From contig NZ_JH591188.1 of NCBI RefSeq assembly GCF_000242435.1, forward strand, positions 239,498-303,497: 64,000 bases of DNA, written 5' to 3'. Origin of the DNA: Dialister succinatiphilus YIT 11850. GTDB lineage: Bacteria; Bacillota; Negativicutes; Veillonellales; Dialisteraceae. Numbering within the stretch: position 1 is the first letter of the stretch; every line of letters starts with the position of its first letter. The notes under the pieces were generated by a model that was not told where the DNA came from, did not search any database, and saw only the letters and a program-made list of their open reading frames with translations. Below are positions 1-64,000 of the stretch, piece by piece. Made by a program: the position numbers and the translations under genes.

Positions 1-94
1 GCAGAATCTGGCCGACATGATAACGACGGAAGAACGCCGAAGTTTTCTTCGAGATGGATTCCATCTGCTGGGTGGTTTGTGATATACTTTTCAT
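1..94 (-). mobile_element. 5' end of an IS4-like transposase gene (partial)
   Basis: The minus strand reads 31 codons from an ATG at 92-94 to the window edge, beginning MKSISQTTQQ and continuing with a KKTSAFFRRYHVGQIL-type segment. This resembles the N-terminus of IS4-family DDE transposases of Firmicutes; that assignment is from memory of the family. A GGAGG ribosome-binding site lies 8 nt upstream of the start. A 10-bp inverted repeat, ATAGCATGAG (93-102) and CTCATGCTAT (157-166), sits in the leader and may belong to the element end. The catalytic domain is outside the window, so activity cannot be judged. Confidence 0.6.
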
Positions 95-166
95 AGCATG
101 AGCCTCCGGTGCTTGGTATGTTTTTGAGCCAACATAATTATACCAAACTGGCAAGACTCATGCTAT

Positions 167-511
167 TTTTCTGTTTACAAAGCCTGGACTTTCAAGGGGT
201 GCAGGGGATTTTTACCTGCGAAGTTTGAGTCTTATTATATAACATTCCTGTAAAAGAAAGGTAAAGGAAGGGGGAGTCAGACAGTGAGACGCTGCAAATG
301 GGCTGGAAGGCAGGAAAGGCATATGAGAAGCGGGGTGCAGGGCCCTGAGATTTCCTCTTTCCATGAGAACTTTCCTCCTTTAAAGGGATTATATAGACAG
401 AGAGAACTGAAAGGGCCCGGAAGGGGCGCCCGCCTCCCTGCCTGTTACGTGCACACACCTTATCAAGGGACAGGTGATGGAGACGGGAAGAACTTCCTCA
501 TATGAATCAGA
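167..511. other. Gene-free stretch
   Basis: I see no convincing coding frame between the IS4-like leader and the RNA candidate. Short open frames exist on both strands, but they lack ribosome-binding sites and recognisable content. An AT-rich segment at about 226-246 could hold a promoter, but no paired -35/-10 boxes stand out. Confidence 0.4.
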
Positions 512-539
512 TCTCTCTGACGCGTCGAAAACAACCTGT

Positions 540-706
540 AAAAACTCCTGAAGATGACCTGCCAGACATCCTGGTGGCAAATGGCTATACCAGTTCTTCC
601 TTGACGACACAGATATTCCGCTTAGGCGGCTGCCCCTGGCCGATTCATCGAAGCTGAACGCCTGAGCCCTACCGCGCATCAGCATGGGACGAATCAGGAG
701 TTTTTT
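540..706 (+). ncRNA. Structured RNA candidate, copy A (family unknown)
   Basis: This 167-nt stretch is bounded by a perfect 12-bp stem, AAAAACTCCTGA (540-551) against TCAGGAGTTTTT (694-705), with a T6 run at the 3' end. It has a homologue of equal length at 47381-47548. The outer thirds of the two copies are almost identical while the middle diverges, with paired changes in small stems. For example, the arm TGCCA becomes TGCTA opposite TGGCA. No frame is conserved between copies. The size and long closing stem recall 6S RNA or the raiA motif, but I cannot match the conserved core to either. The plus orientation is favoured by the U-run; minus is not excluded. It lies in a gene-free interval, so it is not evidently a leader of a neighbouring gene. 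Confidence 0.55.
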
Positions 707-899
707 GCGTGGGATAAAGGAAGGCAGAAAATCCTATATCTGGCACCGGGGAGATTTCCGGCGGTTTGCCCTTTGGAGAGCGGTGGATCATTCCGGCCTG
801 CGGCGTAAGGGAGTCTTACGCTGTTTCATCTCCTTAAGCAGGAAGGCAAAGCAGCGCCGCGCTGTGAGGTTTGGGACTTCCGCTTCCCTGAAAAAAGAA

Positions 900-944
900 A
901 GCAGTGAAAGAAGCATCGGTAAAAGCCGGTGCTTTTTTCACTGC
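900..944 (+). terminator. Hairpin terminator, probably bidirectional
   Basis: AGCAGTGAAA ... TTCACTGCT encloses an inner stem GCATCGG/CCGGTGC followed by TTTTTT on the plus strand. A-rich arms on the other side let it also end the minus-strand Sel1 gene, whose stop codon is at 952. Confidence 0.6.
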
Positions 945-951
945 TTCGATT

Positions 952-1547
952 TCATCCATGAAGCCGGGCCAGGTCGGCTTTGGCTTCTTCATAGCCTGCC
1001 TCCGCCGCTTTTTGGTACAGCTCTTCGGCTTTGGCTGTATCCTTCGGGCAGCCTAGACCCTTTTCATAGAGCCGTCCCAGCCTTGTCATGGCAGGGGCGC
1101 CGATGATGTCGGTGCGCTCTGCGGCCCGCTGGTAGAGGGAGAAGGTTTTTTCATAGCTTTGGGAAAGGCCTTCTCCTTTTTCATAGAGCTCGCCTAAGAG
1201 CCAGGTGGCGGTGATATCGCCTTTGTCTGCTGATTTTTTATACCAGCTGGCGGCTTTTTTGAAATCCCGGGGCACCCCTTTTCCATTGGCATAGAGAAGT
1301 CCGATCCAGCGTCCTGCCTTCATGTGGCCCAGTCTGTCTGCTTCCCGGAAAAAGGCCAGGGCCTTGGCGTCATTTCTGCAGGCGCCCTGATAGAAGCGGA
1401 TGCCCATGTCCAGATAGGTTCCGGCAAGGGAGCGCTTTTCCTCTTTGCTGAGTCCTCTGGTTGAGGCAAAGGCGGGGCGGACAATGATGACATCCGGTCC
1501 GAAGGCGCCAAACCCTCATGTCGGCAGGACATGTCCATAGGGAGCAT
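952..1547 (-). pseudogene. Sel1-repeat protein, frameshifted near its 5' end
   Basis: The intact part (ATG at 1407, 151 aa) carries about four Sel1-like repeats of roughly 36 residues each, for example KAASWYKKSADKGD and KAEELYQKAAEAGY. These TPR-like helical repeats usually mediate protein contacts. The same frame is open upstream of 1407 and reads plausible protein (FGAFGPDVIIVRP, then a stretch leading into the first repeat), but it has no start codon before a TGA. The missing start, MLPMDMSCRHEG, lies in another frame from 1547. A one-base shift around 1508-1513 would join the two. No good ribosome-binding site precedes 1547 or 1407. It could be a true frameshift or an assembly error. A larger Sel1-repeat gene is intact at 42785-43843. 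Confidence 0.6.
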
Positions 1548-1666
1548 GACTACCGGTTGTAATAGATTATGATAGATTTTTTGTCTCAGTGGAATTATGC
1601 TATTAGTGACAGGTGTATCATATTGTGAGATTGATATTTATAAATATATCGAGGGAGTAAAGAAGC

Positions 1667-2071
1667 GTGGATATAGAAATGGTGGATCTGCTCCGGAAGA
1701 TGGTGGATGAAGCGCCCTTTGGCATGTACGTGCTGGATGGGGAGCGGAAAATCATATTCTGGAGTCAGGGAGCGGAACATATTACCGGCTATAGCAGCGA
1801 GGAGATGCTGGGAAAGCACTGTTTCAACGGCGGCCTGGATCATATCGACAGCACGGGCCTTCATTTATGCCATGATTTCTGCCCCATGATGTCTACCATT
1901 TTTGACGGCCAGTCCCGGGAACAGCCGGTTTTCCTGAAGAACAAGGCAGGGAAGCGGGTGCCCGTTCTGGTGCATACAGAGCCTCTTTTCAGTGGTGATA
2001 AGTCCCTGGGGGCTATCGAATATTTCCGGGTTCTTCCGGTCAGTGAATATCCTATACCAAAGGAACGGTGA
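1667..2071 (+). CDS. PAS-domain protein
   Basis: This is a 134-aa single PAS domain. It has the usual opening (EAPFGMYVLDGERKIIFWSQGAEHITGY) and a Cys/His-rich insertion, CHDFCPM, around residues 68-74, followed by the beta-strand core. It has no output domain. It resembles the sensory PAS units that precede GGDEF domains in Negativicutes; ligand binding by the CHDFC segment is possible but unproven. The start is GTG at 1667 with GAGGGAG about 9 nt upstream. The next PAS coding sequence continues in the same frame after the TGA at 2069-2071, so this may be the first part of a decayed PAS-PAS protein rather than a stand-alone gene. Confidence 0.6.
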   Translation: MDIEMVDLLRKMVDEAPFGMYVLDGERKIIFWSQGAEHITGYSSEEMLGKHCFNGGLDHIDSTGLHLCHDFCPMMSTIFDGQSREQPVFLKNKAGKRVPVLVHTEPLFSGDKSLGAIEYFRVLPVSEYPIPKER

Positions 2072-2464
2072 TTGATTTTGTCAGGGATAGATGAAACGGG
2101 TACGCTGCTTTCGCAGCTGGATAGAAATCTGCCCGGCGGGATTCTGATTTACCGCGATGATGGGGAGTAGACAATTTTATATGCCAATCCCTGGATGATC
2201 CGTATGTTTGGCTGTTCTTCCTTTGAAGATTTCATTGAGACCACCGGCGGTTCTTTTGTGACCCTGGTGCATCCGGAGGACCGGTGCCGGGTAGATAAGG
2301 ATATCCGGGACCAGATTTCCGGCAGTCCGGAAAAGCTGGATTTCGTCAATTACCGCATTGTCCGAAAGGACGGTTCTCTCAGGCGGGTGGAGGAGTTCGG
2401 CCACCGGGTACATGAATTAGATGGCCGAACTCCTCTACCGTCTTTTCCGTTCCCTCCTTTGTGA
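2072..2464 (+). pseudogene. PAS-domain remnant with internal stop, truncated at an inverted junction
   Basis: The frame reads a PAS domain of the family found at 2379-2750 and in the C-terminal part of the 34-36 kb gene: NLPGGILIYRDDGE, stop, TILYANPWMIRMFGC, then LVHPEDR and VNYRIVRKDG. A TAG at 2168-2170 interrupts it where the paralogue has E or K. After VEEFGH the sequence runs into the reverse strand of the neighbouring PAS gene, so the C-terminal end of the domain is lost. No normal start with a good ribosome-binding site is visible (TTG at 2072 or 2078). Confidence 0.65.
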
Positions 2465-2750
2465 AGATGCGGTAGTTGACGTAATCAAATACATTGGTTC
2501 CGGAAGAAATCTGGCGCTCTATATCCTTCTCCACCTTCTCCACATCCCGGGGGTGGACCAGACTTTTGAAAGATCCGCCGGTGACAGCCATGAAATCGTC
2601 CATATCATGGCAGCCGAACATATGAATCAGCCAGGAATTGGCATAGAGAATCTCTTCCTTTTCATCAGCCCGGTACATAAGAACACCGCCGGGCATGCCA
2701 TCCATGACGTGCTCCAGAATGGCTGTATAAGTCAATGACTCCTGGGTCAT
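2379..2750 (-). CDS. Truncated PAS-domain protein, convergent with its paralogue
   Basis: This 123-aa PAS domain opens MTQESLTYTAILEHVMDGMPGG, then has EEILYANSWLIHMFGC, GGSFKSLVHPRD and YVNYRIFTKEG. AAGGAG precedes the ATG by 6 nt. It ends in GGRTPPPA, where the paralogous PAS of the 34-36 kb gene continues for about 15 residues more, so the C-terminus is lost. The truncation is the shared junction with the plus-strand copy. The overlap 2379-2464 is antisense to that copy. The protein has no output domain, and expression is uncertain. Confidence 0.5.
   Translation of the reverse strand: MTQESLTYTAILEHVMDGMPGGVLMYRADEKEEILYANSWLIHMFGCHDMDDFMAVTGGSFKSLVHPRDVEKVEKDIERQISSGTNVFDYVNYRIFTKEGTEKTVEEFGHLIHVPGGRTPPPA
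2390..2441. repeat. 52-bp imperfect palindrome at a tail-to-tail PAS junction
   Basis: Arms GT(G/A)GAGGAGTTCGGCCA face each other across about 18 bp. Each arm encodes VEEFGH of one of the two convergent PAS copies. The simplest reading is an inverted duplication joined inside a conserved coding motif. Confidence 0.75.
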
Positions 2751-3239
2751 AAAAGCTCCTTCATGAATAAAAATTCATCTCTTAAAATATTTGCAATAAA
2801 AGATTGTTATGGATTAAGGTACATTTATTTTTTATAACACTCGAATAGGATAGTCTATAATGTACAAATCTATCATAAATGTTCTGGTATATAAAGGCTA
2901 TGGGGCAAATTAAATTATTTCCGCATCAATTTTTCATTAGATACAGATAAGTAAATAGAAAAAGAAAAAGATAGGAATCAGGGAACCATAGATTTACAGA
3001 TTTATGAATTTATATACGGAATGATAAGTATATGATTAGAATGATTGACTATCCGGCATTTTCTTCGGGAAGGGCAGCAGGGCAGGGGATGTCCAGGACT
3101 GCATGGAAAGCGGTGAAAGGACATATCCGGAAAAGCTCTTTTTGCAGACAGGGGCTTTGGAAATGGCCTTGTCCCGGGCCTTCCATCTCAAGAAACTTTC
3201 GTTTTCTTTTTTCTTGACGGCCCTGATAGAAAAGCGTAA
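2751..3239. other. AT-rich gene-free region
   Basis: This region is much more AT-rich than its surroundings, especially 2770-3030. Candidate -10 boxes occur, such as TATAAT at about 2859-2864, but no clear -35 partner. Short frames at 3032-3245 on both strands lack ribosome-binding sites and recognisable content. I annotate no gene here. Confidence 0.4.
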
Positions 3240-3262
3240 AATCAAATTTGTTTTATTTGATT
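3240..3262. promoter_or_regulatory. Operator-like palindrome upstream of the PTS permease
   Basis: AATCAAAT and ATTTGATT form a perfect 8-bp inverted repeat around 7 T-rich bases, ending 29 bp before the ATG at 3292. The position suits a repressor or activator site. The regulator is unknown. Confidence 0.4.
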
Positions 3263-3291
3263 GTCTCTATAGGAAAGCAGAGAGGTAAGGC

Positions 3292-4656
3292 ATGGGAATT
3301 CTGGATGTTTTGATGGATGTGGTGAAGCAGCCGGCGCTGATTGTGGGGCTGTTTTCTTTTATCGGCCTCATGGCTCTTCGGAAGCCTTTTCACAAGGTAC
3401 TGACAGGAACCCTTCGGCCGGTTCTGGGCTATATCATGATGATGGCCGGAGCCAATATCATTGTGGCCAATCTGGAGCCCCTGGGGCAGATGATTCATGA
3501 AGGCTTCCATATCACCGGCGTAGTGCCCAGCAATGAAGCCATCGTAGCTTCCGCTTCCCGCCTTCTGGGCACGGAAACCATGTTTATCCTGGTGGCAGGG
3601 CTCATGATGAACCTGGTCATTGCCCGGCTTACGAAATTCAAGTATGTGTTCCTCACGGTGCATCACAGCTTCTTCATGGCCTGCCTTCTGTCTGCCGTAC
3701 TGGGTACCATCGGCCTTTCCGGCGTGGAACTGGTGCTGGCGGGGGGGTTCCTTCTGGGGGCCTGGAGTTCCATATCACCGGCCATTGGCCAGAAATATAC
3801 GAACCGCGTCACCCACGGCGACCACATCGCCCTGGGCCACTTCGGCAGTCTGGCGTACTATATTTCCGCCTGGGTAGGTTCTAAGGCCGGCAAGGCGGAG
3901 GATAATATCGAATCCATGGAAATCCCGGAAAAGTGGGCTTTCCTGAAGGATACCAACGTGTCCACCGCCCTCACCATGATTGTCTTTTTCCTGCTGGCTG
4001 CCTTTGCCGCCGGCCCGGACTATGTATCCACAATTTCCCACGGCATGTCCCCGGTCATCTTCGCCATCATGGCGGGCCTTGAATTTGCCGTAGGCGTGGC
4101 GGTGGTAAGCAGCGGCATCAACATGATGCTGGGCGACCTCATCCCTGCTTTCAAAGGGGTATCGGAAAAGGTGATTCCCAATGCGGTACCTGCAGTGGAC
4201 TGCGTGGCTTTCTTCAACTATGCTCCTACAGCGGTGGTGCTGGGCTTTGTGTCCTCCTTCGTCGGCGGCGTACTGGGCATGCTCCTCCTGGGCTTTGCAG
4301 GCGGCGTTCTCATCGTTCCCGGTCTGGTGGCCCACTTCTTCTGCGGCGCTGCTGCCGGCATTTTCGGAAATGCCACCGGCGGCCGCCGGGGCGCCGCACT
4401 GGGGGCCTTCACCAACGGCCTCCTCATCACCTTTGCCGCCGCCCTTCTCATTCCTGTATTTGAAGGACTGGGCTTCAAAAATACCACCTTCGGCGATTTC
4501 GACTTCAACGTGGTAGGCATGGCCCTGTCCATGGCCTACCGTTTCCTGGGAACCTTCGGCATTTACGCCCTCATGGCCCTGGTGCTGGTGGTCCTGGTGG
4601 CACCGAATTTCATGAAGACAAAGAACCGGGTCATCAACCAGGACGAAGATACATAA
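3292..4656 (+). CDS. ulaA: PTS ascorbate-type IIC permease
   Basis: This 454-aa integral membrane protein has about 11 hydrophobic segments and closely follows the UlaA/SgaT family in length (about 460 aa). Conserved-looking stretches include THGDHIALGHFGSLAYY near residues 174-190, INMMLGDLIPAFKG near 275, and GNATGGRRGAALGAF near 355. In the family it moves L-ascorbate or a related sugar acid across the inner membrane while EIIB phosphorylates it. No EIIA, EIIB or ascorbate catabolic gene lies nearby, so it is either an orphan served by distant components or a non-phosphorylating carrier. AGAGGTAAGG precedes the ATG, and a palindrome lies 30 bp upstream. The gene is flanked by decayed PAS genes and a repeat block. 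Confidence 0.85.
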   Translation: MGILDVLMDVVKQPALIVGLFSFIGLMALRKPFHKVLTGTLRPVLGYIMMMAGANIIVANLEPLGQMIHEGFHITGVVPSNEAIVASASRLLGTETMFILVAGLMMNLVIARLTKFKYVFLTVHHSFFMACLLSAVLGTIGLSGVELVLAGGFLLGAWSSISPAIGQKYTNRVTHGDHIALGHFGSLAYYISAWVGSKAGKAEDNIESMEIPEKWAFLKDTNVSTALTMIVFFLLAAFAAGPDYVSTISHGMSPVIFAIMAGLEFAVGVAVVSSGINMMLGDLIPAFKGVSEKVIPNAVPAVDCVAFFNYAPTAVVLGFVSSFVGGVLGMLLLGFAGGVLIVPGLVAHFFCGAAAGIFGNATGGRRGAALGAFTNGLLITFAAALLIPVFEGLGFKNTTFGDFDFNVVGMALSMAYRFLGTFGIYALMALVLVVLVAPNFMKTKNRVINQDEDT

Positions 4657-4659
4657 GGG

Positions 4660-5520
4660 CGTTGGAGGTATTGGACACGCCTGTGGCGGCGAAAACCATG
4701 GGCTTTTGGGAGGAACCTTCGGGAAGCTGTATTCCCGAAGGTTGACACGCCCTTACGGGCGTGAGGGTTGAGCCAGCCGCCGGGCCTTTCGGCCCTGGGC
4801 TGCCAGGGTTCTGCCTGTGATCGGCTTCGCCTTACAGGCGGGTTGAGGGCTCCGCCCTCGGGAGGTATATAGTACCGCTCCGCTGGAGGAGTACGGCGCC
4901 CTTTCGGGCGCCATTTTTTATACCGCCTTTGGCGGCGAAAACCATACAACCGCCCTGCGGGCGAGGAAATGCAATCCCCCTTTGGTGGCTGGCGCCACCA
5001 CCTTTCCCCCTCTTCGAGGTGGCACAATAACCCGTGCTTACTGTAGAGCCGCTTACGAAGCGAGGCTTCGAGGTGTTTTATTCTGTCCCCCGGATGGGGG
5101 AAAGTCCGGCGCAGCCGGATAAGGGGGAGCCGCGTAGCGGCTAATCACCAGAATGCCAATCAAGCCCTGTGGCACAGAAAGCCAATCCCGTAACGTTCTT
5201 GCGTCCCCTTTAGGGGAAGAGGGCCACGAAGTGGCGAAGGGGTGGACGGTGGTAAGAATGATTATGATACTCGATGTGGACGTGACCGCCGAAAGGCGGC
5301 ATTATAATACTCATCGCCCGTAAGGGCGATACCACAACCCTCGGCCTGAAAGGCCGTCAAACTTAAGAACCCTCCGGCCCTCAGGCCGGTCAATCCTAAG
5401 AACCTTCACGCCCGAAGGGCAATCCGCCACCCTTTGAACCCTCTGAACCTTCTGAACCCTCTGAACCCTCTGAACCCTCTGAACCCTCTGAACCCTCGCG
5501 CCACAAAGGCGCGTCTTTTT
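4660..5520. repeat. Modular hairpin repeat block 1
   Basis: This is the most complete copy of a dispersed intergenic family. In order it has short GC palindromes (CGCCCTTACGGGCG, GGGCCTTTCGGCCC, CGCCCTGCGGGCG), a block with TTTGGTGGCTGGCGCCACC, a block with CCCCCGGATGGGGG and GTCCGGCGCAGCCGGAT (5090-5120), GGCATTATAATACTCATCGCC with small stems, then GGCCTGAAAGGCC and CCGGCCCTCAGGCCGG, and finally a 9-bp tandem array. 4735-5030 is closely matched by 19335-19650. No gene is seen. Confidence 0.85.
5436..5507. repeat. 9-bp tandem repeat, 8 units of GAACCCTCT
   Basis: Eight contiguous units occur, with one GAACCTTCT and a terminal GAACCCTCG. Read on the minus strand it would encode repeated Glu-Gly-Ser, but that frame has no start or homologous protein. 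The same unit recurs in many other gaps. Confidence 0.9.
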
Positions 5521-5530
5521 TAAAATCCCC

Positions 5531-5559
5531 TTGACTTATGGCTTTATGATAAGTAAAAT
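5531..5559 (+). promoter_or_regulatory. Sigma-A-type promoter for ileS
   Basis: TTGACT (5531-5536) and TAAAAT (5554-5559) are separated by 17 bp, directly upstream of the T-box leader. Confidence 0.7.
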
Positions 5560-5565
5560 ATAAAA

Positions 5566-5790
5566 ATACTGACAAGCGTGGATGAAGACGTTTCGCATGG
5601 ATTGATTCCAAAGAGAGCTTCCGTCTGGTGAAAGGGAGCGTTCAGCCTGCGGGAGGATCACTTCGGAGCTTCAGGGAAGAAAAGCCCTGACGGGACATCG
5701 TTAACTGTACCAAGTGGCCGGAAGGTCATGAGGGTGGTACCACGGGAAATGAATTCTCGCCCCTTGCGGGCGGGAATTTTTTATTTTGGA
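5566..5790 (+). promoter_or_regulatory. T-box riboswitch controlling ileS
   Basis: The leader contains the T-box antiterminator core AGGGTGGTACCACGG at 5731-5745, followed by an intrinsic terminator. T-box leaders bind uncharged tRNA and let transcription proceed when the amino acid is scarce. The downstream gene is ileS, so tRNA-Ile is the expected ligand. An ATC triplet at about 5658-5660 is a candidate specifier codon, which I have not confirmed by folding stem I. Confidence 0.9.
5752..5786 (+). terminator. T-box terminator
   Basis: AATTCTCGCCCC and the near-complementary CGGGCGGGAATT pair around a short loop, followed by TTTT. It is mutually exclusive with the antiterminator. Confidence 0.85.
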
Positions 5791-5819
5791 AATTTCTGAT
5801 TTCCATAGGAGGAATTGAA

Positions 5820-8663
5820 ATGGATTACAGCAAGACTTTACATCTGCCGCAGACGGATTTCCCCATGCGCGGCAATCTGCCGAAGAAGGAACCGGGCTTT
5901 GTGGATTTCTGGCAGGAACATGACCTCTATCATGCCAGACAGGAAAAGAGAAGAAAGGACGGCGCACCGACCTTTGTTCTTCATGATGGACCTCCTTATG
6001 CCAATGGCAAGATTCATATCGGCCATGCACTGAACAAGACACTGAAGGATATCATTGTCCGCTACAAGCATATGGCCGGCTATGAAGCCAACTATATCCC
6101 CGGCTGGGATACCCACGGACTTCCTATCGAATATGCGGTACTGAAGGATTCCGGCGAAGACCGGGCCAACATGACTCCTCTGGAACTTCGCAGAAAATGC
6201 CTGGCCTATGCCAAGAAATGGATTGCCATCCAGAAGGCCGATTTCATCCGTATGGGCGTGGTGGGCGATTTTGCCAATCCCTATGTCACCTTTGATCCCC
6301 ATCTGGAAGCCAAGGAACTGGAAGTTTTCGGCGAAATGGCCAACAAGGGCTACATTTACAAAGGCAAGAAGGCTGTATACTGGTGCCCCCACTGCGAAAC
6401 CGCTCTGGCCGAAGCAGAAATCGAATATAAAGACAGAAAGTCTCCTTCCATTTATGTCAAATTCCCGGCAGTGGACCTGAAGGGCCTTGCTCCTGAAGGG
6501 GTGCCGAAGGACAAGCTCTTTGCCGTCATCTGGACCACCACTCCCTGGACCATTCCTGCCAATGAAGCCATCTGCGTGAACCCGAAGTTCACCTATGTAT
6601 GGGTACATAACAAGGCAGCCGATGAATACTACCTCATGAACAAGGAACTGGCACCGAAGGCGCTGGAAGAATGCAAAGTAGAAGATTATGAATTTGTGGG
6701 CCGTGAAATGACCGGCGCTGAATGGGAACTGGCTACTTTCCATCATCCCCTGCTGGACCGTCTGGCTTACGTGCTGGAAGGCAACCATGTCACCCTGGAT
6801 GCCGGCACCGGCTGCGTTCATACCGCTCCGGGACATGGTGTCGACGACTTTGAAGTGTGCCAGGACTACAGAAATAAGGGCAAGCTGGATCTGCCCATCA
6901 TCTGCCCGGTGGATGAAAAGGGCCATATGACCGCGGAAGCCGGTCTGGGCCTGGAAGGCAAGACCATCTGGGAAGCAGAAGGCCCTGTCATTTCCGCTCT
7001 CGCTCATGCAGGCATGCTGCTGGGCAAGAAATCCATTCACCATCAGTATGCACACTGCTGGCGCTGCAAGAACCCCATTATCTACAGAGCTACAGAACAG
7101 TGGTTTGCATCTATCAATGATTTCAGAGACAAAGCACTGAAAGCCGTAGACGACACCCGTTTCATTCCTTCCTGGGGCCATGACCGTCTGTACAACATGA
7201 TTCGCGACCGTCAGGACTGGTGCATTTCCCGTCAGCGTTCCTGGGGCGTGCCGATTCCTGCCTTCTACTGCGATGACTGCGGCAAATGGGTGATCACACC
7301 GGAAACCATGAAGAAAGTGGAAGAAATCGTGGAAAAAGAAGGCACCGATGCATGGTGGGCCCACAGTGCAGAAGAACTGCTGCCGGAAGGCTTCAAATGC
7401 CCCCACTGCGGCGGCACCCATTTCCACAAGGAAAAGGACATTATGGACGTATGGTTTGACTCCGGCTCCACCTGGAACGGCGTCCTCCGCTATCCCCACA
7501 AGGAATGGGAAGGCGTGAAATATCCCTGCGACCTTTATCTGGAAGGCTCCGACCAGCACCGCGGCTGGTTCCATTCCTCCCTCCTCTGCTCCGTTGCCGT
7601 CAACGGCTATGCCCCCTACAAGGCAGTCCTCACCCACGGCTTCACCATGGACGGAGAAGGCCGCAAGATGAGTAAATCCGTAGGCAACGTAGTGGCTCCC
7701 CAGGATGTGATTAACAAGTACGGCGCCGACGTAATGCGCCTCTGGATTTCCTCCGTGGACTACCAGGGCGATGTACGCCTCTCCGACAAGATCATCAAGG
7801 CCATGAGCGACGTATACCGGAAAATCAGAAATACCTTCCGCTACCTCCTGGGCAACCTCTATGACTTCGATCCGAAGAAAGACAGCGTAGCCTATGAAGA
7901 TATGGAAGAACTGGACCGCTGGGCACTGCTCCGCCTGGAACAGGTGAAGGAAACGGTTCTCAAAGCCTATGACGACTACCAGTTCCATGTGATGTACCAT
8001 GCAGTGCACAACTTCTGCACCGTCGACCTGTCCTCCATTTACCTGGATATTCTGAAGGACCGCCTCTACACCGAAAAGGCGGACGGCAAACTGAGAAGAA
8101 GCGCCCAGACCGCCATGTATGAAATCCTTACCACCCTGGTACGTTTGGTGGCACCGGTTCTCTGCTTCACCTCCGAAGAAGTATGGCAGGCTCTCCCGAA
8201 TAAGGAAGAAAGAGAATGGTCTGTCCATATGGCAGACATGCCGAAAGCCAATGAGAAATATCTGGATGAAGCACTGGACGAAAAGTGGAAGAAACGGCTG
8301 GCTGTCAGAAGCGTAGTCACCAAAGCGCTGGAAGAAGCCAGACAGGCCAAGACCATCGGCCATCCGCTGGACGCTGAAGTCACCGTCTACGCCGACGGCG
8401 ATGAATTCCAGGTGCTGAAGGACATGGAAAAAGAACTGGCCGACTTCTGCCTCGTATCCCAGGCAAAGATTGAAGAAGGCACCGAAAAAGCACCGGAAGG
8501 CGCAGCTTCCAATGAAGAAGGCACCGTGAAGTGCTCCGTAGCCGTATGCACCCTGGAAAAATGCGAACGCTGCTGGAAACGGACCCCCGATGTGGGAAGT
8601 GATGCCGCTCATCCCCATGTCTGCGCCCGCTGCGCCCATGTACTCCAGGAAATGGGAGAATAA
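5820..8663 (+). CDS. ileS: Isoleucyl-tRNA synthetase
   Basis: This 947-aa class I synthetase charges tRNA-Ile. The HIGH signature is at residues 66-69 and KMSKS at about 616-620. The CP1 editing region lies between them, with TTPWT near 240. The C-terminal zinc-binding motif (CERC ... CARC, about 915-940) is of the bacterial type with full-length C-terminus. AGGAGG stands 6-7 nt before the ATG. It is transcribed alone from a T-box leader and ends at a strong terminator 30 bp past the stop. The codon bias produces a very long open frame on the opposite strand, which I regard as an artefact. Confidence 0.98.
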   Translation: MDYSKTLHLPQTDFPMRGNLPKKEPGFVDFWQEHDLYHARQEKRRKDGAPTFVLHDGPPYANGKIHIGHALNKTLKDIIVRYKHMAGYEANYIPGWDTHGLPIEYAVLKDSGEDRANMTPLELRRKCLAYAKKWIAIQKADFIRMGVVGDFANPYVTFDPHLEAKELEVFGEMANKGYIYKGKKAVYWCPHCETALAEAEIEYKDRKSPSIYVKFPAVDLKGLAPEGVPKDKLFAVIWTTTPWTIPANEAICVNPKFTYVWVHNKAADEYYLMNKELAPKALEECKVEDYEFVGREMTGAEWELATFHHPLLDRLAYVLEGNHVTLDAGTGCVHTAPGHGVDDFEVCQDYRNKGKLDLPIICPVDEKGHMTAEAGLGLEGKTIWEAEGPVISALAHAGMLLGKKSIHHQYAHCWRCKNPIIYRATEQWFASINDFRDKALKAVDDTRFIPSWGHDRLYNMIRDRQDWCISRQRSWGVPIPAFYCDDCGKWVITPETMKKVEEIVEKEGTDAWWAHSAEELLPEGFKCPHCGGTHFHKEKDIMDVWFDSGSTWNGVLRYPHKEWEGVKYPCDLYLEGSDQHRGWFHSSLLCSVAVNGYAPYKAVLTHGFTMDGEGRKMSKSVGNVVAPQDVINKYGADVMRLWISSVDYQGDVRLSDKIIKAMSDVYRKIRNTFRYLLGNLYDFDPKKDSVAYEDMEELDRWALLRLEQVKETVLKAYDDYQFHVMYHAVHNFCTVDLSSIYLDILKDRLYTEKADGKLRRSAQTAMYEILTTLVRLVAPVLCFTSEEVWQALPNKEEREWSVHMADMPKANEKYLDEALDEKWKKRLAVRSVVTKALEEARQAKTIGHPLDAEVTVYADGDEFQVLKDMEKELADFCLVSQAKIEEGTEKAPEGAASNEEGTVKCSVAVCTLEKCERCWKRTPDVGSDAAHPHVCARCAHVLQEMGE

Positions 8664-8692
8664 TAGAATCCGCTTGACCTGAAAAAGGCAGC

Positions 8693-8737
8693 AAAAAAGA
8701 CTGTGAAACATGTAAATCATTTTTCACAGTCTTTTTT
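8693..8737 (+). terminator. ileS terminator
   Basis: AAAAAAGACTGTGAAA pairs with TTTCACAGTCTTTTTT around 13 nt. The same GACTGTGAAG-type stem recurs in terminators at 33448, 36101 and 47892. Confidence 0.9.
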
Positions 8738-8744
8738 CTATCCC

Positions 8745-9235
8745 ATTTTTAAAATCTGCGGCGAAGCCGCCACCGCCACCCTCTGAACCTTTTGAACCTT
8801 CTGAACCCTCACACTGAAGGTGTGTCCAAGGGTAAGAAACAAAAATGACACAGGCCGCCGATTGGCGGTCAGGATAACGATGGGGTGTCAAATCGGCGCA
8901 CTGCCTTGTACACCCTTTGCCTCTTCGAGGCATTCCCCTCAAGGGGAAACGAGAATTATGGAGAGGAAAAACAGAGAGTCATATATTTCATGTACCATTC
9001 CGCAGTTTCCCCCTTTGGTGGTGAACGCAGTGAGTCTATCACCAGCATGCGTATCATGCCATATGACCCATAAAGCCAATCCCGTAACGCTGACTTTATA
9101 AGCAATCGCCCAAGAGGGCGATACCACAACCCTTGGCCTGAAAGGCCATCAAACTTAAGAACCCTCCGGCCCATAGGGCCGGTCAATCTTAAGAACCTTC
9201 CCTTTTGAGCCCTATGAACCCTCACTCCGCAGGTG
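8745..9235. repeat. Modular hairpin repeat block 2
   Basis: It has a short 9-bp array (8785-8811, GAACCTTTT/GAACCTTCT), the CTGAAGGTGTGTCC module, a TATGACCCATAAAGCCAATCC-type segment near 9060, GAGGGCGATACCACAACCC, and the stems GGCCTGAAAGGCC and CCGGCCCATAGGGCCGG. It runs into the 3' end of the FliB-like gene at 9212. No gene is seen. Confidence 0.8.
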
Positions 9236-10123
9236 TGTCCAAATGTTGTCCAGAAGAATGTACACATTTTCCGTATCATATTCCACCTGTTCAGACCATC
9301 GGGTGACAGAGCGGATGAGATTTCCTGTTCTGGCATATTCCAGAAGGATGAAAGTCACGCTTTCGCTGCTGTAGCAGGCGGCATCTTCTATGTCGTAGGC
9401 CTCGCATTCATCCAGCTGGCGGTAGAAAATGTACCGGTACAGATTGGTAAGGAAATGGGGCGGCAGGTTTTCTGCGAGACGTCCTGCTTTCCGGCTGAGT
9501 TCTTCTTCATGGTTTTCCATGAAGGACAGGGATTCTGTCCACTCCCGGTCAATGGGATTTGTCTCCTCCAAAAGCTGCAGCACCTGGTGCACCTGGTCTT
9601 TTTGGAAAGAAGGATGGACATGAAGAAGGCGGCGGGGCAGGGAGAGGGAGAGGCGGCTCAGCAGGTCTTCAAAGGAAAGGAGTCCTTTTTCTCCCTTCAC
9701 CGCAAAAACCATTTCTCCTTCTTCCGCCAGAAGCTGTTCCACCGTTTCTTCGCAGGCCAGCCCTGTACCGGCAAGGGTTACGTCTTCTTCCCTTTGGCTG
9801 TCATAGGTAAATTTGTAGAACCGGGGATGGTCCCGGCAGATCTGGCAGAGACTGGAAGGTCCCATTTCCAGAATGAGCCGGCAGAGCCCTTTTTCATTCA
9901 GAAAATGGCAGTATCCCTGATGGTTCAGCCGGAAGCAGGCGCTGCCTTCGTCGCCGGTGGTAATCCATGCGTGGAGTTCATCGCCCAGAGGACCGGGGGT
10001 GTGCCTGTATGTTTCGGCCGTGTCTTCATCAATATCGATTTCCCATTTCTGGCAGCAGGTGTGGCGGCATTTGTCCGCCTTACAGGCAAAGGAGGGAAAG
10101 AAGGTAGGGAAAATGGTAATCAT
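9212..10123 (-). CDS. FliB-like lysine-N-methylase family protein
   Basis: This 303-aa protein carries a Cys-rich N-terminus (FACKADKCRHTCCQKW, residues 9-24) and further Cys residues (LCRLI, SLCQICRDHPRF near 95-115). The pattern matches the FliB/YkgJ-like group of putative metal-cluster proteins. FliB methylates flagellin lysines in Salmonella, but no flagellar genes are in this window, so the substrate here is unknown. The ATG at 10123 is chosen because AAGGAG lies 8 nt upstream; an open frame continues upstream without a better start. The last residues (WTHLRSEGS) are encoded inside repeat block 2, and the protein is shorter than the roughly 400 aa of FliB, so its C-terminus may have been replaced. 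It lies downstream of rnjA beyond a terminator. Confidence 0.7.
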   Translation of the reverse strand: MITIFPTFFPSFACKADKCRHTCCQKWEIDIDEDTAETYRHTPGPLGDELHAWITTGDEGSACFRLNHQGYCHFLNEKGLCRLILEMGPSSLCQICRDHPRFYKFTYDSQREEDVTLAGTGLACEETVEQLLAEEGEMVFAVKGEKGLLSFEDLLSRLSLSLPRRLLHVHPSFQKDQVHQVLQLLEETNPIDREWTESLSFMENHEEELSRKAGRLAENLPPHFLTNLYRYIFYRQLDECEAYDIEDAACYSSESVTFILLEYARTGNLIRSVTRWSEQVEYDTENVYILLDNIWTHLRSEGS

Positions 10124-10204
10124 GGCAGGGCTCCTTGGGAATTCAATAGGTTTCCTGTCCGGCGCGGCACCATGGCGGAGCATGCCGGCAGGAAAGGGTT
10201 TGTT

Positions 10205-10236
10205 ACAAAAATCCCCGCCCATGGCAGGGCGGGGAG
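10205..10236 (-). terminator. rnjA terminator
   Basis: Read on the minus strand, CCCCGCCC TGCCAT GGGCGGGG is followed by ATTTTTGT, 10 bp past the rnjA stop. Confidence 0.85.
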
Positions 10237-10245
10237 TGGTGATGG

Positions 10246-11907
10246 TTATTTCACTTCCTGGATAATGGGAAGAATCATGGGGCGCCGTTTGGTGCGGTCG
10301 TAGAAATACTTGCCCAGGGTATCGCGGATCTGGGTTTTGATGGCATTCCATTCGGTCACATTGCCGGCTTCGCAGCGGTCCAGTACCGATTCGATGCGGT
10401 CCCGGGCTTCCGTAAGCAGGGCTTCGCTGTCCCGTACATAGACGAATCCGCGGGAAACGATATCCGGACCTGCCAGGACCTGGTTGCTTCCTTTTTCCAG
10501 TGCAATGACTACGATGACTACGCCGTCCTGGGCCAGCTGCTGGCGGTCGCGGATGACGATATTTCCTACATCCCCTACGCCCAGGCCGTCAACGAATACA
10601 GGGCCTGCCTGTACTTTGCCGTTGATCTTGGCGCTGCGGTTGGTGAATTCGAAAACAGAGCCGTTTTCGCCGATGAGGATGTTCTGTTTCTTGACGCCCA
10701 GGCTTTCAGCCAGTTCTGCATGACTGCAGAGCATGCGGTATTCGCCGTGCACAGGGATGAAGAATTTCGGGTGTACCAGGGAAAGCATGGTTTTCAGATC
10801 TTCCTGGGAGCCGTGGCCTGATACATGGACCCTGGTGGTGGCACTGGTTACCACATGGGCACCCAGTTTCATCAGGCTGTCGATGGTGCGGCCTACGCTT
10901 GTTTCATTGCCGGGAATAGGGGAGGCGGAGATAATGACCGTATCGCCGGCGTGAATGGTGACCTGCCGGTGGCTGCCGTCAGCCATACGGGACAGCCCTG
11001 CCATCGGTTCGCCCTGGCTGCCGGTGGTGAGAATGCAGAGACGGTCATCCCGGTACCGGTTGATTTCTTCCGGTTCGATGAAGGTGCCTTCCGGCGCCGT
11101 GAGGTAGCCCATTTCCAGGGCGATATTCACTACATTCACCATGGAGCGGCCGAAGACGCAGACTTTGCGCTTGTAATGGACGGCGGCATCCACAGCCATC
11201 TGGATACGGGATACGTTGGATGCGAAGGTGGCCAGAATGATACGGCCCCTTGCTTCGCCGTAGGCTTCCATGAGGGAACGGGTGACCACGGCTTCCGACG
11301 GTGTGTAGCCGGGGTTCTGGGCATTGGTGGAGTCGGCGCAGAGCACCAGCACGCCCCGATGGCCCAGTTCGGCCAGCTTGTACATATCGGTCTGTTCGCC
11401 GTCTACCGGGGAGTGATCGAACTTGAAATCGCCGGTGTGGACGATGGTACCGATGGGGGTACGCAGGTAAATGCCGCAGGAATCAGGAATGGAATGGCAG
11501 ACATGGAAGAATCCGAATTTAAACGAACCGGCTTTGAATTCATCTCCAGATTTGACTACGTGTAAATCATAATTGGAAATATGGGCTTCCTTCAGCTTGC
11601 CTTCAATGAGGCCGCAGGTGAGGCGGGTGGCATAGACCGGCGCCGATACATCCCTTAAAAGATAAGACAGAGAGCCGATGTGATCTTCGTGACCATGGGT
11701 AATCAGAATGGCTTTGATCTTATCCTTGTTTTCGATTAAATAACTGAAATCGGGAATGACAATATCAATTCCCAGCATATCTTCTTCCGGAAAGGCCATG
11801 CCTGCATCAATTACGATAATTTCGTCGCCGTAACGGAAGACAGTCATGTTCTTTCCAATTTCCCCAAGACCTCCCAGGGGAATAATCTGTAATCTAGCTT
11901 TTGCCAA
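10246..11907 (-). CDS. rnjA: Ribonuclease J
   Basis: This 553-aa protein has a metallo-beta-lactamase fold with the HGHEDHIG zinc motif at residues 71-78, the beta-CASP segment with TTGSQGEP near 310, HVSGHGSQED near 365, and the C-terminal domain. RNase J has endonuclease and 5'-3' exonuclease activity and is central to mRNA decay and rRNA/tRNA maturation in Firmicutes. The length is typical (about 555 aa). The start is TTG at 11907, because GGAGG lies 9 nt upstream and MAKARLQIIPLGG aligns with the family N-terminus; no ATG is better placed. It is transcribed divergently from the SGNH hydrolase gene, and the two share a 400-bp intergenic region. Confidence 0.95.
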   Translation of the reverse strand: MAKARLQIIPLGGLGEIGKNMTVFRYGDEIIVIDAGMAFPEEDMLGIDIVIPDFSYLIENKDKIKAILITHGHEDHIGSLSYLLRDVSAPVYATRLTCGLIEGKLKEAHISNYDLHVVKSGDEFKAGSFKFGFFHVCHSIPDSCGIYLRTPIGTIVHTGDFKFDHSPVDGEQTDMYKLAELGHRGVLVLCADSTNAQNPGYTPSEAVVTRSLMEAYGEARGRIILATFASNVSRIQMAVDAAVHYKRKVCVFGRSMVNVVNIALEMGYLTAPEGTFIEPEEINRYRDDRLCILTTGSQGEPMAGLSRMADGSHRQVTIHAGDTVIISASPIPGNETSVGRTIDSLMKLGAHVVTSATTRVHVSGHGSQEDLKTMLSLVHPKFFIPVHGEYRMLCSHAELAESLGVKKQNILIGENGSVFEFTNRSAKINGKVQAGPVFVDGLGVGDVGNIVIRDRQQLAQDGVVIVVIALEKGSNQVLAGPDIVSRGFVYVRDSEALLTEARDRIESVLDRCEAGNVTEWNAIKTQIRDTLGKYFYDRTKRRPMILPIIQEVK

Positions 11908-12311
11908 GATTCAAATCCTCCTATTCAATTGTTTGGTGCCTATGTTTTTGAAATAAGCAGAAAAATAATGGTAAATATTATGTATGTAAAAAATAAAAAA
12001 GCCGTTCCATAGTCGCTTCTCATATTATAGCACAAGGGGGAAGGGGGAGTGGGAAATATTTTATGGAGAGGCGAAGCCCTGTGGTAAAGATCATCGGGCC
12101 TTTGGGTCTAAGGATTCAACGGCCTGATAACAGAACGCTCTTATCAGAAACAGGGGGGCATCCCATGCTTACAAGGCATAGGAGAACATTGCCTATAACT
12201 ATTGGATATTCAAATCTTTCTATATTAGAATATGGGCAGAAAGGATGAGAGGGACGAAAGAGCCCCCCCTCTGGATGGCATAGGAAGAAAGAGACAAAGG
12301 AGGAATCTGCC
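11908..12311. other. Divergent intergenic region, rnjA / SGNH hydrolase
   Basis: On the minus strand TATAAT occurs at about 12021-12026 (context TTGTGCTATAAT), a plausible -10 for rnjA without an obvious -35. On the plus side AT-rich sequence around 12200-12235 may carry the hydrolase promoter. GGAGG at 12300 is the hydrolase ribosome-binding site. No gene is seen. Confidence 0.4.
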
Positions 12312-13649
12312 ATGAAAAGGACAGGAATTTGTTTGATTGCCGGACTGCTGCTGGCAGCTCTTCCAATGGTTATGAATGCAGAGAAAGTTCCTTTTTACTA
12401 TGGACATTCCCGGGAGCTCCATGCATCGGTGTATCACCAGGAAGAAAATTCCGGAATCAAGGAAGGGGATATGTATTTCCTTTCCTGGGATGAAAATGTC
12501 GATGCCGTCGGTTATGAGCTGGAAATTGCAGAAGAAGAGGGGGCCTGGGATGAAGAGCAGCCTTCCGGAAAGGCGGTGTACCATGTGCCGAAGGTGTATG
12601 TGCCGGGCATTATGGTTTCTTCTTCGGCGCTTCCCTTGAAGGCAGAGACAAAGGATCATCTGTACTGGAGGGTGAGACCCTTTGATTTGGACGGGAATCC
12701 GGCAGGGCCTTTTTCAGCGCCTCGCCGGCTGGAAGGGGCCCTGGTCCCCATTCATCGCTATGCGCCGCTTCCCCGTCCCTATGACGAAGGGGAGAAGGGA
12801 GCAGCCCTTCTGTATCCCGTATATTCCTACATCGGTATTCCTGGAGCAGATTCCTACGAAGTAGAAGTGACCAGCCGGTATCCGGAAAATGAAGATGGAT
12901 ATGCCCCTTCCCGGTATCGCGTTTATGCAGGGGTCACTACGCTCACTGATCTCTATGATCCGGCACCCAGGAAAGGAACGTATTACTGGAGGGTGCGGGG
13001 ACTGGACCGGGAGGGTCATCCGGTAGGCATCTGGAGCCTTCCCCAGAAAAGGACACTGGATGTACATGGCTGGACAGTGGGAGTCTTTGGTGACAGTATC
13101 AGCCATGGCGGAGGCCACCTGTCCTTCAGTCCGGCGGACAGGGCCTACAGCTATGAATCCTATCTGTCTTTTCCAGTGGTGAATCTGTCTCAAAGCGGCG
13201 ACACCAGTGCCATGATGGTGGAGCGGTTTGAAAAGGATGTAGTCCCCTTTCATCTGCGCACAGTGCTCATCATGGGAGGGACCAACAGCCTTCGCGCCGG
13301 CGTTCCGGCGGAAGAGGTGATTCATGACCTGGAAACGCTGGAAATGATGAGCTATGCCCACGGCATAACCCCTGTATTTCTCACGCTGCCTCCCATCAAC
13401 CCCGCCTCCATTGCCAGAGCCTTTCAGGAACCTACGGCGGAGGACTGGCAGACCTCTTTCCGCAGGGTGAATGATTTTATCAGAACCAGGAAGCATATTG
13501 ATACGGCGGCCCCCTTTGAGGGAATGGAGGTCATGCCTCCGTCCCTGGCATTAGACGGCCTGCATGGGGACTGGCGGGCCAAGCAGGACATGGCGGCCGT
13601 GATTAACGAAGCATGGAGAAACGGCAGACCGGCTCTGGGTACATCATAA
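12312..13649 (+). CDS. Secreted SGNH/GDSL-type hydrolase with beta-sandwich N-region
   Basis: A signal peptide (MKRTGICLIAGLLLAALPMVMNA) is followed by two Fn3-like segments (SWDENVDAVGYELEI near 57-72; GIPGADSYEVEV near 175-188; both with YWRVR strands). The C-terminal SGNH domain begins at about residue 255. Block I is GDSISHGGG (about 260), the oxyanion Gly/Asn block is MGGTNSL (about 320), and the DxxH block is DGLH (about 415). The nucleophile Ser and the catalytic Asp-His are therefore present. Family members are esterases or acyltransferases acting on lipids or acylated polysaccharides; the substrate is unknown here. AAGGAGG precedes the ATG by 7-8 nt. Only 18 bp separate it from the LysR gene downstream, so the two may be cotranscribed. 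Confidence 0.85.
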   Translation: MKRTGICLIAGLLLAALPMVMNAEKVPFYYGHSRELHASVYHQEENSGIKEGDMYFLSWDENVDAVGYELEIAEEEGAWDEEQPSGKAVYHVPKVYVPGIMVSSSALPLKAETKDHLYWRVRPFDLDGNPAGPFSAPRRLEGALVPIHRYAPLPRPYDEGEKGAALLYPVYSYIGIPGADSYEVEVTSRYPENEDGYAPSRYRVYAGVTTLTDLYDPAPRKGTYYWRVRGLDREGHPVGIWSLPQKRTLDVHGWTVGVFGDSISHGGGHLSFSPADRAYSYESYLSFPVVNLSQSGDTSAMMVERFEKDVVPFHLRTVLIMGGTNSLRAGVPAEEVIHDLETLEMMSYAHGITPVFLTLPPINPASIARAFQEPTAEDWQTSFRRVNDFIRTRKHIDTAAPFEGMEVMPPSLALDGLHGDWRAKQDMAAVINEAWRNGRPALGTS

Positions 13650-13667
13650 AAGGAGAGGGATAGAAAA

Positions 13668-14553
13668 ATGGAATTTCGTGTATTGAAATATTTCCTGATG
13701 ACAGCCCGGCTGGGAAGTATGACCAAAGCGGCCCAAAGCCTCCACATCACCCAGCCCACCCTGTCAAGGCAGATCGCAGAACTGGAAGAAGAGACGGGCG
13801 TTCACCTTTTTGAAAGGGGAAACCGCCGGCTCGTTCTGACAGAGGAGGGTCATCTTCTTCGGAGAAGGGCGGAGGAAATGATGGAACTCATGGAAAAGAC
13901 GGAAGAAGAACTCTCTTCCAGCGAAAAAAAAGCTGAGAGGCTGCATCATGGTGGGCGGCGGAGAGCTGATGGTGACGGAGCGTTTTGCCTCTCTCATTTT
14001 TGCATTTCAAAAACAGCATCCCTTTGTCCGGTTCAACTATTTCACCGGGACTACCGATGAAATTGATGAACGGATGAATCATGGCCTGATTGATGCGGCC
14101 ATTCTGGTCTGCCCTTTTGATACAGAAGCCTTTGATTATATACCTGTGGGGCCGGATGCCCGGTGGGGAGTCTACCTGCGGACAGATGATGTGCTCGCAT
14201 CCAAAGACCATATCAAGCCTTCTGATCTTCACGGGCGGGCACTGATTCTTCCCAGCAGAAAAAAGCTGAAAAAGGAAATCATCAGCTGGCTGGGGGAGGA
14301 GTTCCAGAGTATGACCGTCCCGGTGACAGAGAATCTGGGCGGCAATGCGGGACTCTTCGTGGAAGCATCAGGCTTCTGCGCCCTGTCTACCGAAGGGGCC
14401 GTGCCCATGTACGACGAGAAGAAACTGAAGTTTATTCCTTTATATCCGGAGCGGCGCATCCAGACCGCCATTGCCTGGAAGAGGGATGTGCCCCGCACGC
14501 CGGCGGTGAAGGCATTTCTCCGTTTCTGTAAGGAAGCGCTGGCAGACAGGTAA
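13668..14553 (+). pseudogene. LysR-family regulator, frame broken at an A8 tract
   Basis: The first frame (13668-14060) gives a normal LysR helix-turn-helix: LKYFLMTARLGSMTKAAQSLHITQPTLSRQIAELEEETG, then the linker helix. The effector-binding domain (FASLIFAFQKQHPFVRFNYFTG onward, to 14553) lies in the -1 frame. The two meet at A8 (13924-13931). One extra A, or a -1 slip, would give EKKKLRGCIMVGGGEL and an intact protein of about 295 aa. This may be a phase-variable tract, a real mutation, or a sequencing error. As read, the product is a DNA-binding domain with a 30-residue nonsense tail. The upstream gene is the SGNH hydrolase, a possible target. Confidence 0.8.
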
Positions 14554-14676
14554 TCCATGACGGCAGCTTTCCATCCTGATAGGGCGGATAGGGGCACCGA
14601 TGGCGGCCTGCTGCCTTTGGGTTTCCCTGTTTCATAAAGCCTTATGACAAGACATCTGAAAGGAGAGGAAGATGAC

Positions 14677-14880
14677 ATGAAAACGAAAATCATACTGCTG
14701 CTGGTGCTGCTGCTCATTGGACTGGGAGACTGGAGCGAACATCATTTTACCTGCGCTGCTGAGGAAGCACAGCTGCTTCCCATTTCCTATACCGATGAGG
14801 AAATCGGAAGAAAAGAGAAGAAGAAACCGGCCGATACAAAGAGGGCGGAGGAAAAGGACAAAACAGACTTCCAGAGATAA
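14677..14880 (+). CDS. Small exported protein of unknown function
   Basis: This 67-aa product has a hydrophobic segment (IILLLVLLLIGLG, residues 5-17) and a charged tail rich in Lys, Glu and Asp. AGGAGAGGA precedes the ATG at 14677 by about 8 nt, which favours it over an upstream ATG at 14644. The segment could be a signal peptide or a membrane anchor. I recognise no family. It stands alone between the LysR gene and a terminator at 15042. Confidence 0.5.
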   Translation: MKTKIILLLVLLLIGLGDWSEHHFTCAAEEAQLLPISYTDEEIGRKEKKKPADTKRAEEKDKTDFQR

Positions 14881-15041
14881 GGGAAGAAAGCAGCGGTAGA
14901 GAAAGAATCGGGATTTTACAGGATTTCCTGAGCGGGCATGGAAAGAAAAGGGCAGAAGAAATCCAATCCGTGGCAGCTATGCTGCGAAAGAAGGGACATG
15001 GGGAAAAAAGGGACTGCGCTGTGCCCGTGGGACCGTCAAAG

Positions 15042-15064
15042 GACGCCTTTCCGGCGTCTTTTTT
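15042..15064 (+). terminator. Intrinsic terminator
   Basis: GACGCC and GGCGTC form a short stem around TTTCC, followed by TTTTTT. It probably ends the transcript of the small exported protein. Confidence 0.75.
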
Positions 15065-15095
15065 AGTGGGAACGGGACATATGGAGCATCCTTTT

Positions 15096-15263
15096 CTAAG
15101 GAAGCGCTGATTAAATCGTTATCGGATTTCGTTCTTGCATTTTTATTCAATGCAAGGAATAAGTCGACGCGAATAGCGAGTTATTTAAGGAGGCTTATGA
15201 CGCAGCATTGGATAAAAATACATATGAAATTCGATTCTGCGAATGAATCAGTGCTTCCCTAAG
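15096..15263. mobile_element. MITE-like element, about 168 bp
   Basis: The ends are inverted: CTAAGGAAGCGCTGATT at the left against AATCAGTGCTTCCCTAAG at the right. The inside is AT-rich, with a second symmetric pair (TGCATTTTTATTCAATGCA). There is no coding capacity. Size, terminal inverted repeats and AT content fit a non-autonomous transposable element. I see no second copy in the window. Confidence 0.5.
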
Positions 15264-15402
15264 GCCCTGCCGCTTTTCCATCCCCTTTGCCTCAGGGGAA
15301 GAGGAGGCTCCCCAAGCCCGGGGATTGGGGGGTTCTGCATGAACTTATCTAAATGTGGTAAAATATAATATCTATATCATCATATTTATGAAGGAGTTTT
15401 AT

Positions 15403-16359
15403 ATGAACGATCGGATTTCCGGAGACAATCATGCCATTGTGCGGGCCGGCATGTGTACGGCGCTGGTAGTGGTGCTTTCCCTTCTGGGGTTTTACATGCC
15501 CCTTCTTTCTACCGTAGTTTTTCTTCTGATTCCCCTTCCCATTGCCTATCTGGGCATGAAAGAAGGCGTGAAATGGTCCATTGTGGTAACCACCGGCGTG
15601 CTGGTGCTGGACTCCACCTTTTTCGGCGTGGTGTCCGCCGCTTTTGTGTGTGCCATCTTCGGCCTTCTGGGGGTCACCATGGGGATATGCTACCGGTTTA
15701 AGGTGTCTGCCGCCAAGACGCTGATTGCGGGCGCCGTGGTGGTTCTTCTGGCCCTGGTGGCGGAAGGCATGGCCACCCTCTATCTCCTGGGGCTCCCCAG
15801 CCTGATTTTTGGCAGCGAAGGCCTTTCCCAGATCAGGGACAGCATGCTGGAAACGCTGCCCTCCTTCTACAGCGGCGAGGCCCTGGACCAGGCGAAGGAA
15901 AAGGTGGAGTTCCTCATGGATGCCATGGAAAAATCGGTGCCCTATACGCTGGTGGCTGTTTCTGTTTTCTACTCCTGGGCTTCCATGACCCTGGGAGCTC
16001 ATGTGTTCAAGAAAATGGGCATTACCGATATTCCCCATCTTCCTCCTTTTGAACGGTGGGAATTTCCGAAGGGCACTTTGGCCCTTTACCTTTTGGTGCT
16101 GGCAGCCCAGTATTTCTTCAAGGATCAGGAGCAGGTGTCCTATGTGGCTTATAATCTGGGCACCCTCTGCGTTTCCATTTTCTGGCTCCAGGGGCTGTCG
16201 GTGCTCTGGTGGATGCCTCACCGCTATCCCTTCATGAAACCGCTCCGGCTGTTCATTATGATCCTTTCTGCTTTCATTGGTGTTATCCAGATGTTTGCGG
16301 TGTTCCTGGGCATTGCGGACATGGCTGCCAGTTACAGGAAGAAGCGGAATTACCAGTAG
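15403..16359 (+). CDS. DUF2232 multi-pass membrane protein (YybS-like)
   Basis: This 318-aa protein has about 8 membrane segments and a cytoplasmic stretch around residues 145-185. The family (Pfam DUF2232, B. subtilis YybS) has no established biochemical role but is regularly found directly before gdpP and rplI, as here. AAGGAG lies 8 nt before the ATG at 15403; the frame is open upstream to 15355 but without a ribosome-binding site. A 480-bp repeat block separates it from gdpP, whereas in Bacillus the genes are nearly contiguous, so the repeat may have split the operon. Confidence 0.8.
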   Translation: MNDRISGDNHAIVRAGMCTALVVVLSLLGFYMPLLSTVVFLLIPLPIAYLGMKEGVKWSIVVTTGVLVLDSTFFGVVSAAFVCAIFGLLGVTMGICYRFKVSAAKTLIAGAVVVLLALVAEGMATLYLLGLPSLIFGSEGLSQIRDSMLETLPSFYSGEALDQAKEKVEFLMDAMEKSVPYTLVAVSVFYSWASMTLGAHVFKKMGITDIPHLPPFERWEFPKGTLALYLLVLAAQYFFKDQEQVSYVAYNLGTLCVSIFWLQGLSVLWWMPHRYPFMKPLRLFIMILSAFIGVIQMFAVFLGIADMAASYRKKRNYQ

Positions 16360-16384
16360 AGACAGGAGCGGCGGCTGTATGGGC

Positions 16385-16735
16385 CACTCTGTGGCCCGGG
16401 TTTAAAAGGTTCAGAAGGTTCAAAGGGTTCAGAGGGTGGCGGTGGCGGCTGACGCCGCAGATTATAAAAAAGGGGGCGCGGCTGGCGCAGCCGGATAGAG
16501 GGTATATCTGCCGCAGGCAGATCATTCAGCAGACTGTTTACCAAGCCATACGACACAGAAAGCCAATCCCGTAACGCTGACTTCATACTCATCGCCCAAG
16601 AGGGCGATACCACAACCCTCGGGGCCAAAGGCCCCGTCAAACTTAAGAACCCTCCGGCCGTCAGGCCGGTCCATCTTAAGAACCCTCACACCGAAGGTGT
16701 GTCCAATGAACCCTCACGCCGAAGGCGTGTCCATA
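16385..16735. repeat. Modular hairpin repeat block 3
   Basis: Here the 9-bp array is inverted (GGTTCAGAA type, 16407-16438) relative to the others. It is followed by the GCGCGGCTGGCGCAGCC segment, the TACGACACAGAAAGCCAATCC segment, the GCCCAAGAGGGC stem, the GGGGCCAAAGGCCCC stem, the CCGGCCGTCAGGCCGG stem and two ACACC/GGTGT modules. No gene is seen. Confidence 0.85.
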
Positions 16736-16839
16736 CACATACATTTGCATTCATCTCTTATTTCGAGTAGGATTAGAGTAGGCCGGCAAAAGCCGGCAGC
16801 ATAGAACCGGTTTTCAGAAATCGAGGTTACAAGAAGAAA

Positions 16840-18831
16840 ATGCTGAATGATATCTGGGTGTATAAAAAGACATCCCGTATTATGCTGGCGCTGCTGCTGA
16901 TTGCAGTGGTTATGCTCTCTACCCAGAACTGGCAGCTGGGACTTCTTCTTTTCATCATCATTGCAGGCTGCATCGTGTATATTAAGCGATGTGATTTCTA
17001 TCAGGAGAAAAAGCTGTCCCGCTATCTGGACGATTTGTCCGCCGGCGTATCGGCAGGCACGGTGTATGCCGTGAAGAATCTGCCTGTGGGCATTGCCATG
17101 ATGGATGAAAAAAAGGAGCTTGTGTGGGCCAATAATGTATTTAAGAACTGGATAGGGAAGGATGCCCAGGAAGGGGTGCGTTTCCAGAATCTGGTGACTG
17201 GCCAGAAGATTTCCAAAATATGGGGGAAAACCGGCTGGTTTGACTGCCATGCGGGAGGTACGTTCTTCCGGGTATTTCACAAGTTTATCGACGTGGATAT
17301 CGGCGGCGGCACCCAGTCGCCTTTCATGGTTTTCTACTTCATGGACCGCACCGATGTGGAAGTGGCGGTGAAGGAATGTACCGAAGCCCGGCCGGTATTC
17401 GGCATTATCCGCATCGATAACGTGTCGGAAGTGACAGCAGATATGACGGATATGGAAAAGTCGGCCCTTCTCTCTGATGTGACGGAAAGGGTGCTTTCCT
17501 ATTTTTCCAGCCGTGACGGATTTATCAAGCAGTACTCCACCACCGACTTTGTGACCTGTATTTCCCAGAAGGCTCTGGCAGATATGATGGAGGAGAATTT
17601 TGATATCCTCGACAGGGTCCGGGAAATCCATACGGTGAACCGCATTCCTGTCACCCTGTCTATCGGCGTGGTGCAGAGCGAAGACAGCTTCGCAAGGCAG
17701 TTCGAGGAAGCCCAGGTATCGCTGGACCTGGCCCTGGGCCGGGGCGGGGACCAGGCCATTGTCCGCATCGGCAAGGATGTGAAGGCTTTTGGCGGTAAAT
17801 CGCCTACAGCCGTCAGCTCCACTCGTGTCAGGGTGAGGGTGGTAGCCCAGGCGCTGAAGGAAATCATCGACGGCGCCGATATGGTGCTCATCATGGGCCA
17901 TGCCCACGAAGACTTCGATGCCCTGGGCGCAGCCGTGGGCGTTTCCCATCTGGCCCGGTCTTCCCATAAGGAAACCCATATCGTCCTTTCGAAAGAAAGG
18001 GACACCTGCCGCAAAATGGTGGAAGCCATCGAAGGAAGCGGCGTGGCGGAAGGGCTCCTTATCGATGAGGGCCAGGCCAAAGGCATGGTGACAGATAAAA
18101 CGGTGGTTATCGTGGTGGATACCCATGTACCGGAACTGGCTGCAGCGCCGGAAGTGCTGAAAAAGGCCAAGAAAAAGGTGGTCATCGATCACCACCGGAG
18201 AGCCAGCTCCATGATTACAGGCACCCTTCTCACCTATATGGAACCTTCTGCTTCGTCAGCTTCTGAACTGGTGAGCGAACTGGTACAGTACTACGGCGGC
18301 GAAGAGGAAATGAATGAACTGGAAGCGTCCTGCCTCTATGCAGGCATTGTGGTGGATACCAAGAACTTTGCCGTACAGACCAGCGTCCGTACCTTCGACG
18401 CAGCCAGCTTCCTGCGCCGCTGCGGCGCCGATACGAAGCTGGTACACCGCCTCTTTGAAGAAGATATCAGCAGTATCAAGTGCAAGGCGGAAATCCTGGC
18501 AGGCATGCAGCTCGTAGACGGCACCATTGCCATTGCCTCCTGCCCGGATCATGTGGAAGAAGCCCAGATTCTGGCAGGCCAGGTGGCAGACTACCTGGTC
18601 ACCATCAAGGAAATCCGGGCTAGCTTCCTGTTTTACCAAACCGATAAGGGACTCTGTCTTTCCGCCCGCTCCGACGGCTCTGTCAATGTACAGATCGTCA
18701 TGGAAGCTCTGGGCGGCGGCGGTCACCTGACCGTTGCCGGCGCCCAGCTGGGGAAAGAGGGAAATAAAGAAAGTGCGGAGAAAGTGATTATTGCACAGGT
18801 CCGCAAACAAATAAAGGAGGAAAAAGAATGA
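16840..18831 (+). CDS. gdpP: Cyclic-di-AMP phosphodiesterase
   Basis: This 663-aa protein has the full GdpP architecture: two N-terminal membrane helices (about 14-48), a PAS-like domain (75-165), a degenerate GGDEF domain (175-310) lacking the GGDEF signature, then DHH (HAHEDFDALGAA near 353; DHHRRA near 450) and DHHA1 (GGGGH at 625-629). It hydrolyses c-di-AMP to pApA at the membrane, controlling turgor, potassium and wall stress. The ATG at 16840 has only a weak GAGG 12 nt upstream. Its stop overlaps the rplI start (ATGA), so the two are translationally coupled. The neighbour order DUF2232-gdpP-rplI is the classic Firmicutes one. Confidence 0.95.
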   Translation: MLNDIWVYKKTSRIMLALLLIAVVMLSTQNWQLGLLLFIIIAGCIVYIKRCDFYQEKKLSRYLDDLSAGVSAGTVYAVKNLPVGIAMMDEKKELVWANNVFKNWIGKDAQEGVRFQNLVTGQKISKIWGKTGWFDCHAGGTFFRVFHKFIDVDIGGGTQSPFMVFYFMDRTDVEVAVKECTEARPVFGIIRIDNVSEVTADMTDMEKSALLSDVTERVLSYFSSRDGFIKQYSTTDFVTCISQKALADMMEENFDILDRVREIHTVNRIPVTLSIGVVQSEDSFARQFEEAQVSLDLALGRGGDQAIVRIGKDVKAFGGKSPTAVSSTRVRVRVVAQALKEIIDGADMVLIMGHAHEDFDALGAAVGVSHLARSSHKETHIVLSKERDTCRKMVEAIEGSGVAEGLLIDEGQAKGMVTDKTVVIVVDTHVPELAAAPEVLKKAKKKVVIDHHRRASSMITGTLLTYMEPSASSASELVSELVQYYGGEEEMNELEASCLYAGIVVDTKNFAVQTSVRTFDAASFLRRCGADTKLVHRLFEEDISSIKCKAEILAGMQLVDGTIAIASCPDHVEEAQILAGQVADYLVTIKEIRASFLFYQTDKGLCLSARSDGSVNVQIVMEALGGGGHLTVAGAQLGKEGNKESAEKVIIAQVRKQIKEEKE

Positions 18832-19274
18832 AAGTCGTACTCTTACAGGATGTCAAAAAAATGGGTAAAAAAGGAGACGTAGTAGAAGTCTCCGACGGCT
18901 ACGGCCGCAATGTGCTCATCCGCAAAGGCCTGGGCGTAGAAGGGACCAAGGCCAACCTCAATACGGCAGCCCAGCGTCAGGAATCCAAGGTATTCAAGGA
19001 CCAGGTAGCCGCTGATGAGGCAGTCATCATGGCAGCCCAGCTGAAAAAAGTGAAAGTGGTCATCAAGGTCCAGTGCGGCGAGGACGGAAGAATTTTCGGC
19101 TCCGTCACCGGCAAGGACATCAGCGAAGCTCTGGAAAAACAGTATAAATTCAAGCTGGAAAAGAAAAATATCCGCCTGAAGAGCCCCATCAAGACCCTGG
19201 GCGAATATGATGTGGAAGTATGGGTACACCAGCAGGTGACCAGCACCGTCCACGTATCGGTTGTAGCAGAATAA
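18828..19274 (+). CDS. rplI: 50S ribosomal protein bL9
   Basis: This 148-aa product starts MKVVLLQDVKKMGKKGD, with the N-terminal globular domain, the long connecting helix (about 45-75) and the C-terminal domain. bL9 binds 23S rRNA near the L1 stalk and helps maintain frame. AAAGGAGG sits inside the gdpP 3' end, 9 nt before the ATG, and the start overlaps the gdpP stop. A terminator follows directly, so it is the last gene of the operon. Confidence 0.97.
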   Translation: MKVVLLQDVKKMGKKGDVVEVSDGYGRNVLIRKGLGVEGTKANLNTAAQRQESKVFKDQVAADEAVIMAAQLKKVKVVIKVQCGEDGRIFGSVTGKDISEALEKQYKFKLEKKNIRLKSPIKTLGEYDVEVWVHQQVTSTVHVSVVAE

Positions 19275-19275
19275 G

Positions 19276-19306
19276 AAAAACTCCACCCTGGCGGTGGAGT
19301 TTTTTG
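19276..19306 (+). terminator. rplI terminator
   Basis: AAAAACTCCACC and GGTGGAGTTTTTT form a near-perfect hairpin, starting 1 bp after the stop codon. Confidence 0.93.
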
Positions 19307-19309
19307 CGT

Positions 19310-20235
19310 CACTGGCGGCGCTTTCCAGTATTCCCGAAGGTTGACACGCCCTTACGGGCGTGAGGGTTGAGCCAGCCGCCGGGCCTTTCGGCCCTGGGCT
19401 GCCAGGGTTCTGCCTGTGATCGGCTTCGCCTTACAGGCGGGCTCCGGGCTCTCGCCCTCGGGAGTTATATAGTATCGCTGCGCTGGCGAGGTTGGCGCCC
19501 CCAAGGGCGCTAGTATAAATGCCGCCTTTGGCGGCGAAAACCGGACAACCGGGCTTCGCCCGAGGAAAACAGGCCAACCGCCCTGGCGGGCGTGGGAGAT
19601 TCCCCCTTTGGTGGCTGGCGCCACCACTTTCCCCCCACTTCGTGGTGGGACTATGGATGCTTAGCCATGGAGCCATGTCTCTGCAGGAAAGCATAGAGCG
19701 ATTTATTCTGTCCCCCGGATGGGGTGGCAAGGGAACACGATTCGTAAGGGAGCAAAGCGACCTGAGAATCGTGTGACACGCTTTCCCGTGGAGAAAGTCC
19801 GGCGCAGCCGGATAAGGGGGAGCCGCGCAGCGGCTAATCACCAGAATGCTTACTATGCCATATGACACAGAAAGGTGAATCCGTAACGCTGACTTCATAC
19901 TCATCGCCCGAAAGGGCGATACCGCCACCCTTTGAACCCTTTGAACCCTTTGAACCCTTTGAACCCTTTGAACCCTTTGAACCCTTTGAACCCTTTGAAC
20001 CCTTTGAACCTTCTGAACCCTCTGAACCCTCACACCGAAGGTGTGTCCAAAGGCGCCAGCCGCGCCCCTTTTTTATAATCTGCGGCGAAGCCGCCACCAC
20101 AACCCTCGGGGCCGAAGGGCCGTCAAACTTACGAACCCTCCGGCCCATAGGGCCGGTCCATCTTAAGAACCTTCACGCCCAAAGGGCAGTCCACCATCCT
20201 ATGAACCCTACGAACCCATTGAATCCGGCAGCCCA
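19310..20235. repeat. Modular hairpin repeat block 4
   Basis: 19335-19650 repeats 4735-5030 almost module for module. 19660-19920 repeats the CCCCCGGATGGGG / GTCCGGCGCAGCCGGAT / TATGACACAGAAAGG block. The block ends with the longest 9-bp array and the GGGGCCGAAGGG and CCGGCCCATAGGGCCGG stems. Stem loops differ between copies while the arms stay complementary. No gene is seen. Confidence 0.88.
19934..20032. repeat. 9-bp tandem repeat, 11 units of GAACCCTTT/GAACCCTCT
   Basis: Eight identical GAACCCTTT units are followed by GAACCTTCT, GAACCCTCT and GAACCCTCA. The perfect run suggests recent slippage, so the array is a likely length-variable locus. Confidence 0.92.
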
Positions 20236-20240
20236 TCACT

Positions 20241-20269
20241 TTGCCCCATTTCCATGGAGATGGTATAAT
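20241..20269 (+). promoter_or_regulatory. purA promoter
   Basis: TTGCCC (20241-20246), a 17-bp spacer and TATAAT (20264-20269) with an extended -10 TGG. The leader holds the hairpin TTCCCATC ACCTG GGATGGGAA at 20308-20330, of unknown role. Confidence 0.75.
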
Positions 20270-20356
20270 ATAGGCGTAATTGTGCGAAAAAAGCGTACAT
20301 GTAAATTTTCCCATCACCTGGGATGGGAATTCCGATTCAGGAAGGAAGAATGAATA

Positions 20357-21640
20357 ATGGCAACAGCAATGGTAATTGGTGCCCAGTGGGGCGATGAAGG
20401 CAAAGGCAAGATTGTAGATTATCTGGCCGCAAAGGCAGACGTGGTGGTTCGTTCCCAGGGCGGGAACAACGCAGGCCACACAGTAGTCACCGGCGGCAAG
20501 GCATATCCTCTCCGCCTTATGCCAAGTGGTATCATGTATCCCGGCACCATCTGCATTATCGGCACCGGCGTAGTGGTGGATCCCAAGAGCCTTCTGGAAG
20601 AAATGAAACGGCTGGAAGACCAGGGAATCGATGCCCGCCATCTCCAGATTTCTACCCGTGCCCAGGTGGTTTTCCCCTACCATATCCGTCTCGATGAAGC
20701 GGAAGAAGCAAGGAAGGGAAGCCGCAAGATCGGCACCACCAAGAACGGCATCGGACCCTGCTATGCAGATAAGATCAACCGCATCGGCATCCGCATGTGC
20801 GACCTTATGGATAAGGAAACCTTTGCAGAAAAGCTGAAATACAATGTGGCCCAGAAGAATATGCTGCTGGAAAAGCTCTACGGCATGGAAGGCTTTGATT
20901 ATGAAACCATGCTGGACGACTACCTGGGCTATGCGGAAAAGCTCCGTCCCTATGTAAAGGATACGAACTACACCGTGCAGACCCTGGTGAAGGAAGGCAA
21001 GAACGTACTCTTTGAAGGCGCCCAGGCTTCCATGCTGGACTGCGACAACGGTACCTATCCCTTTGTTACCTCTTCCCATCCTACCGCTGGCGGTGCCTGC
21101 ATCGGCGCCGGCATCGGACCTCATATGATGCAGAACATTTTCGGCGTAGTGAAAGCCTACAGCACCCGCGTAGGCCAGGGCCCGTTCCCCACGGAACTTC
21201 TGGATGAGACCGGAGACTACATCAGAAATACGGCTCACGAATTCGGCACCGTCACCGGCCGTCCCCGCCGTGTAGGCTGGCTGGACACCCGTGCTGTCCG
21301 TTACGCTGCTGCCCTGAACTCCTTCGACTACCTGGCCATTACCAGACTGGACATTCTGGATGACATGGAAGAAATCAAGGTCTGCACAGGCTATGAATAC
21401 GAAGGCAAAGAAGTGGAAGAATATCCGGCTGACCTGAATTTCCTGGAAAAGATTACTCCTGTATACAAGACCTTCAAAGGCTGGAAACAGAAGATTTCCG
21501 ACATCCGCAGCTACGACGAACTCCCGGCTCTCTGCAAGGAATACCTGGAAGGCATTTCCAAACTCATCGGCGTGCCCATCGGCATCGTGTCCGTAGGTCC
21601 CAGCCGTGAACAGACTATCGTAATCAAGGATGTATTCTGA
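20357..21640 (+). CDS. purA: Adenylosuccinate synthetase
   Basis: This 427-aa enzyme converts IMP, Asp and GTP to adenylosuccinate, the first step from IMP to AMP. The GTP loop GDEGKGK is at residues 12-18 and the catalytic NNAGHTVV has His41. The IMP-binding GTTKNGIGPCYADK is near 130, and VTGRPRRVGWLD near 300. The length is standard. AGGAAGGAAG lies about 9-15 nt before the ATG. It is a single-gene unit with its own promoter and terminator; no other purine genes are in view. Confidence 0.98.
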   Translation: MATAMVIGAQWGDEGKGKIVDYLAAKADVVVRSQGGNNAGHTVVTGGKAYPLRLMPSGIMYPGTICIIGTGVVVDPKSLLEEMKRLEDQGIDARHLQISTRAQVVFPYHIRLDEAEEARKGSRKIGTTKNGIGPCYADKINRIGIRMCDLMDKETFAEKLKYNVAQKNMLLEKLYGMEGFDYETMLDDYLGYAEKLRPYVKDTNYTVQTLVKEGKNVLFEGAQASMLDCDNGTYPFVTSSHPTAGGACIGAGIGPHMMQNIFGVVKAYSTRVGQGPFPTELLDETGDYIRNTAHEFGTVTGRPRRVGWLDTRAVRYAAALNSFDYLAITRLDILDDMEEIKVCTGYEYEGKEVEEYPADLNFLEKITPVYKTFKGWKQKISDIRSYDELPALCKEYLEGISKLIGVPIGIVSVGPSREQTIVIKDVF

Positions 21641-21650
21641 TATCCACTAA

Positions 21651-21678
21651 AAAAAACGCTCCGAAAGGGGCGTTTTTT
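21651..21678 (+). terminator. purA terminator
   Basis: AAAAAACGCTCC GAAA GGGGCGTTTTTT, starting 10 bp after the stop. Confidence 0.93.
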
Positions 21679-21699
21679 AGTGTCAAATTGGAGGGCGGG

Positions 21700-22563
21700 C
21701 TGTATTCCCGAAAGTAAGAGGGTTCAGGCGCCTTTCGGCGCCCTTTTTATATTTGCGGCGCGAGCCGTCACCACACCCTCTGAACCCTCATGTGCGCATT
21801 CTGCATAGAATGCGCAAGTCAGCCGAAGTTGGCCCTGCGTAGAATGGTATTGGAGCAACATTGTCATTCTTACCCACGTACACCCTTTTGCCACTTCGTG
21901 GCACTTCACCCACAGGGAAGCGTGTCACTGGATTCGCGGGTCGCTTCTCTCCCCTATGAATCCAGTTCCCTTGCCACCTCAAGGGGAAACGAGAAAATTA
22001 GAGGTGTCTTCCTCTTGTCGGCTGACCGTTCGCAGGCGTGCCCAATGTCTGCTATCCGCTATCCGCTATCCGCTGTCCGCTGACTGATGGCTGTCAGGCT
22101 GTTTGAAGTCCAGAAGGTTTTTGCGATATGAAAGAAAGGCGAAGCACGTAACGCTGACTTTATACTCATCGCCCAAGAGGGCGATACCACAACCCTCGGG
22201 GCCAAAGGCCCCGTCAAACTTAAGAACCTTCCGGCCAAGGGCCGGTCAATCCTAAGAACCTTTCTCCCTGCCCCCCTGAGCGAAAGCGAACACAACCTGC
22301 CGCCATTAGGCGGCCATAACCCTCGGGCCAAAGGCCCGTCAACCCTCACGCCCGCAGGGCGTGTCCACGGGCGTAGCCCTCTGAACCCGGGCCACCCAGT
22401 GGCCCCATGGGCGATACCACAACCCTTGGGCCCACAGGGCTCATCAAACTTACGAATCCTCCGGCCCATTGGGCCGGTCAAACTTAAGAACCTTTTTCCA
22501 CAACCTTTCTACACAACCCACGGCGGAGCCGTGCCCCTTCGCGCCCAACAGGCGCGGCCCCCC
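21700..22563. repeat. Modular hairpin repeat block 5
   Basis: It contains a GCGCCTTTCGGCGCC stem, a segment shared with 44405-44450 (AAGTCAGCCGAAGTTGGCC), a segment shared with 48145-48200 (GAAGCGTGTCACTGGATTC ... GAATCCAGTTCCC), a 7-bp tandem repeat, and several GGGGCCAAAGGCCCC-type stems. It runs up to, and supplies, the TGA of the minus-strand gene at 22564. No gene is seen. Confidence 0.8.
22050..22085. repeat. 7-bp tandem repeat CCGCTAT
   Basis: About five units, CCGCTAT three times then CCGCTGT and CCGCTGA. It is distinct from the 9-bp family. Confidence 0.8.
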
Positions 22564-23316
22564 TCACGCCTTGGCCAGTACCAGGAAAATAAGCCCTGCC
22601 AGGAAGAAGAGGATATAGGCCGGCAGGCGGTAGTCGGTGTAGAAGGTATCCTCCTCCCGCTCCACTTCCTGGTAGGGGCGGGCATGGAGATTTTCATAAT
22701 GGCTTTCCGGAATGAGACCTTTGTAAAGTTCTGACAGGTACTGGGCATAGGCCAGGGTTTCCTTGGAAAAGAACCAGAATACCGGCGTGTACAGCGGTGC
22801 CTTGTCCCGGGTACAGAGATAGGAAAGACTTTCGGTGATGAGGCTCTTTAAAATTTCATCGGGATTGTCCAGCTTCCTTTCCGCCTTGGCCGCCATATGG
22901 TCAAAGAGCTCGTGGCAGGCTTTGATTTTTTCTTCGGAATAAAGGAAGGGAAGATTGTCCGGCAGGAGGGATATGTCACCTACGCCCCTTCCGGGGTCCG
23001 CTTCTTTTTTCAGAAACTCCGGGAAATCCTTCTCCACCCTGTCGAAACCGGCGTATATGCTCAAAAGGGGAGGGTAGTCCCGGGCAAAGTCCTTCAGCAC
23101 GAATCGGGCGATATAGAGGCGAAGCACTGCGTAATCGGCAAGGAAGCGGCACCAGCCTGCCCGGTCCCGTTCCAGCATGATGATCCTTTTCTTTTTCAGG
23201 AACAGACGGAAAATCATATGGAGCCCGTAGCTGCCCTGGGGCTTGGCCATGTAGGAAAAGAAGGCCCGCTGGCATATGGTGATGCCCATATTTTCCAGGT
23301 ATTCCGTCATATCCAT
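22564..23316 (-). CDS. Tail-anchored protein of unknown function
   Basis: This 250-aa protein is mostly helical and charged, with one membrane segment at the extreme C-terminus (AYILFFLAGLIFLVLA). A soluble cytoplasmic body anchored by its tail is the simplest topology. GGGAGG lies 8 nt before the ATG at 23316. I recognise no domain. It shares a pattern with the next minus-strand gene: a segment like DYAVLRLYIARFVLKDF against DYILFRLYLAEKAIRRF, and the same C-terminal anchor. The two are therefore probably diverged paralogues. The stop codon lies in a repeat motif (GCGTGAGGG). Confidence 0.7.
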   Translation of the reverse strand: MDMTEYLENMGITICQRAFFSYMAKPQGSYGLHMIFRLFLKKKRIIMLERDRAGWCRFLADYAVLRLYIARFVLKDFARDYPPLLSIYAGFDRVEKDFPEFLKKEADPGRGVGDISLLPDNLPFLYSEEKIKACHELFDHMAAKAERKLDNPDEILKSLITESLSYLCTRDKAPLYTPVFWFFSKETLAYAQYLSELYKGLIPESHYENLHARPYQEVEREEDTFYTDYRLPAYILFFLAGLIFLVLAKA

Positions 23317-23337
23317 TAAAGAGACCTCCCTTTCTAT

Positions 23338-23377
23338 CAGAGAAGCATGGATCCTTCAGAATCCATGCTTCTTTATT
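23338..23377. terminator. Hairpin between the paralogues
   Basis: GAAGCATGGAT and ATCCATGCTTC pair, with TTTATTT on the plus-strand side only. The T-run orientation does not suit the minus-strand genes, so it may act as a processing or blocking hairpin rather than their terminator. Confidence 0.45.
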
Positions 23378-23424
23378 TCCTATGATCTCATTGTACTCCA
23401 GGCGTTTCGTTTTGGATAGTGGAT

Positions 23425-24072
23425 TTACAGGAGCATCACCAGACAGCTCAGGGCCAGGCCGGTGAGCAGGGCGAAAAGAGAGGAATTTTCCCCCGCTTCT
23501 TCTGCAAAAGCAGGAAGGGAAGGGGTGAATTTTCTGGCCCCCTGGCAGATGCGGCAGGGCGTAAGGGAGGAAAGTTTCACGGACAGGTGGGAAAGGAAAG
23601 CCTTCGTTTCAGCAGAAAGGTAGGAAATCAGTTTCCCATCGGCCCGGCATCCGGAAAGGGAAGCCAGGGCAGCCACCATTTTTTCCATGGAACCGCTGCA
23701 GGCTCTTTCCAGCTCATGAAATTCATGAAACCGCTGCTTCACCTTTCCTTCATCCGGCAGGGACCCTATGCCCAGAATCAGGGAAGACCCTTCCAGATTC
23801 TTCAAAAGAGACAACGTGCGAAGAGTAAGGGGAAGGTGGGACAGCCCTTCCCGAAGGCCGCTGGCCATTTCATCCATGCAGCCAAAGCCGCTGGGGAAAC
23901 GGCGGATAGCCTTTTCAGCCAGGTAGAGGCGAAAGAGAATGTAGTCCCATACCAGGCCGTGGTCTACAGGTCCGGCGGCAGACAGCAGGCTGCCGGCAGG
24001 GGAAGTATAGGAAAGAAGCGCCGCTTCAATGACCCGGTATCCTTCGTATTCCATGTACTCTTTGTTATTCAT
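23425..24072 (-). CDS. Tail-anchored protein of unknown function, paralogue
   Basis: This 215-aa helical protein has a C-terminal membrane segment (LFALLTGLALSCLVMLL). GGAGG lies 7 nt before the ATG at 24072, so I start there rather than at an upstream ATG. Residues 40-60 (DYILFRLYLAEKAIRRF) resemble the corresponding part of the 22564-23316 product. A CRICQGA motif near residue 180 is the only Cys pair and could bind metal, but a single CxxC is weak evidence. The 108-bp gap to the paralogue allows an operon. The function is unknown. Confidence 0.7.
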   Translation of the reverse strand: MNNKEYMEYEGYRVIEAALLSYTSPAGSLLSAAGPVDHGLVWDYILFRLYLAEKAIRRFPSGFGCMDEMASGLREGLSHLPLTLRTLSLLKNLEGSSLILGIGSLPDEGKVKQRFHEFHELERACSGSMEKMVAALASLSGCRADGKLISYLSAETKAFLSHLSVKLSSLTPCRICQGARKFTPSLPAFAEEAGENSSLFALLTGLALSCLVMLL

Positions 24073-24330
24073 AGCAAACCTCCCGTACTGCCCAAAAACT
24101 GTATGCCATGTTCTGATTTTATTATAAAGAAAACGCATAGAATAAATCTAATAAAAAATATCTATGATAGCCTAAAGATTATATTTTGCATCTTACCGGA
24201 TAAATTCCGCATTTCACCGGAGGATAAGAGGAAACATTCTTCCTGTCTGTAGTATAGCCCCGGAGAAGATATAATAAAAATAGGAGAATTTCATGATACA
24301 TATGTGATTATTGTATGAATGAGCTGGCGT
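24073..24330. other. AT-rich intergenic region
   Basis: It is likely to carry the promoter of the minus-strand pair, but I find no paired boxes I would trust. No gene is seen. Confidence 0.3.
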
Positions 24331-24334
24331 ACTG

Positions 24335-24870
24335 GGCCCCGCTGTGGATTCAGGCGCCTTTCGGCGCCCGGGTTCTATCGTTCGTGTGCTGCGCACCGAA
24401 CGATGGGTTCAACCCACAGAGCGGGCTGGTTCAGAGGGGAGTTTTATATACCGCTGCCTGGGGCAGCGAAAACCATACAACCGCCTTACGGACAAGCCCT
24501 GACAGGCTTGAGGGTTCTAAAGTTTGACGGGGCTATCGCCTCGAGGGTTCTTAGGTTTGACGCGCCTACGGCGCGAGGGTTGTGGTGGCGCCTCTAAATT
24601 TATAGAAGGCGCCCTCTTATGATAAAACCTAACAACCGGGCTTCGCCCGAGGGAAATCAGGCCGACCTCGCTACGCTCGAGGCAATGCATTCCCCTTTGG
24701 CAGCTGGTGCCAACACCTTTCCATCGGGGGAGGGGGACCGTGAAGCGGTGGAAGGGGGGCCGCCTGAAAGGCGGCACTATAAAACTGCGGCGAAGCCGCC
24801 ACCACAACCCTCACCCCAAGGGCGTGTCCAAACTGCACCGGCGCTGCAGAGTGGTCCCCAAAGTATTGCC
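24335..24870. repeat. Modular hairpin repeat block 6
   Basis: A GGCGCCTTTCGGCGCC stem is followed by TTCTATCGTTCGTGTGCTGCGCACCGAACGATGGGTT, an arm-matched module repeated at 27937-27975 and 32723-32760 with altered arms. Then come GCCTGGGGCAGCGAAAACC, AACCGGGCTTCGCCCGAGG and GGGCGTGTCC modules. No gene is seen. Confidence 0.82.
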
Positions 24871-24902
24871 TTTATTCTCTCTATCGTGTAGCATAAATGG
24901 TG

Positions 24903-24911
24903 TGATATAAT
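24903..24911 (+). promoter_or_regulatory. Extended -10 promoter
   Basis: TGATATAAT matches the extended -10 consensus. No clear -35 is seen. It lies 25 bp before the start codon of the first gene of the following operon. Confidence 0.55.
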
Positions 24912-24936
24912 ATAAATCTTTGCAGGGAGGGAGACC

Positions 24937-25143
24937 ATGGAAAATTGGAAGAATCGGATTTCCATAGCCATCACCATGGATGAAGAGGGGCTCACCCTTC
25001 ATTCCGACGGAACAAGGAAGGAAACAAAGGCGCTGCTCACGGCGGCTCTCTGCTCTCTGCAGGGGATTCCCGAAGACCATGTACAGGACGTGGATGCTTT
25101 TCTTTCCGTGCTGGCCAGGTCCTACAGGGAAGATGGAAGATAA
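24937..25143 (+). CDS. Small protein of unknown function
   Basis: This 68-aa acidic, soluble product starts MENWKNRISIAITMDEEG. GGGAGGG lies 6 nt before the ATG. It has no recognised domain. It is the first of three closely spaced plus-strand genes ending with an RluA-type pseudouridine synthase, which suggests one transcript. Confidence 0.55.
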   Translation: MENWKNRISIAITMDEEGLTLHSDGTRKETKALLTAALCSLQGIPEDHVQDVDAFLSVLARSYREDGR

Positions 25144-25160
25144 ATCGGTTTCCGGGGGAA

Positions 25161-25412
25161 ATGATGGAAGAAAAACAGAATGCCTTAATCCAGGTCATTG
25201 AAAAGGACAAGGGAAAAGTTGAAATTATCATAGACAAGGAGCAGTACAGGCCGCTGATGATATCCCTGTCCCAGGCCATGTGCGGTGCCTTTGACATAGC
25301 TGGCGAACATGACCGCCTTGTTTACCGTGCCATCCGGGAACTGACCCTGCGGGGCATCCGGGAAAGGGACGGCAGGCCCCATGGCGTGACCGGCGGCAGT
25401 AACAGGAGATAA
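25161..25412 (+). CDS. Small protein of unknown function
   Basis: This 83-aa product, MMEEKQNALIQVIEKDKGK, has a charged helical middle and a basic C-terminus (ELTLRGIRERDGRP). The second ATG (25164) may be the true start; the ribosome-binding site (GGGGG) is weak. It begins 17 bp after the previous gene and ends 3 bp before the pseudouridine synthase, so cotranscription is likely. I recognise no family. Confidence 0.5.
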   Translation: MMEEKQNALIQVIEKDKGKVEIIIDKEQYRPLMISLSQAMCGAFDIAGEHDRLVYRAIRELTLRGIRERDGRPHGVTGGSNRR

Positions 25413-25415
25413 TCT

Positions 25416-26321
25416 ATGGAAGAATGGACCATCAGGGCCGGGGAAGCCGGGAAGAGGCTGGACGCCTTTCTTATGGAAAGAAAGGGCTGGAGCCGGTCTT
25501 TTTTTATGAAAGCCCTGCGCACGAAAAAAATCAAAGTGAACGGGAAAAGGGAAGAGCCTTCTTACCGGCTTAAGGAGGGGGACAGGCTCCGCTCCTTTGT
25601 GCTGGATGAGAAAAGGCCTCTGCCGCCGCCGGATATTATCTATGAGGATGACCATATCCTGGCGGTCAATAAGCCGGCAGGCCTTCTTTCCCTGGATGTG
25701 ACAGGAAAAACAAAAGACACCATGCTGGACCGGGTGAACTGTCTTCTGGCGGAAAGGGGAGAAACGGCGGCCTTCCCGGTGCACCGCATTGATTTCAATA
25801 CCAGCGGCATCCTTCTTCTGGCTAAAAAGAGAGAGGACAGGGACCTGCTGGACCGGCTGATCCGGGAAAGGAAAATCAGGAAATCCTACCTCTGCGTGGC
25901 AGAAGGGCGGATGACGCCACCCAAAGGGCGTCTGGAGGACCAGCTTTTCAAGGATGCCAGAAAGAACCGGGTCTACGTGGTGGACCATCCGGTGAAGGGC
26001 TCCAAAACGGCGGTGACGGAATATGAAGTGAAATCCTTCCGCCAGGGCCTTTCTCTGGTGGAATGCCATCTCCTCACCGGACGCACCCACCAGATACGCT
26101 GCCAGATGGCCCACGCCGGCCATCCCCTTTTGGGCGATGACAAGTACGGCTCCAAGGAATGGAACCGGGACAAAAAAGAAAGGCGCCAGCTTCTCTGCTC
26201 CTATAAGACCACCTTTGATTTCGCGGAAGAAGGGGGAGCCCTTTCCTACCTCTCCGGAAAGACCATCCGCCTTTCCCGTGTGCCTTTTGTGGAAAAGTAT
26301 TTTAAGGGAGTTATGATATAA
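25416..26321 (+). CDS. RluA-family pseudouridine synthase
   Basis: This 301-aa enzyme isomerises uridine to pseudouridine in rRNA or tRNA. An N-terminal S4-like RNA-binding segment (RLDAFLMERKGWSRSFFMKALRTKKIKVNG, 13-42) is followed by the catalytic domain with HRIDFNTSG near residue 127, whose Asp is the nucleophile. LLTGRTHQIRCQMAHAGHPLLGDDKYG near 220 is the second family signature. It cannot be assigned to RluC, RluD or YjbO-type without comparison. TAACAGGAGAT lies just before the ATG. It is the last gene of a three-gene run. Confidence 0.93.
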   Translation: MEEWTIRAGEAGKRLDAFLMERKGWSRSFFMKALRTKKIKVNGKREEPSYRLKEGDRLRSFVLDEKRPLPPPDIIYEDDHILAVNKPAGLLSLDVTGKTKDTMLDRVNCLLAERGETAAFPVHRIDFNTSGILLLAKKREDRDLLDRLIRERKIRKSYLCVAEGRMTPPKGRLEDQLFKDARKNRVYVVDHPVKGSKTAVTEYEVKSFRQGLSLVECHLLTGRTHQIRCQMAHAGHPLLGDDKYGSKEWNRDKKERRQLLCSYKTTFDFAEEGGALSYLSGKTIRLSRVPFVEKYFKGVMI

Positions 26322-26438
26322 GACCTTTGGCTGTATTTCCGAAAAGGAAGAAAAAGCAGCCGTCTTACGGCATCCCGGCTCCATGGGTGCCGGCACGGCC
26401 AAAGACGTGTGCGGACGCTGGCGCCATGACCCCGGCCG

Positions 26439-26460
26439 ATGTATAATACCTGTTATACAT
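26439..26460. promoter_or_regulatory. Palindrome on the -10 of the NSS gene
   Basis: ATGTATAA and TTATACAT form a perfect 8-bp inverted repeat around 6 bp, containing TATAAT (26442-26447). The -35 is weak. A repressor binding here would occlude the promoter. Confidence 0.5.
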
Positions 26461-26482
26461 ATCAAATGATAAGGAGAGACGT

Positions 26483-27838
26483 ATGGAAAATCGAGATAGT
26501 TTTAAATCCCGGCTGGGCTTCCTTCTGGTCAGTGCCGGCTGTGCCATCGGCATAGGGAATGTGTGGAAATTCCCCTATATTACTGGAGAATACGGCGGTG
26601 CCGTATTTGTCCTTTTTTACCTCTGCTTCCTTCTTCTCATGGGCATCCCCGTGATGACCATGGAACTGGCAGTAGGCCGGGGCGGCAGGAAGAGCGCCGT
26701 CGGTGCCTACAGGAGCCTTGAAAAACCGGGAAGCTTCTGGCACATTCATGGCTGGTTCTGCGTTCTTGGATGCTACCTCCTCATGATGTACTACACCACC
26801 GTATCCGGCTGGATGGTGGCCTATTTCTGGAAATTTCTCACCGGCACCTTCAGCAGCGTGACCCAGGATGAGATACCGCAGGTCTTTACCGCCATGCTGG
26901 GAAGTCCCTGGGAAATGGGCATCTTCATGGCTCTCACCGTATTCCTGGGGTTCCTGGTGTGCGGACTGGGCCTTCACAACGGGGTGGAACGGATTACGAA
27001 GGTCATGATGTCCTGCCTCCTTATCCTCATTGTGGTGCTGGCCCTTCACAGCCTGTTCCTGAAAGGCGGAGAGCCGGGCCTGGTCTTCTACCTCCTTCCC
27101 GACTGGGACAGGGCCGTGGAAGCGGGTCTTGGCAACGTGGCAGCAGCGGCCATGAACCAGGCCTTCTTCACCCTGTCTCTGGGCATCGGCGCCCTGGAAA
27201 TCTTCGGCAGCTATATGACCGACGACTTCACCTTAACCGGTGAAGCGGTGCGCATTACAGCTCTGGACACCTTCGTGGCCCTCCTTTCGGGCCTCATCAT
27301 TTTCCCGGCCTGCTTTGCCTATAACGTGCATCCCGACCAGGGCCCCTCCCTGATTTTCATTACCCTGCCAAAAATCTTTACCGACATGACCGCAGGCAGG
27401 CTCTGGGGCACCCTCTTCTTCGTCTTCATGACCTTTGCCAGCTTCTCTACGGTGACGGCAGTATTTGAGAACCTCATTGCCTGCGCCATGGATAATTTCG
27501 GATGGACAAGGAAGAAATCGGTACTGGTGAATCTTGTCATTGTATTCCTCTTCTCCATTCCCTGCGTTCTGGGATACAATGTCCTCTCCGGCATGCACTT
27601 CATCGGAGCCAGGGACGTGCTGGACAGCGAAGACTTCCTAGTCAGCAATCTCCTCCTCCCCGGCGGTGCCCTGGTGTACCTCCTCTTCTGCGTTACCCGC
27701 TTCGGCTGGGGCTTTGACAATTACATCAAAGAAGTCAATAAAGGGAGCGGCATGAAAATGCCCCGCTGGATGAAACCCTATTTCCAGTTCATCCTCCCCG
27801 TCCTCATCCTGGTCATTCTGATCCGCGGACTTATGTGA
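26483..27838 (+). CDS. Sodium-dependent transporter, NSS (SLC6-like) family
   Basis: This 451-aa membrane protein has about 11-12 segments. The N-terminus carries the NSS signature SAGCAIGIGNVWKFPYI (17-33) that lines the Na+ and substrate sites, and NQAFFTLSLGIGALEIFGSY near 225 is the TM6 unwound region. Family members (LeuT, TnaT, MhsT) import amino acids or amines with sodium; the substrate here cannot be told. The length is typical for bacterial NSS with 11 helices. AAGGAGAG precedes the ATG. It is a single-gene unit with a palindromic promoter and its own terminator. Confidence 0.93.
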   Translation: MENRDSFKSRLGFLLVSAGCAIGIGNVWKFPYITGEYGGAVFVLFYLCFLLLMGIPVMTMELAVGRGGRKSAVGAYRSLEKPGSFWHIHGWFCVLGCYLLMMYYTTVSGWMVAYFWKFLTGTFSSVTQDEIPQVFTAMLGSPWEMGIFMALTVFLGFLVCGLGLHNGVERITKVMMSCLLILIVVLALHSLFLKGGEPGLVFYLLPDWDRAVEAGLGNVAAAAMNQAFFTLSLGIGALEIFGSYMTDDFTLTGEAVRITALDTFVALLSGLIIFPACFAYNVHPDQGPSLIFITLPKIFTDMTAGRLWGTLFFVFMTFASFSTVTAVFENLIACAMDNFGWTRKKSVLVNLVIVFLFSIPCVLGYNVLSGMHFIGARDVLDSEDFLVSNLLLPGGALVYLLFCVTRFGWGFDNYIKEVNKGSGMKMPRWMKPYFQFILPVLILVILIRGLM

Positions 27839-27843
27839 CATAC

Positions 27844-27872
27844 AAAAAGCGCCCTCCCGGGGGCGCTTTTTT
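27844..27872 (+). terminator. NSS gene terminator
   Basis: AAAAAGCGCCC TCCCG GGGGCGCTTTTTT, 5 bp after the stop. Confidence 0.93.
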
Positions 27873-27889
27873 CGCGTCATAGCGGTGCT

Positions 27890-28400
27890 GTGGTGTATTC
27901 TCGAAAGTAAGAGGGTTCAGGCGCCTTTCGGCGCCCGGGTTCTATCGGTCATGTGCTGCGCACTGACCGATGGGTTCGGCCTGGGAACGGCTTCGCCTTC
28001 CGGGCTGGTTCAGAGGGGAGTTTGATATGCCGTGCGGATCTTTATTGTCCCACCGCTCAGCGGGGGGAAGGTGGTGCCGTAAGGCACCAAAGGGGGGAAA
28101 AGACACCGGAGGTGGCTGATTACCGTAGTGCTTACTATGCCATATGACACTGAAAGTAAATCCCGTAACGCTGACTTTATAAGCATTGCCGCAGAGCGGC
28201 AACCCGCCACCTTCAGCGCCGCAGGCGCTGTCGCCCCCTGAGCGGAGCGATGCAACCCTTCTACACAACCCGCGGCAAAGCCGCGCCCCTTTTTTTAAAA
28301 TCTGCGGCGCGAGCCGCCACCACACCCTTTGAACCCGCCTGCCAAAGGCAGGCAGAACCTTCTGAACCCTCTGAACCCGGGCCACCCAGTGGCCCCATAA
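27890..28400. repeat. Modular hairpin repeat block 7
   Basis: It contains GGCGCCTTTCGGCGCC, GTTCTATCGGTCATGTGCTGCGCACTGACCGATGGGTT, a shortened version of the TATGACACTGAAAGTAAATCC block, CCGCAGAGCGG, GCGCCGCAGGCGC, and a decayed 9-bp array split by CTGCCAAAGGCAG. No gene is seen. Confidence 0.82.
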
Positions 28401-28448
28401 GGATATCATTGTTTTTCTAAAAAGGCTGTCTTTGTATCATAAAGTACC

Positions 28449-28477
28449 TTGACTTTTGTTGTATAAAGGTATACTAT
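28449..28477 (+). promoter_or_regulatory. Promoter of the ppsA operon
   Basis: TTGACT (28449-28454), a 17-bp spacer and TACTAT (28472-28477). The start codon is about 70 bp downstream. The neighbouring CcpN-like gene makes this a candidate target. Confidence 0.65.
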
Positions 28478-28552
28478 AAATTTGCTGATGCGAAATAGTG
28501 TACAAGAAATTCAAGCTTATTTATTTCTTATCTTCATACCTTAAGGAGGGCT

Positions 28553-30955
28553 ATGATGGACGCAAGAGAAAATGCTTATGTTTTATGGTTTGATGAACTG
28601 CACAGAAAGGATGTAGCACTGGTAGGCGGGAAGTCTTCTTCCCTGGGTGAACTGACCACCTCCACCGGTGTTCCCGTTCCCTACGGATACGCTACCACAG
28701 CTCATGCATACCGCTATTTCATGGAAACCACGGGACAGAACAAGAAGATCCATGAACTGCTGCAGGATCTGAAAGACGTGGAAGATTCTGTGGAACTTCA
28801 TGAAGTCTGCACCAAGATCCGTGAAAGCATCGTTTCCGCTGAAATGCCGGAAGACCTGGCCAAAGCCATCGGCGACGCTTACGAAGAACTGGCTAAAAAA
28901 GTGGACCAGGAAAACCCCTATGTGGCTGTCCGCTCTTCCGCCACTGCCGAAGACCTGCCGGATGCTTCCTTTGCAGGCCAGCAGGATACCTACCTCAATG
29001 TCACCGGCCGTGACATGGTAATCCGCAAGGTGAAGGAATGCTACGCATCCACCTTTACCGACCGTGCTGTATACTATCGCGCAAAGAAACATTTCGACCA
29101 TGAAAATGTAGCCCTTTCCGCTGCTGTCCAGATGATGGCCGATTCCAAGGTGGCCGGCGTCATGTTCACCGTGAACATTGCCAACGGCGACGATTCCTGC
29201 GTCATGATCGAAGGCTCCTGGGGCCTTGGGGAATACGTGGTCCAGGGCACTGTGACACCGGATAATTTCATCGTCAACAAAGCAGACCTTACCATTAAAT
29301 CCCGCATTGTGAATGAAAAGTCCATTGAACTGGTGCGTAAGCCCGGCGGCGATGTAGAAGAAAGAAAGGTGCCCGAAGAGCTGGCTAAATCCCAGGCTCT
29401 CACCGATGACCAGGTAGTGAAACTGGCAAGCTATGCCAAAGCCATTGAAAAACACTATGGCTGCTACATGGATATGGAATGGGCTGTAGACCACCAGGAC
29501 CGCATCTGGATCCTCCAGGCCCGTCCGGAAACTGTATGGTCCAAGAAGAATAAAGAAAAGAAAGCTGGAAATGGAGAAGTGAAAATGACAACTGATCATA
29601 AGGTACTGGTTAAAGGTCTTCCTGCAAGCCCGGGAATGGCAGCAGGCAAATGCCACGTAATTACAGATCCGAAAGATATTGATGAATTCCAGGAAGGCGA
29701 AGTCCTCGTTACCACCATGACCTCCCCGGACTGGGTACCGGCCATGAAGAAGGCTGTTGCCATTGTAACTGATGCCGGCGGCATGACCTGCCATGCATCC
29801 ATCGTTTCCCGTGAACTGGGCATCCCCTGTGTGGTAGGCACCAAGAGCCGCAGCGTGGAAGCCACCAAGGTACTGAAATCCGGTCAGGACATCACCATTG
29901 ATGCCCAGAACGGCGTAGTCTATGAAGGCATTGTAGAAGACCTGGTGAAGAAGGACGAACCGAAACAGGCAGCCGGCGCAGCAGGCACCACCGTTGTGGC
30001 AGCTGAATACTTCGCACCCACCGGCACCGGCGTCATGATGAACCTGGGCGATCCGGACCTGGCTGACAAATACGCAAGCCTCCCCTGCGACGGCATCGGC
30101 CTGATGCGTGAAGAATTCATCTGGACCACCTTCATCCATGAACATCCGCTCTACCTCATCGAACAGGGCAAACCGGAAAAAGTCATCGACATGCTGGCCG
30201 AAGGCATTTCCAAAGTATGCCGTGCCCTGGCTCCGCGGCCCGTGGTACTCCGCTTCTCCGACTTCAAGTCCGGCGAATACAGAAACCTCAAAGGCGGCGA
30301 CAAATACGAACCGGTAGAACCGGCTGACCTCCTGGGCTGGAGAGGCGCATCCCGCTACTACGATCCCAAGTACACCGCAGCTTTCCGTCTTGAACTGAAA
30401 GCTGTCAAGAAAGTCCGTGAAGAATACGGCCTGAAGAACCTGAACTGCATGATCCCCTTCTGCCGCACCGTAGCAGAAGCAGCCAAAGTCACTGCCATCA
30501 TGAAAGAAGAAGGACTGGAAAGAGGTCCGGACTTCAAACTCTTCCTCATGGCTGAAATCCCGTCCAACATCATTCTGGCTGACCAGTTCAACCAGTACAT
30601 CGACGGCTACTCCATCGGCTCCAACGACCTGACCATGCTCATCCTGGGCTGCGACAGAAACAACGACACCGTGTCCGCCCTCTTCGATGAAAGAAATCTG
30701 GCCATCAAGAGAGCTGTCCGCCACCTCATCGCCACCGCCCACAAAGACGGCAAGACCGTTTCCATCTGCGGCCAGGCACCTTCCGTATATCCTGATTTCA
30801 CCGAATTCCTGGTAAAGAGCGGCATCGACTACGTATCCGTCAACCCGGATATGGTGAAGGCCACCAAGAGAAATGTGGCCCGCATTGAACAGAGACTCAT
30901 GCTGGACGCTGCTACCGGAAGAGGTCTGAAAGAAGTAGAAGACTACAACTGGTAA
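28553..30955 (+). CDS. ppsA: Phosphoenolpyruvate synthase
   Basis: This 800-aa enzyme makes PEP from pyruvate, ATP and water, an entry to gluconeogenesis. An N-terminal ATP-grasp-like domain (VALVGGKSSSLGEL, 22-35; VRSSATAEDLPDASFAGQQD near 125) is followed by the swivelling domain with phospho-accepting His414 in GGMTCHASIVSRELG. The C-terminal TIM barrel ends with CGQAPS, whose Cys is catalytic. The length matches PpsA rather than PPDK (about 880 aa). Two ATGs are in tandem; the second (28556) has the better 6-nt spacing from GGAGG. The operon continues with a CcpN-like regulator and PpsR. Confidence 0.96.
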   Translation: MMDARENAYVLWFDELHRKDVALVGGKSSSLGELTTSTGVPVPYGYATTAHAYRYFMETTGQNKKIHELLQDLKDVEDSVELHEVCTKIRESIVSAEMPEDLAKAIGDAYEELAKKVDQENPYVAVRSSATAEDLPDASFAGQQDTYLNVTGRDMVIRKVKECYASTFTDRAVYYRAKKHFDHENVALSAAVQMMADSKVAGVMFTVNIANGDDSCVMIEGSWGLGEYVVQGTVTPDNFIVNKADLTIKSRIVNEKSIELVRKPGGDVEERKVPEELAKSQALTDDQVVKLASYAKAIEKHYGCYMDMEWAVDHQDRIWILQARPETVWSKKNKEKKAGNGEVKMTTDHKVLVKGLPASPGMAAGKCHVITDPKDIDEFQEGEVLVTTMTSPDWVPAMKKAVAIVTDAGGMTCHASIVSRELGIPCVVGTKSRSVEATKVLKSGQDITIDAQNGVVYEGIVEDLVKKDEPKQAAGAAGTTVVAAEYFAPTGTGVMMNLGDPDLADKYASLPCDGIGLMREEFIWTTFIHEHPLYLIEQGKPEKVIDMLAEGISKVCRALAPRPVVLRFSDFKSGEYRNLKGGDKYEPVEPADLLGWRGASRYYDPKYTAAFRLELKAVKKVREEYGLKNLNCMIPFCRTVAEAAKVTAIMKEEGLERGPDFKLFLMAEIPSNIILADQFNQYIDGYSIGSNDLTMLILGCDRNNDTVSALFDERNLAIKRAVRHLIATAHKDGKTVSICGQAPSVYPDFTEFLVKSGIDYVSVNPDMVKATKRNVARIEQRLMLDAATGRGLKEVEDYNW

Positions 30956-31057
30956 TCAGGCCAGATTCCGCAGCCTGACGAATATGACGAATATTCTGTA
31001 AGCCGGGGCTGCTCTGCAGCCCCGGCTTCTTACTACAGCGAAAAGAAAGGAGTCAAC

Positions 31058-31690
31058 ATGCAGCTCACCAGCCGCCAGAAAGAAATTACCCGCATTGTGC
31101 GGGAAAACGGCCCCATCACCGGTGAAATGATTGCAGAACGGCTTCACGTGACCAGAAGCGCCCTTCGCGGCGACCTGGCAGTCCTTCTCTCGGGAGAAGT
31201 GATTGCTGCCAGACGCCGTCTGGGCTACTACTACCTTGGCGGCGGAGAGGACCCTGCAGCAGCAGAAATCCGCTCCTGCACCGCCGAAGCCTGTATGTCC
31301 CGCCCCGTCCTGGTGAATGCCGATTCCAATGCCTACGATGCCGCTGTCCTTCTTTTCACCGAAGACATAGGCACCCTCTTCGTAGGAAAAGAAGACGATG
31401 TACTGGGCGTGGTATCCCGGAAGGACCTTTTGAAATCCGCCATGGGCCGGGAAGACCTGGCCAAAGTGCCCATTTCCATGGTCATGACATCCCGCTCCAA
31501 AATGATTTACGCAGAGCCCGACGAAGACATGGTTTCCATTGCACAGAAACTCATCGATTACGAAATCGACTGCCTGCCCGTAGGCACCTTCAGAGATGTG
31601 GAGGGAGAAAGGAAATTCCAGCTGAAAGGCCGGATTTCCAAAACCAATATTACCCGCCTTTTCCTGGAACTGGGAAAAGGCAGAAGATAA
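31058..31690 (+). CDS. ccpN: CcpN-like HTH-CBS transcriptional regulator
   Basis: This 210-aa protein has an N-terminal winged helix-turn-helix (RQKEITRIVRENGPITGEMIAERLHVTRSALRGDL, 6-40) followed by two CBS domains (about 75-200). CcpN in B. subtilis represses gluconeogenic genes (gapB, pckA) and senses nucleotide levels through CBS. The position between ppsA and the PEP-synthase regulator fits a role in switching gluconeogenesis. GAAAGGAG lies 6-7 nt before the ATG. It is 102 bp after ppsA and 13 bp before ppsR. The gene symbol is by similarity of architecture and context. Confidence 0.85.
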   Translation: MQLTSRQKEITRIVRENGPITGEMIAERLHVTRSALRGDLAVLLSGEVIAARRRLGYYYLGGGEDPAAAEIRSCTAEACMSRPVLVNADSNAYDAAVLLFTEDIGTLFVGKEDDVLGVVSRKDLLKSAMGREDLAKVPISMVMTSRSKMIYAEPDEDMVSIAQKLIDYEIDCLPVGTFRDVEGERKFQLKGRISKTNITRLFLELGKGRR

Positions 31691-31703
31691 GGAGGCTAAG
31701 CCC

Positions 31704-32531
31704 TTGAATAAAATACCGGAAGTCTATGTGGTTTCTGATTCCCTGGGCGATACGGCAGAAAGCGTGGCCAAAGCCACCATCAGCCAGTTTGATGAAGACA
31801 TAGACATTGTGCGGGTCCCCTTCATCCGCCATGCGGAACAGATACAGAAAGTCATAGAAGAAGCAGCCCAGCACCACGCCGTGGTCTGCCACACCCTGGT
31901 GAGCCCGGAACTCCGCCAGACCTTTGAAAAAATGGCAGAAGCAAAAAACGTACGGTATGTGGATATCCTGGGACCCATGATGGACATGGTGGGATCCATT
32001 TCCAGCACCAAACCCAGAATGAAACCGGGAATTATCCATAAACTGGATGAAGAATACTTCCGCAAAGTGGAAGCCATCGAATTTGCGGTAAAATACGACG
32101 ACGGCAAAAACCCTGCCGGCTTCTCCAAGGCCGATGTGGTTTTGATCGGCGTGTCCCGTACCTCCAAAACACCGCTGTCCATGTACATGGCCCACAAGAA
32201 ATACAAAGTAGCCAACCTTCCTCTGGTACCGGAAGTGCCGCTGCCGGAAGAAATCTTCCACATTCCGCCTTACCGCATTATCGGCCTCATTATCGACCCC
32301 TACAAACTCAATACCATCCGGAGCGAACGAATGAAAGCCCTGGGCTTCTCCGGCACTGCCAACTACACCGACATTGCCCGCATAGAAGATGAACTCTCCT
32401 ACGCCAAGGAAGTCATGCGCCAGCTCCACTGCATGGTCATCGACGTATCCAACAAGGCCATCGAAGAAACGGCCAGCCGCATCATGGCCATCGTCCAGAG
32501 AAACAAAGAACTCTACGGCGATAAATACTGA
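31704..32531 (+). CDS. ppsR: PEP synthase regulatory kinase/pyrophosphorylase (DUF299)
   Basis: This 275-aa member of the PSRP/RP family uses ADP to phosphorylate a Thr next to the catalytic His of PEP synthase or PPDK, switching it off, and Pi to reverse it. The P-loop-like GVSRTSKTPLSMY near residues 150-162 is the family signature, and VYVVSDSLGDTAE opens the protein. The start is TTG at 31704 with AAGGAGG 9 nt upstream, and it begins LNKIPEVYVVSDS. It is the last gene of the ppsA operon, followed by a terminator, and the context makes PpsA the target. Confidence 0.95.
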   Translation: MNKIPEVYVVSDSLGDTAESVAKATISQFDEDIDIVRVPFIRHAEQIQKVIEEAAQHHAVVCHTLVSPELRQTFEKMAEAKNVRYVDILGPMMDMVGSISSTKPRMKPGIIHKLDEEYFRKVEAIEFAVKYDDGKNPAGFSKADVVLIGVSRTSKTPLSMYMAHKKYKVANLPLVPEVPLPEEIFHIPPYRIIGLIIDPYKLNTIRSERMKALGFSGTANYTDIARIEDELSYAKEVMRQLHCMVIDVSNKAIEETASRIMAIVQRNKELYGDKY

Positions 32532-32540
32532 CAAGGAAAA

Positions 32541-32574
32541 GACTGCAGAGACAGAAAACTCTGCAGCCTTTTTT
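32541..32574 (+). terminator. ppsA-ccpN-ppsR operon terminator
   Basis: CTGCAGAG and CTCTGCAG pair around ACAGAAAA, followed by CCTTTTTTG. Confidence 0.88.
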
Positions 32575-32589
32575 GCGTCCCATGCTTTG

Positions 32590-33300
32590 CTGAAAGGGGG
32601 GCAGCGGCTAATCACCAGAATGCCTATCATGGCCTATGACATAGAAAGCCAAATCCGTAACGCTGACTTCTTAGGGACACGCCCTTTTGGGGCGTGAGGG
32701 TTCAGGTGCCTTCGGCGCCCGGGTTCTATCGTTCATGTGCTGCGCACCGAACGATGGGTTCGGCCCACAGAGCGGGCTGGTTCAGAGGGGAGTTTTATAT
32801 ACCGCTGCCTGGGGCAGCGAAAACCGTACAACCGCCCTGACGGGCGAGGAAATGCATTCCCCCTTTGGTGGCTGGCGCCACCACTTTTCCCCCCGCAAGC
32901 GGGGGCACTATGGATGCTTAGCCATGGAGCCATGTCTCCGCAGGAAAGCATAGAGCAATTTATTCTGTCCCCCGGATGGGGGAAAGTCCGGCGCAGCCGG
33001 ATAAGGGGGAGCCGCGCAGCGGCTAATCACCAGAATGCTTACTATGCCATATGACACAGAAAGGTAAATCCCGTAACGCTGACTTTATAAGCATTGCCCG
33101 CAGGGCAATCCGCCACCCTCAGCGCCGTAGGCGCTGTCGCCCCCTGAGCGAAAGCGAACATAACCCTTCTACACAACCCGCGGCGCCAGCCGCGCCCCTT
33201 TTCTTTAAAATCTGCGGCGAAGCCGCCACCACCACCCTCTGAACCTTTTGAACCTTCTGAACACTCTGAACCCTCGCGCCCTTTGGGCGCGTCTCTGACC
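32590..33300. repeat. Modular hairpin repeat block 8
   Basis: It reuses nearly all modules: GGGACACGCCC, GGTGCCTTCGGCGCC, the GTTCTATCGTTCATGTGCTGCGCACCGAACGAT module, the TTTGGTGGCTGGCGCCACC block, the CCCCCGGATGGGGG / GTCCGGCGCAGCCGGAT block, and a 9-bp array at 33238-33284 (five units). 32935-33080 closely matches 19670-19885. No gene is seen. Confidence 0.85.
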
Positions 33301-33361
33301 CATCCCGCAAAACCTACTGGCAAAAGCGGCCCAGATATGATATCATGATAAGGTAACTGAT

Positions 33362-33435
33362 GCGGGTGTAGTTCATCGGTAGAACGCCAGCTTCCCAAGC
33401 TGGACAGGAGGGTTCGACTCCCTTCATCCGCTCCA
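33362..33435 (+). tRNA. tRNA-Gly (anticodon CCC)
   Basis: This is a 74-nt cloverleaf with encoded CCA. The acceptor is GCGGGTG/CATCCGC with one G-T pair. The anticodon stem CCAGC/GCTGG encloses TTCCCAA, placing CCC at 34-36. The T-arm is GAGGG TTCGACT CCCTT. It is followed 12 nt later by a terminator, so it is transcribed alone. Confidence 0.97.
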
Positions 33436-33447
33436 GAAGATAAGGGA

Positions 33448-33488
33448 ACTGTGAAGAAAGGGCGATCCATTCTTCACAGTCTTTTTTT
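33448..33488 (+). terminator. tRNA-Gly terminator
   Basis: ACTGTGAAGAA and TTCTTCACAGT, followed by CTTTTTTT. It belongs to the recurring CTGTGAAGA stem family. Confidence 0.93.
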
Positions 33489-33551
33489 ATGTTCTAAAGA
33501 ACAGCATTCCTTCCTGGAAAGAGGTATGATGAAGAAAACTTTGAAATTCTA

Positions 33552-33580
33552 TTTACAATAATTACTTTAAGTAATATAAT
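33552..33580 (+). promoter_or_regulatory. Promoter of the small exported protein gene
   Basis: TTTACA (33552-33557), a 17-bp spacer and TATAAT (33575-33580). The spacer contains the dyad ATTACT TTA AGTAAT, an operator candidate. Confidence 0.75.
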
Positions 33581-33626
33581 GGCATAAACAGCCAATTCAT
33601 TGGCTGCAGGAAAGGAGTAGATAGAA

Positions 33627-33920
33627 ATGAAAAAAATTACCATGGCTCTCGCAACTGCAGGAATCGCATTGTCCTGCATTTCCATGGGCGTACAGGCCGC
33701 TGACGGCACCGCCGCCGGAGATCCGGGAAGAGACTGGCGCATTGCCCTTTATAACGCTGAAAAGAAAGGCCAGCCGGATCAGAACCAGGATATCCACCTC
33801 TCGGCTCAGCAGAAGGCAGATGTGGAATCCAATAAGGATGCTGTGCAGAAAGCCGATGTGAATGACGTGCACCAGCAGGGCAGAGATTGGAGAATTGCCC
33901 TGAAGAACGCTGGTAAATGA
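33627..33920 (+). CDS. Small exported protein with a duplicated GRDWRIAL motif
   Basis: This 97-aa product has a signal peptide (MKKITMALATAGIALSCISMGVQA, cleavage expected at 24/25). The mature part of about 73 residues has GRDWRIAL at 34-41 and again at 85-92, each followed by (Y/K)NA, separated by a hydrophilic linker rich in Gln, Asp and Lys. The near-identical bookends suggest two copies of a binding element. I recognise no family. It would be periplasmic in a diderm. AAAGGAG lies 10 nt before the ATG. It has its own promoter and terminator. Confidence 0.8.
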   Translation: MKKITMALATAGIALSCISMGVQAADGTAAGDPGRDWRIALYNAEKKGQPDQNQDIHLSAQQKADVESNKDAVQKADVNDVHQQGRDWRIALKNAGK

Positions 33921-33950
33921 TTTTTCTAGTATTTTAAAACCCTGACTGAG

Positions 33951-33980
33951 AAAATGCCGGACCTGGGTCCGGTATTTTTT
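33951..33980 (+). terminator. Terminator of the GRDWRIAL gene
   Basis: ATGCCGGACC TG GGTCCGGTAT followed by TTTTT. Confidence 0.92.
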
Positions 33981-33995
33981 CGCAGTTTATGCGGC

Positions 33996-34023
33996 TTGTT
34001 TCCCTTTTTTAAAAGTGTATAAT
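33996..34023 (+). promoter_or_regulatory. Promoter of the broken diguanylate cyclase gene
   Basis: TTGTTT (33996-34001), a 16-bp spacer and TATAAT (34018-34023), about 45 bp before the first ATG. Confidence 0.55.
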
Positions 34024-34068
34024 GGAACCGTAATAGGAAGGTATCCTGGTTTTTAATGAAAGGCCGGT

Positions 34069-35852
34069 ATGATGATGTGTAGAATCAGGTGGATTGTGAA
34101 ATCACTGAGCTTACCCGTTATGATAGCCGGCCTTTTGCTGACCTTTGGCCTGGACTGCTTTCTTTATATCAGTCACCAGCAGAAGGAAGGGGAAATCTTT
34201 ACGCCCTATGCCATCCATCGACTGGAGGGCATAGACGGCATGGTGAAATGGTAGGATGTGGTAACCAAGATTATGGCCTCCGAGCTGGAGGCTGACCCGG
34301 CAGACTACATGGCCCATCTCCAGGAACCGGCCATGGTGATGGCCATGAATCCCATGATCCGGAGCATCCAGATTCTGCCGGAAAAGGGAGAACCGGTGGT
34401 GTTTACGGCGGAAGATACGAGAAAGATGGATTTTCCCCGCTTCCTGGAAGGTTCCTTGAAGAAGGCTGCGGACACGGCGCGCATGGAACACCGGCTGGTG
34501 CTGGTGGACTCTCTGGACCTGGGACTTCCCTATAAAATGATGGCCTTTCTGCGCCCTGTGTACCGTCATGACGAGAATGGCAACGAATCCTTCTGGGGCT
34601 ATATTATACTGGCCGTAGAGCAGCGCCGGGTCATGAGCACTGCCAATATTTCCAATCTGGGCGCCCAGCAGCTGGACTTCAGCCTCTATCACCGCTATGG
34701 CTGGGAAGATACTCCGCATCTGGTGAAGGAGCGGGGCATGACGGAACAGGGGAATCCCCATGCGGAAAGAATCATTGCCGGAGATCTGTGGTCCATTGTG
34801 CTGCGGCCCCAGGGAGCCACATTAACTGGCTGCTTCTCTTCTTCGCCACCATATCAGGCTTTTCCCTGACCACCCTCATTGCCTTCCTTCTCAGGAAAAA
34901 TGGGGTGCTGAAAAAGGCCAATGGTGACCTGAAGCGGAGCGGCGGCAGGGATCCTTTGACCGGCGTGTTTAACCGCAAAGGCGGCGACGAGGCGGTGGCG
35001 GACTATATGAAGGCCCATGCCGGCCAGAAAGCGATGGTGCTGGCTCTGGATATCGATAACTTCAAGCTGGTGAACGATGTGTACGGACACAGCGTAGGCG
35101 ACGAAGCCCTGAAAACGCTGGTCCGGGATATGAGGGAAACCTTCGGCGAAGAATCCATCATCACCCGAAATGGCGGCGATGAATTCATTCTTTTCCGCCC
35201 CTACGAGGACTTGAGCTCCATTACCAGAGCCATGGATGATTTTACCCAGACTCCCCATACCTTCATGGCCGAGAAGAGGGAAGTGAAATTTTATGCCTCC
35301 CTGGGCTGCGCTGCCTATCCGGAACAGGGCGATTCCTACGGTAATCTCTGCATTCGCGCCGACTATGCCCTTTACGGAGCCAAGCTCAATGGCAAGGCCG
35401 GCTGGCGCCAGTTTGACGGTTCCATTACGGTTACTGACAAACGGTCCCAGTTCGGTTTCAACCTTACCGATGTGGCCGACCATCTTCCCGGCGGCATTCT
35501 GGTACTGAAGGCCACGAAAAAAGGAGAAATCCTCTTTGCCAACAAGGTGATGGTGGACCTTCTGGAATGTGACGACTACGAAGACTTCACGAAATACACC
35601 GGCGGCACCTTCTTCTCTGTGGTCCATCCCGATGACAGAGATCCCATGAAAAAAGAATTCCACCGCCAGCTCTCCAGGACGGATAATCCGGGACAGATTG
35701 ACTTCCTTTCCTTCCGCATGGTGACGAAAAAAGGCCATATCATCGAAGTAGACGATGCGGCCAGAAAGTTCAGGAATCCTTTCTATGGAGACCTCTACTA
35801 TGTATACCTTTACGCCAGACAGGACCGGCTGAAAATCACGGGAAAGGAATAG
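34069..35852 (+). pseudogene. Membrane diguanylate cyclase (sensor-GGDEF-PAS) with two lesions
   Basis: Three pieces in order build one protein of about 590 aa: an N-terminal membrane helix (SLPVMIAGLLLTFGLDCFLYI), an extracytoplasmic domain, a second helix (WLLLFFATISGFSLTTLIAFLL), a GGDEF domain with intact RNGGDEFI, and a C-terminal PAS domain (VADHLPGGILVL onward). A TAG at 34255-34257 stops the first piece, and a one-base shift between about 34788 and 34820 separates the sensor from the helix and GGDEF part. A GGDEF-PAS fragment could still be made from 34788 if started internally. Diguanylate cyclases make c-di-GMP from GTP. The PAS is paralogous to those at 2.1-2.7 kb. Both defects could be assembly errors, but two in one gene favours decay. 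Confidence 0.8.
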
Positions 35853-35917
35853 GGGACTCCTAAGCTGGTGATGGGGCGGTGAAGAAATACATGAATGACA
35901 CAGATACGATTTCGCCC

Positions 35918-36055
35918 GTCATTTCGACCGAAGCGGAGTGGAGAAATCTCACGCCCCATGGTACAGGGAGCATAGCGGCAGGAGTTCTCTCGGCTCAGAG
36001 TCTCGAGAGCCCGGATCTTTCTCCCATACCGGCAGGTTTCTCCGCTCGAGATGAC
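35918..36055. mobile_element. GTCATTTCGA element, copy 1 (about 138 bp)
   Basis: It begins GTCATTTCGACCGAAGCGG and ends CCGCTCGAGATGAC, so the termini are inverted (GTCAT[T/C]TCGA). Inside are GGAGAAATCTC and CTCAGAGTCTCGAGAG. Other copies lie at 43927, 44276 and 47683. It is non-coding. It sits between the cyclase gene and its terminator. Confidence 0.7.
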
Positions 36056-36100
36056 CTATGGGCCTACATCTTGCCATCAGAAAACCGTTATGGAAAAAAA

Positions 36101-36142
36101 GGCTGTGAAGAAATGATTTGCATGTCTTCACGGTCTTTTTTT
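36101..36142 (+). terminator. Terminator, CTGTGAAGA family
   Basis: GGCTGTGAAGA pairs with TCTTCACGGTC (with G-T pairs), followed by TTTTTT. It probably served the cyclase gene before the repeat inserted. Confidence 0.8.
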
Positions 36143-36251
36143 GGTGGGAGAAATTCCATGGGGCTGCGAAGTGATGGCACACTCTGGAAGTTTCCTGCCC
36201 ATCTTGTCACATCCATGCCTTTGGGGCATAAATTTCTGTAAAAACAAGGTA

Positions 36252-36281
36252 TTGGATAGGAAGAAGGCCTTTTCCTATAAT
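36252..36281 (+). promoter_or_regulatory. Promoter of the flavodoxin-cupin-CMD operon
   Basis: TTGGAT (36252-36257), an 18-bp spacer and TATAAT (36276-36281). Confidence 0.65.
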
Positions 36282-36346
36282 AAGGAGAAAGGGTAAAAGT
36301 ACTACTCTGGAATAAAAGGGTTGTGAATTGAAACAGGAGGTTTACT

Positions 36347-36937
36347 ATGTGGAAAAAAGCAGTCATGGGAATGGCAGTGGCAGCAGCGGCCTTGACAATG
36401 AGCGCCTGCGGCGGCGCCTCTCAGGGGAGCGGCAGTTCATCAGGAACGGCCGTGCCCCAGGGAAAGTCCATTGTGGTGTACTATTCCGCCAGCGGCCATA
36501 CGAAGCAGGCGGCGGAAACCATTGCCAAAGAGACAGGCAGTGATCTCTTTGCCATTACGCCGAAGGTGCCTTATACGGAAGCGGATCTGGACTACAATAA
36601 CAGCAGCAGCCGGGTGTCCATGGAACATAAAGACAGCTCCATCCGTCCGGAATATACGGGCGATGCAGCCAACTGGGATGATTACCGGGTCGTGTACCTG
36701 GGATATCCCATCTGGTGGGGCGAAGCGCCGGCCATTGTATATACCTTTACGGAACATCACAGCTTTGAAGGCAAAACAGTGATTCCCTTTGCCACCTCCT
36801 ACAGCAGTCCCCTGGGAGACAGCGGGGAAAACCTGGCCCGGGCTGCCAAAACAGGCACCTGGCTTCCCGGTGAATGCTTCACCGGCGGCGGGAAAACCGA
36901 TGATGTGCTCGGGTGGATTCATTCGTTGAAGAAATAA
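36347..36937 (+). CDS. Flavodoxin-like lipoprotein
   Basis: This 196-aa protein has a lipoprotein signal with lipobox MSAC (Cys at about residue 21), a Gly/Ser linker, and a flavodoxin domain. The FMN-phosphate loop is YYSASGHTKQAA near 45-56, and LGYPIWWGEAPAIVYTF near 118 is the second flavin-contact region. It would be an exported, lipid-anchored electron carrier. ACAGGAGG lies 8 nt before the ATG. It overlaps or abuts the cupin gene, which with the following carboxymuconolactone-decarboxylase-like gene suggests a redox or detoxification unit. Confidence 0.88.
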   Translation: MWKKAVMGMAVAAAALTMSACGGASQGSGSSSGTAVPQGKSIVVYYSASGHTKQAAETIAKETGSDLFAITPKVPYTEADLDYNNSSSRVSMEHKDSSIRPEYTGDAANWDDYRVVYLGYPIWWGEAPAIVYTFTEHHSFEGKTVIPFATSYSSPLGDSGENLARAAKTGTWLPGECFTGGGKTDDVLGWIHSLKK

Positions 36938-36951
36938 GAAAGACGCACCCC

Positions 36952-37377
36952 ATGAACAAGGAAGAAATCAGAAAAGCACTGGAAGAAAAAGGCGCCGTCA
37001 TGGAAATAGGAAGCCCCAACGACGGGTATGCCCGCTTTTTCACCGGCAGAAGCTGGCTTGCCAGCCTGTCTGAAGACAAAGATATTCCCGTGTACAACGT
37101 GACCTTTGAAAACGGCGCCCACACTCACTGGCACATCCATCACGGCACCAGCCAGGTGCTGATTGTGGTATCGGGGAAGGGGTACCTGCAGTATGAAGGG
37201 CAGGCGCCCCGGGAACTTCATCCCGGCGACGTGGTGACCATCCCGCCGGAAGTCAAACACTGGCACGGCGCCGCTCCGGGCTGTCATTTCCAGCACATTT
37301 CCCTTTCCAGGGATGGAGAAGGGGTATCCAATGAATGGCTTGAGCCGGTGGACGAAAAAGGATTTGAGAAATTATGA
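36952..37377 (+). CDS. Cupin-domain protein
   Basis: This 141-aa single cupin barrel has metal ligands in HTHWHIHHGTSQVL and the second motif HPGDVVTIPPEVKHWHGA. It has no signal peptide. I place the start at ATG 36952, 14 bp after the flavodoxin stop; a GTG at 36913 inside that gene is also in frame. Neither has a strong ribosome-binding site, which fits coupling. Its stop overlaps the next start (ATGA). Related three-gene sets in anaerobes pair small cupins with carboxymuconolactone-decarboxylase proteins, but the substrate is unknown. Confidence 0.88.
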   Translation: MNKEEIRKALEEKGAVMEIGSPNDGYARFFTGRSWLASLSEDKDIPVYNVTFENGAHTHWHIHHGTSQVLIVVSGKGYLQYEGQAPRELHPGDVVTIPPEVKHWHGAAPGCHFQHISLSRDGEGVSNEWLEPVDEKGFEKL

Positions 37378-37805
37378 AATGGAATAGAAAAAAGGTACTT
37401 TCTGCTTTCATTGCTGCCATCATGGTCATGGCCGGCATGGAAGTTTCTGCAGAAGCGACGAAAGGAGAACCTGTGACAAAGAAAATCGTACAGACCGCAG
37501 GCAGGGACGTGCTGGGACAGACGGCTCCCGACTTTGCCCGCTACAATGATGACATTCTCTTCGGGGAAGTATGGAACAAGCAGGACGCACTGTCTGTGAA
37601 GCAGCGCTGCCTGATTACGGTCATATCCCTGGTGAGCCAGGGCATCACCGATTCTTCCCTCAAGTACCACATCCAGAATGCCAAAAATAATGGAGTCACC
37701 CTGAAAGAAATGGCGGACACCCTGACCCAGGTGGCCTTCTACGCCGGCTGGCCCAAAGCCTGGGCGGCCTTCCGACTGGTGAAGGAAGTCTATGAAGTGC
37801 CATAA
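37374..37805 (+). CDS. Exported carboxymuconolactone-decarboxylase-family protein
   Basis: This 143-aa product has a signal peptide (KKVLSAFIAAIMVMAGMEVSA) before a CMD/AhpD-like helical domain: SVKQRCLITVISLVSQGITDSSLKYHIQNAKNNGVTLKEM, then ADTLTQVAFYAGWPKAW. The AhpD CxxC pair is absent, so a peroxidase-disulphide role is unlikely and the activity is open. It overlaps the cupin stop by 4 nt (ATGA). Export together with a lipoprotein flavodoxin suggests the pair works outside the inner membrane. Confidence 0.85.
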   Translation: MKWNRKKVLSAFIAAIMVMAGMEVSAEATKGEPVTKKIVQTAGRDVLGQTAPDFARYNDDILFGEVWNKQDALSVKQRCLITVISLVSQGITDSSLKYHIQNAKNNGVTLKEMADTLTQVAFYAGWPKAWAAFRLVKEVYEVP

Positions 37806-37898
37806 ACCATGATTCCCGGGCGCCGGGGCAGGCGTCAAATCATGATTTGCAAAAAGGAGACAGTTTCTTACTCCTTCATGGTTCCGTGATTGTGATGA

Positions 37899-37929
37899 TA
37901 TAATAAAGGCGTCGGCGAAGAGCCGGCGC
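37899..37929 (+). promoter_or_regulatory. Extended -10 promoter and initial hairpin of the MATE gene
   Basis: TGATATAAT (TATAAT at 37899-37904) is followed at once by GCGTCGGC GAAGA GCCGGCGC and TTTA (37909-37932). The hairpin would lie at the 5' end of the transcript, or it may end the preceding operon. Confidence 0.5.
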
Positions 37930-37961
37930 TTTATGTATATGATGGCAAAGGGGGAAGGACA

Positions 37962-39314
37962 ATGAAGAAAATGGATATGATCCATGGCTCCATCGCAGAC
38001 AAGACCTGGTCCTTTGCGCTGCTGCTGGCTATGACAGGCATCTGCCAGCAGCTTTTTAATGCAGCGGACATCCTCATTATGGGCCGCTTTGTAGGGAAAA
38101 GCGCCATGGCCGCCGTGGGGAGCAATGGGCCCGTGGTAGGCATCATTGTGACTCTCTTCATCGGCATCTCCCTTGGCGCCAATGTGGTGATTTCCCAGCT
38201 CACCGGCCGAAAGGACCGGCAGGGCGTGACCAGGGCCGTACACACCGCCATTCTTTCTTCCCTCATCGGCGGCCTTATCATGATGGCAGTAGGGGAAATG
38301 GCAGCATCGCCCCTGATGGACCTTCTTTCCGTACCGGAAGAAGTGCGGCCCTTGTCCCTCCGTTACCTGCGCATCATATTCCTGGCCCTGCCGGGCATAC
38401 TGATGTACAACTTTACCTCCGCCATTTTCAGGAGCCAGGGAGATACCAGGACTCCCTTCCTGTGCCTTTTCATTTCCGGCATGGTGAAGGTGGCATCCAG
38501 CCTGTTCTTCGTCCTGGGCATGGGCATGGATGCAGACGGCGCAGCGGCCTCCACCGTATGCTCCACCCTTCTGAGCAGTTTCATGCTCCTTGCCCTTCTG
38601 TCCCATACATCCCTCTCTGTCCACCTGTCCTTGAAGGAAGCGGCTTTCGACTGGTCCATGCTGAAGAAAATCCTCTCCGTAGGCATGCCTGCCGGCGTCC
38701 AGGGTGCTGTTTTCAGCCTTTCCAACATTGTCATCCAGTCTGCCATCAACAGTCTGGGAACAGAAGTGATGGCCGCCTCGGCGGCAGCCTTCAACCTGGA
38801 AATCATTGCCTACTACGTCATCAATGCCTTCGGCCAGGCCTGCACCACCTTCACCGGCCAGAACTACGGCGCCGGGCTCTTCTCCCACTGCCGGAAAATC
38901 TTTCGCATCACCTTCCTTCAGGGCTTTTGTGCCATGGCGGCGGTGTGCGGCCTTATCCTTTTCCTGGGCAGGCCCCTCCTTTCCATTTTCAGCACCGACA
39001 GGGGTGTCATTGACTTGGGTTATATCCGGCTGGCCTATATTCTGGGCGCCGAAGTGCTGGACCTTATCATCGAAATGGTATCCGGCTTCCTCCGGGGCTT
39101 TGGGAAATCCCTGGGGCCTGCCATCATGGTGACCATCATCATCTGCGGCTCCCGCATTCTCTATGTGGCCACATTCTTCCAGTGGAGCCCCACCTTCCAT
39201 ACCTTGATGGCCGTCTACCCTGTAAGCTGGCTGCTCACGGACCTGGGCATGGGAGCTGTCCTCTTCTACTACAGGAAACTCTACATGGCAGAGGATAGGA
39301 AAATAGAAATATAG
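37962..39314 (+). CDS. MATE-family efflux transporter
   Basis: This 450-aa protein has 12 predicted membrane helices in two MatE repeats (about 15-175 and 235-395). The pattern (SFALLLAMTGICQQLFNAADILIMGRFVG ... GSNGPVVGIIVTLFIGISLGANVVISQ) is that of the DinF/NorM-like bacterial branch. Members export drugs or metabolites using Na+ or H+ gradients; the substrate is unknown. AAGGGGGAAGG lies before the ATG, and a second in-frame ATG follows at codon 4. It is a single-gene unit. Confidence 0.93.
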   Translation: MKKMDMIHGSIADKTWSFALLLAMTGICQQLFNAADILIMGRFVGKSAMAAVGSNGPVVGIIVTLFIGISLGANVVISQLTGRKDRQGVTRAVHTAILSSLIGGLIMMAVGEMAASPLMDLLSVPEEVRPLSLRYLRIIFLALPGILMYNFTSAIFRSQGDTRTPFLCLFISGMVKVASSLFFVLGMGMDADGAAASTVCSTLLSSFMLLALLSHTSLSVHLSLKEAAFDWSMLKKILSVGMPAGVQGAVFSLSNIVIQSAINSLGTEVMAASAAAFNLEIIAYYVINAFGQACTTFTGQNYGAGLFSHCRKIFRITFLQGFCAMAAVCGLILFLGRPLLSIFSTDRGVIDLGYIRLAYILGAEVLDLIIEMVSGFLRGFGKSLGPAIMVTIIICGSRILYVATFFQWSPTFHTLMAVYPVSWLLTDLGMGAVLFYYRKLYMAEDRKIEI

Positions 39315-39365
39315 AGACCCTCCCTGCCTTCATAGGGTATAATACATAAAAAGGAGGATACTGCC

Positions 39366-39872
39366 ATGGAAATGGAACATCGACCTATGCGAAGGAAAGA
39401 CAGACTGGTAACAGAGGAAGGGGAGATACGCCGCATCCTGGATGCCTGCGGCATCGTGCACCTGGGACTTTATGACGAAGGACGGATTTACGTGGTGCCG
39501 GTGAATTATTCCTATACCTATGAGGGAGGGAAACTGTCCCTCTTCTTCCACGGCGCCACGGCCGGACTGAAAAGGGAACTCATAGAAAAGGACGGCCGCG
39601 CCGGTTTTGAAATGGATACAGGAGAAAAGGTCATTCCCCATGATACCAACCCCGCCCTCTATACTAATGCCTACATGAGCATCATCGGCAGCGGCCGGAT
39701 TTCCATCATCCAAGGGAAGGAAGAAAAGAAAGAAATCCTCACATCCTTCATGAAGCAGATTTCAGGAAAAGACTGGACCATCACCGACGGTATGCTGAAG
39801 GGCTGTGAAGTGTACCGCCTGGAGGCCGACGAATTCCAGGCCAAGCGGAACTGCCCCGGGAAAAGACAGTGA
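39366..39872 (+). CDS. Pyridoxamine 5'-phosphate oxidase-like flavin-binding protein
   Basis: This 168-aa protein has a split-barrel fold of the NimA/PNPOx-like group: MRRKDRLVTEEGEIRRILDACGIVHLGLYDEGRIYVVPVNYSY, then FHGATAGLKRELIEKDGRAGFEMD. Members bind FMN or related cofactors, and NimA types are linked to nitroimidazole resistance. That link cannot be inferred from sequence alone. AAAGGAGG lies 8-9 nt before the ATG. It is 51 bp after the MATE gene with a TATAAT at about 39339, so it may have its own promoter. Confidence 0.85.
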   Translation: MEMEHRPMRRKDRLVTEEGEIRRILDACGIVHLGLYDEGRIYVVPVNYSYTYEGGKLSLFFHGATAGLKRELIEKDGRAGFEMDTGEKVIPHDTNPALYTNAYMSIIGSGRISIIQGKEEKKEILTSFMKQISGKDWTITDGMLKGCEVYRLEADEFQAKRNCPGKRQ

Positions 39873-39890
39873 TGGGAGAATAGAGCAAAG

Positions 39891-39925
39891 AAAAAGAGGA
39901 CGCCCTTCAAAGGGCGCTCTTTTTT
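39891..39925 (+). terminator. Terminator
   Basis: AAAAAGAGGACGCCC TTCAAA GGGCGCTCTTTTTT. Confidence 0.9.
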
Positions 39926-39990
39926 ATGGTGCCTTCCCTTCTTTTTGCGCTCTCGATTTCCATTTTTTTCAAGATTTCTCGGGCCTTAAG

Positions 39991-39999
39991 TGGTATAAT
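39991..39999 (+). promoter_or_regulatory. Extended -10 promoter of korAB
   Basis: TGGTATAAT with a poor -35, about 87 bp before the korA start. Confidence 0.55.
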
Positions 40000-40085
40000 G
40001 AAAATGTGTGAGTATGTGTAAAAGCGATTCACCTATATAGATTTCTTAACATTTCCCGTGATTCATCACCAAGGAGGCAGATGGA

Positions 40086-41834
40086 GTGGAAACGAAACGT
40101 GATTTTATTTGGAAAATGGGCGGACAGCAGGGACAGGGCGTAGAGTCCTGTGGCGAAATCCTGGGTCGTGTGCTGGCACAGGAAGGATATTCCCTTTTCA
40201 GCCAGCGTCTTTTTGCATCCCGCATTAAAGGCGGTCATACAACCATTGCTCTTCGCATTGCCACAAAGGAAGTGGCTACCATTGGCGAGCATGTAGACTG
40301 CCTGGTAGCCCTGGACCAGGAGACTATCGATCTCCACGGCAAAGAAGTGCCGGAAGGGGGTGTCATCATTGCTGACGATGCTTTCCATCCAAAATTTGAA
40401 GCCCACAGCGGCCGCATCGTGCTGGCTCTTCCTATTACGGAACTGGCCAAAAAGTACGGCAGCCTGCAGATGAAGAATATTGCAGCCCTGGGCATGAGCG
40501 CCGGCGTGCTGGGATTCCCGGAAAACCCCTTCTACGGGTTCATTGCAGACCGCTTTGCCAAGAAGGGCGAAGACATCATTACGAAGAACAAGGAAATCTT
40601 CAAGGAAGGCTATGATACCGCCATTGCTGCCATGCACGGCGTAGAACTGGGCAAGCTGGCGACACCGCCGAAAAAAGACCAGCTCTACCTTCTGGGCAAC
40701 GAAGCCGCTGCGCTGGGCGCCATTTCCGCGGGATCCCGTTTCATGGCATCCTACCCCATTACCCCCGCTTCTGAAATCATGGAATACATGATTAAAGTGG
40801 TTCATAAAATCCATGGCACCGTGGTGCAGACAGAAGATGAACTGTCCTCCTGCATGATGGCCATGGGTGCCGGCTATGCCGGTGTCCGTGCCTTCACTGC
40901 CACCTCCGGCCCCGGGCTCTCCCTCATGGCGGAATCCATTTCCATGGCAGCCATGGCAGAAATCCCGGTAGTCATCATCGACGTCATGCGTGCCGGCCCA
41001 TCCACCGGCATGGCCACCAAGGTAGAACAGAGCGACATCCGCTATGCCATTGCCTCGGGCCACGGCGATGCTGAAAAAATCGTGCTGGCCGCTTCCTCCA
41101 TTGAAGACTGCTACTATATTACCCAGGAAGCCTTCAACCTGGCTGAAGAATTCCAGACCCCTGTCATCGTACTCTCGGACCTGCAGTTCGGTATGTGCAA
41201 ACAGTCCGTACCGGCCTTTGACCTGAACCGCGTAGGCATCAACCGCGGCAAACTTCTCACCGAAGGCCTGCCGGAACTGGATACAAAGAAGAAGGCCTAC
41301 TTCCACCGTTTTGAAGACAGCGAAGACGGCATTTCCCCAAGAACCATTCCCGGCGTGAAGAACGGCATGTTCCTTTCCACAGGCCTGGAACACAACGTAT
41401 TCGGCAAGCCTGCTGAAGGCCAGGCCGACCGCGTCATGGAAATGGAAAAACGGCACCGGAAATTTGCAGCCGTTCCCCAGGCGGTGAAACCCTTCCATGT
41501 AACCCATGAAGACACAGACACTGACCTTCTCCTCATCGGCATTACCTCCACCAATGGAGCCCTGGAAGAAGCGGTGGAAGAACTGGAAGCAGAAGGAAAG
41601 AAAGTGAACCACCTCCAGCTCCGTCTCCTTTCTCCCTTCCCCACCGAAGCCCTCCGTCCCTATGTGGAAGGCGCAAAGAAAGTTCTCATCGTAGAAGAAG
41701 ACCTGACAGCCCAGCTCCGTGAACTCTTTGCCATTCACTTCGACTGTCATGACAAACTGCTGTCCCTTCTCCAGTACGACGGCACACCCTTTACCACTTC
41801 TACCATTGTGAACAAAGCCAAGGAGGTTTTCTGA
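40086..41834 (+). CDS. korA: 2-oxoacid:ferredoxin oxidoreductase, fused gamma-alpha subunit
   Basis: This 582-aa protein has an N-terminal gamma-type domain (MGGQQGQGVESCGEILGR, 9-26) fused to the alpha (pyrimidine-binding) domain (SRFMASYPITPASEIMEY near 215; EDELSSCMMAMGAGYAGVRAFTATSGPG near 255). It fits KorA of 2-oxoglutarate:ferredoxin oxidoreductase, which with KorB makes succinyl-CoA, CO2 and reduced ferredoxin, or runs in reverse. Substrate choice (2-oxoglutarate or another 2-oxoacid) is not settled by sequence. The start is GTG at 40086 with AAGGAGG 8 nt upstream. korB starts 2 bp after its stop. Confidence 0.92.
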   Translation: METKRDFIWKMGGQQGQGVESCGEILGRVLAQEGYSLFSQRLFASRIKGGHTTIALRIATKEVATIGEHVDCLVALDQETIDLHGKEVPEGGVIIADDAFHPKFEAHSGRIVLALPITELAKKYGSLQMKNIAALGMSAGVLGFPENPFYGFIADRFAKKGEDIITKNKEIFKEGYDTAIAAMHGVELGKLATPPKKDQLYLLGNEAAALGAISAGSRFMASYPITPASEIMEYMIKVVHKIHGTVVQTEDELSSCMMAMGAGYAGVRAFTATSGPGLSLMAESISMAAMAEIPVVIIDVMRAGPSTGMATKVEQSDIRYAIASGHGDAEKIVLAASSIEDCYYITQEAFNLAEEFQTPVIVLSDLQFGMCKQSVPAFDLNRVGINRGKLLTEGLPELDTKKKAYFHRFEDSEDGISPRTIPGVKNGMFLSTGLEHNVFGKPAEGQADRVMEMEKRHRKFAAVPQAVKPFHVTHEDTDTDLLLIGITSTNGALEEAVEELEAEGKKVNHLQLRLLSPFPTEALRPYVEGAKKVLIVEEDLTAQLRELFAIHFDCHDKLLSLLQYDGTPFTTSTIVNKAKEVF

Positions 41835-41836
41835 TT

Positions 41837-42703
41837 ATGGCTTCACCGAGAGACTATAAAAATACCATCGTACCAAACTGGTGCCCCGGCTGCGGCGACT
41901 ACGGCATCCAGAATGCCATTTCCGCCGTGTGCGCTAAAAAAGGCTGGGCCAATGAAGAAATCACCCTGATTTCCGGCATCGGCTGCTCCTCCCGTATCGG
42001 CGGCTACCAGTACTGCTACGGCGCCCACACCACCCACGGCAGGGCCCTTCCCTTCGCCCAGGGCATCAAATGCGCCAACAAAGACACCCACCTCATCGTA
42101 TGCTCCGGCGACGGCGACTCCTACGCCATCGGCCTTGGCCATGCCATGCATGCCATGAAGAGAAATATGGACATTACCTACCTGGTCTTCGACAACCAGG
42201 TCTACGGACTCACCAAAGGCCAGACATCACCGGCTTCCTCCAAAGGCTTCGTCACCAAAACCACGCCGGACGGAAACCCCCTGACCCCGCTGGCCGTACC
42301 GGCCATGGCCATTGCCGCCGGCGCCACCTTCGTGGCCCAGGCTTATGCCATTGACGGCAGAAACCTGGTGGACATCATCGAAAAAGCAGTGGACCACAAA
42401 GGATTCTCCTATGTGAACATCTTCACCCCCTGCGTCACCTTCAACCACATGAACACCGTCCAGTGGTACAACGAACACCTGAAAAAGATTTCCGATGTCC
42501 GTGAAACCTACGACCCCTCCAGTAAAGCCGAAGCCTTCCACCTCCTGGCGGAAACAGACAGCCTTGTCACCGGCGTCATTTATGAAGAAAAAGAAGGCGT
42601 CCCCTTCGGAGACATTGTTCCCTCCAAAGACGTACGGCTCATCGACCACGTAGAAAAGCCTTCCGAAGCACTCTTCGAAGACCTCTGCAAAGAATTCAGA
42701 TAA
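41837..42703 (+). CDS. korB: 2-oxoacid:ferredoxin oxidoreductase, beta subunit
   Basis: This 288-aa thiamine-pyrophosphate subunit has WCPGCGDYGIQNAI (15-28) and GIGCSSRIGGYQYC, which supply Cys ligands for a [4Fe-4S] cluster, and the TPP-Mg motif SGDGDSYAIGLGHAMHA with FDNQVYGLTKGQ near 95-135. It completes the two-subunit enzyme with KorA. No ferredoxin-like delta subunit is adjacent. AAGGAGG in the korA 3' end precedes the ATG. Confidence 0.94.
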   Translation: MASPRDYKNTIVPNWCPGCGDYGIQNAISAVCAKKGWANEEITLISGIGCSSRIGGYQYCYGAHTTHGRALPFAQGIKCANKDTHLIVCSGDGDSYAIGLGHAMHAMKRNMDITYLVFDNQVYGLTKGQTSPASSKGFVTKTTPDGNPLTPLAVPAMAIAAGATFVAQAYAIDGRNLVDIIEKAVDHKGFSYVNIFTPCVTFNHMNTVQWYNEHLKKISDVRETYDPSSKAEAFHLLAETDSLVTGVIYEEKEGVPFGDIVPSKDVRLIDHVEKPSEALFEDLCKEFR

Positions 42704-42784
42704 TCTCCATTGCCTGGCCCCGGGCCAAGCCTTTCTGGAGACATTTCAACGGCGGCTGGGCCGCCAAAAAGGAGCAGGACTATT

Positions 42785-43843
42785 ATGGCATCTGATCGAA
42801 TGATGGAATATTACTACTCCATGGGGCAGGACTGCCTTCATATGGGGGATATGGATGAGGCAGTCACATACTTCAGGAAAGCAGCCAATATGGGTGCCAG
42901 GGAAGCAGCCTATGAAATCTTCGTCCTGGGCCGCCAATGGGAAAAAGGCGACGGCCTGGACAAAGACGAAAGCAAAGCAGAAAACTGCTACAAAATCAGC
43001 GTGGACTATGGCATCGAAGAAGCAGGCCTGGCGCTGGGCAAACTCTACCTCCGCGGCATTAACGGCAACAAACCGAATCCCCGGAAGGCCAGGAGGATGC
43101 TGGAGCACTGCTCCGACGAAGGCAGCGCTGAAGCCGCCTCTCTTTTGGGCAAAATCTACGACGAAGGCATTATGGGCAAAGTCAACCAGGACCGAGCCTT
43201 CCGCTACTACCTTTTGGCAGCAGAAAGAGGCGATACCAGCGCCATGCTCATGACCGGCATGTTCTATGCCCAGGGCACCAGCACCCAGAAAGACCTGGCT
43301 GCGGCTGAAATGTGGATACGGAAAGGCCGGGACGAAGGAAATCCTGACGGAGACATGACCCTCCGGGGCTTCCTTTCCGTAGCCTGCGGCGAATACATTA
43401 CCGGCGCCGCCGGCAGCGTGGACCCTGCCAAAGCCTGGCACATGGCAGAAGAGGCAGAAGCTCTGGGCGATAAAGAAGCCTTCCTCCGCCTGGGCCTTGC
43501 CTTCACGCACAGCGGCACCAAGGATCATGCTGTGAAAGCCTTCGAATGCTACAAACGGGCTGCCCGAAACAGCATCCCTGCTGCCTGGGCTGCCCTGGGC
43601 CTCTGCTACGAAGCAGGCATCGGCGTAGAGGAGGACATTGAGGAAGCAGTGAAACTCTACAAAAAAGCTGCAGAAAAAGGCGACCCCTTCGCCATGGCCC
43701 ACTACGGCTATGCCCTGGCCAACGGGGAAGGCATAGAAAAAGACGAAAAAGCCGCCATGAGCTGGCTCATCAAAGCCGCCATGAAAGGCGACATGGGCGC
43801 CATCCACATTCTCAAAGAAGACTACAACTACGAACTCCGATAA
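42785..43843 (+). CDS. Sel1-repeat protein
   Basis: This 352-aa protein is built of about nine Sel1-like repeats (for example AVTYFRKAANMGAREAAYEIF, AEMWIRKGRDEGNPDGDM, AVKLYKKAAEKGDPFAMAHYG). It has no signal peptide, so a cytoplasmic scaffold is likely. ATG 42785 is preferred because AAGGAG lies 11 nt upstream; the frame is open to 42710. It follows korB by 80 bp and could be cotranscribed. A related but frameshifted gene is at 952-1547. Confidence 0.85.
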   Translation: MASDRMMEYYYSMGQDCLHMGDMDEAVTYFRKAANMGAREAAYEIFVLGRQWEKGDGLDKDESKAENCYKISVDYGIEEAGLALGKLYLRGINGNKPNPRKARRMLEHCSDEGSAEAASLLGKIYDEGIMGKVNQDRAFRYYLLAAERGDTSAMLMTGMFYAQGTSTQKDLAAAEMWIRKGRDEGNPDGDMTLRGFLSVACGEYITGAAGSVDPAKAWHMAEEAEALGDKEAFLRLGLAFTHSGTKDHAVKAFECYKRAARNSIPAAWAALGLCYEAGIGVEEDIEEAVKLYKKAAEKGDPFAMAHYGYALANGEGIEKDEKAAMSWLIKAAMKGDMGAIHILKEDYNYELR

Positions 43844-43850
43844 ACAGGCA

Positions 43851-43882
43851 CAAAAAAGACCGGCCAGGGCCGGTCTTTTTTG
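43851..43882 (+). terminator. Terminator after the Sel1-repeat gene
   Basis: CAAAAAAGACCGGCC AGG GCCGGTCTTTTTTG. Confidence 0.94.
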
Positions 43883-43926
43883 TATGTCTTTATTCAGGTC
43901 AATAACAGTAAATGACTCTCCTCATG

Positions 43927-44073
43927 GCCATCCCGAGCGGAGGAACGTGCCGGTATAGGTGGTAAAGACTTCAGGCTCTGATGAAGCTCTGAGCCGAGAG
44001 ATCTCCCGCCGTAATGCTGCCCGGACCATCAGAGGGGGAGATTTCTCCACTCCGCGCCGACCGTCGAAATGAC
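43927..44073. mobile_element. GTCATTTCGA element, copy 2 (inverted)
   Basis: It reads from CCATCCCGAGCGG to GTCGAAATGAC, the reverse orientation of copy 1, with the shared inner motifs GAGATCTCCC and GGAGATTTCTCCACTCCG. It lies just past a terminator. Confidence 0.65.
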
Positions 44074-44099
44074 GGAGGGCGCGGGCCGGCTTTTTGTGA

Positions 44100-44262
44100 T
44101 CTGCGCCCCCTAAAGGGGAAACGACTCACTACATTTTGCGCGTCGCTAGCGCTCCTTCAAAATGTGTTCGCTGTGCACCGAAGGGCGCCACCACAATCCT
44201 TTGAACCCTCTGAACCTTATGAACCCTCTGAACCCTCACGCCCGCAGGGCGTGTCCACTGGT
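44100..44262. repeat. Modular hairpin repeat block 9 (short)
   Basis: A decayed 9-bp array (44195-44240: GAACCCTCT, GAACCTTAT, GAACCCTCT) ends in the CGCCCGCAGGGCG stem and GTGTCC. It lies between two copies of the GTCATTTCGA element. Confidence 0.7.
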
Positions 44263-44275
44263 GCCCGCCGTCATC

Positions 44276-44504
44276 GTCATCTCGAGCGGGGCTGCGTGCC
44301 GGTATAGGGGCAGACAGGAACCGCTCCGATGATACTTTGAGCCCGGAGATTTCCTGCCTCAATGCTTCATGTACCATTGAGAAGTGAGATTTCTCCACTC
44401 TGTGGAGACTCTGCATAGAGTCTCCAAGTCAGCCGAAGTTGGCCTCTAGCCTGCACAATAAGAGGCTTTCCTATTGGCGGCTGACCGGCTTTCGTCGAAA
44501 TGAC
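44276..44504. mobile_element. GTCATTTCGA element, copy 3 (inverted, expanded)
   Basis: It starts GTCATCTCGAGCGG and ends TCGTCGAAATGAC. About 90 bp are inserted near the right end, including AGTCAGCCGAAGTTGGCC, a segment also at 21820-21840. Confidence 0.6.
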
Positions 44505-44579
44505 GGGGGCGGGGGGCAGCGTTTCTGTCAATTGCTTCTTTTTGAAATGCCACTCTGCGGCGCCGCAAAAGGAGGCCCA

Positions 44580-45029
44580 TTACTTCCTGTCGAAGAACTT
44601 CACCATATCCTGGGGGATATCTTTCTTCCGCAGTATGGCCGGCAGGTCGCCCTGGTCCAGAAACGTTCCTTTTTCAGAAAGAAGGGTATCCATGTAGGAG
44701 GCCGCCGCCAGCTTGTCCTCCTTATCCTTCACATCGGCCTTCAGCTGTTCCACGTGGCTCCGAAGGAGCACCTCCCGCTGCGGGCGGGTGGCCGGCCCCT
44801 GGAGGTAGAGGGAGAGGAAATGGCTGATTTCCTGAATGGACATATCCACATTCCGGAAAAACTGGATGAGCCGGAGCAGGGCGATGTCCCGGTCTGTGAA
44901 GATACGGACGCCGCCTACGCTCCTTCTTACAAACTGCAGCAGTCCCTTCTTGTCATAAAAGCGGAGCGTGGTGGCCGGAATGCCGGTGAGATTCACCACG
45001 TCCTTCATTGTATATAAACGCTCTGCCAT
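44580..45029 (-). CDS. MerR-family transcriptional regulator
   Basis: This 149-aa protein has an N-terminal winged helix-turn-helix (YTMKDVVNLTGIPATTLRFYDKKGLL, 6-31; GGVRIFTDRDIALLRLIQFFRN) and a coiled-coil dimerisation helix (about 85-118). The C-terminal part has no Cys metal-binding motif, so it is not a classical metal sensor. GAGGT lies 6 nt before the ATG at 45029. Its own promoter has the 19-bp spacer typical of MerR-controlled promoters, so autoregulation is likely. Targets are unknown; the SLH porin is divergent and 530 bp away. Confidence 0.88.
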   Translation of the reverse strand: MAERLYTMKDVVNLTGIPATTLRFYDKKGLLQFVRRSVGGVRIFTDRDIALLRLIQFFRNVDMSIQEISHFLSLYLQGPATRPQREVLLRSHVEQLKADVKDKEDKLAAASYMDTLLSEKGTFLDQGDLPAILRKKDIPQDMVKFFDRK

Positions 45030-45114
45030 AGGATTACCTCGATCATCATTTTCTTACAAAAAAACTGTGGCAGAGATACCGCATGACGCAGTTCCCTCCT
45101 CCAACAGTGACCTA

Positions 45115-45145
45115 AGTATAGCCCATAGAGCAGAGAACATGTCAA
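45115..45145 (-). promoter_or_regulatory. MerR-type promoter with 19-bp spacer
   Basis: On the minus strand TTGACA (45140-45145) and TATACT (45115-45120) are separated by 19 bp, the long spacing that MerR proteins correct by DNA distortion. A G10 tract begins 10 bp beyond the -35. Confidence 0.75.
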
Positions 45146-45154
45146 TAGTACATC

Positions 45155-45164
45155 GGGGGGGGGG
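45155..45164. repeat. G10 homopolymer
   Basis: Ten consecutive G on the plus strand, between the MerR promoter and the porin leader. Such tracts vary in length by slippage. Confidence 0.9.
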
Positions 45165-45556
45165 TAATAGAGTATGCTATTTATGAAATTTATAAAGAAG
45201 AGCGTAATATTTTAGCTGCGGACTCGGAGAAACCAGATAAAATTTTTTTATATTGACCGGGAGCCATTTTTTATATCCAGCAGGAAATACGGAAAAACAG
45301 GGGAAAAACAGATACTTAGAGTGAGGTACATAGAGGCATACCATAGAGCGGAGTCCGGTTATTGCGGCATTTTTTCGGAAATGGTACCGTAGATACAGCC
45401 ACGGAAGAGCGGCCCCTCTTCCATGGTGGAAGGATAGTAAGAGAAAAAAGCAGGCAGAGGAAACACGGTCACTCGCGCAGACGCTTTTCATCTGAACTCC
45501 TGAACAACAAAAGGGCTCGGTTTTCTCTATTGTTTATTTCAAAGGAGCGAAGAACT
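45165..45556. other. Long gene-free leader of the porin gene
   Basis: It is AT-rich to about 45260, then GC-richer. TTGACC at 45253-45258 has no matching -10 at normal spacing, so the porin promoter is not located. A hairpin around CCTCTTCCATGGTGGAAGG (45415-45433) is visible. No gene is seen. Confidence 0.35.
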
Positions 45557-46912
45557 ATGAAAAAGATTCTCGCAATCGCAGCTGCAGCTGCACTCACCGC
45601 TGGCGTATCCGCATTCGCCGCAAATCCATTCTCCGATGTTTCCACCGATGACTGGGCTTACCAGGCAGTATCCGACCTCTCCGACCAGGGCGTTGTAGAA
45701 GGCTATCCGGACGGCACCTTCAAAGGCGAAAGAAACATTACCCGTTATGAACTGGCTCAGATCATTGCCCGCCTCATGGCAAAAGAAGACCAGCTGAACG
45801 CTGAACAGCGTGCAACCCTCGACAAACTGGCTGGCGAATACGCTGACGAACTGGCTAACCTGGGCGTTCGCGTTTCCAACCTGGAAAAGAAAGTCGGCAA
45901 CCTCTACTGGTCCGGCGATGCTCGTATGCGTTATAAAGACAACAGCTATGACAAAGCTGATGGATGGGATGGCCGTATGAGAATCAACGTTAAGGGTCAG
46001 GTTAATGACTCCACCACCATCAATGGCCGTCTCACCTACAACATGAACTTCAAAGGCAACGATGGCAACAATGCCGGCAAAGTCACCATTAAAGATGGCG
46101 ATGACAGCGCAAGTTTTGGCGACGACGACAATGGCGTGTACATGGATATCCTCAATGTTAAACATCAGTTTGGCAAAGACGTTGCTGTAACCCTTGGCCG
46201 TTATGCAAACAACTTTGGCAACCAGGGAAGCTGGCGTTTCGGCGACTCCCATGACTTCGACGGCGCTGAACTGTCCTATGGTGCTAATAAGTTCAACGCA
46301 GCTGTAGGCTTTGGCCGTTTCCAGACCAACTACAACAGCAATACTACTTACACAATTGATGATAATGGCGAGATTACCAAGACAGATGCAAACGCTCTGA
46401 TTGATGATCAGGAAGCTCTGTATGTAAAGGCTGGTTATGACTTCAACTTCGCTAAACTGACTGCTGATTATCTGAAGTTTGAAAACAACAATGACAAACT
46501 GAATGATGAACTCTACGGTGTCGACCTTGCTATTCCATTCGGCAAGGCTTGGAACCTTCAGGGCGAATATGTAAAGAATACCACCACTGACTACTCTAAC
46601 GATGATGCTTGGAATGTTGGCCTCCAGTATTCAACCCTGAACTGGAAGAAACCTGGCACCTTCGGTCTGGGAGTTTGGTACAATGATATCGGTTCTGCTA
46701 CTTACCTCGGTGGCTCTGGCCTCAGCACCAACATTCTTGATGGAATTGCTGCTAACAAAGGTGATAATGAACTGAAGTTCTGGAATGTTATCGGCGATGT
46801 AACACTCCTGAAGAACGTAAACCTCCACGCTGAATATGCATTCGGTGCGGACCTTGATAAGGGCTCCGATCCGGATGACGCTTGGACCGTTTCCCTGAAC
46901 TACAAATTCTAA
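45557..46912 (+). CDS. Outer-membrane porin with SLH domain (OmpM-like)
   Basis: This 451-aa protein has a signal peptide (MKKILAIAAAAALTAGVSAFA) followed by one SLH domain (NPFSDVSTDDWAYQAVSDLSDQG ... ITRYELAQIIARLMA, about 23-75), a short coiled coil (75-112), and a beta-barrel ending in Phe (NYKF). In Negativicutes such proteins are abundant porins whose SLH domain grips the polyamine-modified peptidoglycan and ties the outer membrane to the wall. It is the clearest sign of a diderm Firmicute. AAAGGAG lies 9 nt before the ATG. Codon use is strongly biased, as expected for high expression. Confidence 0.95.
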   Translation: MKKILAIAAAAALTAGVSAFAANPFSDVSTDDWAYQAVSDLSDQGVVEGYPDGTFKGERNITRYELAQIIARLMAKEDQLNAEQRATLDKLAGEYADELANLGVRVSNLEKKVGNLYWSGDARMRYKDNSYDKADGWDGRMRINVKGQVNDSTTINGRLTYNMNFKGNDGNNAGKVTIKDGDDSASFGDDDNGVYMDILNVKHQFGKDVAVTLGRYANNFGNQGSWRFGDSHDFDGAELSYGANKFNAAVGFGRFQTNYNSNTTYTIDDNGEITKTDANALIDDQEALYVKAGYDFNFAKLTADYLKFENNNDKLNDELYGVDLAIPFGKAWNLQGEYVKNTTTDYSNDDAWNVGLQYSTLNWKKPGTFGLGVWYNDIGSATYLGGSGLSTNILDGIAANKGDNELKFWNVIGDVTLLKNVNLHAEYAFGADLDKGSDPDDAWTVSLNYKF

Positions 46913-46946
46913 TTTCTGAAAAGAAAAGAGAATATAGTTTCATAAA

Positions 46947-46982
46947 CAAAGAAGAAGCTCTCGAAAGAGGGCTTCTTTTTTG
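46947..46982 (+). terminator. Porin terminator
   Basis: AAGAAGC and GCTTCTT pair around TCTCGAAAGAGG (itself pairing CTC/GAG), followed by TTTTG. Confidence 0.88.
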
Positions 46983-47030
46983 TGCCGCTTTCTGTGGAGT
47001 CTTGGGAGGCGGGGAACACATAGGGAAAAT

Positions 47031-47059
47031 TGTAAATGGTAAATTGTAAATGGTAAATG
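47031..47059. repeat. 14-bp direct repeat
   Basis: AATTGTAAATGGTA occurs twice in tandem, followed by AATGAAGG. The surrounding 47060-47200 holds fragments of the hairpin family (GCGCCTGCGGCGCC, TTTGAACTCTCTGAACCC). No gene is seen from 46983 to 47380. Confidence 0.8.
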
Positions 47060-47380
47060 AAGGTGGGCGCCTGCGGCGCCAGTATGAATAAAAGGGGAAC
47101 GGCTCAAACCCTTGCGTCCCTCAAGGGGAAATGAGGAATGGGGGCAGGAGATAGTGAGCCATATGCTCTTTGCACCATCCTTTGAACTCTCTGAACCCTT
47201 GTGAACACTTTTCACTAAAATGAGATAACTTGTCCCACCCACGGATTATATAAGCAGAGAGGCGAAAAGGCCTGGCAAAAGTCCTTCATCATCCCGCGAA
47301 GCGCTCTATCCATGGAAGCGGGAAAGTAAGGAACGGAGCCTTCATGAATTTCACCTCTCCGGCGCGCCGAAAAACTCTAT

Positions 47381-47548
47381 AAAAACTCCTGAAGATGACC
47401 TGCTAGACATCCTGGTGGCAATATAGCGTACTTTTTCTTCTTTGACGACACAGGCATTCCGTCTCAGCGGCTACCCCTGGCCGATTCACTGAAGAAGGTA
47501 ACCTTGAGGCCCTACCGCGCATCAGCATGGGACGAATCAGGAGTTTTT
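47381..47548 (+). ncRNA. Structured RNA candidate, copy B (family unknown)
   Basis: This 168-nt homologue of 540-706 has the same closing stem, AAAAACTCCTGA (47381-47392) against TCAGGAGTTTTT (47537-47548). The first 35 nt differ from copy A by one base. The last 38 nt before the terminal T-run are identical to it. The middle differs at about 40% of positions, keeping CTTCYTTGACGACACAG and CCCCTGGCCGATTCA. An upstream 8-bp palindrome also changes in a paired way (GACGCGTC in A, GGCGCGCC in B, 47361-47368). Short dyads and lack of a shared reading frame favour RNA. It is followed at 47573 by half of a CTGTGAAGA terminator. Confidence 0.55.
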
Positions 47549-47682
47549 GTGATGAATGAAAAGGAAAAAGGGGCTGTGAAGAAATGATTGATTTCTCCTC
47601 GGATAGTTAGACATTGGGCGGCAGACGCCTTATTATAGGTCTGCAAGGAACAAATTGACGCAAACGCTCACCCCGCTTCATT

Positions 47683-47830
47683 GTCATTTCGACCGAAGCG
47701 AAGCGGAGTGGAGAAATCTCCCTCTCCCAATGGCACAAGCAGCATTGGGGCGGAGATCTCTCGACTCAGAGTCTCAATAGAGCCAAATACCTTTGCTCTC
47801 ATATCGACATGCAGCTCCGCTCGAGATGAC
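47683..47830. mobile_element. GTCATTTCGA element, copy 4
   Basis: It runs from GTCATTTCGACCGAAGCG to CCGCTCGAGATGAC in the same orientation as copy 1, with inner GGAGAAATCTCCC, GGAGATCTCTCGACTCAGAGTC. It is non-coding. Confidence 0.7.
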
Positions 47831-47891
47831 AATGCGGAGAACAGCATACTGTTATTTTTGGCAATTTTCTGAGTTTATAACCGAGGTGGAA

Positions 47892-47939
47892 AAGGGGCTG
47901 TGAAAAAATGATTAAACATTTTTTCACAGCCCCTCTTTT
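47892..47939 (+). terminator. Long hairpin terminator, CTGTGAA family
   Basis: AAAGGGGCTGTGAAAAAATG pairs with CATTTTTTCACAGCCCC, followed by TCTTTT. It may be the terminator once used by the upstream RNA, now separated by the inserted element. Confidence 0.8.
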
Positions 47940-48069
47940 GTGTCTGAAATTTCCTACATACAGGGAACTTTCCGGAAAAGCAAAAAAATTCCGACTGGTA
48001 ATCGGAATTTTTGAGAAAAAGCAATTTTTATAGGATATAGGTGGAAAATAACAAAGGCACGAAAAGCGT

Positions 48070-49105
48070 TGACACCATACGATTCCTGCACCATTCAGGA
48101 GCTTCCCCCTTTGGTGGCTGTGCCACCACCTTTGCCCCGGTGGGAAGCGTGTCACTGGATTCTCAGTCGCCTGCGGCTCCCTACGAATCCAGTTCCCTTG
48201 CCACCCCGCAAGCGGTGGGACAATAAAGCTCTGCAAGGCTATTATCTCATAAGTAGCACAAGGCACAGCACGGGTTGTTCTGCCACCGCTTGCGGGGGAA
48301 GTCCCGCAAAGCGGGATAGGGGGCGGCCGCCAAAGGCGGCCAATTCAGCACGTTACTAAGTACCGTAAAGATACATTAATCATTGCGTCCCCTTTGAGGA
48401 AGAGGAAACACGATTCGTAGGGGAGCAAAGCGACCTGGGAATCCAGTGACATGTTTCCCATCGGGGCGAAAAGGGCCACGTGCATGAAAACTTGCCTCCC
48501 CCTGCTTGCAGGGGGAGGGGAACCGCGTGAGCGGTGGAAGGGGTTGGTAAGAACCGGGAAGATGCACTAAGGTACAGCAGGCCGCCGTTTGGCGGGCAGA
48601 TTGGCAATGGAGTTTCATATCGGCGCTCCGCCTCGTACACCCTTTGCCGCTTCGCGGCGTTCCCCTCAAGGGGAAACGGGAGATTGGGACGGGTAAACCA
48701 TTGAGGCATATTCTTCTTGTATCCTTTCGGCGCTTTCCCCCTTTGGTGCCTTCGCCACCACCTTTCCCCCGGAGGGGAAACTTTTCTCTCCGCTATATAA
48801 TGAGCAGCTTAAGTTAGCGCAAGGAGAAGAATAGAGCAAATCTCCCCCTGCGGGGGAGACGCCGCCGCAGGCGGCAGAGGGGGTGCATTTCCAACGGGCG
48901 AAGCCCGGTTGGCATGTTTTCCCTGCCCGACAGGGCGGGCTTTTAAGGTTTAATCAAAAGAGGCGCCCTTTTTATCGTAAGGGGGCCCACCGCTATGGCC
49001 GCCGTTAGGCGGCATATAAAAATAACGCCCGCAATGCGGGCGTTTCCTTCCCCTCTGAACCCTTTGAACCTTCTGCACCCTCTGAACCCGGGGGCGCCCT
49101 GCGCC
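48070..49105. repeat. Modular hairpin repeat block 10
   Basis: It has several partial copies of the TTTGGTGGCTGTGCCACC, GAAGCGTGTCACTGGATTC / GAATCCAGTTCCC, CGCTTGCGGGG, GGCCGCCAAAGGCGGCC, CGCCCGCAATGCGGGCG and 9-bp (49050-49090) modules, in both orientations. Stretches such as CCCCCTGCTTGCAGGGGGAGG are near-perfect hairpins. No gene is seen from 47940 to 49107. Confidence 0.8.
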
Positions 49106-49107
49106 CC

Positions 49108-49725
49108 CTATGTAGCCAGTTTCCTTTCTCCCCGTTTCACGGCGAACCGTTTCAGGTTCTGCCCTGTTTCTTTCATGAGGGCTTCTACGGAGGGAAGGCC
49201 TGTTTCTTCCAGTGCTTTCCGGACGATGTATTCGCAGGCCCTGGCATCGTCCAAGGCCTGGTGGTGGTTGAAGGAAAAGCCCAGGTTTTCTGCTACGGTG
49301 TTCAGTTTGTGGTTTTCCATGTCTTTCCACAGCTTCCGGGACAGTACCACTGTGTCGCCGTAGCGGAAGTGGATGTCCGGCAGGTGGTAGAAGTCCAGGG
49401 CCGAAGCCAGGACCCCCATATCGAAGCGGGCGTTGTGGGCAAAGACGATGGTGCCTTCCAGCCGTCTGGCGATTTCATCCCAGAAGAAGGGGAATGGTTC
49501 TTCTTCTGCCACGTCTTCGGGATGGATGCCGTTCACTTTCATGCAGCCTGCGTCAAATTTCAATGTCATGGGACGGATGAGGTGGTACCATTCGTCTACG
49601 ATTTCTTTTCCGTTGCTCACCACGATGCCCAAAGAGCAAGCATTGGCAGGGCCCCAGTAGGCGGTTTCAAAGTCCAGGGCTGCGTATTTGAGCGGTTTGT
49701 TTTCAGATGGAAGCGGTGAATTCAT
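49108..49725 (-). CDS. DEDDh 3'-5' exonuclease (DNA polymerase III epsilon-like)
   Basis: This 205-aa exonuclease domain has all three motifs: Exo I DFETA (about 18-22), Exo II AHNARFDMGVL (about 95), and Exo III HQALDDARA (about 155), giving the DEDDh set D-E, D, H, D. It is a stand-alone domain without polymerase, similar to small ExoX/DnaQ-like proteins of Firmicutes. The ATG at 49725 overlaps the end of the upstream B3/B4-domain gene by 23 nt, so the two are coupled. The C-terminal stop abuts repeat block 10. Confidence 0.9.
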   Translation of the reverse strand: MNSPLPSENKPLKYAALDFETAYWGPANACSLGIVVSNGKEIVDEWYHLIRPMTLKFDAGCMKVNGIHPEDVAEEEPFPFFWDEIARRLEGTIVFAHNARFDMGVLASALDFYHLPDIHFRYGDTVVLSRKLWKDMENHKLNTVAENLGFSFNHHQALDDARACEYIVRKALEETGLPSVEALMKETGQNLKRFAVKRGERKLAT

Positions 49726-50443
49726 GGGTACCTGCTTCCAGCCAGCCTACTTCCACAGAGCGGTCGAAGGCTGATTTCATGCGGCGGGCCAGTTCGTTCC
49801 TGGCTGCGGCCACTTTATTGCGGTTCGGCGCGAATCCGGTGATGAGGATGAGGATATTTTCCGTGTTTTCTCCTACCTGTGCGGCAGTGCCGTCCTCGCA
49901 GTACCAGTGGTGAAGGGCCGTCTGGCCGCCAAGGGAAACCACCCATTCTCCTTCCTGCTGGTGCACCAGGAGAGGGGTCTTCCGGTCGCCCATGTCGAAG
50001 GCGTGGATGTCTACATGGAACTTCAGCATGCCGCCCCGCACCATGTCCATCACCGGATTCATGCGGGGAAGGACGTCGGAGCCTGCCAGCTCGTCCAGGC
50101 TGGCCGCTTTGGGCTGGGACAGGATTTCGTAGTGGTCATCGGCTTTGGCTTCTTCTGCTTCTTCCAGGCCCAGTTCTTTTTTGTATTCCCGGAAAAGGGT
50201 GTCCAGGGCGGTGCTGCGGCCGGTGATGCCCAGATGGGTGAGGGCGTCCTGGTAGCGCTTCAGCTCTTTTTCTGCCATGGATGGGTTCATTTTGAGGAGC
50301 AGGTTGGCTTCCGTGCAGCAGCGGCGCCGGAAGGCTTCCGCTTCCAGGTTCACGCCCCGGTTGTCCAGGGCCCGGACGGCCAGGATGCCTACGCAGAGGC
50401 CGGGAATGGTATCAAATAAATGGTCATCGTAAATTACTTTCAT
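49703..50443 (-). CDS. B3/B4-domain protein (PheRS-beta editing-like)
   Basis: This 246-aa protein resembles the B3/B4 editing module of phenylalanyl-tRNA synthetase beta chain as found in stand-alone form (COG3382): FDTIPGLCVGILAVRALDNRG at the start, then SLDELAGSDVLPRMNPVMDMVRGGMLKFHVDIHAFDMG. Free-standing relatives are thought to hydrolyse mischarged tRNA or act on D-aminoacyl compounds; the role here is inferred. The ATG at 50443 is chosen for GGAGG 9 nt upstream, over an ATG at 50464 that precedes that ribosome-binding site. It shares a transcript with the exonuclease gene. Confidence 0.75.
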   Translation of the reverse strand: MKVIYDDHLFDTIPGLCVGILAVRALDNRGVNLEAEAFRRRCCTEANLLLKMNPSMAEKELKRYQDALTHLGITGRSTALDTLFREYKKELGLEEAEEAKADDHYEILSQPKAASLDELAGSDVLPRMNPVMDMVRGGMLKFHVDIHAFDMGDRKTPLLVHQQEGEWVVSLGGQTALHHWYCEDGTAAQVGENTENILILITGFAPNRNKVAAARNELARRMKSAFDRSVEVGWLEAGTHEFTASI

Positions 50444-50488
50444 GCTGTAAAACCTCCGTTTCATACAGATTTATTATATCATATGATA

Positions 50489-50534
50489 GTGAGCTGGTGA
50501 GCTGGTGAGCTGGTGAGCTAGTGGGCTGGTGGGT
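50489..50534. repeat. 9-bp tandem repeat GTGAGCTGG
   Basis: About five units (GTGAGCTGG, degrading to GTGAGCTAG and GTGGGCTGG). It is unrelated in sequence to the GAACCCTCT arrays. Confidence 0.88.
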
Positions 50535-50892
50535 TACCGTCTGTCTTCTATCTTCTTTCCGCCGACCGGTATTTACCAGCCTTTGAGACATTATCGGCAG
50601 GCACCGAGATTCTTCGCTGCGCTCAGAATGACGATGCCCGGCGGACAGCGGATAGCGCCCATATATATGTATAATAATAAATAAGCAGTAGAGGGGGAGG
50701 AATGCCGCTGATTTGCTGTTCTTTTTGTCATTAAAACATGGTAATTTGAAAATTTAATCAAAGTCTAACGTAAAAAGGTACACACCAGGACGCGTGTTTA
50801 TGCTAAAATAAGGCGCACCTAATTGTGCTTTCACCAGTATTTATCGTATTTAGGAGACTTATCGATAAAAATATTAAATTTTTATGAAACAC
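50535..50892. other. Gene-free region upstream of the S10 cluster
   Basis: It holds a fragment resembling the GTCATTTCGA family (GAGATTCTTCGCTGCGCTCAGAATGAC, 50609-50635), TATAAT-like sequence near 50670 and AT-rich DNA. Additional promoters for the ribosomal cluster are possible here. No gene is seen. Confidence 0.4.
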
Positions 50893-50921
50893 TTGCATTC
50901 AACCATGGAAAATAGTATGAT
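50893..50921 (+). promoter_or_regulatory. Promoter of the S10-spc-alpha cluster
   Basis: TTGCAT (50893-50898), a 17-bp spacer and TATGAT (50916-50921), about 147 bp before rpsJ. No other strong promoter is seen within the following ribosomal genes. Confidence 0.7.
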
Positions 50922-50927
50922 TTAAAG

Positions 50928-51060
50928 GCTGAACGTTTTCGGGCTTTCGTACGAGGGCGAAAGCGGGAAGCGAGTCAGTCAAAACTATGAAGTGGAAGGT
51001 GGCCTGCACTGCAGGGGAATTTCCACGGAGCAGTTCATTCAGGAAATGAACGTAGGAGGT
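50928..51060 (+). promoter_or_regulatory. Structured leader of the S10 operon
   Basis: Three hairpins occur in series: GCTTTCG/CGAAAGC (50943-50964), GTGGAA/TTCCAC with inner CCTGCA/TGCAGG (50992-51026), and GTTCATT/AATGAAC (51033-51051). In E. coli the S10 leader mediates autogenous control by L4. Whether this leader does so is inference. Confidence 0.5.
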
Positions 51061-51067
51061 TTATGTA

Positions 51068-51379
51068 ATGTCGAAACAGGAAAAAATCAGAATTCGGCTG
51101 AAAGGCTATGATCACAAAGCTGTTGATCAGAGCGCAGCGAAGATCGCGGAAACTGCCAAGAGAACCGGTTCCCGTGTCTCCGGTCCCATTCCGCTCCCCA
51201 CAGAACGGAATGTGTATACCATTCTCCGTTCTCCGCATGTCAACAAAGACAGCCGTGAACAGTTTGAAATGCGTATCCACAAGAGACTTATTGACATCCT
51301 CGATCCATCCAAGAAGACCGCGGATGCGCTGATGAGACTGGAACTGCCAGCCGGTGTCAGCATTGATATTAAACTGTAA
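51068..51379 (+). CDS. rpsJ: 30S ribosomal protein uS10
   Basis: This 103-aa product starts [23 protein letters not shown] and carries the conserved [31 protein letters not shown]. It binds the 3' domain of 16S rRNA and, as NusE, takes part in antitermination. AGGAGG lies 8 nt before the ATG. It is the first gene of the S10 operon, preceded by a structured leader. Confidence 0.99.
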
Positions 51380-51391
51380 GGAGGTGCAAAG

Positions 51392-52033
51392 ATGTCTAAG
51401 GCTATTTTGGGAACAAAATTAGGAATGTCCCAGGTGTTCGCTGAAAACGGCGACCTGGTTCCGGTAAGTGTTATTGAAGTTCTGCCAAACGTTGTAGCAG
51501 CTGTTAAAACCGTTGAAAGCGATGGATACAATGCTGTTCAGCTCGGTTATGGCGCTGTCAAAGAAAAACATTTGACAAAACCTGTAAAAGGTCAGTTTGA
51601 AAAGGCTGGTATTGAACCGGTTAAATATCTGCGTGAATACAGACTCGCTGAAAAGCCGTCTTACACAGTAGGCCAAACTCTGGCTGCTGATATCTTCGCA
51701 GAAGGCGAAATTGTAGACGTAATCGGCACCAGCCGCGGCAAAGGTTTCGCCGGCACCATTAAACGTTGGAATCACCAGCGCGGCCCTGAAAGCCACGGTT
51801 CCAAGAACCATCGTCAGACAGCATCCCTCGGTGCTCGTATGTCCGGCGGCGGCGGAAAGGTATTCAAAGGCAAGAAGATGCCGGGACAGCTGGGCGGCGA
51901 AAGAGTCACTGTTCAGCATCTTCAGGTAGTAAGAGTTGATACTGCCCGTAATCTTATGCTTGTCAAAGGCGGGATCCCCGGCGCTAAGGGAAGCCTCGTC
52001 ATGGTACAGGAAACTGTAAAGCCTGTAAAATAA
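51392..52033 (+). CDS. rplC: 50S ribosomal protein uL3
   Basis: This 213-aa product starts [16 protein letters not shown] and contains the long extension [40 protein letters not shown] that reaches towards the peptidyl-transferase centre. It is an early 50S assembly protein. AAGGAGG lies 6-7 nt before the ATG, 12 bp after rpsJ. Confidence 0.99.
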
Positions 52034-52083
52034 TATTGTCTGGAACAACAGAAAATTGTTCTGATTAAGGGAGGAACATCTCA

Positions 52084-52710
52084 ATGCCGAAAGTAAAGCT
52101 GTATAATGTAGCCGGCCAGGAAACCGGTGAAATAGAGCTGAATGACAGCGTCTTTGGCGTAGACTACAACGAAGCTGTTATTCACCAGGCAGTGGTTCGC
52201 CAGATGGCTAATGAACGCCTCGGCACCCACGCCACAAAGACCAGAGGCCTTGTCCGCGGCGGCGGCAAGAAGCCCTGGAAACAGAAAGGCACAGGCCGTG
52301 CCAGAGTCGGATCCATCCGCTCCCCACTGTGGGTTGGCGGCGGCACCGTATTCGGACCGACCCCCAGAAGCCATGCAAAGGCTATGCCGAAGAAGGCTCG
52401 CCAGCTGGCTGTTAAATCTGCCCTTTCCGAAAAGCTCCGTGCTAACGAACTGGTAGTTATCGATACCATCCATTTCGATGCACCGAAGACCAAGGAAGTT
52501 GTAAAAATGCTTTCCGCATTCAACGCAGCAGGCAAAGCCCTCATCGTTGACGGCGGCGACGCAGCAGAAAACACCGTTCTTTCCGCAAGAAACATTCCCG
52601 GCGTAAAAGCTTATGTTCCCAGCGGAATCAACATCTATGATATTGTAAATTACGACAAGCTCTTCCTCACTCAGGAAGCTGTCAAGAAGATTGAGGAGGT
52701 ACTCGCATAA
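52084..52710 (+). CDS. rplD: 50S ribosomal protein uL4
   Basis: This 208-aa product includes the extended loop RGGGKKPWKQKGTGRARVGSIRSPLWVGGGTVFGP that lines the exit tunnel. In E. coli L4 also represses the S10 operon through its leader. GGGAGGA lies 9 nt before the ATG. Its stop overlaps the rplW start (TAATG). Confidence 0.99.
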   Translation: MPKVKLYNVAGQETGEIELNDSVFGVDYNEAVIHQAVVRQMANERLGTHATKTRGLVRGGGKKPWKQKGTGRARVGSIRSPLWVGGGTVFGPTPRSHAKAMPKKARQLAVKSALSEKLRANELVVIDTIHFDAPKTKEVVKMLSAFNAAGKALIVDGGDAAENTVLSARNIPGVKAYVPSGINIYDIVNYDKLFLTQEAVKKIEEVLA

Positions 52711-52991
52711 TGGAAGCACGTGACATCCTCATTAAACCGATTATCACCGAAAAAACCACGGCTCTCATGGAAGAAAGAAAGTACACCTTCCGCGTGCCCC
52801 TTGCTGCAACCAAGGTTGAAATCCGCCAGGCTGTGGAACAGATTTTCAAAGTCAAAGTTCAGGCTGTGAACACCATGCGTTATGAAGGCAAGATGAAACG
52901 TCTGGGCCGCACCCAGGGTCGTCGCAGTGATTGGAAGAAAGCAGTTGTTACCCTTAAACCGGGCGAAACAATTGAGCTCTTCGAAGCGTAA
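52710..52991 (+). CDS. rplW: 50S ribosomal protein uL23
   Basis: This 93-aa product starts [22 protein letters not shown] and is typical in length. It sits at the tunnel exit, where trigger factor and SRP dock. The start overlaps the rplD stop by one base; GAGGAGG lies in the rplD end. Confidence 0.99.
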
Positions 52992-53005
52992 GGAGGAGTA
53001 AATCA

Positions 53006-53833
53006 ATGGCTTATAAATCTTTTAAACCGTACACTCCCGGACGCCGTCAGATGACCGTTTCCACTTTTGATGAAATCACAACAGACAAACCGGAAAAATC
53101 CCTTCTGGCTCCTGTTCATAATCATGGCGGTCGCAATGGCTCCGGCAAAATGACAGTTCGCCATCAGGGCGGCGGTCATAAACGTCAGTACAGAATCATC
53201 GATTTCAAGAGAAACAAGGATAACATTCCGGCTAAAGTAGCTACTATCGAATACGATCCTAACCGTACCTGCCGCATCGCTCTGCTCCAGTATGCAGACG
53301 GTGAAAAACGTTACATCCTGGCTCCTAAGGGACTCAAGGTTGGCGACGTTGTTACCAGCGGTCCGGAATCCGATATTAAAGTAGGCAACTGCCTGCCTTT
53401 CACCAATATTCCTCTTGGTACCATCGTTCACAACGTAGAACTGAAAATCGGCAAAGGCGGCCAGATGGTTCGTTCTGCCGGTGCAAGCGCTCAGCTCATG
53501 GCTAAAGAAGGAGATTATGCACTGCTCCGTCTGCCTTCCGGCGAACTGCGCAAGGTACATATCCGCTGCCGCGCTACCATCGGTGTGGTTGGCAATGATG
53601 ACCATGAAAACATTACCCTGGGTAAAGCAGGAAGAAACCGCTGGCTCGGCGTTCGTCCGACTACCCGCGGCGTTGTAATGAACCCGAATGACCATCCGCA
53701 TGGCGGCGGCGAAGGTAAAGCTCCTGTCGGACGTAAGCGTCCTGTTACCCCGTGGGGCAAGCCTGCTTACGGCGTGAAGACCCGCGACAACAGAAAAGCG
53801 TCTACCAAACTGATTGTTAAGAGACGCAAGTAA
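53006..53833 (+). CDS. rplB: 50S ribosomal protein uL2
   Basis: This 275-aa product starts [19 protein letters not shown] and has the conserved C-terminal [28 protein letters not shown] with the His important for peptidyl transfer. It binds 23S rRNA domain IV and bridges to the 30S. AAGGAGGAG lies 9 nt before the ATG. Confidence 0.99.
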
Positions 53834-53850
53834 GATAAGGAGGAGTAAAA

Positions 53851-54132
53851 GTGTCCAGATCCGTAAAAAAAGGCCCGTTCGTCGCTTTCTCTCTGGTAAA
53901 GAAGATTGACGCACTGAACGCAGCTAACGATAAGAAAATTGTTAAAACCTGGTCCCGTGCTTCTACCATCCTTCCGAGCTTCGTAGGTCACACCATTGCG
54001 ATTCACGACGGAAGAAAGCATGTACCGGTTTACATCACTGAAGATATGGTTGGCCATAAGCTTGGCGAATTCGCTCCGACCCGTACTTTCAAGGGCCACA
54101 ACAAGAGTGATAAGGCCGCTGCAGGTAAATAA
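53851..54132 (+). CDS. rpsS: 30S ribosomal protein uS19
   Basis: This 93-aa product begins [19 protein letters not shown], with [27 protein letters not shown] at the C-terminal half. It binds the 16S 3' domain together with uS13. The start is GTG at 53851 with AAGGAGGAG 8 nt upstream. Confidence 0.98.
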
Positions 54133-54146
54133 CAGGGAGGAATAAA

Positions 54147-54482
54147 ATGGAAGTTCAGGCAATTTCAAGAAATGTCCGCATTTCTCCCCGCAAGGTCCGC
54201 ATCGTAGCTAACCTTGTCCGCGGCAAGAAAGCGGGAGAAGCAATCTCCATTCTGCGCAATACCCACAAGGCAGCTTCCATCGTGGTTGAAAAAACCCTCC
54301 GGAGCGCCATGGCAAATGCAGAAAACAATAACAATATGAACATTGACAATCTCTACATCTCCACAATTTATGTAGATGCAGGCCCGATCATGAAGCGTGT
54401 ACATCCACGTTCCCGTGGACAGGCTTTCGGGATTATGAAACGTACCAGCACACTGACGGTAAAAGTTTCTGAAAAAGAGTAA
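54147..54482 (+). CDS. rplV: 50S ribosomal protein uL22
   Basis: This 111-aa product starts MEVQAISRNVRISPRKVRIVANLVRGKK and carries the tunnel-lining loop PIMKRVHPRSRGQAFGIMKRTSTLTV, the site of macrolide-resistance changes in other species. AGGGAGGA lies 6-7 nt before the ATG. Confidence 0.99.
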   Translation: MEVQAISRNVRISPRKVRIVANLVRGKKAGEAISILRNTHKAASIVVEKTLRSAMANAENNNNMNIDNLYISTIYVDAGPIMKRVHPRSRGQAFGIMKRTSTLTVKVSEKE

Positions 54483-54500
54483 TCGAAGGAGGGAAACGTT

Positions 54501-55262
54501 TTGGGTCAGAAAGTTAATCCGCATGGAATGCGTGTAGGCGTGATCGATGACTGGGATTCCAAATGGTTTGCAGAAAAAGATTATGCTGCACTGCTTGTGG
54601 AAGATGCCAAAATCCGCCAGTTTTTAAAGAAGCACCTGTTTGTTGCAGGCATTTCCAAGATTGGCATTAAACGTGTAGGCAACAGAGTAAAGCTTGCCAT
54701 TTATACTGCTAAACCGGGCATGGTTATCGGCCGCGGCGGCACAGGCATTGAGGATATCAAGAAAGCCCTGGCCGGTGTTACTGATAAGGAAGTAGATATT
54801 GATATCCTTGAAATCAAATCCACCGACATGAGCGCCATCCTGGTTGCTGAAAACATTGCTTCCCAGCTGGAAAGACGTATCGGCTTCCGCCGTGCTGTTA
54901 AACAGGCTGTCGGCAGAACCATGCGCGCAGGCGCTAAAGGTATTAAGGTAACCGTTTCCGGTCGTCTCGGCGGCGCTGAAATCGCCCGCAGTGAAAGCTA
55001 CCGTGAAGGTTCCATTCCCCTTCAGACTCTCCGTGCCAACATTGACTACGGTGTAACCGCTGCTCACACCACCTATGGTGCTATCGGCGTTAAAGTCTGG
55101 ATTTATAAAGGCGAACTCGCTCCTGGCCAGTTTGTGGATGAAAATGAAAACACCCGCACAGGCAAGGACAGAGGAAACCGTCACGAAGGCAACAGAAGAG
55201 GCGGCCGCCGCGGTGATCGCAGAGAACGCAGGCCGAGAAACTCTGAAAGGAGTGATTCCTGA
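54501..55262 (+). CDS. rpsC: 30S ribosomal protein uS3
   Basis: This 253-aa product has a KH domain ([20 protein letters not shown] near 73) and the mRNA-entry helicase region. It begins [21 protein letters not shown] after a TTG start at 54501, chosen for AAGGAGGG 8 nt upstream and family alignment. The last 40 residues form an Arg/Glu/Asn-rich tail ([17 protein letters not shown] region) longer than in B. subtilis (218 aa total) and probably disordered. It overlaps rplP by one base. Confidence 0.98.
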
Positions 55263-55687
55263 TGTTAATTCCAAAGCGTACAAAATATCGTAAACAGTTC
55301 CGCGGCCGTATGAAAGGCAAGGAACATCGTGGAAACACCGTAACTTACGGTGAATATGGCCTGGTTGCCCTGGAACCTTCCTGGATCACCAGCCGTCAGA
55401 TCGAAGCAGCCCGTATTGCTATGACCCGTTATACAAAGCGCGGCGGCAAGGTCTGGATCAAGATTTTCCCGGACAAACCGGTTTCCGCAAAACCGATCGG
55501 CACCCGTCAGGGCTCCGGTAAAGGTGCTGTAGAATACTGGGTAGCTGTAGTGAGACCCGGCCGTGTTATGTTCGAAATGGGCGGCATCCCTGTGGAAGCA
55601 GCCAAGGAAGCTATGCGCCTTGCAGGTCACAAGCTGCCGATTAAGACAAAGTTTGTAGTTAAAGGACAAGAAGTGGCAGGTGAATAA
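55262..55687 (+). CDS. rplP: 50S ribosomal protein uL16
   Basis: This 141-aa product starts [25 protein letters not shown] and contains [36 protein letters not shown], the segment near the A-site tRNA. The start overlaps the rpsC stop (TGATG). GAAAGGAG lies in the rpsC tail. Confidence 0.99.
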
Positions 55688-55688
55688 A

Positions 55689-55895
55689 ATGAAGGTCAAT
55701 GAAATTCGTAACCTGAGCACTGCCGAATTGAATGAAAAGGTTGCCGGCTTAAAGGAAGAACTGTTTAACCTCCGTTTTCAGCTCGCTACAGGACAGCTTG
55801 AAAATCCGATGCGTATCCGTGAAGTAAGGAAAACCATCGCAAGAATCAAAACTGTTCAGCGTGAAGAAGAATTGAAGGCTGCCAAGAAGGCATGA
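55689..55895 (+). CDS. rpmC: 50S ribosomal protein uL29
   Basis: This 68-aa helical hairpin, [31 protein letters not shown], sits at the tunnel exit near uL23. The start is ATG 55689, one base after the rplP stop, rather than an in-frame GTG at 55680. It agrees with the family N-terminus. Confidence 0.97.
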
Positions 55896-55921
55896 CGGTT
55901 AATCCAAAGGAGGATCTCAAC

Positions 55922-56182
55922 GTGGCAGAAGAAAGAAAGTTGCGCAAGGTGCGCCAGGGAATTGTTGTCAGCGATAAGATGGACAAAACCGTCGTTGTTG
56001 CTGTAGAACGTAAAGTTCCCCACAAGCTGTACAAAAAATCTATTAATACCACAACCAAGTTCAAAGCGCATGACGAAAACAACGAATGCCGTGTCGGTGA
56101 TACGGTACGCATCGTCGAAACTCGCCCGCTGTCTCGCGACAAGCGTTGGAGAGTTGAGAAAATCGTTGCCCGTCAGAACTGA
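55922..56182 (+). CDS. rpsQ: 30S ribosomal protein uS17
   Basis: This 86-aa product from GTG 55922 reads (M)[30 protein letters not shown], with [32 protein letters not shown] 8 nt upstream decides this start over an ATG at 55892 that overlaps rpmC and would add ten atypical residues. It binds helix 11 of 16S rRNA. Confidence 0.97.
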
Positions 56183-56214
56183 TATAGAAAGATAATTATA
56201 GGAGGATAGGCACG

Positions 56215-56583
56215 ATGATTCAGCAGGAAAGCAGACTCAACGTTGCGGATAATACCGGTGCTAAGAACGTCCTGGTTATTAAAGTTCTGGGTGGTTCCTT
56301 CCGTAAGAGCGGCAATATCGGTGATATTGTGGTTTGCACGGTCAAAGATGCAACCCCCGGCGGCGTTGTTAAGAAGGGCCAGGTAGTCAAGGCTGTTGTA
56401 GTCCGCAGCGTAAACGGCGTAAGCCGCAGCGACGGATCCCATATCCGCTTTGATGAAAACGCAGTTGTTATTATTAAAGACGACAAGAGCCCGGTAGGAA
56501 CACGTATTTTTGGACCGGTAGCAAGAGAACTCCGTGAAAGAGATTTCATGAAGATTATTTCCCTGGCTCCGGAAGTGCTCTAA
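56215..56583 (+). CDS. rplN: 50S ribosomal protein uL14
   Basis: This 122-aa product starts [28 protein letters not shown] and ends [12 protein letters not shown]. It is fully typical. It forms an intersubunit bridge and contacts the silencing factor RsfS. AGGAGGA lies 9 nt before the ATG. Confidence 0.99.
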
Positions 56584-56594
56584 TAGGGAGGCAA

Positions 56595-56927
56595 ATGATG
56601 AGTCAGAAACTGCATGTAAAGACCGGAGACACAGTTGTCGTTATTTCCGGTAAGGATAAAGGCAAGCAGGGCAAAATCAAAGCTGCTATGCCGAAAGAAG
56701 GCCGTGTAGTCGTTGAAGGCGTCAACATGGTTAAGAAACACACAAAACCGAGCCAGGCTAACCCCAAGGGCGGCATCATCGAGAAGGAAGCTCCGATTTA
56801 TGCCTCCAAGGTTATGATCCTGGATCCGGAATCCAAGAAACCGACCCGCGTAAAGAAAGTCCAGCAGAAGGACGGCTCTTATGTAAGGGCAGCCGTTAAG
56901 AGCGGCGCTATTATTGACAAGGCTTAA
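56595..56927 (+). CDS. rplX: 50S ribosomal protein uL24
   Basis: This 110-aa KOW protein contains [19 protein letters not shown] near the N-terminus and is an assembly initiator on 23S rRNA. Two ATG codons are in tandem; the second (56598) has the better spacing from GGGAGG and would give 109 aa. Confidence 0.98.
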
Positions 56928-56946
56928 GCGGGAAGGAGGATAACAA

Positions 56947-57486
56947 GTGTCCAGATTAAACGATTTGTACAAAGCGCAGATTAAGAACAGCATGCGCGAA
57001 AAATTCGGCTACAAGAATGACATGGAAATCCCGAAGCTGGAAAAGATTGTCATCAACATCGGTGTAGGCGAAGCTACTGAAAACTCTAAAGCAGTTGATG
57101 CAGCAGCATCCGATCTTGCAGCTATCACCGGTCAGCAGCCGATGATCTGCAAAGCTCATAAATCCCTGGCTGCATGGCACATCCGTGAAGGAATGCCCCT
57201 GGGCTGCAAAGTTACCCTTCGTGGTGACAGAATGTACGAATTCCTCGATCGTCTGATCAACATCGCTCTGCCCCGTGTACGCGATTTCCGCGGCATTAGC
57301 GACCAGAGCTTCGACGGCCGTGGCAACTATGCATTCGGCGTAAAGGAACAGCTGATTTTCCCGGAAGTTGATTATGAGAAGATCGACAGAATCCGTGGCA
57401 TGGATATCATTGTTGTAACTACGGCTAAGACTGATGAAGAAGCCCGCGAGCTCCTCCGCCAGTTCGGTATGCCGTTCAAGAAATAA
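56947..57486 (+). CDS. rplE: 50S ribosomal protein uL5
   Basis: This 179-aa product begins [42 protein letters not shown] and is typical in length. It binds 5S rRNA and touches the P-site tRNA. The start is GTG at 56947 with AAGGAGGA 8 nt upstream. Confidence 0.99.
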
Positions 57487-57498
57487 TCGGAGGACAAT

Positions 57499-57768
57499 AT
57501 GGCAAAGAAGTCTATGTTGGAACGCGAGAAGAAGAGAGAACTCGCCGTTCAGAAATATGCAGCTAAACGCCAGGCTCTGAAGGAAGCAGGCGACTGGGAA
57601 GCTCTTTCCAAGCTGCCCCGTAACGCTTCCCCTACACGTCTGCACAACCGCTGCAAACTGACAGGCCGTCCCCACGGCTATATGCGTAAATTCGGTATCT
57701 GCCGTAACCAGTTCCGTGATCTGGCTTACAATGGCGATATTCCGGGTATTAGAAAAGCCAGCTGGTAA
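57499..57768 (+). CDS. rpsN: 30S ribosomal protein uS14, long form without zinc motif
   Basis: This 89-aa product starts [30 protein letters not shown] and ends PGIRKASW. It is the longer, Cys-poor form: only two Cys remain (NRCKL, GICRN), not the CxxC...CxxC zinc ribbon of the 61-aa form usual at this locus in many Firmicutes. It binds the 16S head. CGGAGGA lies 6-7 nt before the ATG. Confidence 0.98.
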
Positions 57769-57788
57769 TTCGGGAGGAGGATTAAATA

Positions 57789-58187
57789 ATGGTAACAACC
57801 GATCCAATTGCGGATATGCTTACCCGTATTCGTAATGCGAACGATGCATATCATGATAAGGTAGATATGCCTGCTTCTAAAATTAAGGCAGCTGTGCTTA
57901 CAATTTTAAAAGATGAAGGCTTTATCAAAAACGTAGAACAGATCGAAGTCGAAGGCCATCAGGTTCTCCGTGTTTCCCTGAAATACGGCGCTAACCGTGA
58001 AAAGGTCATCAAAGGTCTGAAGAGAATTTCCAAACCGGGCCTGAGAGTTTATGCAGGCAAAGAAGAACTGCCGAAGGTTCTCGGCGGTCTCGGTATTGCA
58101 GTTATTTCCACATCCAAGGGCATCATGACTGACAAGGCAGCTCGCAGAGAAGGCCTTGGCGGTGAAGTTCTTGCGTTTGTCTGGTAA
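57789..58187 (+). CDS. rpsH: 30S ribosomal protein uS8
   Basis: This 132-aa product starts [19 protein letters not shown] and ends GGEVLAFVW, both diagnostic. It binds helix 21 of 16S rRNA; in E. coli it also represses the spc operon. GGGAGGAGG lies 9-10 nt before the ATG. Confidence 0.99.
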
Positions 58188-58204
58188 TCCGTTGGAGGTA
58201 TAGA

Positions 58205-58747
58205 ATGTCAAGAATTGGCAAGAAACCTATTGCGGTCCCGGCTGGTGTGGAAGTCAAGATTGACGGCCATACAGTGACAGTTAAGGGTCCGAAAGGCACA
58301 CTGTCCCGTACACTGAATGAAGAAATGGACATTAAACTGGAAAACAATGAAGTTCTGGTTTCCCGTCCGAATGATGATATCAAAAACCGTTCCCTGCACG
58401 GACTGACCCGTACCCTGATCAACAACATGGTTGTTGGTGTAACACAGGGCTTTGAAAAGAAACTGGAAATCCAGGGCGTTGGCTATAATGCCCAGATGCA
58501 GGGCAAAAACCTGAAGCTGGCTCTTGGTTTCTCCCATCCGGTAATCATTACTCCGCCGGAAGGCATTACAATTACAACCCCCTCTTCCGTTGTGATTCTC
58601 GTATCCGGCGCTGACAAGGAAAAGGTTGGACAGGTTGCAGCTGAAATCCGCGCCTGGAGAGAACCGGAACCTTATAAAGGCAAGGGTATCCGTTATTCCG
58701 GTGAATACGTACGCCGTAAGGCTGGTAAGACCGGCGCAACAAAGTAA
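58205..58747 (+). CDS. rplF: 50S ribosomal protein uL6
   Basis: This 180-aa product starts [31 protein letters not shown] and ends with [22 protein letters not shown]. It has two RRM-like domains and lies near the factor-binding site. TTGGAGG lies 6 nt before the ATG. Confidence 0.99.
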
Positions 58748-58765
58748 GACAGGAGGTAGAAAAAT

Positions 58766-59131
58766 ATGCGTAAAAATGCAAGCAGAAATGCGGTTATCCG
58801 CCGTCATCTGCGTCTTCGTAAGAAAATCTCCGGTACTGCCGCCTGCCCGCGTCTCAATGTGTTCAGATCCCTGGCTAACATTTACGCCCAGGTCATCGAT
58901 GATGAAGCTGGCGTAACCCTGGTATCGGCTAATACCTTAGATAAAGAAATCAAGGCTCAGTTCCCCTACGGCGGCAATGCAGAAGCTGCCAAGGCTGTAG
59001 GTGCTCTCGTTGCCAAGAGAGCTCTGGAAAAGGGCATTGAAACCGTAGTATTCGATCGCGGCGGCTATATCTATCACGGCAGAGTACAGGCTCTGGCTGA
59101 AGGTGCCCGCGAAGCCGGCTTGAAATTTTAA
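58766..59131 (+). CDS. rplR: 50S ribosomal protein uL18
   Basis: This 121-aa product has a basic N-terminus ([25 protein letters not shown]) and ends [27 protein letters not shown]. It binds 5S rRNA with uL5. CAGGAGG lies 9 nt before the ATG. Confidence 0.99.
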
Positions 59132-59148
59132 GGTAAAGGAGAAAGCAC

Positions 59149-59649
59149 ATGCCAAGATTTGAAAAACAGGAATCCGACTTACAGGAAAACGTCGTTTTCA
59201 TCAACCGCGTTGCTAAAGTCGTAAAAGGCGGCCGTCGTTTTTCCTTTGCTGCAGTCGTAGTAGTCGGTGATGGCAAGGGCAAGATTGGCGCAGGCCTGGG
59301 CAAGGCAGCTGAAGTTCCTGAAGCTATCCGCAAAGGCGTTGAAGACGCTAAGAAAAACATGATTACCGTGGCTCTGAAGAACGGAACCATTCCCCATCCT
59401 ATGCTGGGCATCTATGGTGCCGGCAAGGTTATTATGAAACCTGCTGCCGAAGGTACCGGTATCAAAGCCGGCGGCCCGGTTCGTGCCGTACTGGCTCTGG
59501 CAGGCATCCGTAATATTCTGACCAAGTCCCTTGGTTCTTCTAACCCCATCAACATGGTTAGAGCTACCATGGACGGTCTCTCCAAGCTTGAAAATGCAGA
59601 AACTGTTGCAGCACTCCGCGGAAAGAGCCTGGACGAAATTTACAACTAA
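59149..59649 (+). CDS. rpsE: 30S ribosomal protein uS5
   Basis: This 166-aa product starts [42 protein letters not shown]. It acts in decoding accuracy and mRNA unwinding at the entry site. AAAGGAG lies 7 nt before the ATG. Confidence 0.99.
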
Positions 59650-59660
59650 GGGGGCCCCTC

Positions 59661-59840
59661 ATGAAAGTTATTATTACACTGAAAAAAAGCGTGATTGGCT
59701 CCAGACCGGAACATATCGCTACTATCAAGGCTCTTGGCCTTCATAAGACCAATTCCTCTGTAGAAAAAGAACTTACCCCCCAGATTAAAGGCATGATTCA
59801 TCATGTCCAGCATCTGGTTGAATGCAAAGAAGCAGAATAA
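59661..59840 (+). CDS. rpmD: 50S ribosomal protein uL30
   Basis: This 59-aa product starts MKVIITLKKSVIGSRPEHIATIKALGL; the usual Gly/Arg-type SxIG motif is present and the length is standard. It lies between rpsE and rplO as expected. The ribosome-binding site (AAGGGGG, 59648-59654) is weaker than that of its neighbours. Confidence 0.97.
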   Translation: MKVIITLKKSVIGSRPEHIATIKALGLHKTNSSVEKELTPQIKGMIHHVQHLVECKEAE

Positions 59841-59858
59841 TAAGAAGGAGGTGCACTG

Positions 59859-60299
59859 ATGAAACTGCATGAACTGAAACCGGCTGAAGGCTCCAGAAGA
59901 GTACGTCGTCGCGTAGGCAGAGGCCTGGGCAGCGGCATGGGCAAACAGGCTACCCGCGGTGCGAAAGGTCAGAACGCCAGAACCGGCGGCGGCGTCCGTC
60001 CGGGATTTGAAGGCGGCCAGATGCCTCTGTACCGTCGTCTTCCGAAGCGCGGTTTTAAAAATGTATTAGCTAAGGAATATGCTGAAGTCAATGTTGAACA
60101 GCTGAATCGTTTCGATGCCAACGCTGTTGTTGATCCGGCAGCTCTCGTTGAAGCAGGTATTCTGAAGAACGTTCTCGATGGTGTACGTGTACTGGGAAAC
60201 GGTGAACTGTCCAAGGCTCTGACCGTAAGAGCACAGGGATTCACCAAGTCCGCTCAGCAGAAAATCGAAGCAGCAGGTGGAAAAGTAGAGGTGATCTGA
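59859..60299 (+). CDS. rplO: 50S ribosomal protein uL15
   Basis: This 146-aa product starts [66 protein letters not shown], the Gly/Arg-rich extension that threads into 23S rRNA. AAGGAGG lies 7-8 nt before the ATG. secY follows after 1 bp. Confidence 0.99.
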
Positions 60300-60300
60300 T

Positions 60301-61563
60301 ATGGGATCTACTTTAGCAAACTTTTTTGCAAATAAAGAACTCAAAGATCGCATTCTTTTCACCTTCCTGATGTTTGTCATCTTCCGTCTCGGGGTCCATA
60401 TCCCCGTGCCGGGGGTTGATTCATCGGTGATTGAGAGTCTTTTCACTTCAGGCAATCTCTTTGGATTCCTGGATCTCTTCGCCGGCGGGGCACTCAGCAA
60501 ATTCTCCATATTTGCCATGAGTATCACTCCCTACATCAACTCATCCATCATTATGCAGCTCCTGACCGCTGTCATCCCCACCCTGGAAGAATGGAGAAAA
60601 GACGGTGCCGAAGGATACAAGAGAATTCAGAAAGTCACAAGATATTTCACAATTTTCCTGGCAGCTGTGCAGGCATTCGGTATGACCTATGCCCTGCGTA
60701 TCAACAATGCCCTTGTTGATAACAGCTGGCTGTATTTCTTTTTCGTAATCGTTGTTCTCACAGCAGGCACCTGCCTCCTTATGTGGATCGGCGATAAGAT
60801 TACGGAACATGGTATCGGCAACGGTATTTCCCTTATCATCTTCTGCGGTATCGTAGCCCGCTTCCCGCAGGCTATTTCCACCGTGGTGGACTACCTGAAA
60901 GTCGGCACCATTTCCCCCTTCCAGCTTCTCCTGTTCCTGGTCATTGCCCTGGCTATGATTCTCATGGTCATCGAAGTGAACGAAGGACAGAGAAGGATTC
61001 CTATCCAGTATGCCAAGCGTGTGATTGGACGCAGAATGTATGGCGGTCACTCCACCTACCTGCCTCTCAAGGTAAACCAGGCCGGCGTTATCCCCATCAT
61101 CTTCGCTTCCTCCATTCTCATGCTCCCCATTACCCTGGCACAGTTCATCCATGTGAGCTGGGTACAGTCCATCGGTAATTTCTTCGGATGGGGCACCTGG
61201 CCAAACACCATCTGCTACGGTTTCCTCATTTTTATCTTCACCTATTTCTATACAGCTATTTCTGTGAACATCAAGGATCTGGCAGATAATATGAAGAAAT
61301 ATGGCGGCTTCATTCCAGGCATCCGCCCGGGGCAGCCCACCATGATGTATGTAGATAAGGTATTGTCCAGAATCACTCTGACCGGCGCCGTTTTCCTGGC
61401 ATTCATTGCAATCCTTCCGAACTTCATCGGAAATATCACCGGCATCCAGGGCGTGTACTTCGGTGGTACATCGCTCCTCATTATCGTCGGCGTTGCACTG
61501 GACACCATGAGACAGGCACAGTCTTATATGGTTACAAGAAACTATCAGGGCTTTATTAAATAA
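60301..61563 (+). CDS. secY: Protein translocase subunit SecY
   Basis: This 420-aa protein has ten membrane helices and forms the protein-conducting channel with SecE and SecG. The plug region is near FLDLFAGGALSKFSIFAMSITPYINSSIIMQLL (about 56-88). The cytosolic loops hold conserved Arg/Lys residues (QRRIPIQYAKRVIGRRMYGG near 230) that contact SecA and ribosomes. GGTGATCTGAT precedes the ATG within the rplO end, so translation is coupled. Confidence 0.98.
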   Translation: MGSTLANFFANKELKDRILFTFLMFVIFRLGVHIPVPGVDSSVIESLFTSGNLFGFLDLFAGGALSKFSIFAMSITPYINSSIIMQLLTAVIPTLEEWRKDGAEGYKRIQKVTRYFTIFLAAVQAFGMTYALRINNALVDNSWLYFFFVIVVLTAGTCLLMWIGDKITEHGIGNGISLIIFCGIVARFPQAISTVVDYLKVGTISPFQLLLFLVIALAMILMVIEVNEGQRRIPIQYAKRVIGRRMYGGHSTYLPLKVNQAGVIPIIFASSILMLPITLAQFIHVSWVQSIGNFFGWGTWPNTICYGFLIFIFTYFYTAISVNIKDLADNMKKYGGFIPGIRPGQPTMMYVDKVLSRITLTGAVFLAFIAILPNFIGNITGIQGVYFGGTSLLIIVGVALDTMRQAQSYMVTRNYQGFIK

Positions 61564-61589
61564 GGCTTTTGTGAGATAAGGAGCAGGAT

Positions 61590-62243
61590 ATGTATATCTT
61601 ATTAATGGGACCTCCCGGCGCCGGCAAAGGCACCCAGGCAGAAAAGCTCATTCGTGATTACGGCATCCCCCAGATTGCAACCGGCGATATGTTCCGTGCG
61701 GCTGTGAAATCGGGAACTGCTCTCGGCAAGGAAGCTAAAAGCTATATGGACAAGGGAGCCCTTGTTCCGGATAGTGTAACTGTGGGCATCGTAAAGGAAA
61801 GACTGGCCCAGGACGACTGCAAAAAGGGATGGATCCTCGACGGATTCCCCCGCACCACCGCCCAGGCCTCTGCCCTGGATGCCATTCTTCATGAACTGGG
61901 AATCCAGCTTACTGCTGTCATCGGCATCAAAGCCAACCGCGATGACATCATCAAGAGAGTAAGCGGAAGACTGGTCTGCAAGAAATGTGGAGCTTCCTTC
62001 CATAAAGAATTCCGTCCGCCGAAGACACCGGGCATCTGCGATAACTGCGGCGGTGAACTGTACCAGCGGGCTGATGATAACGAAAAGACCATCTCCCAGC
62101 GTCTCGATGTTTACGAAACATCCACAAAACCGCTCATTGACTACTACAAGGTCAGCGGCCGGTACTATGAAATCGACGGAGACCAGTCCATGGACAAGGT
62201 ATATGCTGATATCCAGGATGCACTGAAGAAGGCGTCCAAATGA
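61590..62243 (+). CDS. adk: Adenylate kinase
   Basis: This 217-aa enzyme interconverts ATP, AMP and ADP. The P-loop GPPGAGKGT is at residues 7-15, and DGFPRTTAQASAL near 84 binds AMP. The LID domain has the Cys4 zinc site CKKCG ... CDNCGG (about 130-153), usual in Gram-positive-type enzymes. AAGGAGCAGG lies 7-8 nt before the ATG. The stop overlaps the map start (ATGA). Confidence 0.98.
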   Translation: MYILLMGPPGAGKGTQAEKLIRDYGIPQIATGDMFRAAVKSGTALGKEAKSYMDKGALVPDSVTVGIVKERLAQDDCKKGWILDGFPRTTAQASALDAILHELGIQLTAVIGIKANRDDIIKRVSGRLVCKKCGASFHKEFRPPKTPGICDNCGGELYQRADDNEKTISQRLDVYETSTKPLIDYYKVSGRYYEIDGDQSMDKVYADIQDALKKASK

Positions 62244-62992
62244 TTATCATCCATACACCGGAAGAAATAGAGAAGATTGCCGCAGCCAGCCGTCTGACTG
62301 CGGAAACGCTCTCTATGCTGGAAAAAGCAGTGAAGCCTGGCATGAGCACTCTTGATCTTGACCATCTGGCTGAAAAATTTATCAGAGACAGAGGCGGTAC
62401 ACCTGCAGAGAAGGGATACGAAGGCTATCCCGGATCCATCTGCGCATCGGTCAATGACACTGTAGTCCACGGAATTCCTTCAGCAAGAAAAATTTTAAAA
62501 AAAGGTGATATCATTTCTATCGATCTTGTGGTAGAATTAAATGGTTACATGGGTGACTCCTGTATCACCGTTCCGGTAGGCCATACAAACAAGAAGAATA
62601 TGCAGCTGATCCAGGCTACGGAAGGCGCACTTTTTGCCGGCATCAAGCAGGCAGTGGTGGGCAACACCGTAGGCGACATCGGCCATGCTGTCGAAAGCTA
62701 TGTGAAACCATATGGCTACGGCGTTCTTCGCGAATATGTAGGCCATGGTATCGGAACAGACATGCACGAAGATCCGGAAATTCCGAATTACGGAACGCCA
62801 GGTCATGGGCCGCGTCTGGAAGAAGGCATGGTTATCTGCATTGAACCGATGATTACCATGGGAAGTGCTGATATCATTACCCTTCGCGATGGCTGGGGTG
62901 TGGTGACAGCTGACGGAAAACCGTCTGCTCACATTGAACATACCGTTGCCATTACCAAAGATGGTCCTAAAATTCTGACGCTGCGCGACTGA
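62240..62992 (+). CDS. map: Methionine aminopeptidase, type I
   Basis: This 250-aa enzyme removes the initiator Met. The metal ligands are visible in order: Asp in SIDLVVEL (about 94), Asp in YMGDSCITV (about 105), His in YVGHGIG (about 172), Glu in CIEPMIT (about 205) and Glu in HIEHTVAIT (about 236). There is no N-terminal zinc-finger extension. The start overlaps adk by 4 nt. The position adk-map-infA is standard for Firmicutes. Confidence 0.98.
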
Positions 62993-63036
62993 TATCGTTA
63001 CCAGCGGACAGTATATGTAAGCCAAAGGAGGCTCTC

Positions 63037-63258
63037 ATGAGCAAGGCAGACGTTATTGAAGTTGAAGGTAAAGTAGTAGAAAAGCTTCCAAACGCCATGT
63101 TCCGTGTCAAACTGGAAAACGGCGGCCATATTGTGCTGGCTACTATTTCCGGCAAAATGAGGATGAATTTCATCCGTATACTGCCCGGGGATAAGGTAAC
63201 AGTAGAATTGACGCCCTACGATTTAGAGCACGGCAGGATTACCTATCGTTACAAGTAA
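63037..63258 (+). CDS. infA: Translation initiation factor IF-1
   Basis: This 73-aa OB-fold protein starts [30 protein letters not shown] and ends [13 protein letters not shown]. It occupies the A site during initiation. AAAGGAGG lies 7 nt before the ATG. Confidence 0.99.
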
Positions 63259-63274
63259 GTAAGGAGGAACCAAG

Positions 63275-63388
63275 ATGAAGGTCAGACCGTCCGTTAAAAA
63301 GATGTGCGACAAGTGCAAGATCATCAAACGCAAAGGCCGTGTAATGGTCATTTGTGAAAATCCGAAACATAAGCAGAGACAAGGTTAA
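63275..63388 (+). CDS. rpmJ: 50S ribosomal protein bL36
   Basis: This 37-aa product starts [21 protein letters not shown]. It carries the zinc pattern CxxC ... C ... H (CDKC, ICENPKH), i.e. the zinc-binding form. AAGGAGGA lies 7 nt before the ATG. Confidence 0.98.
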
Positions 63389-63410
63389 TTAAAAGGAGGT
63401 TAAAGAGTAG

Positions 63411-63788
63411 ATGGCACGTATAGCTGGTGTAGACTTACCAAGAGATAAGCGCGTTGAGATCGGCTTAACTTATATTTATGGAATTGGCCCCACTCTTTCC
63501 AAAGAAATCTTAAGCAAAGCAGGAATCAATCCTGATATCCGAGTGAGAGATCTGACAGAAGATGACGTTGCAAAGATCCGCAACGCTCTCGCTGACTACA
63601 AAGTCGAAGGTGATCTCCGTAGAGAAGAATCCCTCAACATTAAGCGTCTGGTAGAAATCGGCTCCTACAGAGGCAGACGTCATCGCGAAGGCCTGCCGGT
63701 ACGTGGTCAGAGAACAAAGACCAACGCTCGTACCCGCAAAGGACCGAAGAAGACCATTGCAGGTAAGAAGACTGCAACCAAGAAGTAA
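63411..63788 (+). CDS. rpsM: 30S ribosomal protein uS13
   Basis: This 125-aa product starts [34 protein letters not shown] and ends in a basic tail ([18 protein letters not shown]). It forms head-to-50S bridges and contacts the P-site tRNA. AAGGAGG lies 11-12 nt before the ATG. It is the first gene of the alpha-operon part of the cluster. Confidence 0.99.
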
Positions 63789-63806
63789 TGTTGAAGGAGG
63801 GATATA

Positions 63807-64000
63807 ATGGCTACGGTAAAAAGTAAAGCAAAAAGAAAAGAAAGAAAACATGTAGAATCCGGTGCAGCTCATATTCGTTCTACTTTCAACAACACGATTG
63901 TAACGATTACTGACTCCAACGGCAACACCATTGCATGGGCATCTGCCGGCGGACTCGGATTCAAAGGCTCCCGTAAGAGCACACCATTCGCAGCACAGAT
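63807..64000 (+). CDS. rpsK: 30S ribosomal protein uS11 (3' end beyond window)
   Basis: Sixty-four codons are visible, starting [22 protein letters not shown] and containing the conserved [16 protein letters not shown] and [19 protein letters not shown]. It forms the mRNA exit channel. AAGGAGGG lies 7-8 nt before the ATG at 63807. Confidence 0.97.

Follow-up and report, generated by a model that had tools for sequence, protein, structure and literature searches.

A Dialister-specific family of structured non-coding RNA genes with self-complementary loops that change sequence between copies

What kind of element is the 167-nt segment, closed by a long inverted repeat, at positions 540-706 of the 64,000-nt stretch of Dialister DNA analyzed here (the window; G000:C2:239498-303497, where G000 is the 2.5-Mb genome from which it comes)? 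A preliminary description had proposed a structured RNA present in two diverged copies. Both copies, at 540-706 and 47381-47548, were found where it had placed them, and the 12-bp closing stem (AAAAACTCCTGA/TCAGGAGTTTTT) is perfect in each. An identical 3′ stretch of 35 nt ahead of the T-run and a divergent center were also observed.

At the gathering cut-off, Rfam 15 returned only a tRNA for the window (33362-33432). Only chance matches were obtained when both copies were searched at E values up to 10, and the other subfamilies described below gave only a neighboring T-box; the earlier failure to match the element to a known RNA was thus upheld, with no Rfam family at threshold. A hammerhead-like match at 511-569 was discarded at 15.6 bits, far under the cut-off of 34, and 6S RNA (RF00013) was rejected on the basis that the copies did not match it and that the genome has a separate 6S gene (G000:C1:863910-864092, minus strand, 71.3 bits). 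The T-box leaders (RF00230; L261:1149-1392 and L233:1150-1393, both minus strand, 103.6 and 95.7 bits) lie on the strand opposite to the RNA gene, near the metH-locus copy, in both G000 and a second genome of the genus, G005. The open-access literature searched, the coverage of which was incomplete, yielded no description of an RNA of this kind from Dialister.

Thirteen copies were aligned together with their flanks. Given that conservation in this alignment begins far upstream, with a promoter ~150 nt ahead of position 540, the 167 nt originally taken as the full extent are the 3′ arm of a conserved unit of ~310 nt. In all 13 copies, a -35-like TGAnA, 18 nt, GACTAT or GATTAT and then CAGAGAGG follow one another in this order, 130-153 nt ahead of the 3′ arm (hereafter the rod), and upstream of the -35, most pairs of copies have unrelated sequences. 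Across the wider family, the spacing is mostly 17-18 nt. Of 29 members inspected, most match the pattern TGAnA-n16..20-[GTA]A[CT]T[AG]T perfectly and most of the rest match it with a single mismatch; it is missing from one. The promoter is sigma-A-like, and to judge from its sequence, each copy is probably transcribed from its own. The palindrome that the preliminary description had placed upstream does change between the copies, from GACGCGTC to CGGCGCGCCG, and stays palindromic; it is, however, part of the RNA rather than an outside element. The features of the two window copies are as follows, with bit scores from covariance models of the rod (R1) and of the 5′ domain (R3).

364-392, plus strand: promoter of copy 1, -35-like TGAGAA at 364-369 and -10-like GATTAT at 387-392
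398-706, plus strand: RNA of copy 1, ~310 nt, comprising the 5′ domain at 398-527 (R3, 39.4 bits, E = 6.9e-07) and the 3′ rod (R1, 193.5 bits)
400-405, plus strand: left arm of helix P1 in copy 1, GAGAGA, with its partner TCTCTC at 512-517
441-474, plus strand: P3 hairpin of copy 1, CCTGT (441-445) with ACAGG (470-474), and apical loop
449-454, plus strand: site 1 of copy 1, self-complementary loop hexamer GTGCAC
519-526, plus strand: site 4 of copy 1, palindrome GACGCGTC
540-706, plus strand: 3′ rod of copy 1, closed by AAAAACTCCTGA/TCAGGAGTTTTT, with variable interior and U-run; a putative intrinsic-terminator hairpin
47221-47249, plus strand: promoter of copy 2, TGAGAT at 47221-47226 and GATTAT at 47244-47249
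47255-47548, plus strand: RNA of copy 2, comprising the 5′ domain at 47255-47369 (R3, 103.6 bits, E = 1.6e-21) and the rod (R1, 176.3 bits)
47257-47262, plus strand: left arm of P1 in copy 2, GAGAGG, with its partner CCTCTC at 47354-47359
47292-47323, plus strand: P3 hairpin of copy 2, TCCCGC (47292-47297) with GCGGGA (47318-47323)
47300-47305, plus strand: site 1 of copy 2, AGCGCT
47309-47316, plus strand: palindrome TCCATGGA in the P3 hairpin of copy 2
47360-47369, plus strand: site 4 of copy 2, palindrome CGGCGCGCCG
47381-47548, plus strand: 3′ rod of copy 2, from sequence comparison, BLAST and R1

Directly upstream of copy 2 lies a gene for a 516-amino acid S-layer-homology (SLH) protein (45362-46912), presumably a porin of the OmpM type. 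A terminator-like hairpin that follows copy 2 (GGGGCTGTGAAGAAATGATT..., 47561-47594) looks interrupted, and a second, complete version is found ~320 nt further on (47887-47935), as would be expected had a repeat element entered between the two.

Copies of the 540-706 rod type were found by BLAST 11 times in G000 (82-100% identity) and once each in G005 and in Dialister sp. UBA7295 (G003; contig DKQZ01000041.1, 75% complete). A weak model match led to a copy that shares the 5′ domain and the stem but has an entirely different rod of 105 nt, and additional subfamilies were collected by BLAST with several 5′ domains and with covariance models R2 and then R3. With R3, 21 loci were assigned in G000 (one of which, C2:133595, has lost the rod), five in G005 and at least three in G003, and the copy number of two first proposed was therefore a considerable underestimate. 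The rods of the subfamilies are of the AAAAACTCCTGA.. type, of the AAAAACTTCCTGAAAT.. type, or of a different kind followed by a separate terminator; the 5′ architecture is common to all.

Dialister is placed in the Veillonellales, Negativicutes, and an R1 search of 62 genomes across this order gave matches confined to three Dialister genomes. An order-wide signature pattern likewise recovered the family architecture only in the same Dialister genomes, the remaining matches resembling chance and lying near control counts. R3 matches in other genera look like coding sequence, as do those in G010 and G011 and the weak ones in G003 (L439 and L441), and were rejected. No R3 loci were present in three Dialister genomes that are 99% complete (G001, G002 and G004), and the family is thus not essential to the genus. 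We consider it very probable that the element at 540-706 belongs to a Dialister-specific family of structured non-coding RNA genes; such a family would be new for this genus, which is common in the human gut, and is entirely absent from current catalogues.

The 5′ domain folds into P1 (GAGAGG/CCTCTC), a variable P2 and P3, which closes an apical loop, and a short palindromic hairpin follows. The arms of P1 change in concert across members (GAGAGG/CCTCTC, GAGAGA/TCTCTC, GAGGGA/TCCCTC, GAGAAG/CTTCTC and TAGAGG/CCTCTA). With arms located by eye, 12 distinct P1 arm pairs were 97% paired (73% when shuffled) and 13 distinct P3 arm pairs were 94% paired (64% when shuffled), values reached in 0 of 5000 shuffles in either case. 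In the 21-member alignment (A9), whose pairing figures lean towards structure because it was fitted to its own model, 88% of cells were paired compared with 70.7% after shuffling, both positions had changed in 18 of the 22 pairs, and a covariation score of 0.471 was obtained, compared with 0.196 for shuffled columns and 0.10-0.17 with partners slid. Given that the P1 and P3 arms and the site centers considered below were picked by eye and that the alignment was model-fitted, the shuffle counts flatter the case; the members are, moreover, related, such that events are fewer than sequences and the counts are not probabilities. The rods fold as a single long hairpin with compensatory changes and end in the U-run, their interior varying between subfamilies, and their covariation is more modest (0.121 compared with 0.093 shuffled and 0.03-0.06 in slid controls).

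A cis-regulatory leader or riboswitch would be expected at a fixed position ahead of a co-directional coding gene. The neighbors of the RNA were found to differ at every locus, in agreement with the preliminary description, which had seen no leader role. It had also seen no shared open frame, and one- and two-base indels in the rod exclude one on either strand. In several copies, CCATGG is followed by ATG...TGA frames of 11-15 codons, and an open frame of ~76 codons is present in L006/L045, as might be expected of a small-protein gene or of a type I toxin-antitoxin unit with a short open reading frame inside. Neither start, stop nor frame is kept between orthologues, however (B3/B4, L003, L010 and L011), and the one-base indels in the rod also argue against such a gene, which we consider highly improbable.

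Each of the five G005 copies has a G000 copy at the same locus; the genes at these loci are taken to be those for ADP-ribosylglycohydrolase, metH, peptidase U32, sucC/terC and uspA. Between the two genomes, 5′ domains at the metH and U32 loci are just 59-70% identical in all columns, with the architecture kept. The L006/L045 locus is common to G003, where the unit is 98-99% identical, and given that orthologous intergenic regions of G003 and G004 are without the RNA, loci have been gained or lost within the genus. Some pairs (L004/L046) have similar rods and dissimilar 5′ domains, which suggests exchange between paralogues. Such same-locus conservation between species, the rod covariation, the stronger covariation of the 5′ domain, the shared promoter and the lack of an Rfam match together bear out the functional RNA originally proposed. 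Two further features of the surroundings were observed. A stretch of ~480 nt on the 3′ side of the RNA is ~82% shared between loci of G000 (L005, L008 and partly L007) and G005 (L046), at about +190 to +690 from the rod start (L060, L063, L046 and L062), and at the peptidase U32 locus, the G005 RNA gene is directly followed by a TAGTGTAC tandem repeat (L420, ~3330-3430; G005:C171).

The dispersal of the copies, the homology that in some pairs is sharply bounded by the -35 on one side and the T-run on the other, and the orthologous sites of G003 and G004 that lack the RNA would also be explained by a non-autonomous, MITE-like mobile element, of which the 12-bp inverted repeat would be the terminal repeat and the structure a by-product. 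Mobility of this kind is unlikely given that the inverted repeat encloses no more than the rod and leaves out the first ~150 nt of the conserved unit, and that all five G005 copies occupy G000 loci. Target-site duplications were not found (mean shared flank word, 5.32 compared with 5.31 in the control), and searches of phages and plasmids gave no match. Furthermore, covarying helices and the exchange of one palindrome for another are not what neutral decay would produce. Viral contigs that matched the CTGGCCGATTCAYYGAA pattern in an unspecific scan of genome contigs were not homologues by model R1, and no viral contig carried the exact subfamily signature; the matches listed for the CTGGCCGATTCAYYGAA and GACTAT-ATCCATGGA pattern scans were a part of all matches.

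The 5′ domains are rich in palindromes. Perfect palindromes of 8 nt or longer numbered 54 in representative 5′ domains, compared with 10.1 ± 3.1 in dinucleotide shuffles, whereas the rods of the same RNAs contained 9 against an expected 14.3, and the excess in the 5′ domain is therefore not an effect of base composition. Site 1, located in the P3 loop immediately ahead of a mini-hairpin, is a 6-nt palindrome in 19 of 21 representative members (L003 and L261 lack the full palindrome) against a background of 10%. It occurs in six versions (GTGCAC, GCGCGC, AGCGCT, GGCGCC, TGCGCA and GGGCCC), and its predicted unpaired probability is mostly 0.6-0.85. Site 4, which follows P1, occurs as CGGCGCGCCG, TGGCGCGCCA, CGACGCGTCG, CGGTGCACCG and TCGGTACCGA and also as TCAGCCGGCTGA, ACAGCCGGCTGT, GGCCGGCC, TTGCCGGCAA and TTCAGTGCACTGAA. 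All 12 distinct versions tested have a self-complementary inner 4 nt (CGCG, UGCA, GUAC or CCGG), compared with 47% in shuffles, and 0 of 20000 shuffles did as well; in L069, the site is degraded. A simple hairpin of 3-5 bp is an alternative reading of site 4. Other palindromes recur at fixed places, namely AGGCCT or GGGCCC near the 5′ end, TCCATGGA, and TTCATGAA or TCATATGA; those containing CAUG could also pair within one molecule. Intramolecular pairing of site 1 with site 4 was rejected, as the two palindromes are not mutually complementary in most copies (in L006, GCGCGC and CGGTGCACCG).

Palindromes are inherently two-fold symmetric as DNA sites, and these cluster just downstream of a promoter. 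They might thus act in DNA, as targets of dimeric proteins (operators, or sites of methylation or restriction), the RNA being incidental. This is somewhat less probable still than a mobile element, given that the sequences differ between copies, as sites of one protein would not, that the intervening P1-P3 helices covary as RNA, and that the sites fall in predicted RNA loops.

The main rival is a conventional multicopy small RNA family with incidental palindromes; a transposon, a cluster of DNA operators and a small-protein gene fit worse. The palindromes of ordinary trans-acting small RNAs would be local hairpins or protein-binding motifs, with loops that pair with mRNAs and no obligatory dimerization. 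Standalone genes with a promoter and a terminator-like 3′ end are consistent with such a family, as are many paralogues with variable parts, known from multicopy small RNAs, and the conserved AUCCAUGGA and pyrimidine-rich single strands might contact start codons or Shine-Dalgarno sites. A hairpin, however, needs no self-complementary tetraloop, yet all four types of site 4 center are self-complementary; UUCAUGAA and GUGCAC are unable to form stable hairpins alone, and the excess of palindromes is limited to the 5′ domain. We regard ordinary trans action as a possible but distinctly less probable account. Given that a hairpin does not require a self-complementary loop and that adjacent bases are unable to pair within one chain, the natural partner of each site is the same site in another molecule. 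At sites 1 and 4, the loop palindromes switch sequence and stay self-complementary, the behavior expected of homo-oligomeric RNAs; palindromic tetranucleotide and dinucleotide switches have been read as evidence of symmetric kissing loops both for OLE, in which L9.3 switches from GGCC to GAUC or AGCU, and for GOLLD, which switches from GC to CG (Kretsch et al. 2025; PMC12286853).

The gene family, its promoter, the P1 and P3 helices, the retained self-complementarity and the conservation at the same loci in two species are computational observations. That palindromic loops are always able to pair with an identical loop suggests that the RNAs act by binding copies of themselves, and we assign a probability of roughly 0.55 to a working mechanism, deduced from sequence, of homodimerization or higher assembly through these loops. 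Each standalone copy of ~300 nt would be transcribed from its own sigma-A-like promoter with the shared -35/-10 pair. P1, P2 and P3 of the 5′ domain would form one long hairpin, with the self-complementary hexamer and the mini-hairpin displayed in its apical loop; a second, fully palindromic short hairpin would come next and then the rod, which would close on the U-run and serve as terminator and stabilizer, its interior being subfamily-specific. Two copies of one RNA, or paralogues with the same palindrome, could then dock by symmetric loop-loop pairing, and paralogues with different palindromes would avoid mutual pairing. The working form would be a homodimer or higher oligomer, which might regulate in trans or hold a protein or mRNA on the variable rod. 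More tentatively, ~20 paralogous RNAs per cell whose palindrome codes differ in at least two loops may constitute orthogonal, RNA-only self-assembly in which each RNA pairs only with its own kind and the variable rod is cargo or address, an idea we think doubtful at present. To our knowledge, the homo-oligomeric RNAs found in nature so far come mainly from a handful of very large classes. If the reading is correct, a compact family such as this one (~300-nt RNAs, ~20 paralogues in a genome, self-complementary loops that can be swapped) would provide a small, testable system for RNA self-recognition, and the pattern of covariation makes the dimerization claim directly testable with short synthetic RNAs.

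Multicopy families of bacterial small RNAs such as Sib/QUAD and LhrC have several intergenic paralogues with their own promoters in one genome, as does the Dialister family; the latter differs in that no antisense toxin open reading frame was found, in its many more copies and in having subfamilies that are alike in architecture only. With 6S RNA, it shares a long rod-like hairpin and a similar size. OLE, ROOL and GOLLD (PMC12286853) are likewise standalone structured bacterial RNAs with switching palindromes, but they are much larger and match the Dialister family neither in sequence nor in Rfam, and the Dialister RNAs are short, with ~21 paralogues per genome and several palindromic sites. 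The HIV-1 DIS kissing loop (PMC7357161) also presents a GC-rich self-complementary hexamer in an apical loop; GUGCAC, the dimerization palindrome of HIV-1, is identical to one version of site 1, and flanking purines are found in several Dialister members. The DIS is a packaging element of a retroviral genome and is not homologous, whereas the Dialister loop runs on into the AUCCAUGGA mini-hairpin and carries a hexamer that varies among paralogues.

Follow-up and report, generated by a model that had tools for sequence, protein, structure and literature searches.

The intergenic gaps of the 64-kb stretch of DNA analysed here (the window) probably owe their content to several families of mobile palindromic elements that are non-autonomous, REP- or REPIN-like in kind but different in sequence; we put the probability of this reading at roughly 0.58. 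Each family would combine short constant stretches (linkers and, in the family called X, also loop and flanks) with stems that need only to pair. Behind this proposal stand constant linkers that flank variable but complementary stems, a strand-specific loop preference, the nesting of X at precise positions within host hairpins, where no target is duplicated, and whole gaps that turn over between closely related species. Among bacterial repeats they are a strong natural example of conserved structure with changing sequence, and one genome carries hundreds of copies. Since linkers, loops and stems are separable, the repeats open two questions to testing: the way palindromic repeats spread when no RAYT is present, and the origin of matched arms in selection or in templated repair.

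Genomes and samples

The window is part of a 2.50-Mb genome in 14 contigs (G000), which was compared with five others of its genus (G001 to G005), one genome per species. The comparison relies most on G005, whose valS-like gene is 97% identical to that of G000 (over that one gene). The main repeat unit, F1, was searched for in 464 kb of G000, namely the 64-kb window and 20 further stretches (400 kb), of which 17 lie on contig 1, two flank the window and one is the start of contig 2. The contig 1 stretches were chosen partly at sites with F1 matches, so densities from the 20 stretches are not genome averages; the G005 stretches were likewise picked at F1 sites. Assignments to gaps or genes all use our own hexamer-based gene caller. 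The F1 totals for G000 (433, 501 or 326) differ because the search patterns differ: matches containing an internal AACC or N were left out, and the scan giving 326 also excluded those with a tied right linker.

Organization of the intergenic gaps

The original prediction held that at least ten gaps, with ten named from 4.7 to 48.1 kb, share the same ordered set of modules. The sharing is confirmed, with a mosaic of fixed linkers flanking GC hairpins in all ten named gaps and F1 in eight (it is missing from 27.8-28.6 and 46.9-49.1 kb); the common order holds within sub-arrays, but whole gaps are different mosaics. Two added gaps (14.9-15.4 and 50.5-51.1 kb) were searched for the modules and have none. 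Each string quoted as an example can be located: the 4.7 kb gap contains CGCCCTTACGGGCG and the 19.3 kb gap CGCCCGAAAGGGCG, CGCCCAAGAGGGCG lies in both the 16.4 and 21.7 kb gaps, and the contrasted pair consists of ATCGTTCG...CGAACGAT (24.4 kb) and ATCGGTCA...TGACCGAT (27.9 kb). This last module has a third copy at 32.7 kb, ATCGTTCA...CGAACGAT, an intermediate changed on one side only. The blocks do avoid the ribosomal cluster, but trivially so, as the ribosomal-type cluster from about 51 kb (named by reading) has almost no intergenic space. The main features are collected in Table 1.

Table 1. Positions of the principal repeat features in the window
Feature	Position	Strand	Remarks
Intergenic mosaic, 4.7 kb gap	4657..5530	.	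between ORF 3292-4656 and ORF 5820-8663
F1 unit, reversed	4742..4769	-	TTGA[CACGCCC TTAC GGGCGTG]AGGGTT
Slot-1 hairpin ATCGCCC-GTAA-GGGCGAT	5313..5330	+	
Two F1 units in succession	5332..5399	+	linkers CCACAACCCT / TCAAACTTAAGAACCCT / TCAATCCTAA
Short tandem GAACCCTCT repeat	5420..5513	+	ends in hairpin CGCGCC-ACAAA-GGCGCG plus T tail, terminator-like
Mosaic gap 3' of valS-like ORF	8750..9232	.	composition wholesale different from orthologous gap in G005
Ordered array: one slot-1 hairpin and four F1-type hairpins	16580..16729	+	DNA fold z-score -8.45
Mosaic gap	19275..20240	.	5 F1 matches, 10 heptad matches, module CCCCCGGATGGGG
X-type hairpin, arms ACACGATTC/GAATCGTGT	19725..19791 (approximate ends)	-	inside CCCCC-GGAT-GGGG module; nesting read from sequence
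X-type hairpin, arms ACTGGATTC/GAATCCAGT	21927..21966	+	
Third family: GGCGCC hairpin, then ATCGTTCG-TGTGCTGCGCAC-CGAACGAT	24340..24430	+	
Two F1 units	24518..24585	-	second with one-sided change GAGGC/GCCCC
Third family copy	27910..28010	+	two compensated pair changes, ATCGGTCA/TGACCGAT
Third family copy	32680..32800	+	one-sided intermediate, ATCGTTCA/CGAACGAT
X element, 71 bp, in host hairpin	44107..44177	+	joined flanks restore GCGCCC-GAA-GGGCGC
X-type hairpin, arms ACTGGATTC/GAATCCAGT	48149..48198	+	

Perfect hairpins (arm 6, loop 3-5) number 172 in the window, 109 of them within the 16,089 bases that our gene calls leave non-coding. A Markov model gives 6.1 per 10 kb, whereas the observed density is 26.9, a 4.4-fold excess. 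The excess is smaller in the relatives, with 20.2 vs 7.9 in G005, 17.4 vs 7.3 in G003, 13.6 vs 8.2 in G001, 17.8 vs 11.7 in G002 and 11.2 vs 7.0 in G004.

The window has other features as well. Longer modules around CATTTCGAC / CATCTCGAG with GGAGAAATCTCC, at 43930-44060, 44270-44400 and 47680-47830, form another dispersed family, also present in G005 (stretch L145). A leader-like region at 5540-5780, with a GGTGGTACCACGG stretch before ORF 5820-8663, resembles a T-box; Rfam models at gathering scores found one tRNA only in the whole window, and no RNA family matched this region or the repeats. At 2070-2750 a protein-coding fragment looks to be duplicated in inverted orientation, both strands showing similar stretches.

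Constant linkers and compensatory stem changes in F1

F1 has the form AACCYT-[hairpin]-TC. Of its 433 matches in the 464 kb, 383 have 4 or more perfect stem pairs, comprising 34 stem sequences; a single mismatch within the first five pairs occurs in 32, and 18 fall in neither class. A looser linker scan (326 matches in G000) found 97.5-98% of stem cells paired at one to four linker mismatches, dropping to 89% at five and to 57% at six, the last being a class into which chance and unrelated matches enter. In G005 the same kind of scan gave 59 matches, whose pairing was lower (80-95% for one to five linker mismatches). The sequence TTAAGAACCYTC occurs in 232 copies in G000, 40 in G005 and two in G004.

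Covariation was measured on 47 distinct F1 copies of one length class, not selected for pairing. Paired cells made up 95.7%, against 75.9% after shuffling, and cells changed on both sides numbered 46 against 13.3, with such changes in five of the six pairs. The covariation score of 0.504 (0.169 shuffled) was reached in none of 500 shuffles. Two weaker measures did not differ from shuffling (pairs with a both-sided change, 142 of 500 shuffles; further pair types, 46 of 500). In slid-pairing controls, which unlike the shuffles keep relatedness, only 20-47% of cells paired and 0-6 were changed on both sides, though the structure had been defined from these same F1 repeats. In 94 arrays the mutual information between arms was 2.10 and 1.83 bits (0.39 and 0.28 expected). 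The both-sided share of pair differences was 0.914 vs 0.205 in G000 and 0.738 vs 0.254 in G005. The claim that arms change while complementarity is kept is thus borne out far beyond shuffling. Its companion, selection for base-pairing, stands as to the complementarity but not as to the cause: the data also fit templated correction of palindromes.

How might one stem become another? In G000 and G005 together there are 43 stems of at least 5 bp, and 38 of these, holding 454 of the 462 perfect copies from both species, are joined in one network of single base-pair steps; stem diversity is therefore reachable by ordinary two-step compensation. Under the mobile-element reading, stems would drift by one-pair steps through mismatched intermediates less fit for mobility. 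Among the 50 imperfect F1 matches, 27 differ from a common core by a single change and 17 are compatible with being chimeras of two common cores; 11 belong to both groups and 17 to neither.

The alternative that survives best is that one arm templates the other during replication, by strand switching at quasi-palindromes. Complementarity would then be a mutation bias without selection, and the linkers would be kept alike by gene conversion between copies. The one-sided mismatched copies, more than half of which (27 of 50) lie so close to perfect ones, agree with this, as does one chimeric X hairpin with arms ACTGGATTC/GAATCGTGT, and a single bias would explain the like behaviour of several unrelated families. 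We nevertheless consider it unlikely as the main explanation, in that mismatched copies persist and that nested insertions, growth of copy number in one lineage and the strand-specific loop type are left unexplained. Constancy of the linkers, on the other hand, does not by itself prove that they are recognised, because they may be alike partly through the copies being recent.

Loops and the probable folding strand

DNA forms stable GNA and GNNA loops. On the AACCYT strand, 64 of 84 distinct tri- and tetraloops have the form R..A and only four the mirror form T..Y; therefore one strand seems to be the folding one. Folding energy alone does not pick the strand, since DNA structure at 16580-16729 is strong on both (z -8.45 and -7.64). 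GNRA accounts for only five of 12 G..A tetraloops, which gives RNA no special preference. A bias toward G-T mismatches, considered as a sign of RNA, was not seen among the 32 single-mismatch F1 stems, which in unit orientation have 7 G.T vs 14 A.C.

Genomic context and turnover

Of the 383 perfect F1 units, 335 lie in gaps and 14 in called genes, the rest being beyond the outermost calls of a stretch. An array's outermost hairpin can extend into the 3' end of the gene next to it, as in stretch L134 (about 601-640), where the stop codon is within TGAGGGTT. Units occur in 41 of 134 gaps between two forward genes (++), 15 of 41 (--), 19 of 41 (+-) and 12 of 39 divergent gaps (-+). Their orientation relative to genes is even (84 and 79 in ++ gaps, 27 and 27 in -- gaps). 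When 11 orthologous gaps of G000 and G005 were compared, most differed wholesale, and at no fewer than three of them, by reading, F1 arrays are present in one species only (L147, 9870-10220; L151, 740-1610; L158, 16730-17140).

These data bear on the possibility that the host selects the base pairing, with the hairpins serving as terminators, mRNA 3' protectors or protein-binding sites, in RNA or DNA. The intergenic siting of F1 agrees with such a function, and three terminator-like sites lie in 4650-5535 where 1.1 are expected. However, most hairpins there lack a T tract by reading, and even orientation together with the occupied divergent gaps speaks against a main role at transcript ends. 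Adding the turnover of gaps between close species and the missing G-T bias, we find a host function quite unlikely to account for the repeats.

X elements nested within hairpins

X-type hairpins have a constant loop and flanks around arms that in G000 are ACTGGATTC, ACTGGATTT, ATGATTTG, ACACGATTC, ACATTTTG or ACTTGATTC. At fixed anchors in G000, 56 of 65 are perfectly paired, with six arm sequences, and in six more a nested insert breaks the hairpin. Between GTCGC and CTCC the apical bases are hypervariable, in length as well as sequence (AGGG, CTACAG, GAGG and TTCT, for example). The X element proper, CCCCTAAAGGGG...GTGCA, is 70 or 71 bp long. Insert lengths include 70/71, 144, 217 and 436, a series of +73n, as 73-bp repeats are often added; one X element (stretch L120, about 6347-6639) holds the 73-bp hairpin unit Y five times, spaced by exactly 73 bp.

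There are 28 X left ends in G000, six without a right end within reach and 22 two-ended, although these 22 may partly stem from one event because arrays are duplicated. Excision of X restores a host hairpin of at least 5 bp in 11 of the 22; the other 11 restore none, which counts against the mobile-palindrome reading. In the restored cases X lies within the 5' arm, two to four bases ahead of the loop, and no bases are duplicated; in seven of these 11 the joined 22-mer is also present elsewhere without interruption. The hosts include F1 hairpins and slot-1 hairpins. In G005, one of four two-ended copies restores its host. A search of 150 genomes of the class with the X pattern found it in G000 only, in a sample that excludes G005 and with an arm-fixed pattern that misses copies with other arms. 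Restoration without target duplication points to mobile palindromic elements recognised by linker and folded shape, and nested X and strand-specific loops, neither of them part of the original prediction, together argue for folded elements that move, over a function selected in the host.

A single composite element (a MITE of 0.5-1 kb that spread recently and left fragments in gaps) might account for the long arrays of some gaps, their recurrent order and their inverted outer parts, but is very improbable given that hairpins differ in 1953 of 2357 pairs of copies with identical linkers, that neighbouring hairpins are nearly unlinked (mutual information 2.43 vs 2.11 expected in 94 arrays, the excess being largely one subfamily) and that the end anchors of a full-length MITE do not pair, save for one pair among 27. 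The blocks are likewise not identical copies of one recent transposon, the finding named beforehand as refuting the original prediction, because hairpins assort almost freely and differ behind identical linkers. An empty F1-array site with clean ends was sought in the orthologous G000/G005 gaps, and none was found.

Possible routes of mobility

In the mobile-palindrome reading, movement would proceed through a folded single strand recognised by its linkers and stem shape, a protein encoded elsewhere in the cell would perform it, and recombination among hundreds of copies would reshuffle neighbouring hairpins. Two things weigh against this reading: no instance of movement was observed, with one genome per species, and several candidates were rejected as mobiliser. 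Y1_Tnp/RAYT (PF01797) has no matches in G000 or G005, and among the six genus genomes matches only in G003. Reverse transcriptase (RVT_1) genes are present in G000 but absent from G005, although G005 has F1 repeats; the G000 matches number four (contigs C1 and C4), three with identical scores, and the five other genus genomes have none. Four IS110 elements in G000 have no shown link to the arrays, and an IS110-like copy in stretch L125 lies, by reading, in unrelated sequence. A viral origin was also set aside: an exact linker 17-mer occurs in two stretches of viral contigs, compatible with chance. We found no report on repeats of this organism in the literature outside subscription journals and preprints. 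It is possible, if doubtful, that the repeats represent an undescribed class of mobile DNA, with recognition through linker and loop, freely paired stems, precise insertion into hairpins without duplication, and an enzyme that is neither a RAYT nor an element-borne transposase.

Comparison with known palindromic repeats

Compensatory stem changes have already been reported for REPINs and REPs, and F1 shares them. REPINs are described as mobile palindromes in which the folded form and linkers matter (PMC3116915), and both kinds, in the accessible text of their descriptions, resemble the present repeats in their hundreds of intergenic palindromic copies with conserved outer sequence and a hairpin middle (PMC3116915, PMC3733652). 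The high intergenic copy number of F1 and TTAAGAACCYTC follows the same pattern. Unlike REPs and REPINs, F1 has no GTAG tag at the palindrome foot, its feet being AACCYT and TC; there is no Y1/RAYT gene in G000, and several unrelated families are nested in each other. Precise element-in-hairpin insertions are a further difference from REPINs. CGTC-type REPs, as far as the available part of their description goes, have a CGTC tag, 8-9 bp stems starting with AT pairs, and loops of 4-5 (PMC3733652), whereas F1 stems usually measure 5-8 bp and start with C-G in most cases, and F1 loops are mostly of 3; GTC does follow most F1 stems.

Small intergenic non-coding repeats with hairpins also recall BIMEs and bacterial MITEs, to judge from the accessible portion of the source (PMC2229807). 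Unlike MITEs, X has no target-site duplication and its flanks join exactly in restored cases, and F1 arrays as a rule lack paired terminal inverted repeats. REPs are known as targets of insertion sequences, IS110 among the families, where mobile elements sit in palindromes and joined flanks restore the REP, according to the sections available (PMC1525189); the inserted piece here is instead a 70-bp non-coding hairpin element without transposase. The palindromes of Volvox organelle DNA, hairpins with short recurrent loops that are treated as selfish DNA, fill most non-coding DNA and are often inserted in one another (PMC2670323, accessible text). Those repeats belong to organelle genomes, and fixed linkers with covarying stems are not among the features described in that part of the paper. 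X within F1 and slot-1 hairpins gives palindromes within palindromes here too, a likeness of form.
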